Assembly (NCBI RefSeq): GCF_004959925.1
Contig: NZ_SPUW01000001.1
Coordinates: 1,240,001-1,304,000, forward strand
Length of the DNA stretch: 64,000 nucleotides
Direction of reading: 5' to 3'
Source: Pseudooceanicola onchidii
GTDB taxonomy: Bacteria > Pseudomonadota > Alphaproteobacteria > Rhodobacterales > Rhodobacteraceae
Shown here: positions 1 to 64,000 of the stretch, piece by piece
Numbering within the stretch: position 1 is the first letter of the stretch
How the letters are laid out: the number at the start of each line of letters is the position of its first letter
The notes under the pieces: model-generated
Told to the model about the DNA's origin: nothing
The model's database searches: none
The model's input: the letters and a program-made list of their open reading frames with translations, nothing else
Position numbers and translations under genes: made by a program

Positions 1-33
1 CCTTCGTAGGCAGTGGCGGCGGCGGGGGTCATG
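1..33 (-). CDS. 5' end of an unidentified gene (runs off the left edge)
   Basis: Only the first 11 codons are inside the window, reading leftward from an ATG at 33 (MTPAAATAYEG). This is too short to identify. The two matching palindromes at 57-77 and 115-135 lie directly upstream of it, so it is probably a regulated gene. The next gene, at 144, is on the same strand and upstream of it. Confidence 0.45.
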
Positions 34-56
34 TCGGTACTCCGTGTTTGTGTCTG

Positions 57-77
57 AATGTGAATGCTTTTCACATT
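57..77. promoter_or_regulatory. Operator-like palindrome, copy 1
   Basis: AATGTGAA-TGCTT-TTCACATT is a perfect 8-bp inverted repeat around 5 nt. It lies 24 bp upstream of the leftward start at 33. A near-copy is at 115-135, with centres 58 bp apart. The spacing fits neither CRP (N6 between TGTGA and TCACA) nor PpsR (TGT-N12-ACA), so the regulator is unknown. Confidence 0.55.
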
Positions 78-114
78 GAATAGATTGGCACGACGGAAGC
101 CCCCCGCAAGGGGT

Positions 115-135
115 GATGTGAACGATTTTTACATT
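115..135. promoter_or_regulatory. Operator-like palindrome, copy 2
   Basis: GATGTGAA-CGATT-TTTACATT repeats the architecture of the palindrome at 57-77: same 5-nt spacer, and one mismatch within the 7-bp arms. Two copies in one upstream region suggest cooperative binding by a dimeric repressor or activator of the gene starting at 33. Confidence 0.5.
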
Positions 136-143
136 TTTCGATA

Positions 144-611
144 TTAGGTAGTGAAGTCAGCAGCTTGCGCGCCGGAAATTTCCGGAAGTACGGCGGATTT
201 CAGCGAAAAGACGTGGTGCGGTGTGCCTGCGGCGGCCCAGATCACATCGAACTCAAGCAGCCTCGGGTCGATCCAGGCGCGGATCGGGTTCAGGTGACCG
301 ACCGGGGCGACGCCGCCGATCGCAAACCCGGTCTGGGCGCGGATCAGCGCGGCATCGGCCTTGGTCAGGGCCTCGCCCGCGACGGCACTGGCCTTGTCGG
401 CGTCCACCATGTTGCCACCCGCCGTCAGGAACAGCAGCGCCGCGCCGCTGTCGACCCCCGCAAAGATGATGGACTTGGCGATCTGGTCGATCTCGCAGCC
501 CACGCCATCCGCCGCCTGTTGCGCCGTCTTGGCCTGGCCAAGTTCGACGATCTCTGTCTCGATCCCCGCCGCCTCAAGCGCGCGGATCACCCGTTTCATG
601 CTCTTGCTCAT
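144..611 (-). CDS. YbaK/EbsC-family aminoacyl-tRNA deacylase (prolyl-tRNA editing type)
   Basis: A 155-residue single-domain protein of the YbaK/ProX family. Known members hydrolyse mischarged tRNAs such as Cys- or Ala-tRNA-Pro in the cytosol. Visible family features are the N-terminal helix (RVIRALEAAGIETEIVEL), the IAKSIIF strand with the conserved lysine, and the FAIGGVAPVGH loop, which matches the usual GGxxPxG substrate-pocket motif. I start at the ATG at 611 (MSKSMKRV). An in-frame ATG at 641 would add ten residues; neither has a clear ribosome-binding site. The gene is divergent from glnE with a 64-bp gap. Which mischarged species it edits cannot be told from the sequence. Confidence 0.85.
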   Translation of the reverse strand: MSKSMKRVIRALEAAGIETEIVELGQAKTAQQAADGVGCEIDQIAKSIIFAGVDSGAALLFLTAGGNMVDADKASAVAGEALTKADAALIRAQTGFAIGGVAPVGHLNPIRAWIDPRLLEFDVIWAAAGTPHHVFSLKSAVLPEISGAQAADFTT

Positions 612-675
612 GGCGCGCAATCTGCCCCGCGCGGGGGCCATTGACCAGCCCCCCGATCACGGTGAATGTCGGGCC

Positions 676-3459
676 ATGAGCTTTGCCGATCGCCTGACCC
701 GCACCCCCCGCCCGCATGATCCCGACCGCGCCGCCGACGCTCGCGCGGCGCTGGACCTGCCCGGGCCGGTCGGGGCACTGATCGAAGGGGCAGGGGGATC
801 CAGCCCCTACCTTCTGTCGCTGATCCAGAAGGAGGGCGATTGGATCGGCGCGGCGCTGGACGACCCCGAGGCCGCGCTGGCTGCCGAATTCGACCGGTTG
901 CGCGGTGTGGACACCCCGCTGAAGCCCGCGTTGCGTCAGGGCAAGCGGCGGGTTGCGCTGCTGATCGCGCTGGCCGATCTGGGCGGCGTCTGGCCTTTGG
1001 AAAGGGTCACCGGCACGCTGACCGATTTTGCCGATCTTGCCTGCCAGCTGGCGATGACCGATGCGCTGGCCCCGCTGATCCGGCGCGGCAAGATCCCCGG
1101 CATGACCGAGGATGACCTGGAGAGCGGCGCGGGGCTGTTCCTGCTGGCCATGGGCAAGATGGGGGCAGGAGAGCTCAACTACTCCTCGGACATCGACCTG
1201 ATCAGCCTGTTCGACGAGGCGCGGTTCGACGAGGACGGCTATCTCGAGGCGCGGCCCGCCTTCATCCGCGCCACCCGGACACTGGCCGCCACCCTGTCGG
1301 ACATCACCGAGGACGGCTATGTCTTCCGCACCGACCTGCGGCTGCGCCCCGATCCGTCGGTGACGCCGGTGTCGCTGTCGATGGAGGCGGCCGAACGCTA
1401 TTACGAAAGCCTGGGCCGAACGTGGGAACGCGCGGCCTATATCAAGGCGCGTCCCTGCGCCGGCGATCTGGAGGCGGGCGAGCGGTTCCTGACCGACCTC
1501 AAGCCCTTTGTCTGGCGGCGACATCTGGATTTCGCGGCAATCCAGGATGCGCATGACATGCGGCTGGCCATTCGCGACCACAAGGGACACCACGGCGCGA
1601 TCAGCCTGCCCGGCCACGACATGAAGCTGGGGCGCGGCGGCATCCGCGAGATCGAATTCTTCGCCCAGTTCCACCAGATCATCGCCGGCGGCCGCGATCC
1701 CGACCTGCGCGTGCGCCGCACGGTCGAGGCGCTGTCCCTGATCGGCGATCGCAACTGGGCCCCGACCGAGATCACGGCGCGGCTGGCCGATCATTACCGG
1801 GTGCTGCGCGACGTCGAACACCGCATCCAGATGGTCAACGACGCCCAGACCCACGCCCTGCCGACCAGCGACGACGGAATCGACCGCATCGCCGCCCTGT
1901 CGGACATGGACCCGGCTGCCTTTCGCCGCGAATTGCGCGACCGGCTTGAGGACGTGCATTCCACCTGTGAAACCTTCTTTGCGCGTGAAAAGCAGGGCCA
2001 TCGCCCCCCGCCCGAGGACGCGCCCGAGGTCGATGCCGCCCTGATCGCGCGCTGGCGCAGCTATCCCGCCCTGCGGTCCGCCCGCGCGCAGGAGATCTTC
2101 GCCCGCCTGCGCCCCCGCCTGCTGGCGGCGCTTGCCCGTGCCGGCAAGCCCGAAGAGGCGCTGTCTGCCTTCGACGGCTTCCTCGCGGGGCTGCCCGCCG
2201 GTGTGCAGCTTTTTTCGCTGTTCGAGGCCAACCCGCAGCTGATCGACCTTCTGGGCGATATCGCCGGGACCGCGCCGGACCTTGCGCGCTATCTGTCGCG
2301 TCATGCCTCGGTCTTTGACGGGGTGATCGGCGGGTCGTTCTTTGCCGACTGGCCGGGCGCCGACGTGCTGACCAAGCGGCTTGGTGCGCAGCTGAAGGCG
2401 GAAGAGGATTACGAGGCCAAGCTCGACACCGCGCGTCGCTGGCAGAAGGAATGGCATTTCCGCATCGGCGTGCATCACCTGCGCGGGTTGATCGGCCCCG
2501 ACGCTGCCGCCGCCCAGTACACCGATCTGGCCGACGCGGTTCTGCGGGCGCTCTGGCCCGTGGTGCAGGCGAACTTTGCCACCCGTCATGGCGCGGCACC
2601 GGGGCGGGGTGCTGTGATCCTTGGCATGGGATCGCTTGGGGCGCGGCGCCTGAATGCGCGGTCCGATCTGGACCTGATCGTGATCTACGACCCCGAGGGG
2701 GTCGAGACCTCGGACGGGCGCCGCCCTCTGGCCTCGCGCGCCTATTATGCCCGGCTGACGCAGGCTCTGGTCACCGCGCTGTCTGCGCCGACCGCCGAAG
2801 GGCGGCTTTACGAGGTCGACATGCGCCTGCGCCCTTCGGGCAACCAGGGGCCGGTCGCGACTTCGTGGGACGCCTTCCGCAATTACCAGCAGTCCGAGGC
2901 CTGGACCTGGGAACACATGGCCCTGACCTCGGCCCGCCCCGTCGCCGGGCCCGAGGACCTGCAGTCCGACATCGCCGCCTTCCGCCACGATCTTCTGTCG
3001 ACGCCCGGCGATCCGGCGAAGATCCTGCACGAGGTGGCCGAGATGCGCGCCCGCATCGCCGCCGCCAAGGGCGCCAGCGGGGATTGGGACATGAAGGTCG
3101 GCCGCGGCCGCACGCAAGAGATCGAGTTGCTGGCCCAGGCCGGGGCGCTGGCGGCGGGCCATCCGACGGCGCAGGTGGCTGAAGGTCTGGCGGGCGGCGT
3201 GGCGGCCGGCTGGATGACCGATGATCAGGCAAGGACGCTCTCTGACGCCTGGCGCCGTTTCTGGTCCATCAACATGACGCAAAAGCTGCTAACCGATCAG
3301 CCATTGGATCCCGACGCCCTGGGCAGTGGCGGTTGCGCGCTGCTTCTGCGCGAATCCGGCGCGACCACCTGGGCCGACCTGCTGGATGCCCTTGCGGCCC
3401 TGCGGGACGATGCGGCGGCGATCCTGGATGACACAGTGAAGGGCAAGGCCGATGGCTGA
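676..3459 (+). CDS. glnE: Bifunctional glutamine synthetase adenylyltransferase/deadenylase
   Basis: A 927-residue GlnE, the usual full length. It adds or removes AMP on a tyrosine of glutamine synthetase in response to PII, tuning nitrogen assimilation. Two nucleotidyltransferase domains are visible. The N-terminal (deadenylase) one has MGKMGAGELNYSSDIDL near residue 159 with acidic pair D172/D174. The C-terminal (adenylylase) one has GMGSLGARRLNARSDLDL with D664/D666. Both catalytic pairs are intact. The reading frame stays open far upstream, but the ATG at 676 (MSFADRL) gives the normal N-terminus. It overlaps the next small gene by 8 bp, suggesting translational coupling. Confidence 0.96.
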   Translation: MSFADRLTRTPRPHDPDRAADARAALDLPGPVGALIEGAGGSSPYLLSLIQKEGDWIGAALDDPEAALAAEFDRLRGVDTPLKPALRQGKRRVALLIALADLGGVWPLERVTGTLTDFADLACQLAMTDALAPLIRRGKIPGMTEDDLESGAGLFLLAMGKMGAGELNYSSDIDLISLFDEARFDEDGYLEARPAFIRATRTLAATLSDITEDGYVFRTDLRLRPDPSVTPVSLSMEAAERYYESLGRTWERAAYIKARPCAGDLEAGERFLTDLKPFVWRRHLDFAAIQDAHDMRLAIRDHKGHHGAISLPGHDMKLGRGGIREIEFFAQFHQIIAGGRDPDLRVRRTVEALSLIGDRNWAPTEITARLADHYRVLRDVEHRIQMVNDAQTHALPTSDDGIDRIAALSDMDPAAFRRELRDRLEDVHSTCETFFAREKQGHRPPPEDAPEVDAALIARWRSYPALRSARAQEIFARLRPRLLAALARAGKPEEALSAFDGFLAGLPAGVQLFSLFEANPQLIDLLGDIAGTAPDLARYLSRHASVFDGVIGGSFFADWPGADVLTKRLGAQLKAEEDYEAKLDTARRWQKEWHFRIGVHHLRGLIGPDAAAAQYTDLADAVLRALWPVVQANFATRHGAAPGRGAVILGMGSLGARRLNARSDLDLIVIYDPEGVETSDGRRPLASRAYYARLTQALVTALSAPTAEGRLYEVDMRLRPSGNQGPVATSWDAFRNYQQSEAWTWEHMALTSARPVAGPEDLQSDIAAFRHDLLSTPGDPAKILHEVAEMRARIAAAKGASGDWDMKVGRGRTQEIELLAQAGALAAGHPTAQVAEGLAGGVAAGWMTDDQARTLSDAWRRFWSINMTQKLLTDQPLDPDALGSGGCALLLRESGATTWADLLDALAALRDDAAAILDDTVKGKADG

Positions 3460-3727
3460 GGCGCGAAATCCCAATGACCCCAAGGGGCTGATCCGCGAAT
3501 CCTACCGGATCGACGGCATAACCGAGGCCGAATGCCGGTCGATCCTGATCGACTGGGCGCTGAGCCTGCCGGACGGGGTCACCCAGACCACCGCCCTGTC
3601 CGCGCTGATCGACAGCTATGGTGCGACGGCGCCGGATCATCCCATGACCCAGCTGCTGCGCGACGGGATGCAGGGCCCCTCGGTGACCGGGCGCCGGGGC
3701 GGGCGCGCGGGGCGGCTGCGACACTAG
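3452..3727 (+). CDS. Conserved hypothetical protein (91 aa) coupled to glnE
   Basis: A small soluble protein whose ATG lies inside the last codons of glnE. It is mostly helical, starting IRESYRIDGITEAECRSILI and ending in a short basic tail (GRRGGRAGRLRH). I recognise no domain. Its placement and overlap resemble the short helical partner proteins that often follow glnE in Rhodobacteraceae. Co-expression with glnE is likely; any role in nitrogen control is inference. Confidence 0.75.
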   Translation: MAEARNPNDPKGLIRESYRIDGITEAECRSILIDWALSLPDGVTQTTALSALIDSYGATAPDHPMTQLLRDGMQGPSVTGRRGGRAGRLRH

Positions 3728-3744
3728 GGTCGCGGGCGGCGCTA

Positions 3745-3771
3745 CAAGATATCTTGAAAATGAGATATGAT
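3745..3771 (+). promoter_or_regulatory. Promoter with a 12-bp palindrome in the -35 position
   Basis: CAAGATATCTTG (3745-3756) is a perfect palindrome. It lies 9 bp upstream of a TATGAT -10-like hexamer (3766-3771), which precedes the ATG at 3796 by 25 bp. There is no recognisable -35, so the palindrome covers that position. This suggests a regulator controlling the small membrane protein gene. Confidence 0.45.
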
Positions 3772-3795
3772 GGGCCGAGTCGCAAGGAGAGCGCC

Positions 3796-4092
3796 ATGCC
3801 CAAGCTTGTTCGCCTGTATATCCGCAACGTCCTTCTGGGGTTCGTGATCGCCGCGATTTTCGTGGCGCTGCTGATGGCCTTCGACGTGGGCGGGCTGCGC
3901 CACCTGCTGACCGGATCTTCGTCAGGATACCTTGCCATCGGGATGCTGTGGTTCGCCAACGGCATCGTCTTTGCCGGGGTCCAGTTCGCGCTGGCGGTCA
4001 TGGCGCTGCGGGAACGCCCCGGACCACGGGGTGGCACGCCGGTCGGGCTGACACCCGCGCCGGTGCGCGTCGTGGCGAAACGCCGACACTGA
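3796..4092 (+). CDS. Small two-helix membrane protein (98 aa)
   Basis: Starts at the ATG at 3796 behind a good ribosome-binding site (AAGGAGAG, 3783-3790). It has two hydrophobic segments, roughly residues 10-28 (VLLGFVIAAIFVALLMAF) and 45-65 (LAIGMLWFANGIVFAGVQFAL), and a basic C-terminal tail ending KRRH. It is probably an inner-membrane protein with cytosolic ends. I know no family for it. It has its own promoter region (3745-3771), so it need not be part of the glnE unit. Confidence 0.75.
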   Translation: MPKLVRLYIRNVLLGFVIAAIFVALLMAFDVGGLRHLLTGSSSGYLAIGMLWFANGIVFAGVQFALAVMALRERPGPRGGTPVGLTPAPVRVVAKRRH

Positions 4093-4392
4093 CGAAAAGG
4101 GCGTGAGGCGGCGGGCCCGCACGCAACCGTTTGGGTGACGCATTCCCGAGGACCTGTATCTACAGGTGGGCGCCAGGTAACCGAACCAGGGCTCGGACAG
4201 AGCCAGCTCCCTCGGATTTGCTTAAGGCCACCGGAATGTACCCGTTCACGAGAAGGGCAGAACCCGCCTCAGGCCGAGATAGGGCTTTGCCCTGATCTGG
4301 GCAAGGGGCATGACCGCGAATTGCGTCATGTCCGCCTGTCCAGCGCACGGGCAGGGCGGTGTGTTGCGGGGTGCCGGTGACAGAACGTTCGG
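4093..4392. other. 300-bp intergenic stretch between convergent genes
   Basis: Between the ends of the small membrane protein gene and the ArsR gene I see no convincing gene. Both strands carry short open frames, but none has a ribosome-binding site or a recognisable product. The only notable element is the palindrome at 4152-4167. Confidence 0.5.
4152..4167. promoter_or_regulatory. Palindrome with lux-box-like arms
   Basis: ACCTGTA-TC-TACAGGT is a perfect 7+7 inverted repeat. The arms equal those of the Vibrio fischeri lux box (ACCTGTA...TACAGGT), but the spacer is 2 nt instead of 6. The shorter spacing puts the half-sites on a different face, so a LuxR-type site is doubtful. Confidence 0.3.
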
Positions 4393-4725
4393 TCAGTCCG
4401 CGTAAAGCTGCCGGGCAATCGCGATCAGCTCGGCATCACGCCCCGCGGTCTCACCACGATGTGCACCCAGCCAGCCGTCGATCAGCTTCAACTGACCGGG
4501 CCGCAGAGTGCAGATGCGGGAACGTCCCTTCTTGGACGTCCGGATAAGCCCGGATTTCTCAAGCATGGCGATGTGCTTGGTGAAGGACGGCAGCGCCATG
4601 GCATGCGGCGCGGCCAGGTCCGTGATGGCCACGGGCCCCGCACGCAAGGCGTCCAGCACCGCCCGCCGCGTCGGATCGGCAAGCGCCTGGAACAGCAAAT
4701 CGAGGGCAGGGTCTTTCTTAGCCAT
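4393..4725 (-). CDS. ArsR-family winged-helix transcriptional regulator
   Basis: A 110-residue ArsR-type protein: LFQALADPTRRAVLDAL at the N-terminus, the recognition region ALPSFTKHIAMLEKSGLI, and the wing SRICTLRP. No CxC metal-binding motif is present (the protein has one cysteine), so it is unlikely to be an arsenic sensor. It looks like the ArsR subgroup that controls adjacent SRPBCC or small-molecule genes, but no such partner is next to it here. A GTTG-N7-CAAC inverted repeat upstream could be its own operator. The target is unknown. Confidence 0.88.
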   Translation of the reverse strand: MAKKDPALDLLFQALADPTRRAVLDALRAGPVAITDLAAPHAMALPSFTKHIAMLEKSGLIRTSKKGRSRICTLRPGQLKLIDGWLGAHRGETAGRDAELIAIARQLYAD

Positions 4726-4745
4726 GGGGCTTTCTATCCGGGGTG

Positions 4746-4760
4746 GTTGTTCACCTCAAC
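4746..4760. promoter_or_regulatory. Inverted repeat upstream of the arsR-type gene
   Basis: GTTG-TTCACCT-CAAC lies 20 bp upstream of the leftward ATG at 4725. ArsR-type regulators commonly bind such short dyads and repress themselves. The arms are only 4 bp, so chance is possible. Confidence 0.25.
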
Positions 4761-4794
4761 GGCTAAGTGTCGGGTGGGCCAGTGCTCCTTGTTT

Positions 4795-5532
4795 TCAACC
4801 GTTGGCCAGCCGTGTTTCGCTAAGTTCCTCGGGGGTCAGGATGTAGATCGCCTCGGGCGGGGTCGACAGGCCCGGGACCAGCACCATCGGGTCCACGCCC
4901 ATCTCGTCCAAGTGCCGCATGACCTCGGCCTGGCCGCGCTGGATGTCGCGCACGGCCATGAAGGCAGGCAGGAAGGTGTTCTCTCCGAAATAGTGCTGGT
5001 GCACCCCGACGCGGCCGCCTTCGGCCACGGTGCGTTCGGTGCCCCCGGCCAGCATGTAGGGGCAGGCCGACAGGCAGACGTCGCTGGCCCGCAAAGCAGT
5101 CCGCTTGCCTGCCGTCCGGATCGCGCGGCCGACCTCAAGCGCGTCGGCGACATTGCCGCCGGGCGAATGCAGCACGATCTCTTCGGCCTCGCTGGCGGTG
5201 ATCTGGGTGACGATGCGGTCCGCGTCGCCCGCGCCGATCTTGCCAGTCAGCAGCGCGCGGCCATCATCGAGAGGTTGCAGAACAAGCCTTTCGGGCATCG
5301 GCCCGTCGATCTGCGTGCCGGGCGCGGTCGGCAGCCGCGGGTCGTATTCGCGCCGCTGGTCGCCGGGCCGGACGGGCTGATCGAAGCCGGGCGCAGAAGG
5401 ATCGCGCGACGGCCAGGAAAAATCGCGCCCCATGTCGCCCAAAAACAGGAACCCCGCCAGCACCAGCTGGAACGCCAGCACGCCGGTCAGCATCCGCCGG
5501 ATCGGGCGCAGCTTTTCCTGGTCGTTCATCAT
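4795..5532 (-). CDS. Membrane-anchored ClpP-like serine protease family protein
   Basis: 245 residues. One N-terminal membrane segment (about 14-32, MLTGVLAFQLVLAGFLFLG) is followed by a proline-rich linker and a ClpP/crotonase-fold domain. The domain shows HSPGGN at 122-127 (oxyanion loop), CLSACPYMLAGG with the likely nucleophile S155, and GVHQH near 176-180 carrying the candidate catalytic histidine. The catalytic domain probably faces the periplasm, as in other COG3904-like alphaproteobacterial proteins. Its ATG overlaps the stop of the upstream membrane protein gene by 4 bp (5529-5532), so the two are probably made together. The substrate is unknown. Confidence 0.8.
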   Translation of the reverse strand: MMNDQEKLRPIRRMLTGVLAFQLVLAGFLFLGDMGRDFSWPSRDPSAPGFDQPVRPGDQRREYDPRLPTAPGTQIDGPMPERLVLQPLDDGRALLTGKIGAGDADRIVTQITASEAEEIVLHSPGGNVADALEVGRAIRTAGKRTALRASDVCLSACPYMLAGGTERTVAEGGRVGVHQHYFGENTFLPAFMAVRDIQRGQAEVMRHLDEMGVDPMVLVPGLSTPPEAIYILTPEELSETRLANG

Positions 5533-6821
5533 CTGTCGCGGTCCTCTTGCAACGGCGCGTTCCAGGGCTGCGCGGGCGGGCCTTCCATGGGCGGCGTGGC
5601 CGACGCCGGGCCGGGCGCGAAGGCCATGTCGACGTCGCGCGCCGCGTGCAGGGCCGCGCGCAGTTCCGCGATGGTCATCGTGTCCTCGATTGGCGCGCCT
5701 TCGTGGCCGTGGCGGATCAGCCCTTGCGTGATCGACACGATCAGCACGAGAACCGCAGGCAGAAGGTCGATCGCGATGGCCCCGGCCCAGGAGGGCACGA
5801 AGTTGCGCGCATAAAGGATGACCGCGTCGGCGGCGGAGATGGGGGTATAGGTTGTCTCTGGCGGCGGCGGCATGGCGATGACCTCGGCCGCCGCGCGTTC
5901 CAGCGTCTGGGCCCGCTGCTGCAGCACCTCGAGCACCGAGGAGATTGTCGCAGACTGGTCGTTTCGATTTGATTCCGTGCGCCCGTCCAGTTCCGGCAGG
6001 ACCACGGAGGCCGCCAGATCCTGCGCCGCGCGCTGCACCAGGGGCGCGACCGACAGCTGCCGCAGCTGCGTGATCAGCCCGGCCAGTTGTACCGCCTGTT
6101 CGGAAAATTCGACCGAGCGCGGCTCGACCGGGCCGGGTTCGACCGTCAGCGCGCGCATCCGCGACAGGATCGCGTTGCCTTCGGCGAAGGCGGCGGTCAC
6201 CAGCGGCGCCTGCGTGCCGATCTGATCCTCAAGCCCCGAAAGTTCCGCCGATTTCTGGCGCAGAACCCGGAAGACCGCGCCACGTCCGGCCAGGCCCGAC
6301 AGGGTGCCCTGCGCCTCCTGCTCTGACAGGTCTTCGAACGACTGGCGCACGCGGGCCACGTCCCGCTCCAACCCCTGGGCAGAGACCGCGATCTCGTTCG
6401 CGCGCTCAAGCGAGGTCTGGTAATCCTGCACGGTCACAGCAAGGTGCTGTTCGACCGCCGCCGCACCTGCCAGCGCCGCCGCGTTCAGCCAGGACGACAT
6501 GGCGACAATGGCCAGCGACCCGAGGCCCATGGCGCCCAGAAGGCCCATTCTGGATCGGGCCGTGCGCATCGCCGGGAAGAGCCGCATCATGTAGGACCAG
6601 AAAACGAAGATCGCGGTCGAGACGGCGATGGAATAGGCGATGGCCGCAAAGGCCTTCATCGCGCCGTCGCCGTCCAGCAGGGTCGACACGCCGAGATAGG
6701 TGTAGATGCCCGAGGCCACCGACAGGATGCCAAGCGCGGCCCCGGTGAAACTGTCCAGCCAGGCAAGGTGCCCCTCAAGCTCGCGCGCCATGCGCGCGCC
6801 GCGATCCGATCGTTCTGTCAT
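5529..6821 (-). CDS. Multi-spanning membrane protein with a long coiled-coil region (430 aa)
   Basis: Three hydrophobic segments near the N-terminus (about 28-50, 57-80 and 92-113) are followed by some 200 residues rich in heptad-like A/L/E/Q (about 125-330). A fourth segment (about 347-372, WAGAIAIDLLPAVLVLIVSI) and a proline-rich tail follow. The plan suggests a membrane protein with a large extramembrane coiled coil. I know no named family. Its stop overlaps the ATG of the ClpP-like protease gene (ATGA), so it may be a scaffold, adaptor or substrate presenter for that protease; this is inference from coupling only. Confidence 0.75.
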   Translation of the reverse strand: MTERSDRGARMARELEGHLAWLDSFTGAALGILSVASGIYTYLGVSTLLDGDGAMKAFAAIAYSIAVSTAIFVFWSYMMRLFPAMRTARSRMGLLGAMGLGSLAIVAMSSWLNAAALAGAAAVEQHLAVTVQDYQTSLERANEIAVSAQGLERDVARVRQSFEDLSEQEAQGTLSGLAGRGAVFRVLRQKSAELSGLEDQIGTQAPLVTAAFAEGNAILSRMRALTVEPGPVEPRSVEFSEQAVQLAGLITQLRQLSVAPLVQRAAQDLAASVVLPELDGRTESNRNDQSATISSVLEVLQQRAQTLERAAAEVIAMPPPPETTYTPISAADAVILYARNFVPSWAGAIAIDLLPAVLVLIVSITQGLIRHGHEGAPIEDTMTIAELRAALHAARDVDMAFAPGPASATPPMEGPPAQPWNAPLQEDRDR

Positions 6822-6900
6822 GTGCCCCCCGAGGTTCGACCTTGAAAAGGTAAGGTGGCATGGGGGCTTATGCCAGCCTTCGCAACGCGGACTTGCGTTT

Positions 6901-6915
6901 GTTCACGGAATGTTC
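6901..6915. promoter_or_regulatory. LexA (SOS) box, alphaproteobacterial type
   Basis: GTTC-ACGGAAT-GTTC is an exact match to the alphaproteobacterial LexA consensus GTTC-N7-GTTC. It ends 11 bp before the ATG of the mmcB-like gene (6927). mmcB is a known SOS-regulon gene in Caulobacter, so position, consensus and product agree. Confidence 0.9.
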
Positions 6916-6926
6916 ATGATGTCGTC

Positions 6927-7391
6927 ATGTCCGACACCGCCTTCGATATCACCGCCCTGCAGCCCGGTCAGCTGATCGCACGCGGGGTCTGTCGCCTTCT
7001 GGCCAGCCATGACTTCTGGCCGCTTGAAGAATTCGTGCCCGCCCGGGGATTACGTATGGATGTCATGGCGATAGGCCCGAAAGGCGAGCTGTGGTGCGTC
7101 GAGTGCAAATCCAGCCGGGCAGACTATGCGTCCGACAGCAAGTGGCAGGGATACCTGGAGTATTGCGACCGGTTCTTCTGGGCCGTCGGCCCGGATTTCC
7201 CGGTCGAGCTGCTGCCCGAGGAGAGCGGCCTGATCCTGGCCGATGCCTGGGGCGGTGAGGTCGTGCGCTGGCCGGACGAATCGAAACTCTCCGGCGCGCG
7301 GCGCAAGGCGATGACGCTGAAGTTCGCACGCGACACGGCGCGGCGGCTGTCGTGGATGCGCGATCCGACCGGACCGGCAGGCATGATCTAG
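6927..7391 (+). CDS. mmcB: MmcB-family DNA repair protein
   Basis: 154 residues. The fold is restriction-endonuclease-like, with the PD-(D/E)xK-type core readable as MDVMAIGPKGELWCVECKSS: the aspartate in MDVM, then E and K of ECKSS. MmcB is a LexA-controlled repair protein of alphaproteobacteria linked to resistance to interstrand cross-links such as mitomycin C. The start at 6927 (MSDTAFDI) sits 11 bp after a perfect SOS box. A longer reading from 6855 would place the LexA box inside the gene and is unlikely. It converges on the next gene with a 4-bp overlap. Confidence 0.9.
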   Translation: MSDTAFDITALQPGQLIARGVCRLLASHDFWPLEEFVPARGLRMDVMAIGPKGELWCVECKSSRADYASDSKWQGYLEYCDRFFWAVGPDFPVELLPEESGLILADAWGGEVVRWPDESKLSGARRKAMTLKFARDTARRLSWMRDPTGPAGMI

Positions 7392-7588
7392 CGTTTCTTT
7401 TTTCGGCCCATACCTTCGGCGGCCTGCGCGGCTGCCAGGATCTCTTCCGCGATCTCCCGGGCCTCGTCAGGTTCGAAATCCATCGGGATCTCGGTCTTTC
7501 CCGCCTCGATGAAAAGGCGGACCATGCCCTGGTCGGTCGGGCCGATCTGCAGGTTGGCTTCGATGTCGCGTTCGGTGTCGATGCTCAT
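7388..7588 (-). CDS. Short conserved acidic protein (66 aa, DUF6324-like)
   Basis: Starts at ATG 7588 (MSIDTERDIEANLQIGPTD) and ends in a basic KKKR tail. The body is acidic with a helical DEAREIAEEILAAAQAA segment. It resembles a small Rhodobacteraceae family that I believe is DUF6324; that name is from memory. No function is known. The frame stays open upstream to 7666, but the 7588 start fits the family pattern. Confidence 0.7.
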   Translation of the reverse strand: MSIDTERDIEANLQIGPTDQGMVRLFIEAGKTEIPMDFEPDEAREIAEEILAAAQAAEGMGRKKKR

Positions 7589-7816
7589 CACTGTCTCCGT
7601 AGCGGGATGCAGGTGGCTATCGCACCTGCCAGAAATGTTCAAGCCACGGTGCGGGGGGTGGTGCAAAGGTATAGGTTAACGGCGCGGGTCAAGTAAGTAT
7701 CTGAAAAGTAAGAATACAACTTAGGGTAATCCACCCGTTAAACATTCTATATTTACTATTTGTTAAGGACTTTGGCGCCAAGACATTCGTGAAGATTTTA
7801 CGAAAAGGCCGAAGCC

Positions 7817-8017
7817 ATGACACACCTCGTGACACACCTCATCACCTTCCTCCGCGGGACCTCGGGCAGCATGTCGCAAGAGCTTGTGTACGGTCTGCCG
7901 CTTGTCTTCATGCTGACGATCGGGTCGATCGGATCGGCCCGCGAGATGATGGAGACCGAGGCCACGGGCATCCAGTCCGTCTTCGATGCACTGACGGTGG
8001 TTGCCGCCGCCGACTGA
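7817..8017 (+). CDS. Small prepilin-like protein (66 aa), Tad/Flp type
   Basis: One hydrophobic segment preceded by TSGSMSQELVYGLPLVFML. This lines up with the TSGTVSFEFMIWIPLVFGI segment of the TadE-like protein encoded next. Both have a glycine followed four residues later by glutamate, the pattern cleaved by TadV-type prepilin peptidases. It is therefore probably a minor pilin or pseudopilin of a Tad-like system. The start at 7817 has only a weak AAGG upstream; a second in-frame ATG at 7871 cuts into the motif and is unlikely. It heads a three-gene cluster preceded by a notably AT-rich promoter region (about 7670-7800). Confidence 0.7.
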   Translation: MTHLVTHLITFLRGTSGSMSQELVYGLPLVFMLTIGSIGSAREMMETEATGIQSVFDALTVVAAAD

Positions 8018-8150
8018 ACTGACGCGGTGGTTGTGGGCGAAGCCCGGCGTAACACCTAAAAATTGAAAGAACTTTAGTGATGCCCCAAAAAAGTCGTGTT
8101 TCCAGCGCATCTATTACCTTGTGTGTTAAATAGTACTGGGCTTGTTAACT

Positions 8151-8552
8151 ATGGCTCCCTCTCTCAGGGTTCTGGACCGTTTCCGTCGTGAAACCTCCGG
8201 CACCGTCTCCTTCGAATTCATGATCTGGATCCCGCTTGTCTTCGGCATCCTCGTCACCCTCCTTGATTTTGCCCATGCGCTGACCGTGAACAGCACCATG
8301 TGGCACGAAGCCCGCACGGCCGCGCGCGGGCTGTCCATGCACGCCATGTCGGAAAGCAGCGCCCGCGCGCATATCGCAGATGCCCTGTCGTGGAGCGATG
8401 CAGACTATGCCGTCGATATCCAGCGTGACCGGACACGTGTCTATGTGACCATCCGCACGCCTATGAAGACCTCGGGGCTTGTCGATTTTGCCACCGCGCG
8501 GCTGAACGGCGACTGGGTGGCCCGGGTCACCGTCCTGCAGGAACCGGTCTGA
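8151..8552 (+). CDS. TadE-like pilus assembly / pseudopilin protein
   Basis: 133 residues. The N-terminal TadE signature is RRETSGTVSFEFMIWIPLVF: glycine cleavage site, glutamate at +5, and a hydrophobic helix to about residue 45. A short extracytoplasmic domain follows. TadE-type minor pilins assemble with Flp pili or secretory pseudopili. ATG 8151 is used; a TTG at 8142 would add three residues. Its TGA overlaps the ATG of the next gene by one base (TGATG). Confidence 0.82.
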   Translation: MAPSLRVLDRFRRETSGTVSFEFMIWIPLVFGILVTLLDFAHALTVNSTMWHEARTAARGLSMHAMSESSARAHIADALSWSDADYAVDIQRDRTRVYVTIRTPMKTSGLVDFATARLNGDWVARVTVLQEPV

Positions 8553-9766
8553 TGGCCGCCCTCTGGACGCGCTATATCCGTGAAGAGCGGGGCGCTGCGA
8601 CCTTTGCCATGTTGTTCGTGATCGGCATCCTGCTGCTGGTCGGCGGGCTGGCGCTGGACGTGGCCAACCGGTACCGGGCCGAAGCCGCCCTGCAGACCGC
8701 CGCGGACCTGGCCGCCACCAGCGGGGCGATCGTGCTGGGTGAACGGGTGGCCCTTGGCTCTCCTCGGGACGAGGCATGGCGAACCTTCCGTGGCACGCTT
8801 GGCCGCACGAACATGCGCGACGCCTGGGTCGACGGCAGCTTCCGCCTGGGTCAGTTCGACGAGGATCGCGGCGAATTCCTGAACGCCACCGACGAAGAGG
8901 ACGCCGATGCCGTCAAGGTCACCCTTGTCCGGTCGCCCGAATGGGACAACGGCGAACCGACCCTGCTGCTGCGCCTGATCGGCGTGAGGTTCTGGGACAT
9001 CCGCGTCGAATCCATCGCACGGGTGCAGACGATCGAAACCTTGCCCTGTCCCGATCCGCTGCTGTCGCTGCAGGCCCGCGTCCGGCTGGCCCGCGACAAT
9101 GTATTTGCCGGGATCTGCGTTGATGGCGGGGTCGAGCTGACCTCGGCGCCGCCGCCCTGGCTGACCGAACAGGCCGAAGAGTTCCTGGGCGGCTTGCTGG
9201 ATGCCATCGTCCGTCCCGACGCGCTGACCTTCGTCAGCCTGCTGCGCCGCGACAACGACCTGACCGACCTGATCCGCACGGCCCGTCCCGTGCGGGGCGA
9301 GACCTTCGATCTGGACGATCTTCATTCCGGTGTCAGCCTGCGGGTCTCTTGCCCGGACAGCGGCGTGCTGTCGTTGCGGGGACCGCTGGTGCTTGAGGGC
9401 GTGGCCCTGTTTTCCGAATGCCCGGTACGCTTCGATCCGGATGTCAGTGTCCGGGCCAGCCTGATCCTGACCAACCTCAAGGCCCTGCACCCGACCGGGG
9501 ATCTGCGTGGAATCACCAGTGATGCCGAGCTGATCGACGACGGCCACTGCCTGCCCGGGGACGGCGCGCGCCTGTACCTTTTCGCCTCGGCCGATGTCCG
9601 CGCCGCGCTGCCGGTCCTCGACCTGTTGATCGGCGCCGAAGCCGAATCTCCGGTGTCGCTGGCTGCCAACCTTGGCCTGTCGACCACGGTATCGCTGGCC
9701 GATCTGGTCGGGCTGTGCCTGGGGGTGGAGGCGATGGTGGCCACCGACCGGGTCTCTCTTCACTGA
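8552..9766 (+). CDS. TadG-like pilus-assembly membrane protein
   Basis: 404 residues. It begins with the Tad-like motif REERGAATFAMLFVIGILLL, then DVANRYRAEAALQTAADLAA, the usual N-terminal helix of TadF/TadG proteins. Unlike its two upstream neighbours it has alanine where the +5 glutamate would be, so it may stay membrane-anchored and unprocessed. The remainder is an extracytoplasmic domain without the von Willebrand signature of longer TadG proteins. It is translationally coupled to the TadE-like gene. No tadA/B/C, secretin or peptidase gene is nearby, so the machinery must be elsewhere. Confidence 0.78.
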   Translation: MAALWTRYIREERGAATFAMLFVIGILLLVGGLALDVANRYRAEAALQTAADLAATSGAIVLGERVALGSPRDEAWRTFRGTLGRTNMRDAWVDGSFRLGQFDEDRGEFLNATDEEDADAVKVTLVRSPEWDNGEPTLLLRLIGVRFWDIRVESIARVQTIETLPCPDPLLSLQARVRLARDNVFAGICVDGGVELTSAPPPWLTEQAEEFLGGLLDAIVRPDALTFVSLLRRDNDLTDLIRTARPVRGETFDLDDLHSGVSLRVSCPDSGVLSLRGPLVLEGVALFSECPVRFDPDVSVRASLILTNLKALHPTGDLRGITSDAELIDDGHCLPGDGARLYLFASADVRAALPVLDLLIGAEAESPVSLAANLGLSTTVSLADLVGLCLGVEAMVATDRVSLH

Positions 9767-9791
9767 GGTGCCATTTTCCGTCGCGAGACGC

Positions 9792-9820
9792 TTGCAATCG
9801 CGAGGCGAGGGGGGTAATGC
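9792..9820 (+). promoter_or_regulatory. Possible promoter of tRNA-His
   Basis: TTGCAA (9792-9797) and TAATGC (9815-9820) are 17 bp apart and end 9 bp before the tRNA. The distance is ideal, but the -10 is a poor match to consensus. Confidence 0.3.
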
Positions 9821-9829
9821 ACCCCACGT

Positions 9830-9906
9830 GCCGCCTTAGCTCAGTTGGTTAGAGCGCCTGATTGTGGATCAGGAGGTCCCCCGTTCGAGCCGGGGAGGTG
9901 GTACCA
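9830..9906 (+). tRNA. tRNA-His (anticodon GTG)
   Basis: A 77-nt cloverleaf with encoded CCA. Acceptor GCCGCCT pairs with AGGTGGT (two G-U pairs). The anticodon loop has GTG within GATTGTGGATC, and the T-arm is CCCCGTTCGAGCCGGGG. The base before the acceptor is T, so no G-1 is encoded, and the discriminator is A73. Loss of both G-1 and C73 is known in many alphaproteobacteria, which have an adapted HisRS. Confidence 0.97.
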
Positions 9907-9935
9907 TCCCCCCCTACATACAAATCTTGTTTGAG

Positions 9936-9952
9936 CCGTCTCAGACGGTTTT
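9936..9952 (+). terminator. Intrinsic terminator after tRNA-His
   Basis: CCGTC-TCA-GACGG followed by TTTT (9949-9952), 30 bp after the tRNA end. Confidence 0.65.
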
Positions 9953-10045
9953 AGCCTGTGCGGCTGTACGCGGCGCCTAAGGGCGCTGCCCCTGCGCCAT
10001 CAACTGCGCGAGCGGTGCCACAAAGTATCTCTAGAAAGATGAAGA

Positions 10046-10375
10046 TCAGGGCAGCGTCAGTGTGCTTTCCGAAACCTGCGCGCCGTCCGGCCCGTAAACC
10101 AGTGCGCGGCCGTCCTGCGTCACGATCAGGAACCAGCCGGGTCCGGCGGTGATCGCCTGCGGCACCGCGCCCTCGGGCAGGGTGATCGCGGCGGGCAGGG
10201 TCGGCACGGCGGCGGCCGGGGGCGTGCGGAAACGGATGACAATGAGCGTGATGAGGACTAGAAGCCCGAGAATCATCACCCCCGCCAAAGTGCTGACCAG
10301 CACGCGCAAAAATCGCAGCTGCGGGAAATCCTGTTCCTCTTCGGTCGGAGTATTCGTGTCCAAGAGCCTGTCCAT
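10046..10375 (-). CDS. Small single-pass membrane protein (109 aa, DUF6476-like)
   Basis: Acidic N-terminus (MDRLLDTNTPTEEEQDFPQL), one membrane helix at about 25-46 (VLVSTLAGVMILGLLVLITL), then a small domain probably in the periplasm ending in short beta-like segments (GWFLIVTQDGRALVYGPDG). This matches my memory of DUF6476 in Rhodobacteraceae; function unknown. The start at 10375 lies 20 bp inside the divergent rluD gene, so the two genes overlap head to head. Confidence 0.75.
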   Translation of the reverse strand: MDRLLDTNTPTEEEQDFPQLRFLRVLVSTLAGVMILGLLVLITLIVIRFRTPPAAAVPTLPAAITLPEGAVPQAITAGPGWFLIVTQDGRALVYGPDGAQVSESTLTLP

Positions 10376-11384
10376 CCGTATCGGGGCCAATCCGCCCGCC
10401 CGTCTTGATAAGGCGCTGGCGCGGGATGTGCCAGAGGAAGCCGCGCTGTCGCGCACCCGTCTTGCGCGTCTGATCGCCGAGGGCGCGGTGCGGCGCGGGG
10501 GCGATCCGGTGACCGACCCCAAGGCGAAGGTCGAAGAAGGCGATATCCTCGAGATCACGGTCGAAGAGGCAGCCGAGATCGAAACGGTCGCCCAGAAGAT
10601 CGCTCTGGACGTGGTCTACGAGGACGACGCGCTGATCGTCATCAACAAGCCCGCGGGCATGGTGGTGCACCCGGCGCCGGGATCGCCGGACGGAACGCTG
10701 GTGAACGCGCTGCTGCATCATTGCGGTGACAGCCTGTCGGGCATTGGCGGCGAAAAGCGCCCCGGCATCGTGCACCGCATCGACAAGGAAACCTCGGGGC
10801 TTCTGGTCGTGGCGAAATCCGACAAGGCGCATCACGCGCTGGCCAAGCAGTTCGAAAAGCATTCTGCCGAACGGGCCTATCTTGCGGTCTGCCACGGAGA
10901 GCCCGATCCCGGCGATCCGCGCCTGCGCGGCGTGAAGGGGGCGAGTTTCGAGCCGGGCGGCGTGCTGAAGCTGTCGACCCAGCTGGCGCGCCACCGGACT
11001 GACCGGCAGAAGCAGGCGGTGACCTTCGAGGGCGGGCGGCATGCGGTGACGCGGGCGCGGGTGCTTGAAGGCTTCGGCGGCGCGGCGCTGATCGAATGCC
11101 GCCTGGAAACCGGGCGCACGCATCAGATCCGTGTGCACATGGCCCACGCGGGCCACGCCCTTGTCGGCGATCCGGTCTACGGCGGGCGGCGCAAGGCCGG
11201 CAAGGCGCTGAACCCGGCGGCGATCGAGGCGGTGAACGGCTTCCCCCGGCAGGCGCTGCATGCGGCTGTGCTGGGCTTCGATCACCCCGAGGATCGCAGA
11301 CCGCTTCGGTTCGAGGCGGCCTTGCCTCAGGACATGGAAACCCTGCTTGCGGCGCTACGCGGCGAGGGTCCGGGCGCGGGCTGA
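10356..11384 (+). CDS. rluD: RluD-type 23S rRNA pseudouridine synthase
   Basis: 342 residues. N-terminal S4-like RNA-binding region (ARLDKALARDVPEEAALSRTRL), then the RluA-family catalytic domain with HRIDKETSGLLVVAKS (catalytic D143), GRTHQIRVHMAHAGH and the C-terminal segment typical of RluD. It isomerises uridines in helix 69 of 23S rRNA. I use GTG 10356, which has GGAG five bases upstream. No later start preserves the S4 domain. The 5' end overlaps the divergent DUF6476-like gene by 20 bp, and the 3' end overlaps the convergent DUF4386 gene by 30 bp. Confidence 0.92.
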   Translation: MSKSLSIRIGANPPARLDKALARDVPEEAALSRTRLARLIAEGAVRRGGDPVTDPKAKVEEGDILEITVEEAAEIETVAQKIALDVVYEDDALIVINKPAGMVVHPAPGSPDGTLVNALLHHCGDSLSGIGGEKRPGIVHRIDKETSGLLVVAKSDKAHHALAKQFEKHSAERAYLAVCHGEPDPGDPRLRGVKGASFEPGGVLKLSTQLARHRTDRQKQAVTFEGGRHAVTRARVLEGFGGAALIECRLETGRTHQIRVHMAHAGHALVGDPVYGGRRKAGKALNPAAIEAVNGFPRQALHAAVLGFDHPEDRRPLRFEAALPQDMETLLAALRGEGPGAG

Positions 11385-11972
11385 GATCAGAAGCCAAAGG
11401 GCAAAGCTCAGCTCGGCCACCACCGGGATCAGGTAGGCGGGCTGGATCAGCGCGTTGATCTCGGGCGCGACAAAGCGGGTCAGGCTGCCTGTCAGGTAGA
11501 CGACCCCGGCCGCCCCGATCAGACCGGCCAGCCATCCCGCCCCGGCGCGGGCCAGCAGCACGGACATGGCCAGCGCATTCAACCCGAAGAACCACAGGCC
11601 CAGATCATATCCCGCCCCGTGGCGGTCGATCAGCGGCATCGGGTCGGTGGCGGTGATGGCCGAGACAAGCAGCGGCAGGTGCGCCGCGATGACGGCCATC
11701 TGGACCAGCCGCAGAACAAGGGCCGACAGGGCCAGGTCTGGGCCGAGCGGGCGGAAAAGCCGGAAAAGCATCAGCGCCAGCGCGACGTCCAGCGTGGCCA
11801 TCACGATGTCGGCCCCGATCGCCAGCCGCCACGACTTCAGCGCGTCCGCCAGCGCGGCGGCGGGATCGGCGGCGGTGGTCACGGGCATGCGAAGGCCGAC
11901 CTCGGCCCCGAGGCCAAGGGCGATGATCCCGAGATAGGCAAGACCGGCGAGGCGGGGCAAGGTGACAGGCAT
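11355..11972 (-). CDS. DUF4386-family membrane protein
   Basis: 205 residues with about six hydrophobic segments, beginning MPVTLPRLAGLAYLGIIALG. The arrangement, including a LMLFRLFRPLGPDLALSALVLRLVQ stretch, matches DUF4386 integral membrane proteins, whose function is unknown. Start 11972 has a good site (AAAGGA, 7-bp spacing). Its last 30 bp lie under the end of rluD. Confidence 0.8.
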   Translation of the reverse strand: MPVTLPRLAGLAYLGIIALGLGAEVGLRMPVTTAADPAAALADALKSWRLAIGADIVMATLDVALALMLFRLFRPLGPDLALSALVLRLVQMAVIAAHLPLLVSAITATDPMPLIDRHGAGYDLGLWFFGLNALAMSVLLARAGAGWLAGLIGAAGVVYLTGSLTRFVAPEINALIQPAYLIPVVAELSFALWLLISARARTLAA

Positions 11973-12071
11973 GGGGTGTCCTTTCGGTTTGATGACCCCG
12001 GGGTAGCCCATGCGCTGCCGCATGAGAATTCGCTGATCTGGCAGATGTCCCATGCGGATATGCATGATGAT

Positions 12072-12147
12072 TGGTGCACCAGTTCACCGCGATCTGTGCA
12101 CGGGCACGCAGTTGCGCCTGACCGCACAAGCCCTCACCTTGGTGCAC
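12072..12147. promoter_or_regulatory. Array of three GTGCAC sites
   Basis: GTGCAC occurs at 12074-12079 (inside TGGTGCACCA), 12096-12101 and 12142-12147. The first and third share the 9-mer TTGGTGCAC. Start-to-start spacings are 22 and 46 bp, near two and four helical turns. This could be an operator cluster for rpoH or for the DUF4386 gene. Confidence 0.35.
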
Positions 12148-12228
12148 GACCGCGTGACAACGACGAAATCTTATGGTGCCTCCGACCGGATCATCGTCAT
12201 CATGCGTTAAGAGTTATGACGTACGGAT

Positions 12229-12257
12229 CTTGTAATGGCTTCGGCGCGTCCCTATCT
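12229..12257 (+). promoter_or_regulatory. Sigma-32-like promoter of rpoH
   Basis: CTTGTAA-N14-CCCTATCT closely matches the heat-shock consensus CTTGAAA-N12-14-CCCCATNT. It ends 50 bp before the rpoH ATG. The same bases also give TTGTAA-N17-TATCTG, a weak housekeeping match. It suggests that rpoH can drive its own transcription. Confidence 0.5.
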
Positions 12258-12307
12258 GCAATGTTAATCCCATAAACATGGGGCCAGAAACGAGAGACAG
12301 GGTGAAC

Positions 12308-13204
12308 ATGGGTAACTACGCAAATCTCCCCGCACCGTCGCCGGAAGGCGGACTGAACCGCTATCTTCAGGAAATCCGGAAGTTCCCGCTTCTGGAGCCG
12401 GAAGAGGAATACATGCTTGCCAAAAGGTGGGTGGAGCAGGAAGACACCGAAGCCGCGCACCGGATGGTGACATCGCATCTGCGCCTCGCAGCCAAGATCG
12501 CCATGGGCTATCGCGGCTACGGCCTGCCGCAGGCCGAGGTGATTTCCGAAGCGAACGTCGGCCTGATGCAGGCGGTCAAGCGGTTCGATCCCGAAAAGGG
12601 CTTCCGTCTTGCGACCTATGCCATGTGGTGGATCCGTGCCTCGATCCAGGAATATATCCTGCGGTCCTGGAGCCTTGTGAAACTTGGCACCACCAGCGCC
12701 CAGAAGAAGCTGTTCTTCAACCTGCGCAAGGCCAAGGCCCGCATTGGTGCGCTGGAAGACGGCGACATGCACCCCGACAACGTCAAGCAGATCGCCAACG
12801 ATCTGGGCGTGACCGAGGACGAGGTGATCTCGATGAACCGGCGGATGGCGGGCAGCGATGCCTCGCTGAACGCGACGGTCGGATCCGAGGGCGAGTCCTC
12901 CATGCAGTGGCAGGATTGGCTTGAGGACGAAGACGCCGATCAGGCCGGCGATTACGCCGAGAAGGACGAGATGCAGACCCGGCGCGAGATGCTGGCCGAG
13001 GCGCTTGAGGTGCTCAACGACCGCGAGAAGGATATCCTCACGCAGCGCCGCCTGTCGGACGAGACGATCACGCTTGAGGATCTGTCGGCGCAATACGGTG
13101 TCAGCCGCGAACGCATCCGCCAGATCGAGGTGCGGGCGTTTGAAAAGCTGCAGGGTCGGATGAAGGATCTGGCCCAGGAAAAAGGCCTGCTGGCGGCGCA
13201 CTGA
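12308..13204 (+). CDS. rpoH: RNA polymerase sigma-32 factor (RpoHI type)
   Basis: 298 residues. Region 2 (YGLPQAEVISEANVGLMQAV, RLATYAMWWIRASIQEYIL) is followed by the diagnostic RpoH box QKKLFFNLRKAK at 132-143 and a region 4.2 helix-turn-helix ending ERIRQIEVRAFEKL. It directs heat-shock and related stress transcription. The sequence is closest to what I know of RpoHI of Rhodobacter sphaeroides rather than RpoHII. Start at 12308 (MGNYANLPAPSPEGGLNRYL); a reading from 12278 would add ten unusual residues. A hairpin at 13224-13257 follows the stop. Confidence 0.95.
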   Translation: MGNYANLPAPSPEGGLNRYLQEIRKFPLLEPEEEYMLAKRWVEQEDTEAAHRMVTSHLRLAAKIAMGYRGYGLPQAEVISEANVGLMQAVKRFDPEKGFRLATYAMWWIRASIQEYILRSWSLVKLGTTSAQKKLFFNLRKAKARIGALEDGDMHPDNVKQIANDLGVTEDEVISMNRRMAGSDASLNATVGSEGESSMQWQDWLEDEDADQAGDYAEKDEMQTRREMLAEALEVLNDREKDILTQRRLSDETITLEDLSAQYGVSRERIRQIEVRAFEKLQGRMKDLAQEKGLLAAH

Positions 13205-13223
13205 TCGCGCAGACCTGCAGGCA

Positions 13224-13257
13224 AACGGCCCGGTGCGAGCGATCGCGCCGGGCCGTT
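13224..13257 (+). terminator. Hairpin after rpoH
   Basis: AACGGCCCGG (13224-13233) pairs with CCGGGCCGTT (13248-13257), a 10-bp stem with a 14-nt loop. No strong T run follows. Lying between convergent genes, it could serve both. Confidence 0.5.
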
Positions 13258-13273
13258 CGCGTCTGGCGGCGTG

Positions 13274-14461
13274 TCAGCCCCCCAGCCGCGCCTTGAGAAC
13301 CCGGACCATGTTGCCGCCCATGATCTTTTCGATCTGCGCTTCGGTCAGCCCGGCCTCCAGCATCGCCTGCGTCAGCGCCGCCAGTTCCGAGGTGTCGAAG
13401 GCCGTCTCAACCGATCCGTCAAAGTCGGACCCGAGCGATATGTGATCTTCGCCCAGCAGGTCCACCGCCGCCACGGCCATGGCCGCGATCCCTTCGGGCG
13501 TGATCTGGTTGCAAGTCACCTCGTCCCAGTAGCCCAACCCGATCACGCCGCCGGTTTCGGCCACGCGCACCATCAGGTCGTCCGGCAGGTTGCGCTGCGT
13601 TTCGCAAAAGGCGCTGACCCCGGTGTGACTGACCACCAGCGGGATGTCGGTCATGGCCAGCACGTCCTCGACCACCTGCGGCCCGGAATGCGCCAGATCA
13701 AGGATCAGCGGGCGCGCAGCGACGGCCGCCACGATGTCCCGGCCAAAGTCGGTCAGACCGCCGTTGTCCTGCCCGTGCAACGACCCGCCAAGCGCATTGT
13801 CGAAGAAGTGGTGCAACCCGATCAGCCGGTATCCCGCCTCGACCAGGCCATCCAGATGCGCCATCTGGCCTTCCAGCGCATGGGCGCCTTCGATGCCGAG
13901 GATCGCGCCGATCCGATCCTCGCCCGCGGCCCGCGCAGCCAGCACGGCGTCCAGATCCGCGCCGCTTTGGATAATCGTCACCCTGCCATCCGTCGCCGCG
14001 AAATCATGCAACTTTTCCGCCTGATAGCGGGCACGTTCGTAAAGGCTGGACCAGGTGCGCATCGGCCAGCGTTGCCCGAAGGCCAGCAGCGTGATGTTGT
14101 CGAAGGCCTCGGCCGAGTTTTCCTCGTAGTTCTGGCCCGCCGGGCTTTTCGTGACCGCCGTGAAGACCTGCAGCGCCACATTGCCGTCGCGCAGGCGGGG
14201 AAAATCGACCTGGCCCCAGTCGCCGCGTTTGGTCAGGTCGCGGTTCCACAGCAGCGGGTCGGCGTGCCAGTCGCCGATCACCAGCCGGTCGTGCAGCGCC
14301 TGTGCGGCGTCGCCGACGGGGTAGGGCGCATGGTCGACCACGTTGTTGCGGGCCGCGCCGACGTAGGCCGGGGCAAAGGTCCAGAAGGCGATGACACCGA
14401 TCACGGCAAGGGCGACAAGGCCAAGGATGATCCGGGCGATCCAGACAAGGGTGCGATACAT
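13274..14461 (-). CDS. Membrane-anchored renal-type dipeptidase (peptidase M19)
   Basis: 395 residues. N-terminal membrane anchor (about 5-30, LVWIARIILGLVALAVIGVI) and then an M19 amidohydrolase domain. Visible metal-site elements are IGDWHADPLLWN (the HxD-type motif), GIEGAHALE, LIGLHHFFDN, LILDLAHSG and PLVVSHTG, plus HISLGSDFDG. Members cleave dipeptides, often including D-amino acids or beta-lactam-like bonds, using two zinc ions. The active site is probably periplasmic. The ATG at 14461 has a good upstream site (GAGGAG). Confidence 0.9.
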   Translation of the reverse strand: MYRTLVWIARIILGLVALAVIGVIAFWTFAPAYVGAARNNVVDHAPYPVGDAAQALHDRLVIGDWHADPLLWNRDLTKRGDWGQVDFPRLRDGNVALQVFTAVTKSPAGQNYEENSAEAFDNITLLAFGQRWPMRTWSSLYERARYQAEKLHDFAATDGRVTIIQSGADLDAVLAARAAGEDRIGAILGIEGAHALEGQMAHLDGLVEAGYRLIGLHHFFDNALGGSLHGQDNGGLTDFGRDIVAAVAARPLILDLAHSGPQVVEDVLAMTDIPLVVSHTGVSAFCETQRNLPDDLMVRVAETGGVIGLGYWDEVTCNQITPEGIAAMAVAAVDLLGEDHISLGSDFDGSVETAFDTSELAALTQAMLEAGLTEAQIEKIMGGNMVRVLKARLGG

Positions 14462-14662
14462 GGGGCTCTCCTCTTTGCCGCGATGCTAACGGGCCGGGGG
14501 CGCCCGGGTCTGGTGCGACGTGGCGTCACTTTGGTCCGCGCGCGCAGGACCGGGCGGGCGGAGGATTGCCGTAGGGAAAACCTTACCTTCCCCCAGGGCA
14601 GCTTTTGATGTATGCTGACAGCATTAAACTAAGTGTAAGTAAGTATTTGGAGGAATTGTTAG

Positions 14663-14731
14663 ATGAAGACCTACGTCCTGATCATGGCCATGGCCATCGT
14701 CGCGACCGCCGCGCATTTCGCCGTCGCCTGA
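14663..14731 (+). CDS. Candidate 22-residue membrane micro-protein
   Basis: The frame reads MKTYVLIMAMAIVATAAHFAVA and stops. It has a strong GGAGG site 9 bp upstream (14649-14653) and is followed 41 bp later by a hairpin and T run (14772-14805). The peptide is almost wholly hydrophobic after the first three residues, so it would lie in the membrane. The region upstream is AT-rich with a TGCTGACAGCA dyad and repeated AAGTAAGT-like words. Site, hydrophobicity and terminator make a real transcript with a translated micro-ORF likely, but function and conservation are unknown. Confidence 0.55.
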   Translation: MKTYVLIMAMAIVATAAHFAVA

Positions 14732-14771
14732 TCTGACACCTGACCTGACGCCCGGTTTCGGGCAGCAAAAG

Positions 14772-14805
14772 GCCCGCGCCCTTCGGTGAGGACGCGGGCG
14801 ATTTT
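14772..14805. terminator. Bidirectional intrinsic terminator
   Basis: GCCCGCG (14772-14778) pairs with CGCGGGC (14793-14799). T-rich flanks lie on both sides: GATTTT on the + strand, and CTTTTG reading leftward. It can end both the micro-gene transcript and the leftward M3 peptidase gene. Confidence 0.75.
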
Positions 14806-14822
14806 CGTAAAGTCCCGAAGGA

Positions 14823-16643
14823 TCAGTCCTCCATCGCCTCCAGCTCGTCGATGAAGCCTTCGATCATCGACAGGCCCTTGTCCCAGAACGCCGGATCCGA
14901 CGCGTCGAGACCGAAGGGCGCAAGAAGTTCGGAGTGGTGCTTCGACCCGCCGGCGCGCAGCATGTCGAAATACTTGTCCTGGAAGCCCTCGGGCGCCTCC
15001 TGATAGGCGGCGTAGAGCGCGTTCACCAGCCCGTCGCCGAAGGCATAGGCGTAGACGTAGAAGGGCGAATGGACGAAGTGTGGGATGTAGGACCAGAAGA
15101 CCTCGTACCCGTCCATGAATTCGAACGCCGGCCCGAGGGATTCCGCCTGCACGGACATCCAGATGGCGTTGATGTCCTCGGGCGTCAGTTCGCCTTCGCG
15201 CCGCGCGGCGTGCAGTTTGCATTCGAAGTCATAGAACGCGATCTGGCGCACGACGGTGTTGATCATGTCCTCGACCTTGCCCGCCAGCAGGGTCTTGCGT
15301 TCGCCCTTGGTCTTCGCTTCGTCCAGCAGCTTGCGGAAGGTCAGCATCTCACCAAAGACGGAGGCCGTTTCGGCCAGGGTCAGCGGGGTCGACGACAGCA
15401 GTTCCCCCTGTTCCGCCGCCAGAACCTGGTGCACGCCGTGGCCCAGTTCGTGCGCCAGGGTCATCACGTCACGCGGTTTGCCGAGGTAGTTCAGCATCAC
15501 GTAAGGATGCACGGTCGTCACGGTCGGATGTGCGAAGGCACCGGGCGCCTTGCCGGGCTTCACGCCCGCGTCGATCCAGCCCTTGGTAAAGAACGGCTCG
15601 GCAATGTCGGCCATGCGGGTGTCGAAACCACCATAGGCGGACATCACCATCTCCTGCGCGGTCGGCCAGTCGACGGTCTTTGCCGGTTCGATCGGCAGCG
15701 GCGCGTTGCGGTCCCAGACCTGCATGACGTCGAGGCCAAGCCATTTCCGTTTCAGCTCGTAATACCGGTGCGACAGGCGCGGGTAGGCGGCGACGACCGC
15801 GTCGCGCAGCGCCTCGACCACCTCGGGTTCGACGTGGTTCGACAGGTGGCGGCCGGTCTGGGCCGTGGGCATGCCGCGCCAGCGGTCCATGACCTCTTTT
15901 TCCTTGGCCTGGGTATTGTGCACCCGGGCGAAGGTCTTGATGTTGTCACCCAGCACGGCGGCGATTTCACGCGCGGCGGCTTCGCGGACCTCGCGGTCGG
16001 GTTCGGTCAGCAGGGTGGTGGTCGCCTCGAGCCCCAGCTCGTCCCCGTTCACGCAGAAGGTCAGCCCGGCAACGGTTTCGTCGAACAGCTTTTCCCAGGC
16101 ATCGCCCACGACGCCCATGTCGTGCAGGAACTTCTCCATCTCGTCCGACAGCTGGTAGGGCTTCATCGTGCGGATGCGGTCGAAGATCGGCTTGTAGCGC
16201 GCCAGGTCTTCGCTTTGCGCGAAAAGCGTGTCCAGCCGGTCCTCGGGCAGGCGGTTGATCTCGAGCGTGAAGAACACCAGCGGCGTGGTGTAGGTGGTGA
16301 TCTTGTCCTGCATGTCGGACATGAACTTGGCGCGGCTCGCGTCCGTGGTCTGCTGGTAATAGCGCAGCCCGGCATAGGACATGATCCGGCCCGAGATATT
16401 GGTCAGGGTCTCGTCACGCTGGATGCAGTGCAGCATCCCCGGCGCGTCAAGCGTATCCAGCTTGCCTTCGTAATCCGCCGCAAAGGCCGCGCATTCTGTC
16501 TTGAGCCAATCGAGATCGCGCTGCACCTCGGGCGCGTCATCGGCGGAGTAGAGGTCCGTCAGGTCCCAGTCCGGCAGCTTGCCAAGGTCCTTTCCGCCGG
16601 AGCTCGGGTTGGCATCGTAGACGGGGCGGGGATGAATGAACAT
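14823..16643 (-). CDS. pepF: M3-family oligoendopeptidase F
   Basis: 606 residues, the usual length for PepF. It is a cytosolic zinc metallopeptidase that degrades oligopeptides. The zinc motif HELGH is at 398-402 (TLAHELGHGVHQ), followed by the third-ligand region ETASVFGEML and the C-terminal HSPFYVYAYAFGDGLVNALY typical of the family. The ATG at 16643 (MFIHPRPVYDANPSS) has AAGGAGG five bases upstream; an earlier in-frame ATG at 16691 lacks this. It ends just before the bidirectional terminator. Confidence 0.93.
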   Translation of the reverse strand: MFIHPRPVYDANPSSGGKDLGKLPDWDLTDLYSADDAPEVQRDLDWLKTECAAFAADYEGKLDTLDAPGMLHCIQRDETLTNISGRIMSYAGLRYYQQTTDASRAKFMSDMQDKITTYTTPLVFFTLEINRLPEDRLDTLFAQSEDLARYKPIFDRIRTMKPYQLSDEMEKFLHDMGVVGDAWEKLFDETVAGLTFCVNGDELGLEATTTLLTEPDREVREAAAREIAAVLGDNIKTFARVHNTQAKEKEVMDRWRGMPTAQTGRHLSNHVEPEVVEALRDAVVAAYPRLSHRYYELKRKWLGLDVMQVWDRNAPLPIEPAKTVDWPTAQEMVMSAYGGFDTRMADIAEPFFTKGWIDAGVKPGKAPGAFAHPTVTTVHPYVMLNYLGKPRDVMTLAHELGHGVHQVLAAEQGELLSSTPLTLAETASVFGEMLTFRKLLDEAKTKGERKTLLAGKVEDMINTVVRQIAFYDFECKLHAARREGELTPEDINAIWMSVQAESLGPAFEFMDGYEVFWSYIPHFVHSPFYVYAYAFGDGLVNALYAAYQEAPEGFQDKYFDMLRAGGSKHHSELLAPFGLDASDPAFWDKGLSMIEGFIDELEAMED

Positions 16644-16758
16644 GAAACCTCCTTCACGGCTTTGGGCCAGAGATATGACGGGGGGGCACAAGGGGCAAGG
16701 GCCGGGGCCGGTTCGCGGCCCCCGGCCAGGATCGCCTGTAGCCTAGGCGGCCCGGACT

Positions 16759-17727
16759 TCAGGCAGATTGTGCCGAAGCGCCATTGGGCCGCGCGTGATC
16801 CGCGAGGAACGGCAGCAGCTTGTCGAACAGCACCTTGCGGGTCTCGGGCGTCTCCATCAGGACTTCGTGACGGGCGCCGGGCAGCATCACCAGCTCCCCG
16901 TTCGACCAGCTGTCCATGCGCTGATGCACGCGCAGCGGATCGACGATGGCCTCGTCCGAGCCAAGGAACGTCAGGCAGGGGACCGCGGGCGCGGGACGCC
17001 GCGCCAGGGCAAGCGTTTCGCCCAGGGCCTGGTTCAGCCAGTGCAGGGACGCGCCGCCAAGGCTCAGGTCCGGATGCGCGATCAGCTGGTTGCGCATGTA
17101 GTCGTACATGTCCTTGTCCGACGTCAGCTTGTTGTCGGGGAAATCCGCGTCCAGCGGATAGGGGATTTCCTTCATGCCCGGCGACATCAGGTGCCCCAGC
17201 CCAAGGCGCGATCCGCCCCAGCTGAGAACCCAGGCGGCCGGACGGACCGAGGGCATGATGCGGATGCCCCACATCGGGGCCGAGAAGACGGCCGAATTGA
17301 CCGGCAAACCTTCGTGCAGCGACCGCAACCCGATGCAGCCGCCCATGGAATGGCCCAGCAGGTGCCAGGGCTTGGGCAGCCCGATCTCTTCGGCCACCTT
17401 CAAGGCGGCGGCCACATCTAGCTGGTAGTCCGCGAACTGGCCGACATGGCCGACCCGGGCGTTGGCGACCATGCGGCCCGCCAGCCCCTGACCGCGCCAG
17501 TCGATCGCCAGCACGGCATAACCCGCGTCGGTAAGGGTCTGGGCGTCGCGGCCGTATTTTTCGATGTATTCGGTGCGGCCCGGAAAGATCAGCACCGTTC
17601 CCTTGGTCGCGCCGTCGGGCTGCCACCAGCCGACGCGGATGCGGATGCCATCGGCGGTGTCGGCCCAGACGGCCTGCCCGCCGTCGGGGCCCTGGGCCAC
17701 GTCGGAAAAGAACGGTGCTGACTGCAT
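16759..17727 (-). CDS. Alpha/beta hydrolase, monoacylglycerol lipase / PldB-like
   Basis: 322 residues. Serine-hydrolase nucleophile elbow GHSMGG, a lid with WGIRIMPSVRPAAWVLSWG, the acid region FLGSDEAIVD, and the histidine in PGARHEVLME. It belongs to the lysophospholipase/monoacylglycerol-lipase-like group and probably hydrolyses lipid esters. The ATG at 17727 is 4 bp after the stop of the SCP2 gene, so the two are co-transcribed. An ATG at 17778 would overlap that gene heavily and is unlikely. Confidence 0.87.
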   Translation of the reverse strand: MQSAPFFSDVAQGPDGGQAVWADTADGIRIRVGWWQPDGATKGTVLIFPGRTEYIEKYGRDAQTLTDAGYAVLAIDWRGQGLAGRMVANARVGHVGQFADYQLDVAAALKVAEEIGLPKPWHLLGHSMGGCIGLRSLHEGLPVNSAVFSAPMWGIRIMPSVRPAAWVLSWGGSRLGLGHLMSPGMKEIPYPLDADFPDNKLTSDKDMYDYMRNQLIAHPDLSLGGASLHWLNQALGETLALARRPAPAVPCLTFLGSDEAIVDPLRVHQRMDSWSNGELVMLPGARHEVLMETPETRKVLFDKLLPFLADHARPNGASAQSA

Positions 17728-17731
17728 GGGA

Positions 17732-18019
17732 TCAGGCCAGGACCGACCCAAGCTGCATGGCTTTGCCCATGTCGCCATCGACGGTGAGCTTGCCGGTCAT
17801 GAAGGCCGATGTCGGGTTCAGATCGCCTGACAGGATTTCCTTGAAGGTCTCTGCATCCGCGGTGAGGGTCACGTCGGCGTCCTCGTCACCTGCGCGCACG
17901 TCGTTGCCTTCGATCATGATGGCGCCTTCGCCTTCGATCACGAACTTGGCGGTGCCGTCGAAACCACCGTCCATTTTTTCGCGCAGGGCCGCAACGGCCA
18001 CGTCAATCACTTCACTCAT
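17732..18019 (-). CDS. SCP2 sterol-binding-fold protein
   Basis: 95 residues, a single SCP2 domain: KFVIEGEGAIMIEGNDV, ADVTLTADAETFKEILSGDLNPTSAFMTGKLTVDGDMGKAMQL. These small proteins bind lipids or acyl-CoA in a hydrophobic tunnel. It sits 4 bp upstream of the lipase-like hydrolase, which suggests a shared lipid substrate; this is inference. It is divergent from the TPR gene. Confidence 0.9.
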   Translation of the reverse strand: MSEVIDVAVAALREKMDGGFDGTAKFVIEGEGAIMIEGNDVRAGDEDADVTLTADAETFKEILSGDLNPTSAFMTGKLTVDGDMGKAMQLGSVLA

Positions 18020-18057
18020 GGTTCACCTTTCCTGGATTATTCGCCCTTGGGGGTTAC

Positions 18058-18079
18058 ATCGGGATCAAGATTTCCCGAT
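18058..18079. promoter_or_regulatory. Inverted repeat in the SCP2/TPR divergent promoter
   Basis: ATCGGGA-N8-TCCCGAT lies between the two divergent starts (18019 and 18103). It is a perfect 7-bp dyad, either an operator or a leader hairpin of the TPR gene. Confidence 0.35.
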
Positions 18080-18102
18080 ACTGGGTCATACCCGCAAGTG
18101 AT

Positions 18103-18663
18103 ATGGGCCTCGCAATGCATCATCTCAAATATGTCGTAGCGGCAATTCTGGTCCTCGCGCCCGCGATGTCCTCCGCTCAGGTGCAGAGTGACCATAGTCG
18201 GGACCTATTGCAACAACTGCATGATGCCGATCCGGCAGACGCCAAGAAGATCGAGCGGGAACTTGATCTTGTCTGGGCACGCTCGGGATCGCCGTCGATG
18301 GACCTGCTGATGACGCGGGGCCAGGATGCGCTCGAGGCCGGAGAGGTCGAGGACGCGATTGGCCACTTCTCGGCGCTGATCGACCATGCGCCGGATTTCG
18401 CCGAAGCCTACCATCGCCGCGCCACCGCCTTCTTCCGGCAAGAGGAACTGGGCCTTGCGCTGTCGGACCTGGCGCAGGTGCTGACGCTGAATCCCGACCA
18501 TTTCGAAGCGACCTACGGGCTGGGCGTGGTGATGGAAACGCTTGACCGGACGGACGAAGCCTTTGACGCCTATTCCCGCGTGCTTGACACATATCCGACC
18601 CACGAACGCGCGCTTGAAGCGGTCGAACGCCTGCGCACCCGCGTGTCGGGCCAGAGCCTCTGA
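18103..18663 (+). CDS. Exported TPR protein (186 aa)
   Basis: A signal peptide (LKYVVAAILVLAPAMSSAQ) is followed by helical repeats. At least two TPR units are readable: AIGHFSALIDHAPDFAEAYH and the one around ALSDLAQVLTLNPDHFEATY, with a third ending AFDAYSRVLDTYPTHERALE. It is probably periplasmic and acts in protein-protein contacts. The start may be 18103 or 18115; neither has a clear ribosome-binding site. It precedes the helicase gene by 21 bp and may be co-transcribed with it. Confidence 0.82.
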   Translation: MGLAMHHLKYVVAAILVLAPAMSSAQVQSDHSRDLLQQLHDADPADAKKIERELDLVWARSGSPSMDLLMTRGQDALEAGEVEDAIGHFSALIDHAPDFAEAYHRRATAFFRQEELGLALSDLAQVLTLNPDHFEATYGLGVVMETLDRTDEAFDAYSRVLDTYPTHERALEAVERLRTRVSGQSL

Positions 18664-18684
18664 ACTTACGGAAAATCCAAGCAC

Positions 18685-21588
18685 ATGACCCGTCAGGGCA
18701 GGATCACGGCCGTTCTCGGCCCGACGAACACGGGCAAGACGCATTACGCCATTGACCGGATGCTGGGCTATCGCACCGGCATCATCGGCCTGCCGCTGCG
18801 CCTTCTGGCGCGCGAGGTCTATGACAAGATCGTCGCCGTGCGCGGTCCTTCGGTCGTCGCGCTGGTCACCGGAGAGGAACGCATCGTGCCGCCGCGCACT
18901 CAGTACTGGGTCTGCACGGTCGAGGCGATGCCGGAAGGCATGGGCACCGATTTCCTGGCCATCGACGAGATTCAGCTTTGCGCCGATCCCGAACGCGGCC
19001 ATGTCTTCACGGACCGGCTGCTGCGCGCGCGCGGCCTGCACGAGACGCTGTTCCTCGGCTCCGACACGATGCGGTCGATGATCGCCAACCTCGTGCCCGG
19101 CGTCGATTTCATGCACCGCGAGCGGATGTCCGAGCTGACCTATGCAGGTTCGAAAAAGATAAGCCGGATGCCGCCCAGATCTGCAATCGTCGGGTTTTCG
19201 GTTGATAATGTCTATGCAATTGCCGAACTGATCCGGCGGCAGAAGGGCGGCGCGGCGGTGGTCATGGGGGCGCTGTCCCCGCGCACGCGCAATGCGCAGG
19301 TCGATCTATATCAGAACGGCGACGTCGATTACCTGGTGGCCACCGATGCCATCGGCATGGGCCTGAACCTCGATATCAACCACGTCGCCTTTTCGTCGCT
19401 GACCAAGTTCGACGGGCGGCGGATGCGGATGCTGGCTCCGAACGAACTGGCCCAGATCGCCGGACGCGCCGGGCGGGGCATGGCGAACGGCACCTTCGGC
19501 GTCACCGGCGAAGCACCGCCGCTGGACGACGAGGTCGCCGAGGCGATCATGGACCATCGCTTCGCGCCCGTCCGTCACCTGCAATGGCGCAACAGCGCGC
19601 TGACCTTCGCGACGCCCGAGACGCTGATCGCCTCGCTCGAGGAGACGCCGAACCAGCCTGGCCTGCACCGCGCCCGCGACGCCGACGACCTGATCGCGCT
19701 GCGCAACCTTTCGGCCGACGCCGAAACCCGCGCCCGCGCCAGCAGCACCGAAGCGGTGCGTCTGCTGTGGGATGTCTGCCGTGTGCCGGACTTCCGGGGC
19801 ATCAGCCATGCCGAACATGCATCGCTGCTGATGCAGATCTATGCTTACCTGCACCAGTCGGGCCGGGTGCCGAACGACTGGATCGCGACCCATATCCGTC
19901 GTATCGACAGGGTCGACGGGGATATCGACACCCTGTCCAAACGGCTGGCATTTATCCGCACATGGACCTACGTGGCTCAGCGGAAGGGCTGGGTCGATGA
20001 CGAAAGCCATTGGCGCGGGGAGACTCGCGCGGTAGAAGACCGCCTGTCGGATGCGCTGCACGCGCGGCTGACGCAAAGATTTGTGGACCGGCGCACCAGC
20101 GTGCTCTTGCGGCGGCTCAAGCAGAAGGAGGCCCTCTTGGCCGAAGTCAGTGATACCGGTGAAGTGACAGTCGAAGGCGAATTCGTCGGTCGACTTGAGG
20201 GGTTCCGTTTCCGTCAGGATGCGCAGGCAACGGGCGAGGAAGCCAAGACGCTTGCCAAGGCGGCCATGCAGGCGCTTGCGCCGCATTTCCACCTGCGCGC
20301 GGACAAGTTCTACAACGCACCCGATACCGAGATCGACTTTACCGAACAGGGCGGCCTCATGTGGGGCGAGCAGGCGGTCGGCAAGCTGGTGGCGGGTCCC
20401 GAACCCCTCAAGCCGCAGGTCGCCGTCTTTGTCGATGACGAAGCAGGCGCGGACGTGGCGCAGAAGGTGCAGCGCCGCCTGCAGCACTTCATCGATCGCA
20501 AGATCGCCGCGCTGTTCGAACCGCTTCTGGCGATGTCGCGCGACGAGGCGCTGACCGGTCTGGCCCGTGGCTTTGCCTTCCAGATGGTCGAATCCCTTGG
20601 CATCATGCCGCGCCAGCAGGTCGCCAACGACGTGAAACAGCTGGATCAGGACGCCCGGGGCGCGCTGCGCAAGCATGGCATCCGCTTTGGTCAGTTCACC
20701 ATCTTCATGCCCGCGCTGCTGAAGCCCGCGCCGACCCGCCTGCGGCTTGTGCTGTGGTCGCTGTCCAAGGGCCTGCAGGAATTTCCCGAAGCGCCGCCGC
20801 CGGGTCTTGTGACCGTGCCGACCGACAAATCCGCGCCCGAGGGCTATGACACCATGTCCGGCTACCGCGTGGCCGGCGACCGGGCGATCCGCATCGACAT
20901 GCTTGAACGTCTGGCCGACATGCTGCGCGGCGAAGACAGCCGGTCCGGGTTCGAGGCCAAGGCCGACATGCTGTCGATCACCGGCATGACCCTTGATCAG
21001 TTTTCCGACCTGATGCAGGGCCTGGGCTACAAGGCCGAGAAGGGCGAACGCGAAAAGGTCCGCCACGCCCCCGAAGCCCCCAAGGTCGTCGACGACAGCG
21101 CCGTGACGGCTGATCCGTCCGAGCCCGCCGTCGAAGGCGCGACCGTGGATGGCGCGCCGCAGAAGCTGGAAAGCGAAGAGACCACCGCCGGTCTGTCGAC
21201 CGAAGAGGTGCTGGCCGAACACGCGCCCGAGGAAACCTCTCCGGTCGCCGAAGCCGAGGCCGGTCAGGAACCGCCCGCCGCCGACATTCCCGACCAGCCG
21301 GCCGCGGACACCGCGCCCGAGATGGAGGTCTTCTACACCTTCACTTGGGGCGGCAACCGGTCGCGTCGCGAAGGCGAACAGCACGGCAAGGGCGGACGCG
21401 GTCGTCGCGACGATGGCAAGCCGCAGGGGCAGGGCAAGCCCAAGGGCGGCAAGCCGCGTGGCAAGGGCGGCAAGCCCCGCCGGGACGACGGGCCGAAATC
21501 CTTCCAGTCGCGCCCGCCGCGCAAGGAAAAGGCCATCGACCCCGACAACCCCTTTGCCGCGGCTCTCAAGGGTCTGAAGACCGACTGA
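18685..21588 (+). CDS. SUV3-like superfamily 2 RNA helicase with a basic tail
   Basis: 967 residues. The N-terminal half is a helicase core: Walker A GPTNTGKTH (12-20), DEIQ (FLAIDEIQL), GSDTMR, and motif VI QIAGRAGRG. This matches the mitochondrial SUV3-like group common in alphaproteobacteria, which act in RNA turnover. The C-terminal 230 residues are first acidic (many E/A/P) and then strongly basic, with GKGGRGRRDDGK-like runs. Such tails usually bind RNA or ribonucleases. It is followed 15 bp later by an S4 RNA-binding gene, suggesting a shared role in rRNA or mRNA metabolism. Confidence 0.88.
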   Translation: MTRQGRITAVLGPTNTGKTHYAIDRMLGYRTGIIGLPLRLLAREVYDKIVAVRGPSVVALVTGEERIVPPRTQYWVCTVEAMPEGMGTDFLAIDEIQLCADPERGHVFTDRLLRARGLHETLFLGSDTMRSMIANLVPGVDFMHRERMSELTYAGSKKISRMPPRSAIVGFSVDNVYAIAELIRRQKGGAAVVMGALSPRTRNAQVDLYQNGDVDYLVATDAIGMGLNLDINHVAFSSLTKFDGRRMRMLAPNELAQIAGRAGRGMANGTFGVTGEAPPLDDEVAEAIMDHRFAPVRHLQWRNSALTFATPETLIASLEETPNQPGLHRARDADDLIALRNLSADAETRARASSTEAVRLLWDVCRVPDFRGISHAEHASLLMQIYAYLHQSGRVPNDWIATHIRRIDRVDGDIDTLSKRLAFIRTWTYVAQRKGWVDDESHWRGETRAVEDRLSDALHARLTQRFVDRRTSVLLRRLKQKEALLAEVSDTGEVTVEGEFVGRLEGFRFRQDAQATGEEAKTLAKAAMQALAPHFHLRADKFYNAPDTEIDFTEQGGLMWGEQAVGKLVAGPEPLKPQVAVFVDDEAGADVAQKVQRRLQHFIDRKIAALFEPLLAMSRDEALTGLARGFAFQMVESLGIMPRQQVANDVKQLDQDARGALRKHGIRFGQFTIFMPALLKPAPTRLRLVLWSLSKGLQEFPEAPPPGLVTVPTDKSAPEGYDTMSGYRVAGDRAIRIDMLERLADMLRGEDSRSGFEAKADMLSITGMTLDQFSDLMQGLGYKAEKGEREKVRHAPEAPKVVDDSAVTADPSEPAVEGATVDGAPQKLESEETTAGLSTEEVLAEHAPEETSPVAEAEAGQEPPAADIPDQPAADTAPEMEVFYTFTWGGNRSRREGEQHGKGGRGRRDDGKPQGQGKPKGGKPRGKGGKPRRDDGPKSFQSRPPRKEKAIDPDNPFAAALKGLKTD

Positions 21589-21603
21589 TCGCCGGGGGCA
21601 GGG

Positions 21604-21996
21604 ATGTCCGACAAGGCTGACAAGTTCCGGCTCGACAAGTGGCTGTGGCAGGCGCGCTTCGTGAAATCACGCAGCCTTGCCGCCGCCCTTGTCACCGGCG
21701 GGCACGTCCGGGTGAATTCCAACCGGGCCGCCAAACCGTCGCATGCCGTGCAGCCGGGCGATGTGCTGACCTTTCCGCAGGGCGACCGCATCCGGGTGGT
21801 CAAAATCCTGTCGCCCGCGACCCGGCGCGGCCCTGCGACCGAGGCCCAGACGCTTTACGACGATATGTCGCCCCCGCCTCAGAAGGCGGAAATCCCACAA
21901 GGCGCGCGAATTGAAGGCAATTCTCGCCCGACAAAGCGGGATCGACGGAAACTCGATCTTTATCGCGGCGGCATGGGCGAAGACCCGCTTGAATGA
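21604..21996 (+). CDS. S4-domain RNA-binding protein (Hsp15/HslR-like)
   Basis: 130 residues. The S4 domain opens the protein: FRLDKWLWQARFVKSRSLAA, VTGGHVRVNSNRAAKPSHAV, PGDVLTF. A basic tail follows (RPTKRDRRKLDLYRGG). The layout equals HslR, which binds stalled 50S subunits carrying nascent chains. It sits directly after the SUV3-like helicase gene, probably in one transcript. Confidence 0.9.
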   Translation: MSDKADKFRLDKWLWQARFVKSRSLAAALVTGGHVRVNSNRAAKPSHAVQPGDVLTFPQGDRIRVVKILSPATRRGPATEAQTLYDDMSPPPQKAEIPQGARIEGNSRPTKRDRRKLDLYRGGMGEDPLE

Positions 21997-22054
21997 TCGG
22001 CCCGGTGAGGCTAGCTAACCCGAAACGCCGCAAAGGCCCGAGCGGAGCCAATCC

Positions 22055-22393
22055 ATGACCTACATCGTCAACGACGCCTGTATCGCCTGCAAATACACCG
22101 ACTGCGTGGAAGTCTGCCCTGTGGACTGCTTCTACGAAGGCGAGAACATGCTTGTCATCCATCCCGACGAATGCATCGACTGCGGTGTCTGCGAACCCGA
22201 ATGCCCTGCCGACGCGATCCGCCCGGATACCGAACCGGACATGGAGAAGTGGGTCGAATTCAACCGCAAGTATTCCGAATTGTGGCCGGTGATCGTGACC
22301 CGCAAGGATCCGCTTCCCGAGGCCGAGGAACGCGACGGTGAATCCGGCAAACTGGAAAAGTACTTTTCCGAAGCGCCCGGCGAAGGCGGCTGA
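22055..22393 (+). CDS. fdxA: 7Fe-type ferredoxin FdxA
   Basis: 112 residues. Two cluster motifs: [14 protein letters not shown] near the N-terminus (the Cx7C variant of [3Fe-4S]/[4Fe-4S] ferredoxins), and [12 protein letters not shown] for a [4Fe-4S] cluster. The C-terminal extension ([17 protein letters not shown]) is typical of FdxA. It is a small cytosolic electron carrier; partners are unknown. The order S4 protein, fdxA, carD is common in Rhodobacteraceae. Confidence 0.95.
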
Positions 22394-22456
22394 TCCGGAA
22401 ACGGGCGGTTGACGCCGCGCTGCAACATGACACTTCCGAAATGGCGTGATTCGTGT

Positions 22457-22462
22457 TATGAT
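22457..22462 (+). promoter_or_regulatory. Possible -10 element upstream of carD
   Basis: TATGAT (22457-22462) lies in the 223-bp gap between fdxA and carD, within an AT-richer patch. No good -35 is present at 17 bp, so it may be an activator-dependent or extended -10 promoter. Confidence 0.25.
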
Positions 22463-22616
22463 CTACGCTGTATGAAGAAGACTGCCAGCCCCAGACGTGC
22501 GGATACTGCCCTCCGCACCTTGATGTAACCACACTCAATACAGCGCCGGACGAGGCCCCCGTTTGCCTCGCCCGTATCTGTGTCGCCTGGTGCCGGGGCC
22601 TTGTGAGGAATATGCA

Positions 22617-23126
22617 ATGACCAAAGCGAAAAAAGCCGAATTCAGCCCGAACGATTACGTCGTCTACCCCGCCCATGGCGTCGGTCAGATCGTGTCGATC
22701 GAGAGCCAGGAAATCGCAGGCATCTCTCTCGAGCTTTTCGTGATTTCCTTCGAGAAGGACAAGATGACCCTTCGTGTGCCGACCAACAAGGCAACCGAGG
22801 TGGGCATGCGGTCCCTGTCGACCCCCGACGTCGTGTCCAAAGCGATGACCACGCTGAAGGGCAAGGCGAAGGTAAAGCGCGCCATGTGGTCGCGCCGTGC
22901 CCAAGAGTACGAACAGAAGATCAACTCGGGCGACCTGATCTCGATCGCCGAGGTCGTGCGCGACCTGCACCGCAACGACGATCAGCGCGAACAGTCCTAT
23001 TCCGAGCGTCAGCTGTACGAAGCCGCGCTGGAACGACTGACCCGCGAAGTCGCCGCCGTGTCCGGCGCGGACGAAGTGGATGCCGCCCGCAAAGTGGACG
23101 AAGTGCTGGTGTCGCGCGCCGCCTGA
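22617..23126 (+). CDS. carD: CarD-family transcriptional regulator
   Basis: 169 residues. The N-terminal RNA-polymerase-interacting Tudor-like domain reads FSPNDYVVYPAHGVGQIVSIE, then FEKDKMTLRVPTNKA. The C-terminal helical DNA-binding domain has the conserved tryptophan in RAMWSRRAQEYEQKI. In alphaproteobacteria such as R. sphaeroides CarD stabilises open complexes at many promoters that lack a T at -7. Start at ATG 22617 behind GAGGAA. A hairpin-plus-T-run terminator follows. Confidence 0.95.
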   Translation: MTKAKKAEFSPNDYVVYPAHGVGQIVSIESQEIAGISLELFVISFEKDKMTLRVPTNKATEVGMRSLSTPDVVSKAMTTLKGKAKVKRAMWSRRAQEYEQKINSGDLISIAEVVRDLHRNDDQREQSYSERQLYEAALERLTREVAAVSGADEVDAARKVDEVLVSRAA

Positions 23127-23160
23127 GCGACGCTACCTGAACACACCTGAATGATCGAAA

Positions 23161-23190
23161 GGCCGCGCCGGATGTCCGGGGCGGCCTTTT
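23161..23190 (+). terminator. Intrinsic terminator after carD
   Basis: GGCCGC (23161-23166) pairs with GCGGCC (23181-23186), followed by TTTT, 35 bp after the carD stop. Confidence 0.75.
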
Positions 23191-23231
23191 CCGTAGGCGC
23201 AGCTTTACTGGAAAGATGTAGGCGGGCGCCG

Positions 23232-23984
23232 TTACAGCGCCAGCAGCACCCCGATCTCGGCCACCACCTGGATGGCGCCCAGGATGTCGCCCGTCTGCCC
23301 GCCGATCCGCGCCACCGCGATCCGCACCAGCACCCAGGCCAGCACGACCGCGACCACGATCGCCACGATCCCGTCGCCTGTCAGCAGCAGCGCCAGCGCA
23401 AGGGCCAGCACCAGCGCGACACAGGCACGAACCGGCGTGGGCCGACCCACGCCCCGCGACAACCCGTCCTGCCGCGCGTTCGGGACAAGCGCCATGACGC
23501 CGGGCAACACCCCGCGCGACACCACTGCCGCCGCGACGACCACGCCCCAGTGCCCCACGGCGATCAGCTGGACCACCGCCGTCCAGCGCAGCAGCAGGGC
23601 CAGAACCAGCGCGATGACCCCGTAGGACCCGATGCGCGAATCCCGCATGATCTCCAGCCGCCGGTCGCGCGTCCAGCCGCCCCAAAGCCCGTCGGCGGTA
23701 TCCGCCAACCCGTCCTCATGCAGCCCGCCCGTGGCCATCACCTGCGTCACCAGCATCAGCACTGCCGCCGCCCCAGCCGACAGCCCCGCCCACATCGCCA
23801 CCGCTCCGACCGCGACGGCCAGCCCGCCGACCACAAGGCCTGTCAGCGGCCAGCTCCAGGCGGCGCGGGCGCCGGTGCCGGTGTGATCGGGCAGGGGCAG
23901 GCGGGTCAGCAGACCGAAGCCGGTGAGGATGTCGTCGGTCAGACGCATATGGGCGGTTTCCATGGGTTGCTCAGGGTGCGCCAT
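23232..23984 (-). CDS. cobS: Adenosylcobinamide-GDP ribazoletransferase (cobalamin synthase)
   Basis: 250 residues with five to six membrane segments. Family motifs: TRLPLP near the N-terminus, GGLHEDGLADTADGLWGG (metal-binding acidic loop) and RRLEIMRDSRIGSYGV. It joins adenosylcobinamide-GDP and alpha-ribazole, the last steps of coenzyme B12 assembly in the membrane. It diverges from cobT with 42 bp between starts. Starts at 23963 or 23948 are also possible, because the first twelve residues look atypical. Confidence 0.93.
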   Translation of the reverse strand: MAHPEQPMETAHMRLTDDILTGFGLLTRLPLPDHTGTGARAAWSWPLTGLVVGGLAVAVGAVAMWAGLSAGAAAVLMLVTQVMATGGLHEDGLADTADGLWGGWTRDRRLEIMRDSRIGSYGVIALVLALLLRWTAVVQLIAVGHWGVVVAAAVVSRGVLPGVMALVPNARQDGLSRGVGRPTPVRACVALVLALALALLLTGDGIVAIVVAVVLAWVLVRIAVARIGGQTGDILGAIQVVAEIGVLLAL

Positions 23985-24026
23985 GCTTTAGACACGCCTG
24001 AAGACGACTGATCAACGAGGAAAATC

Positions 24027-25040
24027 ATGTCCCAGGCCCCCGTCACCCTTGCCGAGTTCCGCTCTGTCATCGCCGGTCTGGACGGACCCGACGCCGCCGC
24101 CATCAGCGCGGCCGAGGATCGCAACGCGCAACTGACCAAGCCGCCCGCGGCCCTTGGTCGGCTTGAGGATCTGGCGCGCTGGTATGCGGGCTGGCGCGGC
24201 ACCGGGCGGCCCGAGCTGAGCGCGCCGCAGGTGGTGATCTTTGCCGGCAACCACGGTATCGCGGCGCGCGGCGTGTCGGCCTTTCCGCCCGAGGTGACCG
24301 TGCAGATGGTGGCGAATTTCGAACATGGCGGCGCGGCGATCAACCAGCTGTCCAAGGCCTTCGGCGCTCGGATGGATGTGCATGCGCTGGATCTTGATCG
24401 CCCGACCGCCGATTTCACCGCCGCCCCCGCGATGTCCGAAGACGAGATCCTGTCGGCGCTCACCACCGGCTGGAACGCTGTCGATCCGCGGGCTGACCTG
24501 CTGGTCACCGGCGAAATGGGGATCGGCAACACCACCGCCGCCGCCGCCATCGCCCATGCGCTTTATGGCGGTGAGGCCGCGGATTGGGTCGGACGCGGCA
24601 CGGGCGTCGATGACGCGGGCCTGACGCTGAAGGCCCAGGTCGTGGCCGAGGGCGTGGCGCGCCACGCGGGCGGCGACGGCATCGACACCCTGGCCCGTCT
24701 GGGCGGGCGCGAGATCGCGGCGATGGCCGGGGCCATCCTGCGCGCGCGGGTCGAAAACATCCCCGTGATCCTCGACGGGTTCATCTGCTGTTCGGCCGCC
24801 GCCTGCCTTCAGGCGCTGAACGACACCGCGCTGGATCACTGCGTCGCGGGCCATGTCAGCGCCGAATCCGCGCATCCCGCACTGCTGACGCGTCTGGGCA
24901 AGGACCCGCTGCTGTCGCTTGGCCTGCGCCTAGGCGAAGGATCCGGCGCCGCGCTGGCAATCGGTGTTCTGAAGGGGGCCGTCGCCTGCCATTCGGGCAT
25001 GGCGACCTTTGCCGAGGCCGGGGTCAGCGAAGGCGCCTGA
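24027..25040 (+). CDS. cobT: Nicotinate-nucleotide-dimethylbenzimidazole phosphoribosyltransferase
   Basis: 337 residues, normal CobT length. Visible motifs: [33 protein letters not shown], the VGRGTGVDD loop and the catalytic glutamate region near the C-terminus ([27 protein letters not shown]). It makes alpha-ribazole phosphate from dimethylbenzimidazole, the substrate branch used by the adjacent CobS. An AGGAAA site precedes the ATG. No cobalamin riboswitch fits in the short divergent gap. Confidence 0.95.
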
Positions 25041-25057
25041 TCCACACCATACCATGA

Positions 25058-25087
25058 CATCGCCCCGGTCCCTTGGCCGGGGCGATG
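25058..25087. terminator. Hairpin between convergent cobT and the antiporter gene
   Basis: CATCGCCCCGG (25058-25068) pairs with CCGGGGCGATG (25077-25087), an 11-bp perfect stem with an 8-nt loop. There is no T run, so it may need Rho or act mainly as an mRNA 3' stabiliser. Confidence 0.5.
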
Positions 25088-25103
25088 GTCACAGACGCGC
25101 CAA

Positions 25104-26981
25104 TCAGGCCGCGCTGTCCTTTTCCGACAAGAGCCCCTGAAGCGCGGTTTCCAGATCCCGTTCCAGCTCTTTCGAGCGCGCGACATATTCGGGGTTCTTG
25201 TCTGCCGGGACGTCCGGATCCCACAGCTCGGCCAGATCGCGGATGGTGTCGCGGTCATGGTGATAGAAGGCATCTTCCAGCTTTGACGCCTCGTATTCGG
25301 TAAAGCCCACGTTTTCCAGCACATAGCGCCCGGCCCGCAGGCTGGAATCGAATGTCTCCCGGACGATGTCGTCGGCCCCGGCCTGATAAAGCTCGTAGGT
25401 GTGGCGCCGGTCATGGGCGCGGGCGATGATGTGCAGGTCCGGGCGGAACTTGCGGGCATATTCGACCAGCTGCGTGACGGATTTCGGGTTGTCCATCGCC
25501 GCGACCAGCACCCGTGCCTTGCCCAACCCGGCCGCCCGCAGGATGTCGGGGCGGGTCGGGTCGCCAAAGTAGCCTTTGAAGCCAAAGCGCCGCATGACCT
25601 CGATCGTGCGCATGTCGTGATCCAGAACGACCGTCCGCACACCAGAACTTTGCACCAGCCGGTTCACGATCTGCCCGAACCGTCCGATCCCGGCGATGAT
25701 GACGGGGCCTTCGTCGTCGATGTCGTCAGCCTCCTGCGCCTCGGTCACCGGGTCGCCGATCTTCTTCGACAGCCAGTCATAAAGCAGGAACAGCAGGGGC
25801 GTGATCAGCATGGTCAGCGCGATGACCAGAAGCAGCTGTTCGGTCAGCACGGGCGGCAGCACGTTCTGCTGTTGCGAGAACGACAGCAGCACGAAGCCGA
25901 ATTCCCCCGCCTGGCTCAGCGACAGGGTGAACAGCATCAACCGCCGCCGCCGCAGCTTGAACGCGCGCCCGATCAGGAACAGGATCACGCCCTTCACCAG
26001 GATCAGCCCGAAGGCCATCGACAGGATCACCACCGGTTCGCCCACCAGCACCTGGAAGTTGATGCCCGCCCCCACGGTGATGAAGAACAGGCCCAAGAGC
26101 AGCCCCTTGAAGGGTTCGATGTCCGATTCCAGCTCGTGCCGGAATTCCGAGTTTGCCAGCACCACCCCCGCCAGGAAGGTGCCAAGCGCGGGCGACAGGC
26201 CCACCATGTTCATCAGGAAGGCGATCCCGACCACGATGCCCAGGGCCAGCGCGGTGTACATCTCGCGCAGCTTGGCGGCGTGGATGAACCGGAAGACCGG
26301 CGTGGTCAGGTAGACGCCCGTCAGGATCACCGCCGCCACCGCGCCAAGCGTGACCAGAGTGACCCCCCAGCCGGGCAGCCCTTCGACAAGCGACATGGTA
26401 TGTTCCGCCGCCTCTTCGGGGGCGACGCGGGCCAGGGATCCGTCGGGGTTCGCCGTCAGCCCGAGCGACGGCAGGGCCAGCAGCGGCAGGAATGCCAGCA
26501 TCGGGATCACCGCGATGTCCTGCGTCAACAGCACCGAAAAGGCCGATCGCCCGCCTGGTGTCTGGATCAGCCCCTTTTCCGACAGGGTCTGCAACACGAT
26601 GGCCGTCGAGGACAGCGCCAGGATCATCCCCGTCGCCAGCGACACGGACCAGCCATAGCCCAGCATCCGGAACCCGAAGAAGACCGCCAGCGTCGTCAGC
26701 ACGACCTGCAGCCCGCCCAGTCCCAGAAGCCGGTGCCGCATGTCCCACAGCGCCTTCGGCTCAAGCTCCAGCCCGATGAGAAACAGCATCATGACCACGC
26801 CGAATTCGGCGAAATGCTGCAGGTCATGGGTTTCATGCCCGACCAGCCCCAGCACCGGCCCGATCACGATCCCGGCGGCCAGATACCCCAGCACCGACCC
26901 CAGCCCGAGCCGCGCGGCGATCGGCACGGCGATCACGGCGGCGGCAAGGTAGATCGTGGCCTGATAAAGGAAACCTTCCAT
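25104..26981 (-). CDS. CPA2-family monovalent cation:proton antiporter (KefB/KefC-like)
   Basis: 625 residues. About 12 membrane segments (Na+/H+ exchanger domain, with GYLAAGIVIGPVLG and LSPALGTFLAGVVLANSEFRHE) are followed by a cytosolic RCK/TrkA-N domain from about 420 with GIGRFGQIVNRLV, a Rossmann GxGxxG. This is the Kef-like plan: potassium efflux or K+/H+ exchange gated by a nucleotide or glutathione ligand. No KefF/KefG partner is adjacent. The ion specificity is inferred from the family only. Confidence 0.9.
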   Translation of the reverse strand: MEGFLYQATIYLAAAVIAVPIAARLGLGSVLGYLAAGIVIGPVLGLVGHETHDLQHFAEFGVVMMLFLIGLELEPKALWDMRHRLLGLGGLQVVLTTLAVFFGFRMLGYGWSVSLATGMILALSSTAIVLQTLSEKGLIQTPGGRSAFSVLLTQDIAVIPMLAFLPLLALPSLGLTANPDGSLARVAPEEAAEHTMSLVEGLPGWGVTLVTLGAVAAVILTGVYLTTPVFRFIHAAKLREMYTALALGIVVGIAFLMNMVGLSPALGTFLAGVVLANSEFRHELESDIEPFKGLLLGLFFITVGAGINFQVLVGEPVVILSMAFGLILVKGVILFLIGRAFKLRRRRLMLFTLSLSQAGEFGFVLLSFSQQQNVLPPVLTEQLLLVIALTMLITPLLFLLYDWLSKKIGDPVTEAQEADDIDDEGPVIIAGIGRFGQIVNRLVQSSGVRTVVLDHDMRTIEVMRRFGFKGYFGDPTRPDILRAAGLGKARVLVAAMDNPKSVTQLVEYARKFRPDLHIIARAHDRRHTYELYQAGADDIVRETFDSSLRAGRYVLENVGFTEYEASKLEDAFYHHDRDTIRDLAELWDPDVPADKNPEYVARSKELERDLETALQGLLSEKDSAA

Positions 26982-27027
26982 GTGTCGTCTTTCCTGGCAG
27001 TGCTGGCGCGGTGGCTGGCGTGATCTT

Positions 27028-27492
27028 TTATAGCGGGCGGGTCGGCAGGGGGCCGTCCTGTTTGAACTGGTCCATGACGATCTGGCTTTGCACCCGCATG
27101 ACGGCCGGATGCGGCAGCAGAACCTCGTGAATCAATCTGTGCAATTCCCCGAGGTCAGCGCAATAGACCCGCAGCAGGTAATCGGCCTCTCCGGTCAGGG
27201 TCCAGGCGCTGGTGATCTCGGCGCGCGCGTCGACCAGGGCGGCGAAATCGCGCGACTGTTCGGGCCCGTGGGTGGCCATCTGCACCTGCACGAAAGCCTG
27301 GATCGCCAGCCCCAGCCGCAGCGGGGCAAGGCGCGCGACGTAGGCCTCGATATACCCTTCGGCCTCAAGCCGCTGCCGCCGCCGACCAGCCTGCGAGGAC
27401 GACAGGTTCAACACCTCTCCCAGCTCCTGCGCGGTCAGATGCGCATCCTTTTGCAGGACGGTCAGCAGGCGCAGATCAGTCGAATCAAGCAT
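27028..27492 (-). CDS. Lrp/AsnC-family transcriptional regulator
   Basis: 154 residues. Helix-turn-helix (DLRLLTVLQKDAHLTAQELG...SSSQAGRRRQRLEAEGYI) and a C-terminal RAM ligand-binding domain (ITSAWTLTGEADYLLRVYC). The recognition helix reads SQAGRRRQRLE. It is divergent from hppD with 138 bp between starts, the classical layout for a regulator of aromatic amino-acid catabolism. Tyrosine or phenylalanine may be the effector, by inference. Start at 27492 (MLDSTDLRLL). Confidence 0.92.
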   Translation of the reverse strand: MLDSTDLRLLTVLQKDAHLTAQELGEVLNLSSSQAGRRRQRLEAEGYIEAYVARLAPLRLGLAIQAFVQVQMATHGPEQSRDFAALVDARAEITSAWTLTGEADYLLRVYCADLGELHRLIHEVLLPHPAVMRVQSQIVMDQFKQDGPLPTRPL

Positions 27493-27630
27493 GTGCGGAT
27501 TTCTCGCATGAATTTCCGGATCAGCGTAAAACACCCGCACCGCGACGGCAACCTAACTGCCAGAATGCGCAGATTTACCGTCATTCATGCCGTATGATTG
27601 CCAAAACACCGCGCAACAGAGGAGGTCACA

Positions 27631-28725
27631 ATGGGCCCTTTCCCCCACGACGCCCCGAAATCCACCATCACGCCTGAAAACCCGGCCGGCACGGACGGGT
27701 TCGAATTTGTCGAATTCGCCCACCCGGATCCCGAAGAGCTTCGGACGCTCTTTGCCAGGATGGGCTATGAACTGGTCGGCCGTCACAAGTCCAAGGACAT
27801 CGAACTCTGGCAGCAGGGCGACATCACCTACATCGTGAACGCCGAACCCGGCACCCACGCCGCGCAGTTCATCGAGGAACACGGACCCTGCGCCCCCTCC
27901 ATGGGCTGGCGGGTCGTCGACGCGCAGCAGGCGTTCGATCACGCGGTCGCCAAGGGCGCCACGCCTTACGAAGGCGACGGCAAGACCATGGACGTCCCTG
28001 CCATCGTCGGCATCGGCGGATCGCTGATCTATTTCATCGACCAGTACTACGACACCTCGCCTTACAACGAGGAATTCACCTGGCTCGCCCAGTCCAAGCC
28101 GCGCGGCGTGGGCTTCTATTACCTCGATCACCTGACCCACAACGTCCACAAGGGCAACATGGACACCTGGTTCCGCTTCTACGGTGATCTGTTCAACTTC
28201 CGCGAAATCCGCTTCTTCGACATCCAGGGCAAATTCACCGGTCTCTATTCCCGCGCCCTGACGTCGCCCTGTGGCCGCATCCGGATCCCGATCAACGAGG
28301 ATCGCGGCGAAACCGGCCAGATCGTTGCCTATCTCAAAAAATACAACGGCGAAGGCATCCAGCACATCGCGGTCGGCGCCCGCGACATCTATGACGCCAC
28401 CGACCAGATCGCCGACAAGGGCATCAAGTACATGCCCGGCCCGCCGGACACCTACTACGACATGTCCAAGAACCGCGTTAAGGACCACGAAGAGCCGATC
28501 GACAGGATGAAGAAACACGGCATCCTGATCGACGGCGAAGGCGTGGTCGACGGCGGCGAAACCCGCATCCTGCTGCAGATCTTCTCGAAGACCGTGATCG
28601 GCCCGATCTTCTTCGAATTCATCCAGCGCAAGGGGGACGACGGTTTTGGCGAAGGCAACTTCAAGGCGCTCTTCGAATCCATCGAGGCCGAGCAGATCGC
28701 CAACGGGGAAATCGCGGCCGAATAA
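27631..28725 (+). CDS. hppD: 4-hydroxyphenylpyruvate dioxygenase
   Basis: 364 residues, two VOC domains. It converts 4-hydroxyphenylpyruvate to homogentisate in tyrosine breakdown. Likely iron ligands are H167 (YLDHLTHNVH), H245 (IQHIAVGARD) and E329 (FFEFIQRKG). The C-terminal GDDGFGEGNFKALFE is the conserved gate helix. The ATG at 27631 has an excellent site (GAGGAGGT). The later pathway genes (hmgA, fahA) are not adjacent, so this gene is controlled on its own, probably by the divergent Lrp-type regulator. Confidence 0.97.
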   Translation: MGPFPHDAPKSTITPENPAGTDGFEFVEFAHPDPEELRTLFARMGYELVGRHKSKDIELWQQGDITYIVNAEPGTHAAQFIEEHGPCAPSMGWRVVDAQQAFDHAVAKGATPYEGDGKTMDVPAIVGIGGSLIYFIDQYYDTSPYNEEFTWLAQSKPRGVGFYYLDHLTHNVHKGNMDTWFRFYGDLFNFREIRFFDIQGKFTGLYSRALTSPCGRIRIPINEDRGETGQIVAYLKKYNGEGIQHIAVGARDIYDATDQIADKGIKYMPGPPDTYYDMSKNRVKDHEEPIDRMKKHGILIDGEGVVDGGETRILLQIFSKTVIGPIFFEFIQRKGDDGFGEGNFKALFESIEAEQIANGEIAAE

Positions 28726-28732
28726 GCCGCAG

Positions 28733-28757
28733 GGCCGGGGGCAGCCTGTCCCCGGCC
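28733..28757 (+). terminator. Hairpin after hppD
   Basis: GGCCGGGG (28733-28740) pairs with CCCCGGCC (28750-28757), starting 7 bp after the stop. It is followed by AACAAAAAAGG rather than T on this strand, so termination strength is uncertain. Confidence 0.45.
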
Positions 28758-28760
28758 AAC

Positions 28761-28780
28761 AAAAAAGGCGCAGCCGCGCC
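28761..28780 (-). terminator. Intrinsic terminator of the leftward 982-residue gene
   Basis: Reading leftward, GGCGC-GGCT-GCGCC (28780-28767) is followed directly by TTTTTT (28766-28761). This is a textbook intrinsic terminator 41 bp after the stop at 28822. Confidence 0.8.
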
Positions 28781-28816
28781 CTTCATCCTGCCAGAAATAC
28801 TCCCGCCGGAGGCATC
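28781..28816 (+). repeat. Interspersed intergenic repeat, copy A
   Basis: CTTCATCCTGCC-AGAAATA-CTCCCGCCGGAGGCATC. It shares the order [CTTCTTCTGG-like][AAAATA][CTCCGCCGGAGGC] with copies at 41859 and 47043 and, in part, on the other strand at 38186. It lies between the ends of hppD and the 982-residue gene. Confidence 0.7.
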
Positions 28817-28821
28817 CCCGG

Positions 28822-31770
28822 TCAGCCGCTTGGCATGGCCAGCGTCATGTTCCGGCCGTTCTTCTGATAGCGCAGCGTGTCATCGCCGATGGCCAGGACC
28901 CGCCCGCCGTCGATGCGATCACCGACCTTCACCTTGCGATACCGCCCGTTCGACAGCCGCACCAGCGCGCGCCGGTCCGAGGGTTGCCCGTAGACGCCGA
29001 TCAGGTTGACCTCGGTCAGATCGATGGCGCTGCGCACCGTGGCCTGACGCGCGACGGACACGGCCGTGGGACCGGACGGTGCGATCGACGGGGTCGGGAT
29101 CGGCGTGGCGCGGGCGGCGGCGGCCAGTTCGCCGATATTGCCGGGGCGCTGCAACGGCCGCAGGGCCGGGAACTCGGGCACCAGCGCGGCCGAAGCCTCT
29201 TCGATCTCGGCTTCCTCGCCCTCGGCTGCGGTCGGGTCGTCGCCGGCCAGCCCTGCCGCGATCGAGGCCCGGTTTTCGTCCGGGATCAGGGCCGTGGTCT
29301 CGGTGCGCGATCCGATGGCCGCCCCCGCCAGCGAGGCGCCGGCCGCCGTGGTCACGTCGTCGTCCGCCCGATCGCCTGCCGTGCCGTCCGCAGCCACCTC
29401 GGGTTCGGTGACCGGGCGCTGACGTGGACGAACAGCGGCGAAAGTCTCGCCGCTGTTCTCTTGTGCCGCATCCGGTTGCGGCTCTTCGATGGTGTCGGGG
29501 GTCGCCGCCGCGTCATCCTGCGGCGAGGCCTCGGGCTCGGGCGCGGCGGTCGGTTCCGGGTCACCCGGACGCGCCGGCGGCTCTACCGGCGGCGGCCCGG
29601 AAAAGGCCAGAACGCCCGACGGTGTCTCGGCCCCCTCGGGTGTTGCGATGACCAGACCGCGTGCGTCCATGTCGAACCGCTGTCCGAACACCGGCGGCGG
29701 CGCGGGCGGCGCGGGGCGCAGGTCAGGGGTCAGGGCGGCCAGGTCGACGCTCGGGCTGCGGTCTGGCGGGGCATCGGGATCGGCCGATCCGTCGGTGCCC
29801 GTCCCGGTTGCCGCGTCGCCGGTTGCAGCGATGCCATCGGGCGATTCCTGCCAGATGCCCGACGCGGCATAGCGCGCCTCTTCCTCGGGCGTCAGGGTGC
29901 CGTCGGTCGCATCCGCAGTCGGTTCGGGCTCCGGCTCGGCCTCGGCGGCCTCGGTCACGATCAACGGCGAGACAGGCTCTTCGCTCGGCGCAGCGTCTTC
30001 GGTGGCCGGTGCATCCGTCGGGGCCTCTGGCGGCGCCTCGGTCGTCTCCTCGGCAGCAAGGGCCTGGGCCACGGCTGCATCTTCGGCCGTCGGCGCGGGC
30101 GCCTCGGCCTGAGACTCGGGGGCCGTATCGGGGGTCGCATCGGGGGCGTTGTCCTCGGCCTCTGCCGCGTCCTCGGGGTCGCCGGGCGCCGGAGGCACGA
30201 AGCTGTCCTCGATCACGCGCGGCTCCACCGCTGCGACGGTCTCCTCTTGTGGGCTGTCGCCGCCGACCAGCGCGCTCAGCGACCCGTCGCTGAACAGCAT
30301 CGCCCAGGCAGCCGTGCCCAGCACGAAGACCGCGATGATCACGGCCGTCACCACTCCGGCCGATCCGCCGCCACTGGATTCATAGCTGCCGCCGCGCGCC
30401 CCGAAGACGGTCATCCGTTCTTCTTCCGCGCGCCGTTCCTCGGCGGTCAGGGCGCCGGGAATGCGATCCTCGGCGCTGTGCAGATTGGCGACAACCTTTT
30501 CGAAGGTTGGGGTCGGCGCGACCGGCTCAGACGCTGCGGGGGCAGGGGCCGCAGCCGCCGCGACGGCCGCGTTGGCCTTGGATTTTCCCTTGCGTCCCTT
30601 GGGCTTGGGCGCATCCTGCTGGGTGTCCCCGGGCGCGTCCTGCGGCGCGGGCACCGCGGCGGGCGCGGTCGGGTTGGCGATGCCAAGCGCCTTTGTCGGC
30701 GCTTCGGGCGTGATCTGGGCGGCCTCTTCGGCCTTGCGGGCGGCCTCGGCCCGGGCGGCCTCTCGTGCCTCGGTCCGCGCTGCACGGCGCGCGGCCATGG
30801 CTGCCCCGACACGGCCTGAGAACGCACCGGCCGCAGCGATGATCCCGGCCATCGGCGAGGGCTTCGGCATCACGCCATCGTCGCTGTCCGCCTTGAGAGA
30901 GGCCGACATTTCCTCGGGCTGCAGATCGCGCGGCGGCACGACGACCGGCGCGGGTGAGGTCCCGGCCTCGGGTTCGGCAAAGGTGATCCGGGGCGCATCC
31001 CCGCGCGGTGCGGCAGACCTGTCGGCCTTGGGGGCCGGGGGCACGTCGCCCGCGTCTTCGCCGGACCGCGCCCGGCGGGTGCTGAAGGACACGGGGCCTG
31101 CGGCATCGGTCGTCGCGTCGGGATCGGACGGGCCGGCAACCGCCGCGCCGTCATCGGCCAGGGGATCCGCGATCTCGGTCTTGGGAACCTCGACCAGCTT
31201 GGGCGCGGGCTTGTCTTCCAGATCCGCGGGCCGGACATGGCCCGTGACCCGGATCGCGGTTGAATCGGGCACGACGGCGACATCGTCGGGCACGTCATGG
31301 GCCGTGCCGAAGAACGGCTCGCCGATATAGTCGCGGTCTTCGGGCATGGCGACGAAGCACAGCGGATCGAACCCGAAGCTGCGCGCGAATTCGTCGGCTT
31401 CCTGAAGGGTTTCCAGCGCCACGGCCGCGATGTTCAGCGATCCGCCCGATACCGCGTGATCGACCGCCAGTTCGTCCAGCGCATAGGGCGTCGCCCCGTC
31501 CAGCGCGGTTTCGACCGCACGCTGCCGCGCCATCGGATCGGGCGCGCCTGCGGGGATCGAGACATATCGGATCTGGTCGTTCGGGATCACGACCTTGAAG
31601 GTGGCCTCGCCCGGGGCCAGCCTGTCGGCGGCCGCACGCAGTCGGGCCATATCGTCGGCAAGATTATCACCGTCCGGATAGGCTTCACCGACGATAGCCC
31701 AGCCGGGAGACGCGCGTTGCAGCAAGGCAATGCCGTCCATCGACAGAATAAGCGCAAAATTCGGTTTCAT
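28822..31770 (-). CDS. GspL/PilM-like and GspC/PilP-like fusion membrane protein (982 aa)
   Basis: Unrecognised as a named gene. The N-terminus (about 1-165, from FALILSMDGIALLQR to DEFARSFGFDPLCFVAMPE) resembles the actin-like cytoplasmic domain of GspL/PilM. A very long Ala/Pro/Asp/Glu-rich region follows, broken by one membrane segment at about 471-492 (VVTAVIIAVFVLGTAAWAML). The last 70 residues (NLIGVYGQPSDRRALVRLSNG, KVKVGDRIDGGRVLAIGDDTL) resemble the GspC/PilP homology-region fold. Such proteins in Rhodobacteraceae are sometimes mislabelled as translation initiation factor 2 because of low complexity. No pilus or secretion genes surround it. A strong terminator follows. Confidence 0.7.
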   Translation of the reverse strand: MKPNFALILSMDGIALLQRASPGWAIVGEAYPDGDNLADDMARLRAAADRLAPGEATFKVVIPNDQIRYVSIPAGAPDPMARQRAVETALDGATPYALDELAVDHAVSGGSLNIAAVALETLQEADEFARSFGFDPLCFVAMPEDRDYIGEPFFGTAHDVPDDVAVVPDSTAIRVTGHVRPADLEDKPAPKLVEVPKTEIADPLADDGAAVAGPSDPDATTDAAGPVSFSTRRARSGEDAGDVPPAPKADRSAAPRGDAPRITFAEPEAGTSPAPVVVPPRDLQPEEMSASLKADSDDGVMPKPSPMAGIIAAAGAFSGRVGAAMAARRAARTEAREAARAEAARKAEEAAQITPEAPTKALGIANPTAPAAVPAPQDAPGDTQQDAPKPKGRKGKSKANAAVAAAAAPAPAASEPVAPTPTFEKVVANLHSAEDRIPGALTAEERRAEEERMTVFGARGGSYESSGGGSAGVVTAVIIAVFVLGTAAWAMLFSDGSLSALVGGDSPQEETVAAVEPRVIEDSFVPPAPGDPEDAAEAEDNAPDATPDTAPESQAEAPAPTAEDAAVAQALAAEETTEAPPEAPTDAPATEDAAPSEEPVSPLIVTEAAEAEPEPEPTADATDGTLTPEEEARYAASGIWQESPDGIAATGDAATGTGTDGSADPDAPPDRSPSVDLAALTPDLRPAPPAPPPVFGQRFDMDARGLVIATPEGAETPSGVLAFSGPPPVEPPARPGDPEPTAAPEPEASPQDDAAATPDTIEEPQPDAAQENSGETFAAVRPRQRPVTEPEVAADGTAGDRADDDVTTAAGASLAGAAIGSRTETTALIPDENRASIAAGLAGDDPTAAEGEEAEIEEASAALVPEFPALRPLQRPGNIGELAAAARATPIPTPSIAPSGPTAVSVARQATVRSAIDLTEVNLIGVYGQPSDRRALVRLSNGRYRKVKVGDRIDGGRVLAIGDDTLRYQKNGRNMTLAMPSG

Positions 31771-31886
31771 GGACCTGACATCTTGGGGACGGGAAGGCGC
31801 GGACGCCTCCCCCTGAGTGTGCAGGATGCTATATCACGGTTAAAACGAGGAAAAGGATAACCCGCCCTCGAAACGCACTGTAGCGG

Positions 31887-33167
31887 TTAACCGCACGCCT
31901 TCGTGAGCGCCTGATCCAGATCCGCGATCAGGTCATCCGCGTTTTCGATGCCGATCGACACGCGCACGACCTCGGGCGCGGCGCCGGCGGCCTTCTGCTG
32001 GTCGGGCGTCAGCTGCCGGTGCGTGGTCGAGGCCGAATGGATGATCAGCGACCGGGTATCGCCCAGGTTCGCGACATGGCTGAAGATCTCGACCGCATCG
32101 ACCAGCTTGACGCAGGCCTCGTAGCCGTCCTTGAGCGCAAAGGTGAACAGCCCCCCGGCGCCCTTGGGGCAGATCTGGGAGACGCGGCCATGGTAGGGTG
32201 AGCTTTCAAGCCCGGCATAGGTCACGTAATCGACGCGCGGATCGGATTCGAGCCACTTGGCAACCTTCACCGCATTTTCGACATGCCGTTCCATGCGCAG
32301 CGACAGGGTTTCGATCCCCATCAGCGTGTAATGCGCCGCCTGCGGGTTCATCGTCATACCCAGATCACGCAGACCGATCGCAATGCCGTGGAAGGTGAAG
32401 GCCAGCGGGCCGAAGGTCTCGTGGAACTTCAGGCCGTGATAGGCGGGTTCGGGTTGCGACAGCGACGGGAACTTGTCTGACGCGGACCAGTCGAACTTGC
32501 CCGAATCCACGATGCAGCCGCCGGTGACGGTGCCATTGCCCGTCAGGTATTTCGTGGTCGAATGCACCACGAGCGTTGCGCCATGTTCGATCGGCCGACA
32601 CAGGTACGGCGTGGCCGAGGTGTTGTCGACGATCAGCGGCACGCCCGCCGCGTCCGAGATCGCAGAGATCGCGCCCAGATCGGTGATATAGCCGCCGGGG
32701 TTCGCCACGGATTCGCAGAAGACCGCCCTGGTGTCGTCGTCGATGGCGGCCTTGACCGCGTCCAGATCGTCGAAATCGACGAACTTGGCCGACCAGCCGA
32801 AGCGTTTGATTGTCTGGGAAAACTGCGTGATCGTGCCGCCGTAAAGCCGGGTCGAGGCCACGACGTTCTTGCCCGGGCCCATCAGTGGGAACAGCGCCAT
32901 GATCTGCGCCGCGTGCCCCGACGAACAGCAGACCGCCCCCTGGCCGCCTTCCAGCGTCGCAATGCGTTCCTGCAGAACGGCGACGGTCGGGTTGGTCAGG
33001 CGGGAATAGATATACCCCACTTCCTGCAGGTTGAAGAGCGCCGCCGCGTGGTCCGCATCGCGGAACACATAGGCCGTGCTCTGGTAGATCGGGGTCTGCC
33101 GGGCGCCGGTCGCCGGATCGGGCCGGGCGCCTGCGTGAATTTGCAACGTGTCAAAGCCATAGGTCAT
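31887..33167 (-). CDS. metY: O-acetylhomoserine aminocarboxypropyltransferase (sulfhydrylase), PLP enzyme
   Basis: 426 residues, the full length of the MetY subgroup of Cys/Met-metabolism PLP enzymes. Features: QTPIYQSTAYVF, GYIYSRLTNPT, the SSGHAAQ phosphate-binding region, VDNTSATPYLCRP, and STTKYLTGNG with the PLP-binding lysine. It makes homocysteine from O-acetylhomoserine and sulfide. ATG 33167 has a strong AGGAGGAGG site. I looked for a SAM-II or SAM/SAH riboswitch upstream and found no match. Confidence 0.93.
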   Translation of the reverse strand: MTYGFDTLQIHAGARPDPATGARQTPIYQSTAYVFRDADHAAALFNLQEVGYIYSRLTNPTVAVLQERIATLEGGQGAVCCSSGHAAQIMALFPLMGPGKNVVASTRLYGGTITQFSQTIKRFGWSAKFVDFDDLDAVKAAIDDDTRAVFCESVANPGGYITDLGAISAISDAAGVPLIVDNTSATPYLCRPIEHGATLVVHSTTKYLTGNGTVTGGCIVDSGKFDWSASDKFPSLSQPEPAYHGLKFHETFGPLAFTFHGIAIGLRDLGMTMNPQAAHYTLMGIETLSLRMERHVENAVKVAKWLESDPRVDYVTYAGLESSPYHGRVSQICPKGAGGLFTFALKDGYEACVKLVDAVEIFSHVANLGDTRSLIIHSASTTHRQLTPDQQKAAGAAPEVVRVSIGIENADDLIADLDQALTKACG

Positions 33168-33333
33168 GAACTGTCCTCCTCCTGTGCCCGTATCGGTAGG
33201 CCAATCGTGACAAGCCTGCAATTGTCCTTTGCGGTGCGATGGCCGGGCAGGACGGTTGCCTGCCGGGCGGCCCCTTGCATCCGGGGCCGCGAAGGATCAA
33301 CAGTCGCGCCAGACAAACCTGCCGGAGCGCCCC

Positions 33334-33750
33334 ATGATCCCCCCCTTCCACCTTGCCTATCATGTCACCGACCTTGACGAGGCCCGCGCCTTCTATGGCG
33401 GGGTTCTGGCCGCCGTTGAGGGGCGCAGCACCGAGACATGGGTGGATTTCGATTTCTTCGGCCACCAGCTGTCGCTGCATCTGGGCGAGCCGTTCAAGAC
33501 CACCAACACCGGCAAGGTCGGCGATCACATGGTGCCCATGCCGCACCTCGGCATGGTCCTGCCACTGGACGACTGGCGCGCCATGGCCGATCGGCTGACC
33601 GCGGCGGGGGTAGAGTTCGTTCTGCCGCCGTCGGTCCGGTTTGAGGGCGAGCCGGGCGAGCAATGGACGATGTTCTTCCGCGACCCGTCTGGAAACCCGA
33701 TCGAGATCAAGGGGTTCAAGGACTTCGCCGGGATCTTCGCGAAAACCTGA
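33334..33750 (+). CDS. VOC-family (glyoxalase/bleomycin-resistance fold) protein
   Basis: 138 residues. Begins FHLAYHVTDLDEARAFYGGVL, with the metal histidine in LAYHV, and ends with MFFRDPSGNPIEIKGF, with the metal glutamate in PIEIK. The HQLSLHLGE strand supplies another histidine. Many of these are dioxygenases or isomerases; the substrate cannot be assigned. The start at 33334 is preceded by GGAG within the last 10 bp. It ends 30 bp before the GCGTGC hairpin repeat. Confidence 0.87.
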   Translation: MIPPFHLAYHVTDLDEARAFYGGVLAAVEGRSTETWVDFDFFGHQLSLHLGEPFKTTNTGKVGDHMVPMPHLGMVLPLDDWRAMADRLTAAGVEFVLPPSVRFEGEPGEQWTMFFRDPSGNPIEIKGFKDFAGIFAKT

Positions 33751-33780
33751 GGGGTGATCCGGGACCTATGGTCGCCAAGT

Positions 33781-33800
33781 GGTGCGTGCCAGCACGCACC
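33781..33800. repeat. GCGTGCCAGCACGC hairpin repeat, copy 1
   Basis: GGTGCGTGC-CA-GCACGCACC is a perfect 9-bp stem with a 2-nt loop. It abuts the stop codon of the leftward DUF2239 gene. The 14-bp core recurs on the other strand at 53956-53969, also beside the 3' end of a leftward gene. It is probably a mobile palindromic repeat used as a terminator or mRNA end. Confidence 0.6.
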
Positions 33801-34310
33801 CTACAGGCCGGCCAGGCGCACCGCGTGGGTCCGGATGTCGTCCGGCCAGTCGGCCATCCGCGCGCGGAAGTCCTTGGCCCGTCCGGCGTAAAGATCCCGC
33901 ATCGCCTCCTCGAACCCCGGCAGATCCCCCGCGATCGCCGAACAGAAGCGATAGGCCGCGTCGCGGCGCAGCACCGCCTCGTCGCCCCGGCTCGCCTCCT
34001 CGACCAGACGCCGCAGCGCCGCCGAGGCCCCGCCGCGCTGCGTGGCCAGCCAATCCCAGTGGCGCGGCAGCAGCGTGACTTCCCGGGCCACGACGCCCAG
34101 CTTCGGCCGCCCGCGCGCCGGGGCGTCGGGATAGCGCGTGGCCACCGCCACAGCCCCGCCCGACAGGTCCAGGTCGATTTCGCGCCCCGTCTCGTCCGAG
34201 AAGATCAGAACGGATGTTTCGCCATCTTCGGCCAGACGGCGTGCCACCTGGGCCCGGGTGCCGCGCGCCACGATCAGGCCATTGGAAAAGGCTGTGTAGG
34301 TCTCACTCAT
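33801..34310 (-). CDS. DUF2239-family protein
   Basis: 169 residues. The pattern TYTAFSNGLIVARGTRAQVA...VLIFSDETGREIDLDLSGG...GRPKLGVVAREVTLLPRHWDWLATQRGGAS matches DUF2239, an uncharacterised bacterial family. The central GRPKLGVVAREVTLLPRHWDWL stretch looks like a DNA-contacting helix-turn-helix. A TTTAC-N6-GTAAA dyad sits just upstream in the divergent gap, possibly its own site. Function unknown. Confidence 0.85.
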   Translation of the reverse strand: MSETYTAFSNGLIVARGTRAQVARRLAEDGETSVLIFSDETGREIDLDLSGGAVAVATRYPDAPARGRPKLGVVAREVTLLPRHWDWLATQRGGASAALRRLVEEASRGDEAVLRRDAAYRFCSAIAGDLPGFEEAMRDLYAGRAKDFRARMADWPDDIRTHAVRLAGL

Positions 34311-34318
34311 GTCGCCTA

Positions 34319-34334
34319 TTTACACCCGGGTAAA
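34319..34334. promoter_or_regulatory. TTTAC-N6-GTAAA dyad between divergent genes
   Basis: A 5+5 inverted repeat centred between the DUF2239 gene (start 34310) and the GIY-YIG gene (start 34368). Its place in a 57-bp divergent gap is what an operator for both genes would have. Confidence 0.4.
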
Positions 34335-34367
34335 AATATGGTCAAGCATGGGGAAAGGAGCCCCGCC

Positions 34368-34688
34368 ATGACCATCGACAGACGCGCCGCCCGCACCGCC
34401 TGGAAGGATCGCGACACAGAATGGACGGTCTATGTCGCCCGTACCGGTGGCCAGGCCTGGGTCGGCGTCAGCACTAACGTCGCGGCCATCCAGAACCGGC
34501 TGGGCTTTACCCTGCGCCTTGGCGATTGCCGGACGAAGGGGATGCAGGCGGCCTATGACGGCACGCTCACCATCGAAGAGCTTGAAATCCTGGACCCGGC
34601 GCTTGGCCCGTTGGCCCGGCAGGACGCGATCAAGGATCGCCGCGCCCATTGGTGCGCCGAGCTGGATGCGACCCCTATCGAGGCCTAG
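34368..34688 (+). CDS. GIY-YIG-like nuclease-fold protein (106 aa)
   Basis: The core WTVYVARTGGQAWVGVSTNVAAIQNRLGFTLRLG follows the small Rhodobacteraceae proteins annotated as GIY-YIG family. The GIY position reads VYV and YIG reads WVG, so the classic motif is degraded. The family's catalytic glutamate is not obvious, so nuclease activity is doubtful. ATG 34368 has AAAGGAG seven bases upstream. Its end overlaps the convergent glycosyltransferase-like gene by 4 bp. Confidence 0.7.
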   Translation: MTIDRRAARTAWKDRDTEWTVYVARTGGQAWVGVSTNVAAIQNRLGFTLRLGDCRTKGMQAAYDGTLTIEELEILDPALGPLARQDAIKDRRAHWCAELDATPIEA

Positions 34689-35683
34689 CGCATCCAGAAG
34701 CCTTCGCGCTTGATCCGGTTGCGGATCGCCTGTTCTTTCCGGGGCAGGTTGTCCCGGTCGAACATCGCGCGCACCTTCTGTCCGCGTCCCTGGTAGACCA
34801 TGCGCTTGATCGGGTCGTAGCCCTTGAGCACCCGCTTGATCTTCTGCGGGGCGGTCACGGCCTCCAGCACCTCGACGACGCGGTCGCCTTCCCGCGCATA
34901 GAGCAGCGGCAGCACGCGATAGTGACAGCTGACCTCTCCGTCCAGAAGGCCCGGCGGCAAGGCATCGCGCCCCCCGCCGAAAGATGCGATGACCAGCGGC
35001 AGGGCGACCTGGTCCAGCCAGGGATCCATCTGCTGACCGATCAACGCGTCCGGCGGGTCGTCGCGGAGGGCCAGCGCGTAGTCGAGAAACCGCTGACCGA
35101 AAACGCGGGGACAGCGATAGAAGAAATAGCCCGCATTGAAATAAAGGTACCGCCGCCAGTATTCGTCCGGCTGTGACAGATCGAGCGTTCCTTCATAATC
35201 CAGCCCGAACTTGTCGTAGAGAGACCTCCAGATCGCGCCATATCCCGGCCCGTAAAGTTCCAGCTTCGGCCAGGTGCCCTCGACCCGCAGCGATGCGCCG
35301 GGGCGGTCGAAGTCGAAGGGCACGCGGGTCAGCGTATCAAGGATCAGCGTGTCGGTGTCGAAGAAAACGAAGGGCTCTCCCTCGGGCAGGGCCATCAGCG
35401 CCTCGATCTTGTTGCCGTAGGGATAGGACTCGCCAAAGTGGCGGCTGTCGAAGGGCAGGATCTGCGCGCCGAGGTCTTGCAACGCGCCACGGACCTCGTC
35501 TGACATTCGCGGCGACCGGGACCACAGCGGCCCATCCTGCGGCTCTGCCACCCACAGGCGCGGCGTCTCGGGGCTGTTGGCCACAAGCGAGGCGGCAAAG
35601 ACCAGCGCCTCGTACTGCAGGCGCCCCGATTGGCCGACGATCAGGATGTTCAGGTCGGCAATCGACCCGCCGGGTTTGGTCAT
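34685..35683 (-). CDS. Glycosyltransferase-like protein (GT8-type DxD)
   Basis: 332 residues. It opens with a Rossmann-like ILIVGQSGRLQYEALVFAAS and carries FVFFDTDTLIL with a DTD metal site, as in GT-A nucleotide-sugar transferases. Later segments (YFNAGYFFYRCPRVFGQRFL, IGQQMDPWLDQVALPL) fit the acceptor side of GT8-like enzymes. No signal peptide is visible. The donor and acceptor are unknown, and no sugar pathway genes are adjacent. Confidence 0.65.
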   Translation of the reverse strand: MTKPGGSIADLNILIVGQSGRLQYEALVFAASLVANSPETPRLWVAEPQDGPLWSRSPRMSDEVRGALQDLGAQILPFDSRHFGESYPYGNKIEALMALPEGEPFVFFDTDTLILDTLTRVPFDFDRPGASLRVEGTWPKLELYGPGYGAIWRSLYDKFGLDYEGTLDLSQPDEYWRRYLYFNAGYFFYRCPRVFGQRFLDYALALRDDPPDALIGQQMDPWLDQVALPLVIASFGGGRDALPPGLLDGEVSCHYRVLPLLYAREGDRVVEVLEAVTAPQKIKRVLKGYDPIKRMVYQGRGQKVRAMFDRDNLPRKEQAIRNRIKREGFWMR

Positions 35684-35803
35684 GTCAGCTCAGGCCCTTG
35701 AAGCCGCTAGGAAAAACAACACTTGGTCGCGGGGACAGTAGCAAAGATAATGCGGAATTGAAGGCGCCACCACGGGGTGCCGGGAATTGATGGATATTTG
35801 CCG

Positions 35804-36367
35804 ATGCTTTTCTGGTTCTGGATGATGCTTGCGATTTCCCTGCAAGGCGGGTCCGCCCCGACGCCACCTGCCGTCGCACGACCCGAAAAGCCCGCCGCGC
35901 CAGTGGCGCCGCGCAAGATCACCAGTACCGCGTCCCCGGCCGCGCCCGCCGCGCCGTCAGCCCCGGCCAGCCCTTCGACGCCCGCGCCGGTGGCCGAGCC
36001 GCAGCAGCCGACGGGCCGATTCACCACGGCAACCGAGGTCAAGCCGATCCTGACGGCCACCAAGTCGTCCTGGGTCGCGGTGCGGGAATACGAAGGGCGG
36101 GATCTTGTCTATGTCACCCAGATCCTGTCGTGGCGCTGTGGTCTTGCGGGGATGACCCTGTCGATCAACGGCGCCCCGCCCGAGATCTGGGACCTGCCGC
36201 CCTGCCATATCGACACCGCCGCGCCAAACGCGCTGACCCCCGAGGACGGTCTGCCGTTTCGCGCCTATCCGCTTGGCGCGGTGCAGTCGATCACGGTGAC
36301 GCTGACCTACGACGATCTGACAACCGACACGGCACAGTTCGCCCGCGCGCAGGTTCTGATGCCCTGA
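35804..36367 (+). CDS. Exported hypothetical protein (187 aa)
   Basis: N-terminal hydrophobic segment (MLFWFWMMLAISLQGG), then a Pro/Ala/Ser-rich linker (about 20-75) and a compact C-terminal domain with beta-like stretches (SWVAVREYEGRDLVYVTQIL, AVQSITVTLTYDDL). Two cysteines there, WRCGLAG and LPPCHID, could form a disulfide. It is probably periplasmic. I recognise no family. GTG 35777 or TTG 35798 are alternative starts. Confidence 0.65.
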   Translation: MLFWFWMMLAISLQGGSAPTPPAVARPEKPAAPVAPRKITSTASPAAPAAPSAPASPSTPAPVAEPQQPTGRFTTATEVKPILTATKSSWVAVREYEGRDLVYVTQILSWRCGLAGMTLSINGAPPEIWDLPPCHIDTAAPNALTPEDGLPFRAYPLGAVQSITVTLTYDDLTTDTAQFARAQVLMP

Positions 36368-36396
36368 GCGTGTCATCCACCAAATCTGTAAGAGAG

Positions 36397-36480
36397 TGGT
36401 GGGCGACCCTGGAATCGAACCAGGCATGGGTCTCCCCGGCGGAGTTACAGTCCGCTGCCGCACCTTGCAGCTCGTCGCCC
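36397..36480 (-). tRNA. tRNA-Tyr (anticodon GTA)
   Basis: An 84-nt class II tRNA with encoded CCA, reading leftward from 36480. The acceptor GGGCGAC pairs with GTCGCCC. The anticodon GTA is at 36448-36446 in the loop ACTGTAACT. A long variable arm is present, and the T-arm is CCTGGTTCGATTCCAGG. It is divergent from rlmB. Confidence 0.96.
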
Positions 36481-36636
36481 GAACAGGCCCCGAAGCAACT
36501 CCGGCGCGTGTCGTGAGGGGGTGATTACTAAGGCCCGCCAAGGGCGTCAACAGGAAATCCGTCCCCTCTCGCATCATCTGCGCCGGGGTGATAGGGCAGG
36601 CGGCGAAATGACCGGTCAGGACCGTGGGGAACGCGC

Positions 36637-37413
36637 ATGAAAAAGCCGAAGTGGGTGGTGGAAAAGGAACGGGCGCAGAAGGCCGCGGGCGAGGAAACCG
36701 TGTGGCTCTTTGGTCTGCACGCGGTGCGCGATGCGCTGGTGAACCCCGCGCGCGAGAAACTGCGGCTGATCGTGACGAAGAACGCCGCCGACAAGCTGGC
36801 GGATGCGATTGCCGACTCTGGCGTCGAGCCCGAGATGGCCGACCCGCGCCGGTTCACCGCGCCGATCGATCCGCAGTCGGTGCACCAGGGGGCCGCGCTT
36901 GAGGTCAAGCCGCTGGACTGGGGATCGGTCGCGGACCGCTGCCTGGGCGATGGACGGCCGCCCCGTGTCGTCCTGCTGGACCGGGTGACCGATCCGCACA
37001 ACGTCGGCGCGATCCTGCGCTCGGCCGAGGTCTTCGGCGCGGTGGCCGTCATCGGGATGCGCCACCACGCGGCACCCGAAACCGGGGCCCTGGCCAAGAC
37101 GGCCTCGGGCGCGCTGGAGCGTCAGCCCTATCTGCGGGTGCGCAACCTCGCCGACACGATGGAGGAGCTGAAGTCCATGGGCTACCTCGTCCTCGGTCTG
37201 GATGGCGAAGCCGAGCAGACGCTTGAGGCCGCCAGCGAGGGACTTCTGGACCGGCCGATCGCGCTGGTCCTCGGGGCCGAAGGGCCGGGGTTGCGACCCA
37301 AGACGAAGGACACCTGCGATCACCTGGTGCGCATTGATTTCGCCGGAGATTTCGGATCGTTGAACGTGTCGAACGCCGCGGCGGTCGCGCTATATGCGGT
37401 ACGCCCCAGGTAA
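36637..37413 (+). CDS. rlmB: 23S rRNA (guanosine-2'-O)-methyltransferase RlmB
   Basis: 258 residues, SpoU/TrmH family. An N-terminal substrate-binding domain starts VWLFGLHAVRDALVNPAREK. The SPOUT knot has VLLDRVTDPHNVGAILRSAE (motif 1), LVLGAEGPGLRP (motif 2) and IDFAGDFGSLNVSNAAAVAL (motif 3), where RlmB normally has IPM/L-G-SLNVS. It methylates G2251 in the peptidyl-transferase P-loop. The motif-3 wording (FAGDF in place of IPM) is mildly divergent, so a related target is possible. Confidence 0.9.
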   Translation: MKKPKWVVEKERAQKAAGEETVWLFGLHAVRDALVNPAREKLRLIVTKNAADKLADAIADSGVEPEMADPRRFTAPIDPQSVHQGAALEVKPLDWGSVADRCLGDGRPPRVVLLDRVTDPHNVGAILRSAEVFGAVAVIGMRHHAAPETGALAKTASGALERQPYLRVRNLADTMEELKSMGYLVLGLDGEAEQTLEAASEGLLDRPIALVLGAEGPGLRPKTKDTCDHLVRIDFAGDFGSLNVSNAAAVALYAVRPR

Positions 37414-37483
37414 GCGGCCCGCAATTTCCTGTGGATAAGCCCGAGCGGTTAACCTTTCGTTCACATTCGTATTACAGCCTCTC

Positions 37484-37600
37484 CCTACACTGTCCCGGAC
37501 CTCTTATCTGAGGTTCAGAGATGTCGGACCGGAACTCTGGCATTTCATTTCACTGTCCCTCGTTCCGTACTGCGCCCGGGCTTGTCCCGGGCGTTCTTTT
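37484..37600 (+). ncRNA. Candidate small RNA or leader transcript
   Basis: The 240-bp gap between rlmB and the next gene holds a hairpin (ACCTC-TTATCT-GAGGT, 37499-37514) and then a strong intrinsic terminator: CGCCCGGG-CTTGT-CCCGGGCG with TTCTTTT, 37573-37600. The terminator is 160 bp past rlmB and 54 bp before the next start. It would therefore end either a short RNA started near 37480 or a long rlmB 3' tail. A 42-residue frame from 37521 lacks a ribosome-binding site. The 5' end is a guess. Confidence 0.35.
37573..37600 (+). terminator. Intrinsic terminator between rlmB and the CoA-binding gene
   Basis: An 8-bp perfect GC-rich stem (CGCCCGGG/CCCGGGCG), a 5-nt loop and a TTCTTTT tail. Confidence 0.85.
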
Positions 37601-37653
37601 GCGCCGCCGCGCTTTGCCATTGCGGCGGCCCGCGCTTCGCCTAGGGTAGGGGC

Positions 37654-38127
37654 ATGACAGACACCTACACCGACGCCTTCCTGACCCGGATCCTCAAGCG
37701 CACCAAGGTGATCGCCGTGGTCGGCGTGTCGATGAACCCGGTCCGGCCCAGCTATTATGTCGCGCGCTACCTGGGGCTGAAGGGGTTCACAGTGATCCCC
37801 GTCAATCCCGGCCACGCGGGCGAACGCCTGTTCGGCCAGACCGTGCGCGCATCCCTGTCCGAGATCACCGAACCGGTCGACATGGTCGACATCTTTCGCC
37901 GGTCCGAAGCCGTGCCGCCGATCGTCGACGAGGCGCTTGAGGCCTTCCCGGACCTCAAGACCATCTGGATGCAGATCGGCGTGTCGCACACTGAAGCGGC
38001 GGAAAAGGCGCAGGCGCGCGGCGTGGACGTGGTGATGAACCGCTGCCCCAAGATCGAATACCAGCGGCTGTTCGGTGAACTGCGGATGGGTGGGTTCAAT
38101 ACCGGCGTGATCTCGTCAAAGCTGTGA
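37654..38127 (+). CDS. CoA-binding domain protein (YccU-like)
   Basis: 157 residues, one Rossmann CoA-binding domain: KVIAVVGVSMNPVRPSYYVARYL, VIPVNPGHAGERLFGQ, VDMVDIFRRSE, IWMQIGVSHTEAAEKAQARGVDVVMNRCPKIE. The conserved NRCPKIE ending is typical of YccU-type proteins, which bind CoA; the cellular role is unknown. It stands alone after the terminator at 37600 and is followed by repeat copy D. Confidence 0.9.
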   Translation: MTDTYTDAFLTRILKRTKVIAVVGVSMNPVRPSYYVARYLGLKGFTVIPVNPGHAGERLFGQTVRASLSEITEPVDMVDIFRRSEAVPPIVDEALEAFPDLKTIWMQIGVSHTEAAEKAQARGVDVVMNRCPKIEYQRLFGELRMGGFNTGVISSKL

Positions 38128-38149
38128 CAGCGCGGGCCGAGGGCGCAGA

Positions 38150-38208
38150 GGGGGCTTTGCCCCCGTCGCGTGCCGCGACTCCCCCAAGGTATTTTCGACC
38201 AGAAGAAG
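38150..38208 (-). repeat. Interspersed intergenic repeat, copy D (long variant)
   Basis: Leftward, CTTCTTCTGGTC-GAAAATACC (38208-38188) matches the left part of copies A-C. It continues into GGGGGAG, then GTCGCG-TGC-CGCGAC (38165-38179) and GGGGGC-TTT-GCCCCC (38150-38164), two hairpins. It fills the gap between the ends of the CoA-binding gene and hisE. Confidence 0.65.
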
Positions 38209-38211
38209 CGA

Positions 38212-38529
38212 TCAGGCGCCGGGACGCGCGGCCTTTTCGGCGATGCCCGAGGTGCCTTCGCGCCGTTCCAGTTCCGCCAGCACGTCCGAAAGCGGAACGT
38301 CGCGGGCCGCCAGCATGACCAGCAGGTGATAGAGCACATCTGCGGCCTCGGATGTCAGGCCCGCGCGGTCGCCCTTGACCGCTTCGATGATGGCCTCGAC
38401 GGCCTCTTCACCGAATTTCTCGGCGCATTTCTCCGGGCCCTTGGACAGCAGTTTCGCGGTCCATGAAGTGTCGGGATCGGCCCCCTTGCGAGAGGCAATC
38501 GTGGCGGCAAGCTGGTCCAGAACGGTCAT
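38212..38529 (-). CDS. hisE: Phosphoribosyl-ATP pyrophosphatase
   Basis: 105 residues, a stand-alone HisE of the MazG-like all-alpha fold: [29 protein letters not shown], with the conserved Mg-binding glutamates, then [16 protein letters not shown]. It performs the second step of histidine synthesis. Its ATG overlaps the hisF stop by 4 bp. hisI is not adjacent, so HisE and HisI are separate proteins here. Confidence 0.94.
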
Positions 38530-39287
38530 TCGATCCTCATCGGGATGCCCGCGGCGGCCATGTGATCCTTGGCCTCGCGGATGGTATGATCGCCGAAGTG
38601 GAAGATCGAGGCGGCCAGCACGGCAGATGCGCCGCCCTTGGTCACGCCCTCGACCAGGTGATCCAGCGTGCCGACGCCGCCCGAGGCGATGACCGGCACG
38701 TCGACCGCATCGGAAATCGCGCGGGTCAGCGGCAGGTTGAACCCTGCGCGGGTGCCGTCGCGATCCATCGAGGTCAGCAGGATTTCTCCGGCCCCCTTGT
38801 CGGCGACCAGGCGCGCGAACTCCACCGCGTCGATCCCCGTGGGCTTGCGCCCGCCGTGGGTAAAGATCTCCCACCGGCCGGGCGCGACGGTCTTGGCGTC
38901 GATGGCGACGACGATGCACTGCGATCCGAAGTGATCGGCGGCCTCGGCCACGACGTCCGGGTTCGCCACGGCGGCAGAGTTGAACGACACCTTGTCGGCC
39001 CCCGCCAGCAGCAGGTTCCGGACATCCAGCACCGTGCGGACGCCACCGCCCACGGTCAGCGGGATGTAGCACTGTTCGGCCGTCCGGGTGACGACATCGA
39101 ACATGGTGCCCCGGTTTTCATGGGTCGCATGGATATCGAGAAAGCAAAGCTCGTCCGCGCCGGCCGCGTCATAGGCGCGGGCGGCATCCACGGGATCGCC
39201 GGCATCGCGCAGGTCGACGAAGTTCACGCCTTTGACCACGCGGCCGTCGGCCACGTCGAGGCAGGGAATGATGCGGGTCTTCAACAT
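38526..39287 (-). CDS. hisF: Imidazole glycerol phosphate synthase subunit HisF
   Basis: 253 residues, a TIM barrel. N-terminal [20 protein letters not shown] with the catalytic aspartate in CLDV, the second aspartate in SMDRDGT, and phosphate-binding GGGVRT and ASGGVG loops. It works with HisH (41194-41826) to make IGP and AICAR. It is coupled to hisE downstream, and is separated from hisA by two small membrane genes. Confidence 0.97.
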
Positions 39288-39322
39288 AGCCGCCTTCTAG
39301 GCTGCGGCGCAGCGGGGCGCAA

Positions 39323-39607
39323 TCACTGCCTGCGCCGCCGCAGGGCCCGGATCACGCTGACCACGATCAGAACCAGCAGGACGATCGCGGCCAGCGGAAG
39401 GGTCACGATGCCCAGCCATCCCAGCAGGAACGCCCCGCCAAGCAGCCCGCCCATGTCCTCGCCATCCACGACGCAAGCGTGACGCCCGGCTTCGTTCAGA
39501 ACGCAGTCGTGGGCATCCGCCACCCAGGTCGACCAGAGCACACCCATGACCGGCACAAGGCACAGAATGATCAGTGCGATACAGGTGATCACGAACGCGC
39601 GGTACAT
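39323..39607 (-). CDS. Small membrane protein in the his cluster (94 aa)
   Basis: Two strong hydrophobic segments (about 5-27, VITCIALIILCLVPVMGVLW; and about 53-86, LLGGAFLLGWLGIVTLPLAAI). The loop between them has two cysteines (HDCVLN, HACVVD) that could pair in the periplasm. It ends RALRRRRQ. Its ATG shares one base with the stop of the preceding 111-residue gene, so the two are translated together. No known function. Confidence 0.75.
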   Translation of the reverse strand: MYRAFVITCIALIILCLVPVMGVLWSTWVADAHDCVLNEAGRHACVVDGEDMGGLLGGAFLLGWLGIVTLPLAAIVLLVLIVVSVIRALRRRRQ

Positions 39608-39942
39608 CAGCCGTGACGGTGGCGATGCACGGCTTCGATCAGCAGCGCCGCGATCAGCAGGATCGGCCCGACCGACAGCATCGCCGTGACGCCAGTCAGG
39701 ATCATCGGCCCCAGCAGCTGGAACAGGCCGGTCAAGCCCGCGGCGCAATCCCCCAGCCCGGCCCCAAGCGATCCGGAACACAGGTTCTGCGCCAGCACCG
39801 ACAGCGCCATCGCCAGCGCAAACAGCAACCCGCCGACCCGCAGGATCCAGTAGGCCACCCGGCTGCGCGCCCGGCCCGCCGACAGGAAACAGGCGAAGGG
39901 GATCAGGATCAGCACCAGCTGGATGATCTCGGTCTTGCCCAT
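39607..39942 (-). CDS. Small membrane protein in the his cluster (111 aa)
   Basis: Three hydrophobic segments (about 7-22, 32-50 and 70-105) and two cysteines in the periplasm-side loop (NLCSG, GDCAAG), similar in style to its downstream partner. It starts 3 bp after the hisA stop, so it belongs to the his transcript. The pair is inserted between hisA and hisF, usually neighbours. Function unknown. Confidence 0.75.
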   Translation of the reverse strand: MGKTEIIQLVLILIPFACFLSAGRARSRVAYWILRVGGLLFALAMALSVLAQNLCSGSLGAGLGDCAAGLTGLFQLLGPMILTGVTAMLSVGPILLIAALLIEAVHRHRHG

Positions 39943-39945
39943 GGA

Positions 39946-40668
39946 TCAGCCTTTCAGCGCGGTCAGCGCCTGCGCCAGGTCCAGCGCCCCGTCATAAAGC
40001 GCCCGGCCGGAAATCGCGCCGTTCAGCGACGCGCCGCAGTCGCGCAGGGCGATCAGGTCGGCGAGCGAGGAGACGCCACCCGAGGCGATGACCGGGATAC
40101 TGACCGCGCGGGCCAGATCGGCGGTGGCCTCGATGTTCGGCCCCTGCATGGCACCATCGCGGTTGATGTCGGTATAGATGATCGCCGCAACGCCCGCGTC
40201 CTCGAAGGACTTGGCGAGGTCGGTGACCATCACGTTCGTTTCGGTCGCCCAGCCCTTGGTGGCGACACGCCCGTTGCGCGCATCGATGCCGACGGCGACA
40301 TGCCCGGGAAAGGCCTTTGCGGCCTCGCGCACCAGATCCGGGTTCTCGACCGCGACCGTGCCCAGGATCACCCGCGCCAGCCCCTTGTCGAGCCAGGCCT
40401 CGATCGTCGCCATGTCACGGATGCCGCCACCCAGCTGGGCCGGCACCTTGGTGCGCGTCAGGATCGCCTCGACCGGCGCGGCGTTCACCGGCTCACCCGC
40501 GAAAGCGCCATTGAGATCAACGAGATGGAGCCATTCACACCCGGCCTCGACAAAGGCCATGGCCTGCGCTGCCGGATCGTCGTTGAAGACCGTGGCCTTC
40601 TCCATGTCGCCCTTGAGCAGGCGCACCGCCTGGCCATCTTTCAGGTCGATCGCGGGATAGAGGATCAT
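39946..40668 (-). CDS. hisA: Phosphoribosylformimino-5-aminoimidazole carboxamide ribotide isomerase
   Basis: 240 residues, a TIM barrel paralogous to His[21 protein letters not shown] (catalytic aspartate in AIDL), [22 protein letters not shown] (second aspartate), IPVIASGGV. It is the fourth step of histidine synthesis. Start at 40668; upstream in-frame ATGs would add residues foreign to HisA. It is divergent from the DUF2147 gene. Confidence 0.96.
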
Positions 40669-40784
40669 CACGGGCCCTTTCTGTGGTTCGGCGCGGTTAT
40701 GCATGACGCTACGGGACATGCAACCTTCACTTGCGATGGCGCCAGTGCAGCGGCACCATCCCACCAAGCATAGGGAGGAGCAAT

Positions 40785-41171
40785 ATGCGCAAGGCACTAC
40801 TCACACTCGCCACACTCATGCTGGGGGCCACCACGGCGCTGGCCGATCCGGTCGAAGGCACCTGGAAGACGCAGGTCGACGACGGGGCCTATGCCCACGT
40901 CCAGATCGCGCCCTGCGGCCCGGCGTTCTGCGGCACGATCGTCAAGACCTTCAACAGCAGCGGCGAATACAAGTCACCCAACCTCGGCAAGCAGCTGGTG
41001 CGCGGCATGACGCCTGCGGGCAGCGGCAAGTACGAGGGCAAGGTCTGGCGGCCGTCGAACAACAAGATCTACGTCGGCAAGCTGGAACTTAACGGCAATG
41101 CGCTGACGATGAAGGGCTGTGTGGCGGGCGGTCTGATCTGTTCCGGCCAGACCTGGTCGCGCCTGAACTGA
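40785..41171 (+). CDS. DUF2147-family exported protein
   Basis: 128 residues. Signal peptide [20 protein letters not shown], then the DUF2147 domain: [53 protein letters not shown], ending with [16 protein letters not shown]. Four cysteines are placed to form two disulfides. It is probably periplasmic; the family is uncharacterised. It sits between hisA and hisH on the opposite strand, with a GGGAGGAG site. It interrupts the his cluster, so hisH-hisB and hisA-hisF-hisE are separate transcripts. Confidence 0.88.
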
Positions 41172-41193
41172 ACCTATCGCGAAGGGCTGGGCG

Positions 41194-41826
41194 TCATGGC
41201 GCCCAGCTCAGGAAGTTTGCGATCATCCGCAGACCGGTCTCCTGGCTTTTCTCGGGATGGAACTGCGTGCCGATCATGGTGTCCCGCCCGACGATGGCGG
41301 TGACCGGCTGGCCATAGTCGACATGGGCCAACAGCTGCTCCGGCGCATCCACCCGCATGTGATAGGAGTGCACGAAATAGGCGTGCCGTCCGCTGTCGAT
41401 CCCATCCAGCACGGGATGCGGATGGTCGATCACCAGATCGTTCCACCCCATGTGCGGCACCTTCAGCCCCTCGGCCTGGATCCGCCCGACCTCTCCGTCG
41501 ATCCAGCCAAGGCCCGCCGTTTCCTCGTATTCATGGCCGACCCGCGCCATCAGCTGCATCCCGACGCAGATGCCCATGAAGGGCCGGGCCTTGACCTCGA
41601 CAACTTCACGCAGCGCATCAAACAGGTTCTCGCGACCCTTCAACGCCTTGGCACAGGCCGGAAAGGCGCCGTCGCCGGGCAGGACCACGCGGTCCGCGCG
41701 CAGCACGTCCTCGGCCCGGTCGCTGACGATCACCTCGCCGCCCCCGACCTCGCGCGCCATGCGCTGAAAGGCCTTTTCGGCCGAATGCAGGTTGCCGCTT
41801 TCATAGTCGATCAGAACGGTCAGCAT
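41194..41826 (-). CDS. hisH: Imidazole glycerol phosphate synthase subunit HisH
   Basis: 210 residues, a class I glutamine amidotransferase. It shows [14 protein letters not shown], the PGDGAF oxyanion region, the nucleophile in GICVGMQLM and the C-terminal [10 protein letters not shown] with catalytic His-x-Glu. It supplies ammonia to HisF. It is downstream of hisB, with repeat copy B in the gap. Confidence 0.96.
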
Positions 41827-41858
41827 GGTCTCTCCCCGCCGGGTCAGGCCCCTGCGGT

Positions 41859-41892
41859 CTTCTTCTGGTCAAAAATACCTCCGCCGGAGGCT
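41859..41892 (+). repeat. Interspersed intergenic repeat, copy B
   Basis: CTTCTTCTGGTC-AAAAATAC-CTCCGCCGGAGGCT lies between hisB and hisH. The right part CCTCCG-C-CGGAGG is a palindrome. It has the same organisation as copies A and C. Confidence 0.75.
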
Positions 41893-41917
41893 CGGGACGC
41901 CGCAGGCGACCCGACGG

Positions 41918-42505
41918 TCAGAGCATTCCCTTGGTCGAGGGCACGGCATCCGACTTGCGCGGGTCCGTCTCGACCGCCTCGCGCAGGGCGCGGGCGACGG
42001 CCTTGAAGGCGGCCTCGGCGATGTGGTGCGAATTGATGCCATGCAGCATGTCGACATGCAGGGTGATCCCGCCGTGTGTCGACAGCGCCTGGAAGAATTC
42101 GCGCACAAGTTCGGTGTCGAAGGTGCCGATCTTCGGGGTCGGCAGGTCGACGTTCCACACAAGGAAGGGCCGCCCCGACAGGTCCAGCGCGCAGCGCACC
42201 AGCGCGTCGTCCATCGGCAGCAGGCAGCTGCCGTACCGCCGGATTCCGCGTTTGTCGCCAAGAGCCTGGCTCAGGGCCTGGCCGATGGCGATGCCCACGT
42301 CCTCGACGGTGTGGTGATCGTCGATATGCAGGTCACCCTTACAGCGTACGTCCATGTCGATCAGCGAATGGCGGGCCAGCTGGTCCAGCATGTGATCGAA
42401 GAAGCCGACGCCGGTCTGCATGTCATAGGACCCGGTCCCGTCGAGGGTCAGGCTGACGTCGATGTCCGTTTCTGCGGTCTTGCGGCTGATCTTGGCGCTG
42501 CGCAT
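41918..42505 (-). CDS. hisB: Imidazoleglycerol-phosphate dehydratase
   Basis: 195 residues, monofunctional HisB. Paired Mn-binding motifs [14 protein letters not shown] and [11 protein letters not shown] in the first half, then [15 protein letters not shown] and [14 protein letters not shown] in the second, give the expected internal duplication. It catalyses step six. Start at 42505 ([14 protein letters not shown]). It is transcribed toward hisH. Confidence 0.96.
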
Positions 42506-42635
42506 GGGGCCTCCGATGGTTTCGGGGGCTGTATAGGGCGCGGGCGCGCGGGGGCCAAGCGAAAGCCGCGGGCGAGGGAAAATGCCGCGCAGGGCGCGAC
42601 TTCCGTGCACCTCGTGGCGCGGCGGACCCAGGCGA

Positions 42636-43277
42636 TCAGAGAGCCGACGCCTCGCGCGCCAGGGCCTCGATCCCCGCCCAGTCGCCCGCTTCGACCTTGT
42701 CCTTCGGCGCGACCCAGGATCCGCCGACGCAGGCGGTATTGGGCAGGGCCAGGTAGTCGGGCGCATTGCCGGGCGTCACGCCCCCGGTCGGGCAGAACAG
42801 GATCTGCGGAATCGGTGAGGCCAGCGATTTCAGCGCCTTGGCGCCGCCCGCGGCTTCGGCCGGGAAAAACTTCTGCACCCGGTAGCCGCGTTCCAGCAGC
42901 CGCATCGCCTCGGACGCGGTGGCGGCGCCGGGCAGCATCGGCAGCCCCATGTCCTCGGCCGCGTCCAGAAGGGTGTCGGTCGCGCCCGGCGAGACGCCAA
43001 AGGTCGCCCCGGCCTTCAGCGCGCGTTCGACATCGGCGGGCGTCAGGATCGTGCCCGCGCCCACCATGCCGCCCGGCACCGTGGCCATCTCGCGGATCAC
43101 ATCCAGCGCAGCGGGGGTGCGCAGCGTCACCTCAAGCACCGGCAGGCCGCCCGCGACAAGCGCGGTGGCCAGCGGTTTGGCATGGGCCACGTCGTCGACC
43201 ACAAGCACCGGGATCACCGGCGCGGTACGGCAAAGCTTTTCGCTGGAAACGCTGGCTTCCTCGGGGGTGACTGGCAT
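42636..43277 (-). CDS. eda: 2-dehydro-3-deoxy-phosphogluconate (KDPG) aldolase
   Basis: 213 residues, class I aldolase. [17 protein letters not shown] at the N-terminus, [40 protein letters not shown], and [10 protein letters not shown] with the Schiff-base lysine. It splits KDPG to pyruvate and glyceraldehyde 3-phosphate, the last Entner-Doudoroff step. It begins 9 bp after edd, so both share one message. Confidence 0.95.
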
Positions 43278-43286
43278 GATGGCTCC

Positions 43287-45092
43287 TTACACGATGCTGG
43301 CGGCGCCGGTCGTGGCCGGGCCTGCGTTCTGACGGAAGACTTCGAACATTTCACGCCCGATGCCGAACTTGTTGGCCGACAGGTCGCGCGATACGGGCGC
43401 ACGGTCCAGCGCGCCGGGCGTCAGCACTTCGATCGTGCCCGCGACCGCATCCACCCGGATCAGGTCGCCATCGATCAACCGCGCCAGCGGTCCGCCATCG
43501 GCAGCCTCGGGCGACACGTGGATCGCGGCCGGCACCTTGCCCGAAGCGCCCGACATGCGGCCATCGGTCAGCAGCGCGACCTTCAGCCCGCGATCCTGAA
43601 GCACCGACAGCGTTGGCGTCAGCGAATGCAGTTCCGGCATGCCATTGGCCTTGGGACCCTGAAAGCGGACGATGACGACGGTGTCGCTGGTGAACTCGCC
43701 CGCCTTGAACGCCGTCTTGACCGACTCCTGGTCCTCGAAGATGCGGCACGGGGCCTCGATCACGTGACGCTCGGACGCGACGGCCGAAACCTTCATGATC
43801 CCCGCGCCAAGGTTGCCCTGCAACAGCTTCAAACCGCCGGTCTTCTGGAACGGGTCCGAGGGCGGGCGCAGGATCTTGTCGTTCTCGGACGTGCGCGCGC
43901 CGTCGCTGTAGGTCAGCTTGCCGTCGGTCAGCTTCGGCTCCTTGGCGTACGCCGTAAGTCCGCCCTCCGCGATGGTCAGCGTGTCGTCGTGCAACAGCCC
44001 GGCCGACAGTAGTTCGCCGATCATGTAGCCCAGTCCGCCGGCCGCGTGGAAGTGGTTCACATCCGCCAGACCGTTCGGATAAACCTTTGCCATCAAAGGC
44101 GTAGCGCCCGAGATCTCGTCGAAGTCCTCGGTCTCAAGCAAGACACCCGCAGCCCGCGCCATGGCGGGCATATGCAGCACGAGGTTGGTCGACCCGCCCG
44201 TCGCCATCAGCCCGACGATGCCGTTGACGAAGGCCTTTTCGTCCAGAACGCGCCCGGCGGGGCGGTAGTCGTTGCCAAGCGCCGTGATCTCCATCGCGCG
44301 CTCGACCCCGGCGGCCGTCAGCGCATCGCGCAGCGGCGTGTTCGGGTTCACAAAGGACGATCCCGGCAGGTGCAAGCCCATGAATTCCATCAACATCTGG
44401 TTGGAATTGGCGGTCCCATAGAAGGTGCAGGTGCCGGGGGAATGGTAGGACGCCATTTCCGCCGCCATCAACTCGTCCCGTCCGATCTCTCCGGCGGCGA
44501 ACTGCTGGCGCACCTTGGCCTTTTCGTCGTTCGGCAGACCCGAGGGCATCGGCCCCGCAGGCAGGAAGACCGCCGGAATATGGCCAAAGGTCGCCGCCGC
44601 CATCACCAGACCCGGGACGATCTTGTCACATACACCAAGGTAAAGTGCTGCATCAAAACAGTTGTGAGACAGCGCAACTCCGGCCGACAAGGCTATGACA
44701 TCACGGGAAAAAAGCGAAAGTTCCATGCCCGGCTGTCCCTGCGTGACCCCGTCGCACATGGCAGGCACGCCGCCCGCCACCTGCGCCGTCGCCCCCTTGG
44801 CGCGCGCCGTGGCGCGGATCAGCCCGGGGAAGGTCTCAAACGGTTGGTGCGCCGACAGCATGTCGTTGTAGGCGGTGACAATCCCCAGGTTCGCGGCCTT
44901 GCCCTTGGCCAACGCGTCCTGGTCAGCGGGAACGCCCGCATAGGCATGCGCCTGGTTGCCACAGGTCAGATGCGCCCGCACCGGCCCGGCCTCGGCCGCA
45001 GCCTCCAACCGGTCGAGGTAGCGACCCCGCGTGTCGGCAGAGCGTTCGATGATCCGTTGCGTGACCTTTTCGATCGTCGGGTTCAGCGGCAT
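43287..45092 (-). CDS. edd: 6-phosphogluconate dehydratase
   Basis: 601 residues, IlvD/Edd family with a [4Fe-4S] cluster. Edd-type features: [40 protein letters not shown] (cluster cysteine), [35 protein letters not shown], and [20 protein letters not shown] near the C-terminus. It forms KDPG from 6-phosphogluconate. Start at 45092 with a GGAGACG site. A LacI-type operator lies 37 bp upstream. Confidence 0.96.
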
Positions 45093-45129
45093 GGGCGTCT
45101 CCTGTTGCTGCGGGCACCATATCAAGCAA

Positions 45130-45143
45130 TGTTAGCGGTAACA
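45130..45143. promoter_or_regulatory. LacI-family (CceR-like) operator of edd-eda
   Basis: TGTTA-GCGG-TAACA is a 14-bp palindrome 37 bp upstream of the edd start. LacI-type sugar-acid regulators bind such TGTTA-N4-TAACA sites. In Rhodobacter sphaeroides the LacI-type regulator CceR controls the Entner-Doudoroff genes and responds to 6-phosphogluconate. Assignment to CceR is inference. Confidence 0.65.
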
Positions 45144-45292
45144 ATCCTTGCCATGCGGCGCCGCGCCTCTGTCATGGTCACACCTGCGGGCGCTGGTCCC
45201 CGGGTGCCGGTCGACACCAAGGCTAGACCCGCCGCCAACGGGTCACAAGGGCACCTCTTCCCGTGCCCGGGATTTGCAGCTAGAGGAGGTCC

Positions 45293-46495
45293 ATGACAGA
45301 CCTTCCCGTGCTCCGCCTCAAACCCAAGATGGACCCGCGCCGCATTCGTTTCGGCTACCCTTGGGTCTACGACAACGAACTCGTGCTTGACCGCCGGACC
45401 AAGGCGATCGCGCCGGGAACGCTTGCGGTTCTTGAAGACGCGGGGCGCGAACCGCTTGGCCTGGTCGCTGTCAACACCGCCTCGCGCATCGTCGGCCGGG
45501 TGCTGGACCGCGCGGATGTGACCGAGCTGACCGAAGACTGGTTTGCCGAACGCCTGTCCCGCGCGCTGGCCCTGCGCGACCGCCTGTATGACCAGCCTTT
45601 CTATCGCCTCGTCCATGCCGAGGCCGATGGCTTTCCGGGCGTCATCATCGACCGCTTTGGCGATACGGCGGTGGTCCAGCCGAACGCCGCCTGGGCCGAG
45701 GTGCACCTGGATCAGCTGACCGCCGCATTGGCCCGCGTCACCGGTGTGACCACGATCCTGAAATCCGCCGGCGGCCGGGCGCGCGGGCTGGAAGGTCTGG
45801 ATGATGTCGACGCGGTGCTGACCGGCACCGCCCCGACGGCCGCCGTGCCGGTCCCGATGAACGGCGCCACCTACATGGCCGACCTGATGGGCGGGCAGAA
45901 GACCGGCCTTTTCTTCGACCAGCGCCCGAACCACGCCTTTGCGGCAGGTCTGGCCAAGGGCGCCCGTGTGCTTGATGTCTTCTCGCACGTCGGCGGGTTT
46001 GCGCTGGCTGCGCTTGTCGCGGGGGCCGACAGCGCCCTGGCGGTCGACGGATCCCAGCCCGCGCTGGATCTCGCGACCGAAGGCGCCGCGCGCACCGGCG
46101 TCGCCGAGCGGTTCAGCACCCGCAAGGGCGATGCCTTCGATGCGCTGACCGCGCTGGGCGAAGAGGGCGCGACCTTCGACGTCGTCATCTGCGACCCGCC
46201 GGCCTTCGCGCCCAATAAACCTGCGCTCGACAAGGGGTTGCGCGCCTACGAACGCATCGCCCGCCTTGCCGCGCCGCTGGTCGCCCCCGGCGGCTACCTT
46301 GGCCTCTGTTCCTGCTCGCATGCCGCCGATCTGGACGCGTTCCGCACCGCCTGCATTCGCGGCATCGGGCGCGGGCTGCATGGCACGGGCCGCTCCTCGC
46401 AACTGCTGCACACCGGCTTTGCCGGGCCGGACCACCCGATGCATCCCCAGCTGGCCGAAAGCGGGTACCTCAAGGCGCTCTTCTTCCGCCTATGA
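45293..46495 (+). CDS. RlmI-like class I rRNA methyltransferase
   Basis: 400 residues. An N-terminal PUA-like region (LRLKPKMDPRRIRFGYPWVYDNEL) precedes a Rossmann methyltransferase: GLFFDQRPNH, VLDVFSHVGGFALAAL (SAM motif I), and the catalytic VICDPPAFAP. This is the RlmI plan (m5C1962 of 23S rRNA), although the exact target in this organism is not known. Start has an AGAGGAGGT site. It ends overlapping the PIN gene (ATGA). It is divergent from edd. Confidence 0.9.
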   Translation: MTDLPVLRLKPKMDPRRIRFGYPWVYDNELVLDRRTKAIAPGTLAVLEDAGREPLGLVAVNTASRIVGRVLDRADVTELTEDWFAERLSRALALRDRLYDQPFYRLVHAEADGFPGVIIDRFGDTAVVQPNAAWAEVHLDQLTAALARVTGVTTILKSAGGRARGLEGLDDVDAVLTGTAPTAAVPVPMNGATYMADLMGGQKTGLFFDQRPNHAFAAGLAKGARVLDVFSHVGGFALAALVAGADSALAVDGSQPALDLATEGAARTGVAERFSTRKGDAFDALTALGEEGATFDVVICDPPAFAPNKPALDKGLRAYERIARLAAPLVAPGGYLGLCSCSHAADLDAFRTACIRGIGRGLHGTGRSSQLLHTGFAGPDHPMHPQLAESGYLKALFFRL

Positions 46496-47037
46496 AACTG
46501 ATCCTCGACGCCTGCGTGCTTTACCCGACGGTGATGCGCGAGATGCTGCTGGCCGCCGCGCGGGCGGGGATCTACACGCCGCTCTGGTCGGACCGCATTC
46601 TCGAGGAATGGGCCCGCGCCGCCGCCCGCATCGACCCGGCGCAAGAGGCGCAGGCGCGGGGCGAGATCGCGATGCTGTCGGCCCACTGGCCGCGCGCGCG
46701 GGTACAGGCGACCGATGGCCTGATGAACCGGCTCTGGCTGCCCGACCCGGCGGACATCCACGTGTTGGCGGCCGCCGTCGCGGGCAGCGCCGATGGCATC
46801 GTCACGATGAATGCCAAGGACTTTCCCCGCAATATCCTAGCCGAGGAAGGGCTGACCCGCGCTGACCCCGACACACTTCTGCTTGGGTTCTTCGAGGCAC
46901 AGCCCGATGCCATGCGCCACGCCGCCGAAACCGTTCTGGCCGAGGCGCGCCGCCTGTCCGGCGAAGACTGGACGCTGCGATCCCTGATGAAGAAGGCGCG
47001 CCTGCCACGGCTGGGCAAGGCACTGGAACAGGCCTGA
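46492..47037 (+). CDS. PIN-domain protein (RSP_2648 family)
   Basis: 181 residues. LILDACVLYPTVMREMLL supplies the first PIN aspartate, WSDRILEEWAR the glutamate, and DPADIHVLAAAVAGSADGIVTMNAKDFP the later acidic residues, so the metal site looks intact. It is probably an endoribonuclease. No antitoxin is next to it; it is instead coupled by a 4-bp overlap to the RlmI-like methylase. That argues for an RNA-processing role rather than a toxin-antitoxin pair. Confidence 0.85.
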   Translation: MKLILDACVLYPTVMREMLLAAARAGIYTPLWSDRILEEWARAAARIDPAQEAQARGEIAMLSAHWPRARVQATDGLMNRLWLPDPADIHVLAAAVAGSADGIVTMNAKDFPRNILAEEGLTRADPDTLLLGFFEAQPDAMRHAAETVLAEARRLSGEDWTLRSLMKKARLPRLGKALEQA

Positions 47038-47042
47038 CCGGG

Positions 47043-47080
47043 CTTTCTTTTTGCTGAAAATATCCCCGCCGGAGGCATCC
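47043..47080 (+). repeat. Interspersed intergenic repeat, copy C
   Basis: CTTTCTTTTTGCTG-AAAATAT-CCCCGCCGGAGGCATCC starts 6 bp after the PIN gene stop, between convergent genes. It shares the AAAATA...CCGCCGGAGGC frame with copies A and B. Confidence 0.7.
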
Positions 47081-47121
47081 GACCGCAGGTCCCATGCCAC
47101 CCGGCAAGCGTGGCTCCGTCG

Positions 47122-48123
47122 TCAGAACGACCCTTCCGCCCCCAGATCCCGCAACACCCGGGCCCCGATCTCAAGGCTTTTCAACCGTGCCTCATGCCCC
47201 CAGATCTGGGCGTTCACCATCACCTCGTCCGGCTGGTATTTCTCAAGAATGTCAGCCACCTGACGCTTGACCATCTCTTCCGACCCGATCGCGCTGACCG
47301 TGAAGCGTGACTGGGCGGCGGCGATCCAGGCGGGGTCCAGATGGTCTTCCAGTCTCTCCACCGGACGGGGCAGCGGGCCGGGATTGCCCGCGCGCAGCGC
47401 GGCAAAGCCCAGCACGGCCGAGGACTGGTGATACAGCGCCTCTTCCTCGGTCTCGGCGGCAAAGACGTTCATCGCCACCATGAAATGCGGCTTCTGCAGC
47501 ACGTCGGACGGGCGGAAGGTCCGGCGATAGACCTCGCCCGCTTCCTCAAGCATCTCGGGCGCGAAATGCGAGGCAAAGGCGTAGGGCAGACCCAGATGCG
47601 CCGCCAGCTGCGCACCATAAAGCGATGACCCCAGGATCCAGATCGGCACGCGGGTGTTGACGCCCGGAATGGCGCGCAACCGCTGGCCGTCCTCGACCGG
47701 GCCGAGGTAGGCCATCAGTTCCAGCACGTCCTGCGGGAAGGTGTCCTGCTGTGACATGTGCCGACGCAGGGCGCGGGCGGTTTCCATGTCCGTCCCCGGG
47801 GCACGGCCCAGGCCCAGGTCGATGCGGTCGCCGAACATCTCGGCCAGGGTGCCGAACTGTTCGGCGATCACCAGCGGCGAATGGTTCGGAAGCATGATCC
47901 CGCCCGACCCGACGCGGATCCGCGAGGTCGCCACCGCGATGCGCCCGATCAGCACGGCCGTGGCCGAGGACGCGATGCCCGGCATGTTGTGATGTTCGGC
48001 CAGCCAGTGGCGGTGATAGCCCTGGCTTTCGGCGAACTGCGACACCGCGACCGAATTTGCGATGGCCTCACCAGCGGTGGAGCCTTCGGGAATGGGGGCT
48101 AGGTCGAGGAGGGAATAGCGCAT
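47122..48123 (-). CDS. LLM-class (luciferase-like) flavin-dependent oxidoreductase
   Basis: 333 residues. [72 protein letters not shown] and [13 protein letters not shown] are the hallmarks of the YhbW-like subgroup. It would use reduced FMN; the substrate is unknown. It stands just before the M48 protease gene in the leftward direction, with no clear pathway partner. Confidence 0.9.
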
Positions 48124-48161
48124 GACGGCACCTTGTCTTTGAAGTCTTGAAATCAGGGGGA

Positions 48162-48848
48162 TCAGGCGTCGGACCAGCCGTCCGACAGCCTGCGGATGGC
48201 GGCGATGCGCTCCTCCGGCTTGGGGTGGGACAGGAGCCAGGCCGGGGCGGCGTCGTGGTTCGACTGGGTCAGCGCGGCCAGCTTTTCGAACAGCCGAACC
48301 TGGTGTTCGACGCCGATGCCGGACTTGGTCAGCAGGGCGGCGGCATAGGCATCGGCCTCGTATTCATCCGACCGCGACAGCCGCGCCGCCAGAAGCGAGG
48401 TGATCAGCCCCGCGATCCAGCCGCCGATGCCGGGCACGATCCGCGACAGGATCATGCCAAGCGCCGTGCGCATCGCGTTCTGGCCCGAGAAATCGATCAG
48501 CCGACGGCGCGTGTGACCCAGGGCGACATGGCCCAGTTCGTGCGCGATGACCGAGGCAAGCTCCTCTGCCGTGACCTCGCCCGCGTGGTACCTGTTGAGG
48601 AACCCGCGCGTCAGGAAGATCCGGCCATCGGGGACGGCCATGCCGTTCACCGGCTCGACCTCGTAGACGTTCACCCGGATGCGCGGCAGATCCAGTGCCT
48701 GCGCCATCCGCCGCGTCAACGCCTCGAGCTTGGGATCGGCCAGCTCAGTGGATTTCTGGTCCATCTCCTTCTTCAGCCGCCAGGACGAGAAGTGCCAGGC
48801 GATGACGCCGTACAGGATGGCCAGAAGGATCGGGGTCAGACGCAGCAT
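48162..48848 (-). CDS. M48-family membrane zinc metalloprotease
   Basis: 228 residues. One N-terminal membrane helix ([17 protein letters not shown]), then the M48 domain with zinc motif [11 protein letters not shown], the upstream [11 protein letters not shown] and the downstream [15 protein letters not shown], with the third ligand glutamate in DEYEAD. Similar enzymes act in envelope quality control. It may be co-transcribed with the LLM gene 38 bp downstream. Confidence 0.9.
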
Positions 48849-48899
48849 GACACCGATATGGGGCAGGGCGCCTGCCGGGACAAGCGCCCTGTCCTTGGG

Positions 48900-49328
48900 T
48901 CAGGCGAGTTTCGCGTCCAGCGTGATCTCGGCCCCGGCCAGCAGTTTCGAGATCGGGCAGCCTTCCTTCGCGGCCTTGGCGGCCTCCTGGAACTTGGCCT
49001 CGTCCGCGTCGGGGATCTTGGCGGTCAGGTCCAGGTGCACCTTCTTGACCGAAAACCCGTCATCGTCCTTGTCGAGGAAGACGGTGGATTTCGCCGACAG
49101 TTCATACGCGACCATGCCGTGTTCCTCAAGCTGCAGGGACAGCGCCATGGCAAAGCAAGACGCATGGGCCGCGCCGATCAGTTCTTCGGGGTTGGTGCCC
49201 GGCTCATCGCCGAAGCGCTTGTTGAAGCCGTACTGCGCCTTGTCCAGCACGCCGGATTGGGTGGATACGATGCCGGAGCCGCCCTTGATGGTGCCGTTCC
49301 AGATGGCAGAGCCGTGTTTCTTGATCAT
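48900..49328 (-). CDS. OsmC-family peroxiredoxin
   Basis: 142 residues. KKHGSAIWNGTIKGGSGIVST at the start, then NPEELIGAAHASCFAMALS and the second cysteine in KEGCPISKLL, the two redox residues of OsmC/Ohr. It reduces organic hydroperoxides in the cytosol. The wording is OsmC rather than Ohr. The ATG has an AGGAGA site. Confidence 0.93.
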   Translation of the reverse strand: MIKKHGSAIWNGTIKGGSGIVSTQSGVLDKAQYGFNKRFGDEPGTNPEELIGAAHASCFAMALSLQLEEHGMVAYELSAKSTVFLDKDDDGFSVKKVHLDLTAKIPDADEAKFQEAAKAAKEGCPISKLLAGAEITLDAKLA

Positions 49329-49379
49329 GATGTCTCTCCTTTTCTGTTGGGGAAAAGGAGAGGGCGATCGGCCCCGGTT

Positions 49380-50027
49380 TCAAGGGCGCGGGTCGGTGCG
49401 CACCACGTCCCCGCCAGCATCGCGGTCGCCGGCCCGGTGCGCACGGCGCAGGGCGCGGCGCATCCAGAACCCCGCCCCGACCATGACCGCCAGCGCCGCC
49501 AGAAGCCCGGCCACGTCGGACGACAGTTCGGCCACCATGTCGATCTGTTCGCCGAAGGCGTAGCCCAACCCGACGTAGATCGCGACCCAGACCAGTTCGC
49601 CCGCCGCTCCCCAGATCGTGAAGACGCGCCGGTCGATCCGGGCGCCCCCGGCGGCGAAATTCACGTAAGGCCCAAGCGGAGAGAACAGCCAGCGCGACAG
49701 GAAGACAGCCGGACCCGCGCGGCCTTCCATCATCCTCTCGGCACGTTGCATCGCCAGCGCGGGCTTCGATCCCGGCTTCATCCGCGCCTTGGCCCAGGAT
49801 CCACCCGACCGGCCGATACGATAGCCGACCTGATCGCCCGCCACCGCCCCGACATAGGCCCCCGCAAAGACCCAGCCCAGGCTCAGGTCGCCCGACGCGG
49901 TCAATGCCCCCGCCGCCAGCATCAGCAACGAACTGGGCACCGGCATGGCGAGGCAGGACAGGAAGGTCACCAGCATCAGAACGGGAACCCCGCCGATGGT
50001 CAGAGCGCTGAGCAGCGTCTCGTTCAT
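49380..50027 (-). CDS. DedA-family membrane protein
   Basis: 215 residues, about five membrane segments. The family motifs SCLAMPVPSSLLMLAAGAL, GAVAGDQVGYRIGR and FLSRWLFSPLGPYVNFAAGG match DedA. These proteins act in lipid scrambling or recycling of lipid carriers, including undecaprenyl phosphate. Its start overlaps the upstream 115-residue gene by 4 bp. A hydrophilic tail follows the last helix. Confidence 0.9.
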   Translation of the reverse strand: MNETLLSALTIGGVPVLMLVTFLSCLAMPVPSSLLMLAAGALTASGDLSLGWVFAGAYVGAVAGDQVGYRIGRSGGSWAKARMKPGSKPALAMQRAERMMEGRAGPAVFLSRWLFSPLGPYVNFAAGGARIDRRVFTIWGAAGELVWVAIYVGLGYAFGEQIDMVAELSSDVAGLLAALAVMVGAGFWMRRALRRAHRAGDRDAGGDVVRTDPRP

Positions 50028-50371
50028 TCGGCATCGGCCTGCGTCTGCAGGAAGACCGTGAGTTCGGCGATCAGCGCCTCGACCGGCTGGCCACGTGCCT
50101 CGGCGATCTGGTCCAGCGTCAGGCGTTTCTTGGGGTGGTCGGGCAGGCCCAGGTGGTGAAACACCCGTTCGATCTGCATGTGCCATGAAAAGGCGACATA
50201 GCCCGGCGTCATCCAGGGTTCGGGCAGCTGCTGGCGATGCGCGGGATTGGCCCAGTATAGCGAAAAGACCGCCAGCCGCACCAAGAAGACCAGTGCCAGA
50301 ACCGTCGCCGCGCCGAAAAGTGTCAGCGCAATGGGGTGGTGTCGCCACAGATGTCGAAGCTTGCCCGTCAT
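50024..50371 (-). CDS. Single-pass membrane protein (115 aa) coupled to dedA
   Basis: Starts at ATG 50371 (MTGKLRHLWRHHPIALTLFG). One membrane helix at about 15-35. The C-terminal part (LPDHPKKRLTLDQIAEARGQPVEALIAELT) looks like a helix-turn-helix or small helical domain on the far side. Its stop overlaps the dedA ATG. I know no family; it could be a DedA partner. Confidence 0.75.
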   Translation of the reverse strand: MTGKLRHLWRHHPIALTLFGAATVLALVFLVRLAVFSLYWANPAHRQQLPEPWMTPGYVAFSWHMQIERVFHHLGLPDHPKKRLTLDQIAEARGQPVEALIAELTVFLQTQADAE

Positions 50372-50425
50372 GTCATCAAGACTGCGCGCGCGGGCGCCGA
50401 ATGAACAGGGCAAATCGCAGGTGCC

Positions 50426-51610
50426 TTACCGCGTAAGGTCCTTCATGCCCTGTTCCAGCCCGGCCAGCGTCATCGGCACCATCTGGTCCTCGAAGATGTC
50501 CTTGATCATCTTGATGGACTGCGTGTAGCTCCAGTATTTCTCGGGCACCGGATTGATCCACAGGGTCGACGTCCACTGGTTGCGGCAGCGTTCCAGCCAG
50601 GCCTGGCCGGATTCCTCGTTCCAGTGTTCGTTGGCCCCGCCGGGATAGGCGATTTCATAGGGCGACATCGACGCATCCCCGACGAAGATCGCCTTGTAGT
50701 CCGGCCCATAGGTCCGCAGCACGTCCCAGGTCGGGGTCTGTTCGGTCCAGCGCCGCTTGTTGTCCTTCCAAACGCCCTCGTAGAGGCAATTGTGGAAGTA
50801 GAAGTATTCCATGTGCTTGAATTCTGACTTGGCGGCGGAAAACAGTTCCTCGACCACCTTGATGTGCGGGTCCATCGATCCGCCCACGTCGAGAAACAGC
50901 AGCACCTTCACCGCGTTGCGCCGTTCGGGCCGGACCTTCACGTCCAGATAGCCGTGTTCGGCGGTGGCGCGGATCGTGCCATCCAGGTCCAGCTCGTCAT
51001 GCGCGCCGGTGCGCGCCCATTTGCGCAGCCGCTTCAGCGCGACCTTGATGTTGCGTGTGCCCAGTTCGACGGTGTCGTCGAAGTTCTTGAATTCGCGCTT
51101 GTCCCAGACCTTCACCGCGCGCTGGTGGCGGGATTTCTCCTGCCCGATGCGGACGCCTTCGGGATTGTAGCCATCGGCCCCGAAGGGCGAGGTGCCCCCG
51201 GTGCCGACCCACTTGTTGCCGCCCTGGTGCCGGCCTTTCTGTTCCTCGAGCCGCTTCTTCAGCGTCTCCATCAGCTTCTCGAAGCCGCCAAGCGCCTCGA
51301 TCTCGGCCTTCTCTTCCTCGCTCAGGTGCTTTTCCGCCATCGACCGCAGCCAGTCGGCGGGCAGATCGACCTTTTCCAGCACCTGGTCGAAGGTGATCTG
51401 GTCCAGCCCCTCGAAGGTCTTGGCGAAGGCCACGTCGAATTTGTCGAGGTTGCGTTCGTCTTTCACCATCGCCGCGCGGGCAAGGTAATAGAACCCCTCG
51501 GGATCATAGGTGATCAGGTCCGCCTTCAGCGCCTCCAGGAAACTCAGGTACTCCCGAAGGGAGACCGGAACAGCATGATTGCGGAGGGTTTCGAAGAAGG
51601 GAATGAACAT
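50426..51610 (-). CDS. VWA-domain protein, CoxE/MoxR-partner type
   Basis: 394 residues. VKVLLFLDVGGSMDPHIKVVEELFSAA carries a MIDAS-like DxGxS site (DVGGS in place of DxSxS). TYGPDYKAIFVGDASMSPYEI follows with the second acidic site. This is the CoxE-like partner of MoxR AAA ATPases, which together act as metal-insertion or assembly chaperones. The cognate ATPase is at 53978-54817, separated by three genes. Its ATG shares a base with the stop of the 55-residue gene. Confidence 0.88.
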   Translation of the reverse strand: MFIPFFETLRNHAVPVSLREYLSFLEALKADLITYDPEGFYYLARAAMVKDERNLDKFDVAFAKTFEGLDQITFDQVLEKVDLPADWLRSMAEKHLSEEEKAEIEALGGFEKLMETLKKRLEEQKGRHQGGNKWVGTGGTSPFGADGYNPEGVRIGQEKSRHQRAVKVWDKREFKNFDDTVELGTRNIKVALKRLRKWARTGAHDELDLDGTIRATAEHGYLDVKVRPERRNAVKVLLFLDVGGSMDPHIKVVEELFSAAKSEFKHMEYFYFHNCLYEGVWKDNKRRWTEQTPTWDVLRTYGPDYKAIFVGDASMSPYEIAYPGGANEHWNEESGQAWLERCRNQWTSTLWINPVPEKYWSYTQSIKMIKDIFEDQMVPMTLAGLEQGMKDLTR

Positions 51611-51777
51611 CAGAGCACAACGCGATCCAGGAACAGGGCCAGGAACAGCCCGATCAATGCGAAGAAGATGGCATGGACCACGGCGTATTGCAAAATGTCC
51701 GCCGTCTTGCCTTTGCGCCGCTTTGCCCGCAGTGCGCCGACGACCGCCCCGATCAGGGTGCTGAGAATGATGACCAT
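51610..51777 (-). CDS. Small two-helix membrane protein (55 aa)
   Basis: A short gene: MVIILSTLIGAVVGALRAKR, a basic KRRKGKTADILQ loop, then VVHAIFFALIGLFLALFLDR, ending VVL. Two membrane helices with positive residues between them suggest both ends lie in the periplasm. TGATG overlap with the VWA gene ATG (51610) shows translational coupling. I recall similar short proteins in this place in other roseobacters; function unknown. Confidence 0.75.
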   Translation of the reverse strand: MVIILSTLIGAVVGALRAKRRKGKTADILQYAVVHAIFFALIGLFLALFLDRVVL

Positions 51778-51811
51778 GCTATGCCTCCGCCTGTGCGCCG
51801 GGGCTGTCGTG

Positions 51812-53212
51812 TCAGCCCCGGATCTCGGCCGGGCGCAAAGAGGCGATTTCGTTCAGCTTCGCCCGCACGGCCCAGTCCGGGCCAAAGCCGTAGCGCGCCC
51901 AGCCCAGACTGTCCAGCCGGACGGGGGCGGCTTCGGGGCCGTGGCCTGTCAGCTCAAGCGCCTCGGCACGCATCATCTGGATCGACGCCAGAAGCGCCGC
52001 GTTCTCGGCCCGGCGGGCCACATCGGCCTGTCCCTGCAAAAGCGACAGCGCCAGCGCGCCGTCCCCTTCATAGATGGCGTGCGCGGCCAGTTGCGTGGCG
52101 ATCTGGGCGGTGTGCACCTCGGTCACCGGGCTGCGGCGATAGATCTGGTAGGCCTGCGTCAGGTGGGCCCGCGCCCGCATCCGGTCGGTGGTCTGGATCT
52201 GCCGCGCCACGACGTAATGCGCAAAGGCGATGCGGTGATCCGTCCAGCCGTTGTCCTGTGCGATCGCCAGCGCGCGATAGGCGGCGGCGGTGCGGGTGCG
52301 GGCGTTGCCCTTGGTGCCAAGCGCGGTCTGCACGGCTTCGATCCAGTCATAGGGCGTCGGACCCGCCAGCGTGCTGATCTGCCCGTTCCCGGCCGGGTTG
52401 AGGCGGCCGAGGATCCCGGGGATCAGGCGCTGCACCTGATCGCGGCTCATGCCCGAGTGCAATTCGGGCGCGTAGGTCGCGCGCAGGATCAACATGTCGA
52501 ACCCGGTCAGGACCGAATTCATGTTGTCATCGTTGAAGGTGCTGTCCGGCAGCCGGTAGAGGTCATTGAGCGGGCCGATGGCCTGCGCCAGTTCCTCGTG
52601 CAGGCAGTCGCGCGTTTCCTGCGGGCTGACGTCATTGGGCACGAAGATCGCGATTTTCTCGCGGCGCTCCAGCCGTGCCCAGTCGGTCGCGCCGGTGTTG
52701 CGGGCGCTATTGTACTGATCCAGCGTGGTGATCCCCGGCACGACAAAGCAGGCGGCCTGAGGCAGGTACTGGCGGATCTTGCGGCTTGGCACGGCTTCGA
52801 CCGTCAGCTGGTTCGGGCCGGTGCCGAAATCGATGTCGATGCCCGCTTCGGTCCGCAGCCGGGTCAGCAGGCGGCGCAGGTCTTCGATCATGTCGCGGTC
52901 GGGCTGGCCGGACACGGCGACCCGGATCGGGCCTTCGAAGCGGGTAAAGACCGGCAGGTTGCGCCCGGATTCCAGGCGGAACGACAGATCCATGAAATCC
53001 TGCGCGATCTCGCTGTTCGCGCGCAGCGGCGCGGCGGGCAGGGGGCGGGCAAAGACCTTCATCGGCGGCAGCGGCATCAGGTCCGGCTGCGCCATCCGGG
53101 TGGGCACTTCGTCCGAAACGGGCAGGCGGGGTTTGGCATTGTCGACCGGGCCGATACAGGCCGTCAGGGCCAGCGTCATGGGGATCAGTCGGAGGGCCTT
53201 GCGCACCCTCAT
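51812..53212 (-). CDS. DUF2927-domain lipoprotein
   Basis: 466 residues. A lipobox LALTACIG places the lipidated cysteine near residue 19. The DUF2927 part (FEGPIRVAVSGQPDRDMIEDLRRLLTRL...IFVPNDVSPQETRDCLHEELAQAIG) follows, with helical TPR-like repeats in the C-terminal half (RAHLTQAYQIYRRSPVTEVH). DUF2927 is an uncharacterised, possibly peptidase-like, envelope family. The ELAQAIG stretch sits where a metallopeptidase helix would be. Its start overlaps the GNAT gene stop by 4 bp. Confidence 0.85.
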   Translation of the reverse strand: MRVRKALRLIPMTLALTACIGPVDNAKPRLPVSDEVPTRMAQPDLMPLPPMKVFARPLPAAPLRANSEIAQDFMDLSFRLESGRNLPVFTRFEGPIRVAVSGQPDRDMIEDLRRLLTRLRTEAGIDIDFGTGPNQLTVEAVPSRKIRQYLPQAACFVVPGITTLDQYNSARNTGATDWARLERREKIAIFVPNDVSPQETRDCLHEELAQAIGPLNDLYRLPDSTFNDDNMNSVLTGFDMLILRATYAPELHSGMSRDQVQRLIPGILGRLNPAGNGQISTLAGPTPYDWIEAVQTALGTKGNARTRTAAAYRALAIAQDNGWTDHRIAFAHYVVARQIQTTDRMRARAHLTQAYQIYRRSPVTEVHTAQIATQLAAHAIYEGDGALALSLLQGQADVARRAENAALLASIQMMRAEALELTGHGPEAAPVRLDSLGWARYGFGPDWAVRAKLNEIASLRPAEIRG

Positions 53213-53682
53213 GCCGGCCTCTGGTACTTGATGAAGTCGGTCAGCACCCCGATCTGGTCATAAAGCTTGCGGGCGGTGGCGTTGTCGTCCTGGGTCATCC
53301 AGTAGACCGTCGGCGCGCCCGCCTTGTCCGCCGCCGCGTAGACCGCGTTGATCAGCGCCGCGCCGATGCCTTTGCCGCGCACATCGGGATCGGCGTAGAG
53401 ATCCTGCAGGTAGCAGACCTGTTCGCGCTTCCAGCCGTGGCGATGGAAAAGGTAATGGACCAGCCCGACCGGCCGGTCCCCGACAAGGGCGATCAGCCCG
53501 TTGAATTCGCCGTCCGCCCCGGACAGCATCCTTTCGAACGCAAGATCATAGATCTCGTCCGGTAGGGTCGTCTTGTAGAATTCGAGATACCCCTGCCACA
53601 ACCGGCCCCATTCGGCACGGTCCGCCCCTGTGATAGGGCGAATGGACAGGGACTCGGCCGCCGCCGGTCCTGCCATGAACAC
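53209..53682 (-). CDS. GNAT-family N-acetyltransferase
   Basis: 157 residues. Acetyl-CoA-binding motif A reads LYADPDVRGKGIGAALINAVYAAA, followed by YWMTQDDNATARKLYDQIG. It probably acetylates a small amine or an N-terminus. The start may be 53682 or 53676. It is translationally coupled to the DUF2927 gene. Confidence 0.88.
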   Translation of the reverse strand: MFMAGPAAAESLSIRPITGADRAEWGRLWQGYLEFYKTTLPDEIYDLAFERMLSGADGEFNGLIALVGDRPVGLVHYLFHRHGWKREQVCYLQDLYADPDVRGKGIGAALINAVYAAADKAGAPTVYWMTQDDNATARKLYDQIGVLTDFIKYQRPA

Positions 53683-53905
53683 TGCTCCAACTCGCGGTCA
53701 GCGGAATGTTTCCCCCGTCTGACCTTTATTGATGGCCCCGGTTTGTCCGAGGTCCGGGCCGGATCGTTGTCTGGCCTGATGTCACTATGCCCAAGCGCGG
53801 GTGTATGGCCAAGCAAAGAGTCGTGTCTGTTCTTGGTTTTGCAGGTTTTGGTAAGGTTTCGTTAAGAACTGTACGTGCGGTGGCATGGTTAACGGTACTG
53901 GCACG

Positions 53906-53939
53906 TGAAACGGGCGCGTGTTGCCACGCGCCCGTTTCA
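53906..53939. terminator. Perfect 15-bp hairpin after the AAA-ATPase gene
   Basis: TGAAACGGGCGCGTG (53906-53920) pairs fully with CACGCGCCCGTTTCA (53925-53939), loop TTGC on the + strand. It begins 38 bp past the leftward ATPase stop. No long T run follows, so it may be a Rho-assisted terminator or a 3'-end stabiliser. Confidence 0.6.
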
Positions 53940-53955
53940 ATTTATCCGGTCGGAT

Positions 53956-53969
53956 GCGTGCTGGCACGC
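53956..53969. repeat. GCGTGCCAGCACGC hairpin repeat, copy 2
   Basis: GCGTGC-TG-GCACGC, the reverse complement of the 14-bp core of copy 1 at 33781-33800. It lies 8 bp past the stop of the leftward ATPase gene. Confidence 0.5.
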
Positions 53970-53977
53970 CCCGCCAC

Positions 53978-54817
53978 TTACCGCTGTCCGCGCGCCAGAA
54001 ACGCCAGCCGTTCGAACAGATGCACATCCTGTTCGTTCTTCAGCAGCGCGCCATGCAGCTTGGGCAGGGCGTTGGCCCCGTCGCGCTTGAGGTCCGCGGG
54101 ATCCAGATCCTCGGCCAGCAGCAGCTTGAGCCAGTCCAGGACTTCCGACGTCGAGGGCTTCTTCTTCAGGCCCGAGGTCTCGCGCACCTCGAAGAACTGG
54201 GTCAGCGCCATTGTCAGCAGCTCGCCCTTGATGCCGGGGTGATGCACCTCGACGATCCGGCGCATCGTGTCCATGTCCGGAAAGCGGATGTAGTGGAAGA
54301 AGCAGCGGCGCAGAAAGGCGTCGGGCAGCTCTTTTTCGTTGTTCGAGGTGATGATGACGATCGGGCGCACCTTGGCCTTGATCGTCTCGCCTGTCTCGTA
54401 GACGTGGAACTCCATCTTGTCGAGTTCCTGAAGCAGGTCGTTCGGAAACTCGATGTCGGCCTTGTCGACCTCGTCGATCAGCAGCACGACCTTTTCGTCG
54501 GACTCGAAGGCCTGCCACAGCTTGCCTTTGCGGATATAGTTCTTGACGTCGTGGACCTTTTCCTCGCCCAGCTGGGAATCGCGCAGCCGCGATACGGCGT
54601 CGTATTCATAAAGGCCCTGCTGCGCCTTGGTGGTGGACTTGATGTTCCACTCGATCATCCGCAGCCCAAGGCTTTCGGCCACCTGCCGCGCCAGTTCCGT
54701 CTTGCCGGTGCCGGGTTCGCCCTTGACCAGCAGCGGGCGCTCCAGGGTGACGGCGGCATTGACGGCAACTTTCAGGTCGTCCGTGGCGACATAGCTCTCG
54801 GTACCCTGGAATTTCAT
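53978..54817 (-). CDS. MoxR-family AAA+ ATPase (CoxD-like)
   Basis: 279 residues. Walker A GEPGTGKTE, Walker B VVLLIDEVDKAD, sensor 1 IVIITSNNEKELPDAFLRRC, and the C-terminal lid. The wording is the CoxD-like MoxR branch, which pairs with CoxE-like VWA proteins; that partner is encoded downstream at 50426-51610. Together they probably mature a metallo- or membrane complex by ATP-driven remodelling. The target is not visible; there are no CO dehydrogenase genes nearby. Start at ATG 54817 (MKFQGTESY). Confidence 0.93.
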   Translation of the reverse strand: MKFQGTESYVATDDLKVAVNAAVTLERPLLVKGEPGTGKTELARQVAESLGLRMIEWNIKSTTKAQQGLYEYDAVSRLRDSQLGEEKVHDVKNYIRKGKLWQAFESDEKVVLLIDEVDKADIEFPNDLLQELDKMEFHVYETGETIKAKVRPIVIITSNNEKELPDAFLRRCFFHYIRFPDMDTMRRIVEVHHPGIKGELLTMALTQFFEVRETSGLKKKPSTSEVLDWLKLLLAEDLDPADLKRDGANALPKLHGALLKNEQDVHLFERLAFLARGQR

Positions 54818-55017
54818 GTAATCTCGGCCTCTTCCCATTCGTTTCCGCAGGACGATAATATCTTCCGCAGGGGCGTGCAATGCAGGTAAACTAGGGACGT
54901 TTCCGTATGGAAATGTGTAGTGACATCCCTGTCCAAAGGGAGTAGAGCGAGCGCGTAAGGGGGCCTTTGGCTGGCAACATTACCCGTCAGCCGGGGCATT
55001 GCTAGGGAGCCAAAAAA

Positions 55018-55440
55018 ATGAAAGCAGAAACGTTTCTGCCCGAAGACTATCGTCCCGCCGAGGACGAGCCCTTCATGAACGAGCGGCAAACGGAATATTT
55101 CAGACGTAAATTGATTGCCTGGAAAGACGACCTTCTGGAAGACAGCCGCGACACCGTCGAAGGGCTGCAGGAAAACACCCGCAACATTCCCGACGTCGCC
55201 GACCGCGCCTCCGAGGAAACCGACCGTGCGCTGGAACTGCGCACCCGGGACCGTCAGCGCAAACTGGTGGCCAAGATCGACAGCGCCCTGCGCCGGATCG
55301 ACGAAGGGGAATACGGCTATTGCGAAGTGACCGGTGAGCCGATTTCGCTGAAGCGTCTCGATGCCCGTCCGATCGCCACCATGAGCCTCGAGGCGCAGGA
55401 GCGCCACGAGCGCCGCGAGAAGGTGCACCGCGACGACTGA
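55018..55440 (+). CDS. dksA: DksA-family RNA polymerase-binding regulator
   Basis: 140 residues. Coiled-coil tip region NIPDVADRASEETDRALELRTRDR (DxxDxA tip present), then the zinc-finger region YGYCEVTGEPISLKRLDARPIATMSLEAQ. Only the first of four zinc cysteines (C102) remains; the others read T105, S and A. Single-cysteine DksA proteins are known in Rhodobacter and still work with ppGpp. A 200-bp upstream region holds a TTTCC-GTAT-GGAAA dyad (54900-54913). The site GGGAG precedes the ATG. Confidence 0.93.
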   Translation: MKAETFLPEDYRPAEDEPFMNERQTEYFRRKLIAWKDDLLEDSRDTVEGLQENTRNIPDVADRASEETDRALELRTRDRQRKLVAKIDSALRRIDEGEYGYCEVTGEPISLKRLDARPIATMSLEAQERHERREKVHRDD

Positions 55441-55509
55441 TCGCGCTTGAATGATTGAAGATGCACGGCTCCGGGGTCAGCACCGGGGCTGTTGCCCGGG
55501 CCGGTTCGC

Positions 55510-56688
55510 ATGTCCTTGAGTGATCGGGAAATCATCGTCGTCGGGGCCGGGATCGGTGGTCTGACGGCGGCGCGCGCCCTGGCGCTACGCGGCGCGACCG
55601 TCACCCTGCTTGAACAGGCCCCCGCGATCACCGAGGTCGGCGCGGGCCTGCAGATCAGCCCGAACGGGATGGCCGTGCTGCGCGCGCTTGGGCTTGAACA
55701 GGCGGTCAGGGACACCGGCGCGCCGGTCTCTCGTGGTCTGGTTCTGCGAAACGCGCGCGGCGCGTTGCTGGCCCGCTTTCCCTATGCCGGGCTGAACCGC
55801 CCCGACGATTACCTCTTTGTTCATCGTGCCGACCTGGTCGGCGTGCTGGCCACGGCCGCACGCGATGCTGGCGTCGACATCCGCCTTGGCCAGACCGTGC
55901 TGGGTGTCGCGCCCGGGGAAGCACCACGGGTCGACCTGGCAAATGGCACCTCTCTCACGGCTGATCTGGTCATCGGGGCCGATGGTCTGCGTTCGGTCAT
56001 TGCCCCCGCGATCCAGCCGCGCCCCGAACCATTCTTCACCGGGCAGGTCGCCTGGCGCGCCCTGGTTCCCGGTGACAACGGACCTGCCGAGGCGCAGCTG
56101 TACATGGCGCCCGGGCGGCATCTTGTGACCTATCCCTTGCGCGGCGGCAGCCTGCGCAACATCGTGGCGGTCGAGGAACGCGACAGCTGGACCGCCGAAG
56201 GCTGGTCGCATCGTGATGATCCCGACACCCTGCGCCACGCCTTTGCCGGGATGGGGCCGCAGGTGCAGGCGATGCTGGCGCAGGTCACGACCACCCACCT
56301 CTGGGGCCTCTTTCGTCACGAGGTCGCGCCGTTTTGGCACCGCGATCACGTGGCAATCCTGGGCGACGCGGTCCATCCGACCCTGCCGTTTCTGGCGCAG
56401 GGCGCCTGCATGGCGATCGAAGACGCTTGGGTCCTGGCCCGCTGCCTGGATAGCACGCCCGACAGTCACGACGCGCTTGCCGCCTATCAATCCGCCCGCC
56501 ACGCGCGGGTCACGCGGACGGTCAGGTCGGCGACGGGCAATGCCTGGCGCTTCCACCTGCGCGGGCCGCTGGTCGTGGGGGCCCAGATGGCCATGCGGGC
56601 CGCCGGTGTCATGACGCCCCACGCCATCACGCGGGGCTATGCCTGGCTATACGATCACGACGTCACGCAGGGCGACCGGTTGGCCTAG
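55510..56688 (+). CDS. FAD-dependent aromatic monooxygenase (salicylate/3-hydroxybenzoate hydroxylase-like)
   Basis: 392 residues. FAD-binding GAGIGG at 12-17 (IIVVGAGIGGLTAARALA), the DG motif VIGADGLRS, and the GD motif VAILGDAVHPTLPFLAQGACMAIEDA. It belongs to the NAD(P)H-dependent single-component hydroxylases. The substrate cannot be named; no ring-cleavage genes are adjacent. Start at ATG 55510. It converges on xth with a 4-bp overlap. Confidence 0.88.
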   Translation: MSLSDREIIVVGAGIGGLTAARALALRGATVTLLEQAPAITEVGAGLQISPNGMAVLRALGLEQAVRDTGAPVSRGLVLRNARGALLARFPYAGLNRPDDYLFVHRADLVGVLATAARDAGVDIRLGQTVLGVAPGEAPRVDLANGTSLTADLVIGADGLRSVIAPAIQPRPEPFFTGQVAWRALVPGDNGPAEAQLYMAPGRHLVTYPLRGGSLRNIVAVEERDSWTAEGWSHRDDPDTLRHAFAGMGPQVQAMLAQVTTTHLWGLFRHEVAPFWHRDHVAILGDAVHPTLPFLAQGACMAIEDAWVLARCLDSTPDSHDALAAYQSARHARVTRTVRSATGNAWRFHLRGPLVVGAQMAMRAAGVMTPHAITRGYAWLYDHDVTQGDRLA

Positions 56689-57467
56689 GCGTCAAGCTCG
56701 ACCCAGACCGGCACGTGGTCCGACGGCTTGTCGCGCCCGCGCAGATCCTTCTCGATCCCCGCATCCACCATCAGGTCGGCGCATTGCGGTGTCATCAGGA
56801 TGTGGTCGATCAGGATGCCATTGTTCCGCTGCCATGCTCCGGCCTGGTAATCCCAGAAGGAATAGTGCCCGGGTCCGGAGGTGCGGGCGCGGAAGGCGTC
56901 GGTGAAGCCAAGGTGCTGGATCTTGCGGAATGCCGCACGGCTTTCCAGCCGGAACAACGCATCTTCGCGCCATGCATCCGGCTTGGCGGCATCCTCGGCC
57001 TGCTGGATGATGTTGTAGTCGCCAGCCATCAGCGCCGGTTCTTCCGCCGCCATCAGCGCCTCGGCCCGTGCGCGAAGCCGCTCCATCCATGACAGTTTAT
57101 AGTCGTACTTGGGCCCCGGCACCGGATTTCCGTTCGGCAGGTACAGCCCGCAGACCCGCACGGCGGCCTTGTCACCGACCACGGTCGCCTCGATCCAGCG
57201 GGCCTGTTCATCCTCGTCATCGCCGGGCAGGCCCGTCGTCACGTCTTCAAGCGGGATCTTCGACAGGATCGCGACCCCGTTAAAGCTTTTCTGGCCGTGG
57301 GTGTGCACATTGTACCCGCGATCTTCGAACAGCTCGCGCGGGAAGCCTTCGTCGACCGACTTGATCTCTTGCAGCACCACGACGTCGGGGCTGGCTTCGT
57401 CGAGCCAGGTGGTCAGCGCTTCATGGCGCGCCTTGATGCCATTGATGTTGAACGTGGCGATACGCAT
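56685..57467 (-). CDS. xth: Exodeoxyribonuclease III
   Basis: 260 residues, EEP fold. MRIATFNINGIKARHEALTTWL, VVLQEIKSVDEGFP (Mg-binding glutamate), GLYLPNGNPVPGPKYDYKLSW, GDYNI (catalytic aspartate/asparagine) and the final SDHVPVWVEL with catalytic histidine. It repairs abasic sites and degrades 3' ends. Start at 57467. It ends under the monooxygenase stop. Confidence 0.95.
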   Translation of the reverse strand: MRIATFNINGIKARHEALTTWLDEASPDVVVLQEIKSVDEGFPRELFEDRGYNVHTHGQKSFNGVAILSKIPLEDVTTGLPGDDEDEQARWIEATVVGDKAAVRVCGLYLPNGNPVPGPKYDYKLSWMERLRARAEALMAAEEPALMAGDYNIIQQAEDAAKPDAWREDALFRLESRAAFRKIQHLGFTDAFRARTSGPGHYSFWDYQAGAWQRNNGILIDHILMTPQCADLMVDAGIEKDLRGRDKPSDHVPVWVELDA

Positions 57468-57837
57468 CGGCCCGGCCTCCTGTTTTTCGGCAGTCTTAGC
57501 GATTCATTCGGGCGGGGCAAGCGACGCACCTGAGCGTCACGCGGGTGCGGCCTCGCGTCACCTGTTCCGCAAATCTGCCGCAAAATCGCACGCCCGAGTC
57601 AGGCGATTCGAACGCATCATGTGGGTCGTGAATCGCTCCGTGACGGATAAGGGCAATTTTGTGGCGATGTTGAGAAAATTTTCAGACCTGTCGGGTTTCA
57701 ATCGTTTCAGAGACTTAACGCGAATCGCCTCGCGTGCCACAGAAATCAGCACACGTATAGGTTGAAAAATGTCTTGGCGAAAACCGGTTAGAGGGCAAAG
57801 CTCATGTACATCAACTGCCAACATGGGGAACAAACCA
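57468..57837. other. 370-bp intergenic region upstream of the repeat-protein gene
   Basis: Lower in GC than its flanks from about 57640 on, as expected for a promoter region. It holds the ACGCGA-N6-TCGCGT dyad (57718-57735). A 48-codon frame (57619-57765) has no ribosome-binding site and I do not call it. No other gene is seen. Confidence 0.5.
57718..57735. promoter_or_regulatory. Inverted repeat upstream of the repeat-protein gene
   Basis: ACGCGA-ATCGCC-TCGCGT is a perfect 6-bp dyad about 100 bp before the ATG at 57838, in the AT-richer promoter region. It is a candidate operator of the cassette. Confidence 0.35.
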
Positions 57838-58608
57838 ATGACCGCAATTCGCAAAAACTTCATCGCCCAAGCATCTGACAAAGCTCGTGAAAACACCTCC
57901 CTTATGGGCGAGGGTGTCGAGATGTTTGCTTCCGGTTCCGCACCCTCCGCATCCTCCGGCCTGACCGGCGACGCGGTCGAGATGTTCGCCTCCGGTTCCG
58001 CCCCGGCGACCGCCACCCGCGCCCTGGTTGGCGACGCGGTTTCGCTCTTCGCGTCCGGCTCCGCGCCGACCGCTTCTTCAGATGTCAAGGCCGGTGATGC
58101 GGTCGAAATGTTCGCCTCCGGCTCCGCTCCGACAGCTGGCCGCACCTTCTCCGGCGACGCGGTCGAGATGTTCGCCTCGGGTTCCGCGCCGACTGCCACG
58201 AAAATGAGCACCGGCGACGCGGTCGAAATGTTCGCTTCGGGCTCCGCTCCTGTGACCTCCGACGCCTCCACCGGCGACGCGGTTGAGATGTTCGCCTCGG
58301 GTTCCGCCCCGGTGACCTCCGACGCTTCCACCGGTGACGCGGTCGAGATGTTCGCTTCGGGTTCGGCCCCGGTGACCTCCGACGCCACCACCGGCGACGC
58401 GGTTGAGATGTTCGCCTCGGGTTCGGCCCCGGTGACCTCCGACGCCTCCACCGGCGACGCGGTCGAGATGTTCGCCTCGGGTTCGGCCCCGGTGACCTCC
58501 GACGCCTCCACCGGCGACGCGGTTGAAGCCTTCGCTTCGGGTTCGGCTCCGGTGACGTCCGAAGTCTCCGCAGGCGACGCGGTGCAGTCCTTCGCCTCCG
58601 GCAGCTAA
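57838..58608 (+). CDS. Acidic tandem-repeat protein, possible multi-core peptide precursor (256 aa)
   Basis: A 23-residue leader (MTAIRKNFIAQASDKARENT, then SLM) carries nearly all the basic residues. Twelve units follow: the first (GEGVEMFASGSAP...) at residue 24, then GDAVEMFASGSAP followed by 7-8 variable residues, 20-21 residues per unit. Units 6-10 read GDAVEMFASGSAPVTSDAST, with one S/T change. The last is a stub ending FASGS. No cysteine, tryptophan, tyrosine or histidine is present, and each late unit has net charge about -3. There is no signal peptide or membrane helix. The ATG has GGGGAA upstream; ATG 57823 is an alternative. It lies 57 bp before the helical partner gene, in one likely operon with the transporter. 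I recognise no function. Confidence 0.88.
   Translation: MTAIRKNFIAQASDKARENTSLMGEGVEMFASGSAPSASSGLTGDAVEMFASGSAPATATRALVGDAVSLFASGSAPTASSDVKAGDAVEMFASGSAPTAGRTFSGDAVEMFASGSAPTATKMSTGDAVEMFASGSAPVTSDASTGDAVEMFASGSAPVTSDASTGDAVEMFASGSAPVTSDATTGDAVEMFASGSAPVTSDASTGDAVEMFASGSAPVTSDASTGDAVEAFASGSAPVTSEVSAGDAVQSFASGS
57907..58605 (+). repeat. Twelve tandem ~60-bp coding repeats
   Basis: Unit starts: 57907, 57967, 58030, 58093, 58153, 58213, 58273, 58333, 58393, 58453, 58513, 58573. Units 2 and 3 are 63 bp, the last is 33 bp, the rest are 60 bp. Units 9 and 10 differ at one base. Units 6 and 10 differ at six bases, all synonymous. The period is a multiple of three, which keeps false frames open on both strands. 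Confidence 0.95.
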
Positions 58609-58665
58609 GCCGACACCACTGACGGGCGGGGCAGGAATAGCCCCGGTGACCAAAGGAGACCTACA

Positions 58666-59757
58666 ATGTCCAATGTCATCCGCCTTTCCTTCCCCTCCCG
58701 CCAGGAGCAGCGGGCCGCGTCGATCGCGGCCCTGCTGGAGACCTTCGCCCTGCACCGCCGCGACGAAAGCGACGTGTTCTGGATGAAGGAGAATGCCGAG
58801 ATCCTGAACATCCTCGAATGCACCGGTCAGTCGGTCCCGCGCGAGGCGCTTGAGGCCTACGCCGGGTTCTACGACACCATCGAGGAGCGTCTGGAGTTCT
58901 TCCCACAGTACTACCGGTTCCTTCTGTCGATCTGCCAGGACCTCGAATCCCTCGGGATGGAGGGGGGCAAATCGGCCGGTCTGGCGCGCTGGATTGCCGC
59001 CGAAGGACTGGTCGAGGCCGAGCTGTCGGACCTGCAGCGCGGGGAGGCCATGCGCCTGCTGACGCGAAGTGGCGTCAATATTGATATGGACATGACGCTA
59101 ATCAATGTCAGGTTGAATCAATTTGCGGCACGTTCGAAAACGTTCGCGGTTCCGAATAAAAAAGCCGCTTACGAATTGACACATATCGCTTTTTACCTAT
59201 CCGAGTACGGTCGGCGCGATCCCGAACTGGATGCGCAAGTCCTGCAAAGCCTTAATTACACGGGCATACTGGCTTTTCTGGATTGCAATTTTGATCTCCT
59301 TGCGGAAGTCTTGGTGGCAATTGGGTATTGCGGAGCCGAGGCGCCGCAGCTCTGGAAAGATGCCGTCACCAATTCCACGGCCCTTTTCTCGGTTTCGGAA
59401 GGTGACGACGCAGTGCGGCAAGACGACTATCACGAATACCTCGTCTGCAACTGGGCGTTGAGCGAATTGGGCCACAAGCCGTTCCAGGCTGCCCTGCGCC
59501 CGGGTCCCGTCAGCTTCCACGCCGCCCCGCGCCAGGCAACGCCGCTGCGCGAACTCTCCGAGGTGATGCATGGGCTCAGCGTCCGCCGGTCGTCCGACTG
59601 GGTCGGGATGCGCGACTACCTGTGCGACTGTGTCAGCCCCGAAAACGCCGACCTCCTGCTGTCGGCGGAAGAGGCCAGCGACTGCTTCCAGGACTTCTTC
59701 TCGGGCTTCGCCCGGACCGGAATGCGGGGCATGGCCCAGGGGGCGATGACCGCATGA
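58666..59757 (+). CDS. Unrecognised helical protein, partner of the repeat peptide (363 aa)
   Basis: Cytosolic and predicted mostly helical; no signal or membrane segment. It begins MSNVIRLSFPSRQEQRAASI. A striking segment at 170-182, ELTHIAFYLSEYG (H173), is followed by DAQVLQSLNYTGILAFLDCN. This style of His-x3-Tyr helix pair is seen in alpha/alpha-toroid proteins, a weak resemblance. Several cysteines occur (LVCNWAL, YLCDCVS). The central part (about 59080-59360) is much richer in A/T and uses rare codons (CTA, ATA, AGG, TTA), unlike either end. The ATG has an AAAGGAGA site. Its TGA overlaps the transporter ATG (59754-59757). Function unknown; a modifying or chaperone role for the repeat peptide is a guess. 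Confidence 0.85.
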   Translation: MSNVIRLSFPSRQEQRAASIAALLETFALHRRDESDVFWMKENAEILNILECTGQSVPREALEAYAGFYDTIEERLEFFPQYYRFLLSICQDLESLGMEGGKSAGLARWIAAEGLVEAELSDLQRGEAMRLLTRSGVNIDMDMTLINVRLNQFAARSKTFAVPNKKAAYELTHIAFYLSEYGRRDPELDAQVLQSLNYTGILAFLDCNFDLLAEVLVAIGYCGAEAPQLWKDAVTNSTALFSVSEGDDAVRQDDYHEYLVCNWALSELGHKPFQAALRPGPVSFHAAPRQATPLRELSEVMHGLSVRRSSDWVGMRDYLCDCVSPENADLLLSAEEASDCFQDFFSGFARTGMRGMAQGAMTA

Positions 59758-60662
59758 CGCCAGCGCCCGCCATGGCCCTTACGGGGGCGATCCTTGTCGT
59801 GATCTACACCGGCCTGATCTCATCGGCCGACGGGATCACCAAGCTTCTGGCGGGCGGCTATGCCGCGCCCCAGCTTTATGCCGTGTCCGGCGGGCTGGTG
59901 GCGTTTTTCTGTTTCATCGCCAATGCGATCAAACCGGCACAGGGGGGGCTGCGCACCACACAACCTGTCGCGATGGCCCTGCGGTCGGTCGCGACGGTGA
60001 TTGCGGGCGTATCCTTCTTCTATGCCTTCCGTCTGCTGCCCTTCGCCGAGGTCTTCGTCTTCATCGGCCTGATGCCGCTGGTGGCAGGACTGATGTCCGG
60101 CCCCATCCTGAAAGAGGCCGTCGCCCTGCGTGTCTGGATCGCCCTCGGCACCGGCTTCCTGGGGGTCATCTGCCTGTTTCCCGAAGGCGTGCATGCGGTG
60201 ACCCTGGGCCACGGCGTGGCGCTGCTGGCCTGTGTGTCCGGGACGTTCTCGATGGTCATGGCGCGCTATGTCGGCCGGACCGAAAGCAATTCGCTGGCGC
60301 TGGTCTTCTATCCGAACCTTCTGAACATGCTGGTGATGGCGGCCGTGCTGCCGCTGGTCTACAAGCCGATGCCGCTGTCGGACTTCGGTCTTGCCGTGGC
60401 CTATGCGGCGCTGCTTTTCGGGGCGCGCTGGCTGCTTGTCATCGCCCTGCGGCTGCTGCCGGCCTACACGGCGACACCGCTGATGAACCTGCAGTTTATC
60501 TGGATGGTGATCATCGGCGCGGTGATCTTCGGCGAAGTGCCGGGATCGAACATCTACCTCGGCGCACTGATCGTCGTCGCCTCGGGTCTGTATCTGGTCT
60601 ATGACCAGTTCGCGCCCAATCGCGCCGCGCGCCGTGCCGCGATGATGCCGCCGGCGGAATAA
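59754..60662 (+). CDS. DMT/EamA-family transporter
   Basis: 302 residues with about ten membrane segments, the usual 5+5 EamA plan (ILVVIYTGLISSADGITKLL ... IWMVIIGAVIFGEVPGSNIYLGALIVVASGLYLVYDQF). Many are metabolite exporters. Its ATG lies in the last codons of the helical partner gene (ATGA), so both are made together; this links transport to the repeat-peptide cassette. The substrate is unknown, and DMT carriers normally move small molecules rather than long peptides. A short basic tail follows. Confidence 0.9.
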   Translation: MTPAPAMALTGAILVVIYTGLISSADGITKLLAGGYAAPQLYAVSGGLVAFFCFIANAIKPAQGGLRTTQPVAMALRSVATVIAGVSFFYAFRLLPFAEVFVFIGLMPLVAGLMSGPILKEAVALRVWIALGTGFLGVICLFPEGVHAVTLGHGVALLACVSGTFSMVMARYVGRTESNSLALVFYPNLLNMLVMAAVLPLVYKPMPLSDFGLAVAYAALLFGARWLLVIALRLLPAYTATPLMNLQFIWMVIIGAVIFGEVPGSNIYLGALIVVASGLYLVYDQFAPNRAARRAAMMPPAE

Positions 60663-60684
60663 CCCGCCGCGCACCCAACTGACA

Positions 60685-61008
60685 TCAGATCGAAAACGAC
60701 GTCCCGCACCCGCAGGAACTGGTGGCGTTCGGATTTTCGATGACGAACCGCGCGCCGATCAGTTCTTCGGAAAAATCGATCACCGCGCCGGTCAGGAAGG
60801 GCAGGGACACGTCGTCGACGACGACCTTTTCCCCGTTGCCTTCCAGAACCAGGTCGCCCTCGGCGACGTCGTCCAGCTTGATCTCGTACTGGAACCCCGA
60901 ACAGCCGCCGCCCTCGACGGCCACGCGCAGGGCCTGACCCTGTTCGCCTGCGCCGATCTCGGCAAGGCGTTCGAAAGCGCGGTCGGTCACTTTGGGCGGG
61001 ATCTGCAT
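60685..61008 (-). CDS. A-type iron-sulfur carrier (ErpA/IscA-like)
   Basis: 107 residues. The three conserved cysteines are in GGGCSGFQYE and SSCGCGTSF. VDDVSLPFLTGAVIDFSEELIGARFVIENPNA precedes the C-terminal pair. It delivers Fe-S clusters to apo-proteins. Whether it is ErpA, IscA or SufA is not settled by sequence alone; no isc or suf genes are adjacent. It converges on the transporter and diverges from dgt. Confidence 0.93.
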   Translation of the reverse strand: MQIPPKVTDRAFERLAEIGAGEQGQALRVAVEGGGCSGFQYEIKLDDVAEGDLVLEGNGEKVVVDDVSLPFLTGAVIDFSEELIGARFVIENPNATSSCGCGTSFSI

Positions 61009-61054
61009 CTCTCAACTCCGTTGCGGGCAAAAAGCCGGTTTGCCCGTCATTGAT

Positions 61055-61069
61055 CTGCAATATATGCAG
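61055..61069. promoter_or_regulatory. CTGCA-N5-TGCAG dyad in the Fe-S carrier/dgt gap
   Basis: CTGCA-ATATA-TGCAG, with an AT-rich centre, lies 46 bp upstream of the leftward start at 61008. It is a possible operator for the Fe-S carrier gene. Confidence 0.3.
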
Positions 61070-61088
61070 GGCCAGACTAGGCTACAAG

Positions 61089-61102
61089 GATCACCGGTGA
61101 TC
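61089..61102. promoter_or_regulatory. Perfect 14-bp palindrome in the Fe-S carrier/dgt gap
   Basis: GATCACCGGTGATC is a perfect palindrome 58 bp before the dgt ATG. A second copy is not obvious. It is an operator candidate for dgt or for both divergent genes. Confidence 0.35.
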
Positions 61103-61160
61103 AACACCGGGACCACGGGACAAGAACCGCCGGATTTCGGCACAAGACCAAGGAGGCGCC

Positions 61161-62372
61161 ATGCTCGCGCCCTATGCCTCGCATCCGGATCAGTCGCGCG
61201 GGCGGCTTTACCCGGAAGAGGAAAGCACATTCCGCTCCTGCTTCCAGCGGGACCGCGACCGGATCATCCACGCCTCGGCCTTTCGCAGGCTCAAGCACAA
61301 GACGCAGGTCTTCATCGAACACGAGGGCGATTATTTCCGCACCCGCCTGACCCATTCGATCGAGGTCGCGCAGGTGGCCCGGACCATCGCCGGGGCATTG
61401 AAGCTGAACCCCGAGCTGACCGAAGCCGTCGCGCTGGCCCATGACCTGGGCCATCCGCCCTTTGGCCACACCGGCGAAGATGCGCTGCATGACCTGATGG
61501 CGCCCTACGGCGGCTTCGATCACAACGCGCAGGCTATCCGCATCGTGACGAACCTGGAACGGACCTATGCCGAATGGGACGGTCTGAACCTGACCTGGGA
61601 CTGTCTTGAAGGTATCGCGAAACACAATGGCCCCGTGACCGGCAACATCCCGATCGCCCTGGCCGACTACAACGCGCATCATGATCTTGAGCTGCACACC
61701 CATGCCTCGGCCGAGGCGCAGGTGGCGGCCCTGTCGGACGACATCGCCTACAACAACCACGATCTGCACGACGGCCTGCGGGCCGAGCTGTTCTCGACCG
61801 ACGAACTGGCCGAACTGCCCATTCTGCGCGACTGCTTTGCCGAGGTCGACCGCCGCTATCCCGGTCTCAACTACTATCGCCGCCGTCACGAGGCGCTGCG
61901 CCGGTTCTTCGGTGTTCTGGTCGAGGACGTGATCAACGTCACCCGCGCCAATATCGCCAAGCTCGATCCCGCCGACGTCACTGACGTTCGTGAAGCCGGG
62001 CAGATGATGGCGCGGTTCTCGGGGGGGATGTGGGGCGATCTGAAGGTCATCCGCGAATTCCTGTTCCACCGCATGTACCGCGCGCCCGAGGTGGTCGAAA
62101 CCCGCGCCAAGGTCACCCGCATCGTGCAGGAACTGTTCCCGATGTTCATGGATCAACCGGACCTTCTGCCCAAGCAGTGGCGCAAGGATGTTGAAGCCAT
62201 CGAAGGCGATCGCACCGCGCTGGCGCGGATCGTGTGCGATTACATCTCGGGCATGACCGACCGGTTCGCGATCGTCGAATACGCCCGCCTGACGGGGGAA
62301 GAGCCCGAACCCGGCCTGCGCGCCTCCGGTCCGGGTCACATCCGCTATGAAGAGCGGTTGAAGAACGGGTAA
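61161..62372 (+). CDS. dgt: Deoxyguanosinetriphosphate triphosphohydrolase-like protein
   Basis: 403 residues, HD superfamily. SRGRLYPEEESTFRSCFQRD at the start, then the HD metal site: H in FRTRLTHSIEVAQVAR, HD in ALAHDLGHPPFGHTGEDAL, and the later D in LSDDIAYNNHD. It removes triphosphate from dNTPs and influences dNTP pools. The length fits the short Dgt type-2-like alphaproteobacterial form. It is preceded by an AAGGAGG site. Confidence 0.93.
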   Translation: MLAPYASHPDQSRGRLYPEEESTFRSCFQRDRDRIIHASAFRRLKHKTQVFIEHEGDYFRTRLTHSIEVAQVARTIAGALKLNPELTEAVALAHDLGHPPFGHTGEDALHDLMAPYGGFDHNAQAIRIVTNLERTYAEWDGLNLTWDCLEGIAKHNGPVTGNIPIALADYNAHHDLELHTHASAEAQVAALSDDIAYNNHDLHDGLRAELFSTDELAELPILRDCFAEVDRRYPGLNYYRRRHEALRRFFGVLVEDVINVTRANIAKLDPADVTDVREAGQMMARFSGGMWGDLKVIREFLFHRMYRAPEVVETRAKVTRIVQELFPMFMDQPDLLPKQWRKDVEAIEGDRTALARIVCDYISGMTDRFAIVEYARLTGEEPEPGLRASGPGHIRYEERLKNG

Positions 62373-62456
62373 TCTGTAACGGCCAGTCAACGCTGGCTAC
62401 CAATCCGGCGCAAACGATCTAAGGTCTCTCGTCTGACACCCCGACCCGGAGACCCC

Positions 62457-64000
62457 ATGGCCGTACCCGTTGACACCCTGCCGCCCGTTGCCGCCTTTGC
62501 CCTTGTCGGCGTGCTGGGCGTGGGGGCGCAATTGCTGGCCTGGCGGCTCAAGATGCCGGCCATCGTGCTGATGCTGGTTGCCGGGATCATCGCCGGGCCG
62601 ATCACCGGGATCTTCGACCCCGAACGCGAATTCGGCGCCCTGCGCGAACCGATGATCGCCGTGGCCGTGGCGATCATCCTGTTCGAGGGCGGGCTGACGC
62701 TGAACCTCAAGTCGTTGCAGGACGCGGCCAAGGGGGTCAGGCGGCTGGTGATCGTCGGCGCGCCGCTTGGATGGCTCATGTCGGCGCTGACGCTGCACTA
62801 CGTGGCGGGGCTGGGCTGGGAATCCTCGGCCGTCTTCGGCGGCATCATGATCGTGACCGGCCCCACGGTGATCGCGCCCCTGCTGCGGTCGGCCCGGCTC
62901 AATCGTCGCCCGGCGCAGGTGCTGCAGTGGGAGGCCATCGTCAACGACCCCATAGGCGCCCTAGCGGCCGTGCTGGCCTACGAGGTCGTGGGCGTCTTCC
63001 GCGCCTCGCACGCCATGTCCACCGCCATCGGAGAGACCGCACTGGGCATCGTGCTGGCCATCGCCGTCGGCATCGCGGGCGGCTTTGGGCTGGTCTGGGC
63101 GTTCCGCAAGGGGCGGGTGCCGGAATACATGAAGGTGCCGGTGCTGTTCACGCTGTTGCTGGCGGTCTTCGCGGGCTGCGACTGGGTGTTGCATGAAAGC
63201 GGGCTGCTGGCGGTCACCGTCATGGGGATCGTCATTGCCAATTCGGACCTGCCGTCGTTCGAGGAACTGCGCCGCTTCAAGGAACATGCGACGATCCTGC
63301 TGGTCTCGGGCGTCTTCATCATCCTGGCGGCCAGCCTCGATCTGTCGGAACTGTCCACTCTGAACTGGCGCGCGGCCTTCTTCGTGGCGGCCGTTATGCT
63401 GGTGGCGCGGCCTGTGACCGTGCTGGTGTCGCTGATCGGGACGAACCTGCCGTGGCGCGAACAGCTGCTGGTGGCCTTTACCGGCCCGCGCGGCGTGGTG
63501 CTGGTGGCGGTTGCCGGACTTTTCGGCGAACGGCTGGTCGGGCTGGGGGTCGAGGACGCGGCGCTGATCGGCCCGCTGGCCTTCGTGCTGGTCGCCGTCA
63601 CGGTTGTGGTCCACGGCTTCGGCCTGCGTCCCATGGCCCGGGCCCTCGGGCTGACGGGGGCCGAGACGCCGGGCCTGCTGATCGTCGGCGGGTCGCGCTT
63701 TACCACCGGGCTGGCGCGGCTGCTGCATGAAAACGAAATACCCGTTCTGGTATCCGACCCCAACCACAGCAAGCTGCGCGGCGCGCGGCGCGAAGGGGTG
63801 CAGACATACTATGGTGACATCCTGGCCGAGGCGGCGGAACACCGGCTGGACATGGTCAGCTACACGAGCTTGCTGACGGCGACCGACAACGACGCCTACA
63901 ACACGCTGGTCGCCACCGACCTGGCGCATCACTTCGGCCGCGACGCCGTCTACCAGATCGCCCGCGACAAGGAGGCGAACACCCGCCACGCCCTGCCGGT
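62457..64000 (+). CDS. CPA1-type sodium:proton antiporter with RCK domain (cut by window end)
   Basis: 514 codons are present; the gene continues past 64000. About 12 membrane segments (LLAWRLKMPAIVLMLVAGII, FEGGLTLNLKSL, VTGPTVIAPLLRSARLN, and NDPIGA with the ND-type ion site, FTGPRGVVLVAVAGLF) are followed by a cytosolic Rossmann-like domain (GLLIVGGSRFTTGLARLL, VLVSDPNHSKLRGARREGVQ). This is the NhaP2-like plan with a TrkA-N module. It probably exchanges Na+ or K+ for protons. ATG 62457 has a CGGAG site. It is the second RCK-bearing antiporter in the window; the other is CPA2-like at 25104. Confidence 0.9.
   Translation, partial: MAVPVDTLPPVAAFALVGVLGVGAQLLAWRLKMPAIVLMLVAGIIAGPITGIFDPEREFGALREPMIAVAVAIILFEGGLTLNLKSLQDAAKGVRRLVIVGAPLGWLMSALTLHYVAGLGWESSAVFGGIMIVTGPTVIAPLLRSARLNRRPAQVLQWEAIVNDPIGALAAVLAYEVVGVFRASHAMSTAIGETALGIVLAIAVGIAGGFGLVWAFRKGRVPEYMKVPVLFTLLLAVFAGCDWVLHESGLLAVTVMGIVIANSDLPSFEELRRFKEHATILLVSGVFIILAASLDLSELSTLNWRAAFFVAAVMLVARPVTVLVSLIGTNLPWREQLLVAFTGPRGVVLVAVAGLFGERLVGLGVEDAALIGPLAFVLVAVTVVVHGFGLRPMARALGLTGAETPGLLIVGGSRFTTGLARLLHENEIPVLVSDPNHSKLRGARREGVQTYYGDILAEAAEHRLDMVSYTSLLTATDNDAYNTLVATDLAHHFGRDAVYQIARDKEANTRHALP

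What the first reader, a model, noticed from the sequence alone, without database searches (positions are those of the whole stretch)
57838..60662. Repeat-peptide, helical partner and exporter cassette
Three genes read in one direction between xth and an Fe-S carrier gene. The first codes for a leader plus twelve acidic, Cys-free ~20-residue units (GDAVEMFASGSAP core). The second codes for an unrecognised helical protein. The third codes for a DMT/EamA transporter translationally coupled to the second (ATGA). Leader, repeated cores, dedicated partner and transporter is the layout of multi-core RiPP precursors and some secreted repeat peptides, but no known RiPP enzyme is recognisable. A DMT carrier usually exports small molecules, so the transported product could be a processed fragment. 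The functional reading is a hypothesis.
Basis: partly seen in the sequence, partly recalled or inferred. Interest (0 to 1): 0.85.

Follow-up and report, generated by a model that had tools for sequence, protein, structure and literature searches.

The report
Probable multicore short-peptide cassette in Rhodobacteraceae
A bacterium of a mostly marine group carries a gene for a protein made of twelve near-identical copies of a tiny peptide, next to a probable peptide-modifying enzyme and a transporter; many relatives carry the same gene pair, often with another tiny peptide, which looks like an undescribed family of gene-encoded peptide natural products.

Summary
In detail: a 256-aa repeat protein (12 copies of FASGS), a 363-aa helical protein and an EamA carrier in tandem. 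The RiPP reading gains strong sequence support. The partner is Pfam DUF6902, homologous (Pfam 69 bits; hhalign 96.7%) to DUF6895, for which a lasso-peptide epimerase was reported in 2026 (title only seen). Of 79 genomes over the DUF6902 cut-off among 292 of the order, 78 have the repeat gene directly upstream (one cut by a contig end, one broken); a precursor search hits 61 of 80 genomes with a DUF6902 match and 0 of 212 without. With units chosen by flanks only, 94 of 100 loci hold a single four-residue core (118 of 136 with last units counted), although about half of unit pairs use different codons, and 21 cores occur between loci: selection on a short product. DUF6895 genes of other phyla also follow small precursor-like ORFs (8 of 10 loci). 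Invariant E45, Y169, H173, D210, E214 and H256 suggest a catalyst. The predicted fold (pLDDT 91) has no significant PDB match. EamA follows in 42 of 79 loci, so it is accessory. Product, chemistry and protease remain unshown. Best reading: a minimal multicore RiPP family, probably epimerised.

The parts
57838..58608 (+). Multicore precursor gene, 256 aa: about 23 N-terminal residues (leader-like, no hydrophobic signal sequence by eye) and 12 units
   Evidence: counterparts directly upstream of DUF6902 in 78 of 79 loci
57907..58605 (+). Twelve units of the plan G-x5-F-[ASGS]-AP-spacer; the last unit ends at the core, so FASGS is the C-terminus of the precursor
58628..58644 (+). GC-rich hairpin GGGGC-7 nt-GCCCC between precursor and enzyme genes, possible attenuator
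   Evidence: such hairpins in 69 of 136 intergenic regions, 20.8 expected from shuffles
58666..59757 (+). DUF6902 protein, 363 aa, candidate peptide-modifying enzyme (epimerase-like), almost all-helical
   Evidence: Pfam DUF6902 479 bits and DUF6895 69 bits; hhalign to DUF6895 alignment 96.7%, E 4.6e-10; AlphaFold2 pLDDT 91.4, pTM 0.89
58798..58800 (+). Codon of E45, invariant in the 15 aligned DUF6895 + DUF6902 proteins
59170..59184 (+). Y169-x-x-T-H173 motif; Y169 and H173 invariant in those 15 proteins
59293..59307 (+). D210-x-x-x-E214 motif, both invariant in those 15 proteins
59431..59433 (+). H256, invariant in those 15 proteins
59754..60662 (+). EamA/DMT carrier, overlapping DUF6902 by ATGA; accessory candidate exporter
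   Evidence: EamA 56 bits; same place in 42 of 79 loci and 64 of 80 named loci; best other EamA in own genome 134 bits against 626 for itself

Best explanation
The cassette makes a very short ribosomal peptide natural product. The first gene codes for a precursor that carries the same core (F-ASGS here) twelve times, each behind a recognition segment G-[DE]-x-x-[EQ]-[ML]. The DUF6902 enzyme binds these segments and modifies each core. By homology to the DUF6895 lasso-peptide epimerase, the likeliest change is inversion of an alpha carbon in the core (L to D) by acid/base catalysis using the conserved Glu/Tyr/His/Asp/Glu/His set, perhaps with a metal. A protease encoded elsewhere cuts out a 4-5 residue peptide ending at the last core residue, and the EamA carrier, where present, exports it. 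Shown by sequence: the anatomy, the near-obligate pairing, within-genome core identity under amino-acid-level selection, homology to DUF6895, conserved polar residues. Inferred: modification, its chemistry, cleavage, export, and a role as signal or competition molecule. My split: precursor-enzyme pair of a RiPP 0.85; chemistry is epimerisation 0.45; EamA exports the product 0.4.
For: Pairing: repeat ORF directly upstream in 78 of 79 DUF6902 loci; the precursor search hits 61 of the 80 genomes with a DUF6902 match and 0 of the 212 others. Core: with units chosen by flanks only, 94 of 100 loci (602 units) have one single tetrapeptide, 21 different ones between loci; identity per position 0.97-1.00 within against 0.43-0.79 between. 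Flanking positions are 0.21-0.61 identical within loci, save a Pro two after the core (0.77) and the Gly used for selection. At core positions 2-5 amino-acid identity is 0.992-0.998 but codon identity 0.46-0.49 (121 loci), so identity is held by selection. The core is the exact C-terminus in 111 of 144 precursors. Core type changes at least 39 times on the DUF6902 tree. Enzyme: DUF6895 homology; invariant E45, Y169, H173, D210, E214, H256; title of Shi et al. 2026 on a DUF6895 peptide epimerase. DUF6895 genes of Streptomyces, Kitasatospora, Pseudalkalibacillus and other Pseudomonadota follow small ORFs with related leader motifs in 8 of 10 loci. In one genome (L109) enzyme and precursor are both broken.
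Against: No product, modification or cleavage has been observed. The DUF6895 epimerase paper was not readable; only its title was seen, and homology does not fix the reaction. No protease or known maturation gene was recognised among the widespread neighbours. EamA is missing in 36 of 77 tree rows. One intact enzyme locus (L085) has no precursor within 7 kb. The shared chromosomal site means that part of the co-occurrence is inheritance of one locus. The precursor search missed 19 of 80 DUF6902 genomes, so its zero in the other 212 is less strict than it looks. With last units counted, 18 of 136 loci hold more than one core type, a few of these by chance matches outside the array.
Confidence: 0.6

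Rival explanations
1. RiPP pair with a different chemistry: DUF6902 dehydrates, cyclises, oxidises or cleaves the Ser/Thr/Cys-rich core instead of epimerising it, using the conserved Glu/His/Asp set as a metal site.
For: Core position 3 is Ser or Thr in 135 of 137 loci and Cys in one more, with only the Gly six before the core imposed. Conserved E, H, D, E, H residues would also suit a metal-dependent oxidase or hydrolase. No solved fold matches at E 0.001 or better.
Against: The only characterised relative named in the library is a peptide epimerase. No dehydratase, ATP-grasp, YcaO or radical-SAM gene appears among the window's ten scanned neighbours, and the own genome has no SPASM hit.
Confidence: 0.27
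2. Not a RiPP: the repeat protein acts whole, as an acidic disordered protein (binding, storage or surface), and DUF6902 is its chaperone or secretion partner.
For: Low-complexity, acidic, Cys-free repeats; helical partner; no protease gene recognised nearby.
Against: Selection acts on four residues per unit, holds them identical within most genomes over diverged codons, and lets them switch between genomes, which a whole-protein role does not predict. The core forms the free C-terminus in 111 of 144. DUF6895 relatives pair with short, dissimilar precursor-like ORFs.
Confidence: 0.1
3. The EamA carrier is a passenger: it exports an unrelated metabolite, and only the precursor-DUF6902 pair forms the system. 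(This can hold together with the best explanation of the pair.)
For: EamA present in 42 of 79 loci, with at least 7 presence/absence changes on the tree.
Against: Four-base overlap with DUF6902 at the first start codon of the frame in 27 of the 42. In 37 of the 41 other loci that have it, the carrier scores 225-384 bits to the window's, above the best paralogue in the own genome, 134 bits. The rows that branch first carry it (root by midpoint only). 64 of 80 named loci have it.
Confidence: 0.4

Closest known systems
DUF6895 family (PF21836), with a lasso-peptide epimerase reported by Shi et al., ACS Catal. 2026 (title seen in the reference list of PMC13352647; paper not held)
   Same: Homologous protein (69 bits over a 23.8 cut-off; hhalign 96.7%); same invariant E, Y, H, D, E, H; gene placed right after a small precursor-like ORF in 8 of 10 loci.
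   Different: DUF6902 scores far higher to its own model and has residues invariant only within it. Its precursors hold up to 20 copies of a 4-5 residue core instead of one or two longer aromatic ends.
Multicore RiPPs such as cyanobactins, orbitides or dikaritins (recalled, not compared by a call)
   Same: Repeated cores with conserved flanking segments; homogeneous cores within one precursor.
   Different: Core of only four to five residues; a single partner of another family; no protease, macrocyclase or heterocyclase recognised in the cassette.
FxSxx-COOH peptide systems of actinobacteria (passage read in PMC7159879)
   Same: Core FxSxx at a free C-terminus, by sequence pattern.
   Different: Those systems carry a metallopeptidase gene and, for the FxSxx type, a radical-SAM/SPASM gene. 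No SPASM hit in the own genome; the precursor matches no NCBIfam model at E 1.
MslH, the MS-271 lasso-peptide epimerase (abstract of PMC10406935)
   Same: Proposed type of reaction: epimerisation of a ribosomal peptide by acid/base chemistry.
   Different: MslH has a calcineurin-like metallo fold (abstract); DUF6902 is predicted almost all-helical and its Pfam scan shows no such domain. The two were not compared directly.

Membership tests
RiPP (ribosomal, post-translationally modified peptide) | Gene-encoded precursor with a defined core | tested here: met
   Core positions 2-5 stand out by within-locus identity and selection
RiPP (ribosomal, post-translationally modified peptide) | Dedicated modifying enzyme encoded beside the precursor | tested here: inconclusive
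   DUF6902 beside the precursor in 78 of 79 loci; that it modifies is inferred from DUF6895 homology
RiPP (ribosomal, post-translationally modified peptide) | Modified, cleaved product demonstrated | not testable with these tools
   needs mass spectrometry
DUF6902 (PF21843) | Score over the curated cut-off (27 bits) | tested here: met
   479 bits over positions 1-351 of 351
DUF6895 (PF21836) | Score over the curated cut-off (23.8 bits) | tested here: met
   69.4 bits, residues 20-229; DUF6902 scores far higher, so it is a related family
Peptide epimerase of the DUF6895 kind | Conserved active-site residues | tested here: inconclusive
   E45, Y169, H173, D210, E214, H256 invariant in 15 proteins of both families; which of them act in catalysis is not known to me
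Peptide epimerase of the DUF6895 kind | Epimerisation activity | not testable with these tools
   no assay
Lasso peptide cluster | Protease (B) and asparagine-synthetase-like cyclase (C) genes near the precursor | tested here: not met
   none of the ten neighbouring ORFs scanned in the window (50.4-64.0 kb) matches such a Pfam domain, nor do ten representatives of widespread neighbours
FxSxx-COOH / SPASM radical-SAM system | Radical-SAM protein with SPASM domain | tested here: not met
   0 SPASM hits in the own genome; the same search rings in 8 of 14 control genomes
EamA/DMT transporter | Pfam EamA domain over cut-off | tested here: met
   56 bits over a 28.2 cut-off, 2 stretches

The most novel reading that the evidence does not exclude
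A widespread but undescribed RiPP class of Rhodobacteraceae: a precursor with up to 20 copies of one tetra- or pentapeptide core, one DUF6902 enzyme that inverts a core residue, and a DMT carrier exporting a tiny D-amino-acid peptide. Different lineages have different core 'words' (ASGS, TSGL, TSSM, TTSM, STSC and others), as expected of lineage-specific signals or competition molecules.
Probability: 0.4. Interest if true: 0.88.

Novelty: new variant of a known kind. Interest (0 to 1): 0.78.

Why it matters
About a quarter of the sampled genomes of the window's order (79 of 292) carry DUF6902, nearly always with the precursor and at one chromosomal site. No paper in the held library names DUF6902, and five further searches there listed no account of such a system (listings only). 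If right, many of these bacteria make a lineage-specific gene-encoded peptide of four to five residues with a two-gene minimal pathway. That would mean a new chemical language in a common bacterial family, a small single-enzyme peptide-modifying tool with easily swapped cores, and a second branch of the DUF6895 enzyme clan. It also makes a direct test possible, since precursor and enzyme can be co-expressed in E. coli.

Tried and rejected
Rejected: (1) chance or merely young repeats: codon identity at core positions is only 0.46-0.49 while amino-acid identity is above 0.99. (2) Long minus-strand ORFs over the repeat (57558-58511 and 58078-58755): taken as shadows of the repeat; no family search was made for them. 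(3) A cyclophane made by a SPASM radical-SAM enzyme, suggested by the FxSxx pattern: no SPASM hit in the own genome. (4) Anti-phage defence: no PADLOC match for any of the three proteins. (5) A third maturation gene: of the 45 neighbour clusters shown, ten representatives were scanned with Pfam and are an exonuclease, HD phosphohydrolase, Arg-tRNA synthetase, SPOR protein, glycosyl hydrolase, DksA, FAD-binding protein, AAA ATPase, ScpA and DUF2927; the FAD-binding protein recurs in 33 of 79 loci, in the window on the far side of the exonuclease gene, and is not excluded as a partner, only not supported. (6) A solved relative: sequence searches gave only chance-level hits (E 0.33 and 0.26), Foldseek none at E 0.001 or better; a weak partial resemblance to drimenol synthase (TM 0.34-0.40, E 0.7-0.8) was not used.

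Mended on the way: the first core finder imposed S/T/C at position 3; it was redone without that (where groups were still chosen by similarity) and with units chosen by flanks only (which by its pattern leaves out last units without a following Pro). One search counts last units too: 118 of 136 loci single. The EamA count in named loci was 61 because the stretch looked at was too narrow; a wider look gives 64 of 80, one of the other 16 (L195) ending 1.5 kb after the DUF6902 start. Rows left out: one search set aside L048, L085, L104, L109 and L196 before counting; four show a precursor by eye (L048 and L196 cut by contig ends, L109 broken), L085 does not. A1 left out the truncated L107 and L109. 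A3 used 55 of the 80 named loci; L192 was dropped for stops in its matched stretch, the other 24 were simply not entered. Of the DUF6895 hits, H9 (Gemmatirosa) and the sub-threshold loci L121 and L122 were not examined for precursors. In one search the folding z-scores of the intergenic region were unremarkable (median -0.38); the hairpin rests on the count.
Full report
OBSERVATION. The first codes for 256 aa with 12 FASGS units, no Cys, 31 acidic against 8 basic residues. The second codes for 363 aa, the third for an EamA carrier that overlaps it by ATGA. The tandem array scores up to 591 with a 60-base period. The own genome has this repeat protein once. Neighbours in the window by Pfam: FAD_binding_3, Exo_endo_phos, then the cassette, then Fe-S_biosyn, HD/HD_assoc and a Na/H exchanger. 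The names xth, dgt and argS used below are recalled names that fit those domains.

THE PARTNER IS RECOGNISABLE. It matches Pfam DUF6902 with 479 bits and, over its cut-off, DUF6895 with 69 bits. A profile comparison of 56 DUF6902 proteins with 10 DUF6895 proteins gives 96.7% probability, E 4.6e-10. In an alignment of 15 proteins of both families E45, Y169, H173, G182, D210, E214 and H256 (window numbering) are invariant. In the library of papers only one names either family: a review whose reference list cites Shi et al., ACS Catal. [quoted passage not shown] The paper itself is not held, so only the title is evidence.

DISTRIBUTION AND CO-OCCURRENCE. DUF6902 passes its cut-off in 79 of 292 genomes of the order and in 4 of 385 sampled from the class, all four of the window's family. 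I read all 79 loci (78 fetched, plus the window). They lie at one chromosomal site: a xth-like gene upstream in 78 loci, a dgt-like gene downstream in 76 (Pfam of one representative each). A repeat gene lies directly upstream, on the same strand, in 78 of 79, counting L048, cut by the contig end, and L109, where both enzyme and precursor are broken. The exception is L085, with none within 7 kb. A search with the window precursor hits 61 of 292 genomes; all 61 are among the 80 with a DUF6902 match and none among the 212 without; it misses 19 of the 80. A scan of named genomes found 382 contigs with relatives, of which the best 80 were fetched, from Pseudooceanicola, Marivita, Roseovarius, Shimia, Ruegeria, Phaeobacter and others.

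THE CORE. Units have the plan G-x5-[F]-x-[S/T]-x-x, followed by x-Pro in 98 of 121 loci by consensus. With only that Gly imposed, 137 loci with at least three units (927 units) give Phe at position 1 in 130 and Ser or Thr at position 3 in 135 (one row, with the consensus TSGST, is out of register). Positions 2-5 are 0.987-0.995 identical within a locus; flanks are 0.21-0.61, save the Pro (0.77) (groups there were chosen by similarity). With units chosen by flanks only, 100 loci and 602 units give 0.996, 0.975, 0.973, 0.975 within and 0.43, 0.79, 0.43, 0.49 between loci; 94 of 100 loci hold a single tetrapeptide, with 21 different consensus tetrapeptides. With last units counted too, 118 of 136 loci are single and 18 mixed, some by chance matches outside the array, some true hybrids such as FSTSC with FSSGS. 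Position 1 is equally conserved within and between loci (0.92), so Phe may be recognition rather than product. At positions 2-5, amino-acid identity over pooled unit pairs is 0.992-0.998 but codon identity 0.46-0.49 (121 loci). In the window the core Ala, Ser, Gly and Ser codons vary while the residues do not. Core identity is therefore held by selection, not by recent copying. In 111 of 144 precursors the last core is the C-terminus. On a tree of 77 enzymes core type changes at least 39 times. In one clade of four (L032, L033, L034, L036; their contig lengths equal those of Marivita records) the cores are FTSGS, FTCGL, FTSAS and FTSGS, each uniform in its precursor.

DUF6895 RELATIVES. DUF6895 genes outside DUF6902 were examined at 10 loci (L110, L111, L113, L120, L215-L220). 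In 8 of 10 a small ORF lies just upstream with related leader motifs (LxxSG[IL]x[ND], with departures in L111 and L120) and an aromatic end such as GPWYAYH or YVLAWDKYVLVV. In L111 and L113 the unit is repeated within the ORF, and L110 has two such ORFs. The two Streptomyces loci with tandem DUF6895 genes (L219, L220) lack it. So the clan goes with short precursor-like ORFs in Actinomycetota, Bacillota and Pseudomonadota, but core types differ between branches. No lasso gene is named in the annotation of L215-L219; I made no family search for them at these ten loci.

STRUCTURE. AlphaFold2 on 56 sequences gives an almost all-helical protein, mean pLDDT 91.4, pTM 0.89. Foldseek finds no PDB match at E 0.001 or better.

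EXPORTER AND REGULATION. EamA follows DUF6902 in 42 of 79 loci, one further locus (L107) ending too early to tell, and in 64 of 80 named loci (the two sets overlap in part). At least 7 changes on the tree, with EamA in the rows that branch first, fit an ancestral three-gene cassette with repeated loss, but the root is only the midpoint. In 37 of the 41 other loci that have it, the carrier scores 225-384 bits to the window's, against 134 for the best paralogue in the own genome. A GC hairpin lies between precursor and enzyme in 69 of 136 loci against 20.8 expected, as an attenuator would; folding energies alone did not stand out.

MECHANISM. Most likely: precursor made; DUF6902 binds each G-[DE]-x-x-E-M segment and inverts one core residue; a protease from elsewhere frees a 4-5 residue peptide ending at the last core residue; EamA, where present, exports it. 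The precursor anatomy and the pairing are shown by sequence; the rest is inference. That DMT carriers move small molecules, which suits a peptide this short, is general knowledge and not from a call.

VERDICT. The RiPP reading is strongly supported at the level of sequence. The exporter is accessory. The kind (multicore RiPP) is known; the enzyme family, the size of the core and the two-gene economy appear undescribed in the library searched (listings only). I therefore call it a new variant of a known kind.

Noticed in passing
58628-58644: GC hairpin between precursor and DUF6902; such hairpins are in 69 of 136 loci against 20.8 expected, possibly an attenuator.
   Followed up: partly
L219:5026-8688 and L220:5661-9012: Streptomyces plasmids carry two tandem DUF6895 genes followed by a beta-lactamase-family gene (L219 by Pfam; L220 judged by its ORFs only), in L219 also near a P450 and a 62-aa ORF: perhaps another peptide pathway.
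   Followed up: no
L054, L056, L207, L061, L072, L077: Hybrid precursors with two core types, e.g. STSC units with SSGS units, the last unit being SSGS in L054, L056 and L207.
   Followed up: no
L085:6998: The only apparently intact DUF6902 gene seen without a precursor within 7 kb: orphan enzyme or precursor moved elsewhere.
   Followed up: partly
L109:3960-5500: Cassette in decay: DUF6902 in five fragments and stop codons in the precursor, consistent with the two being lost together.
   Followed up: partly
L120:1092-2088: A DUF6895-like gene of only 215 aa in a genome of the same family as the window that had no DUF6902 match, with a precursor-like ORF (holding GWWAVVSDHCVVAGG) upstream.
   Followed up: partly
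L106, L108, L102, L103: Divergent enzymes with cores not starting with Phe (MTSVA, AQSFS, MPTSN, STSSF); position 3 is still Ser or Thr there, though that finder imposed S/T/C.
   Followed up: no
55492-56688: A FAD-binding (FAD_binding_3) protein on the same strand beyond the exonuclease gene recurs in 33 of 79 loci; probably synteny, not tested as a partner.
   Followed up: no
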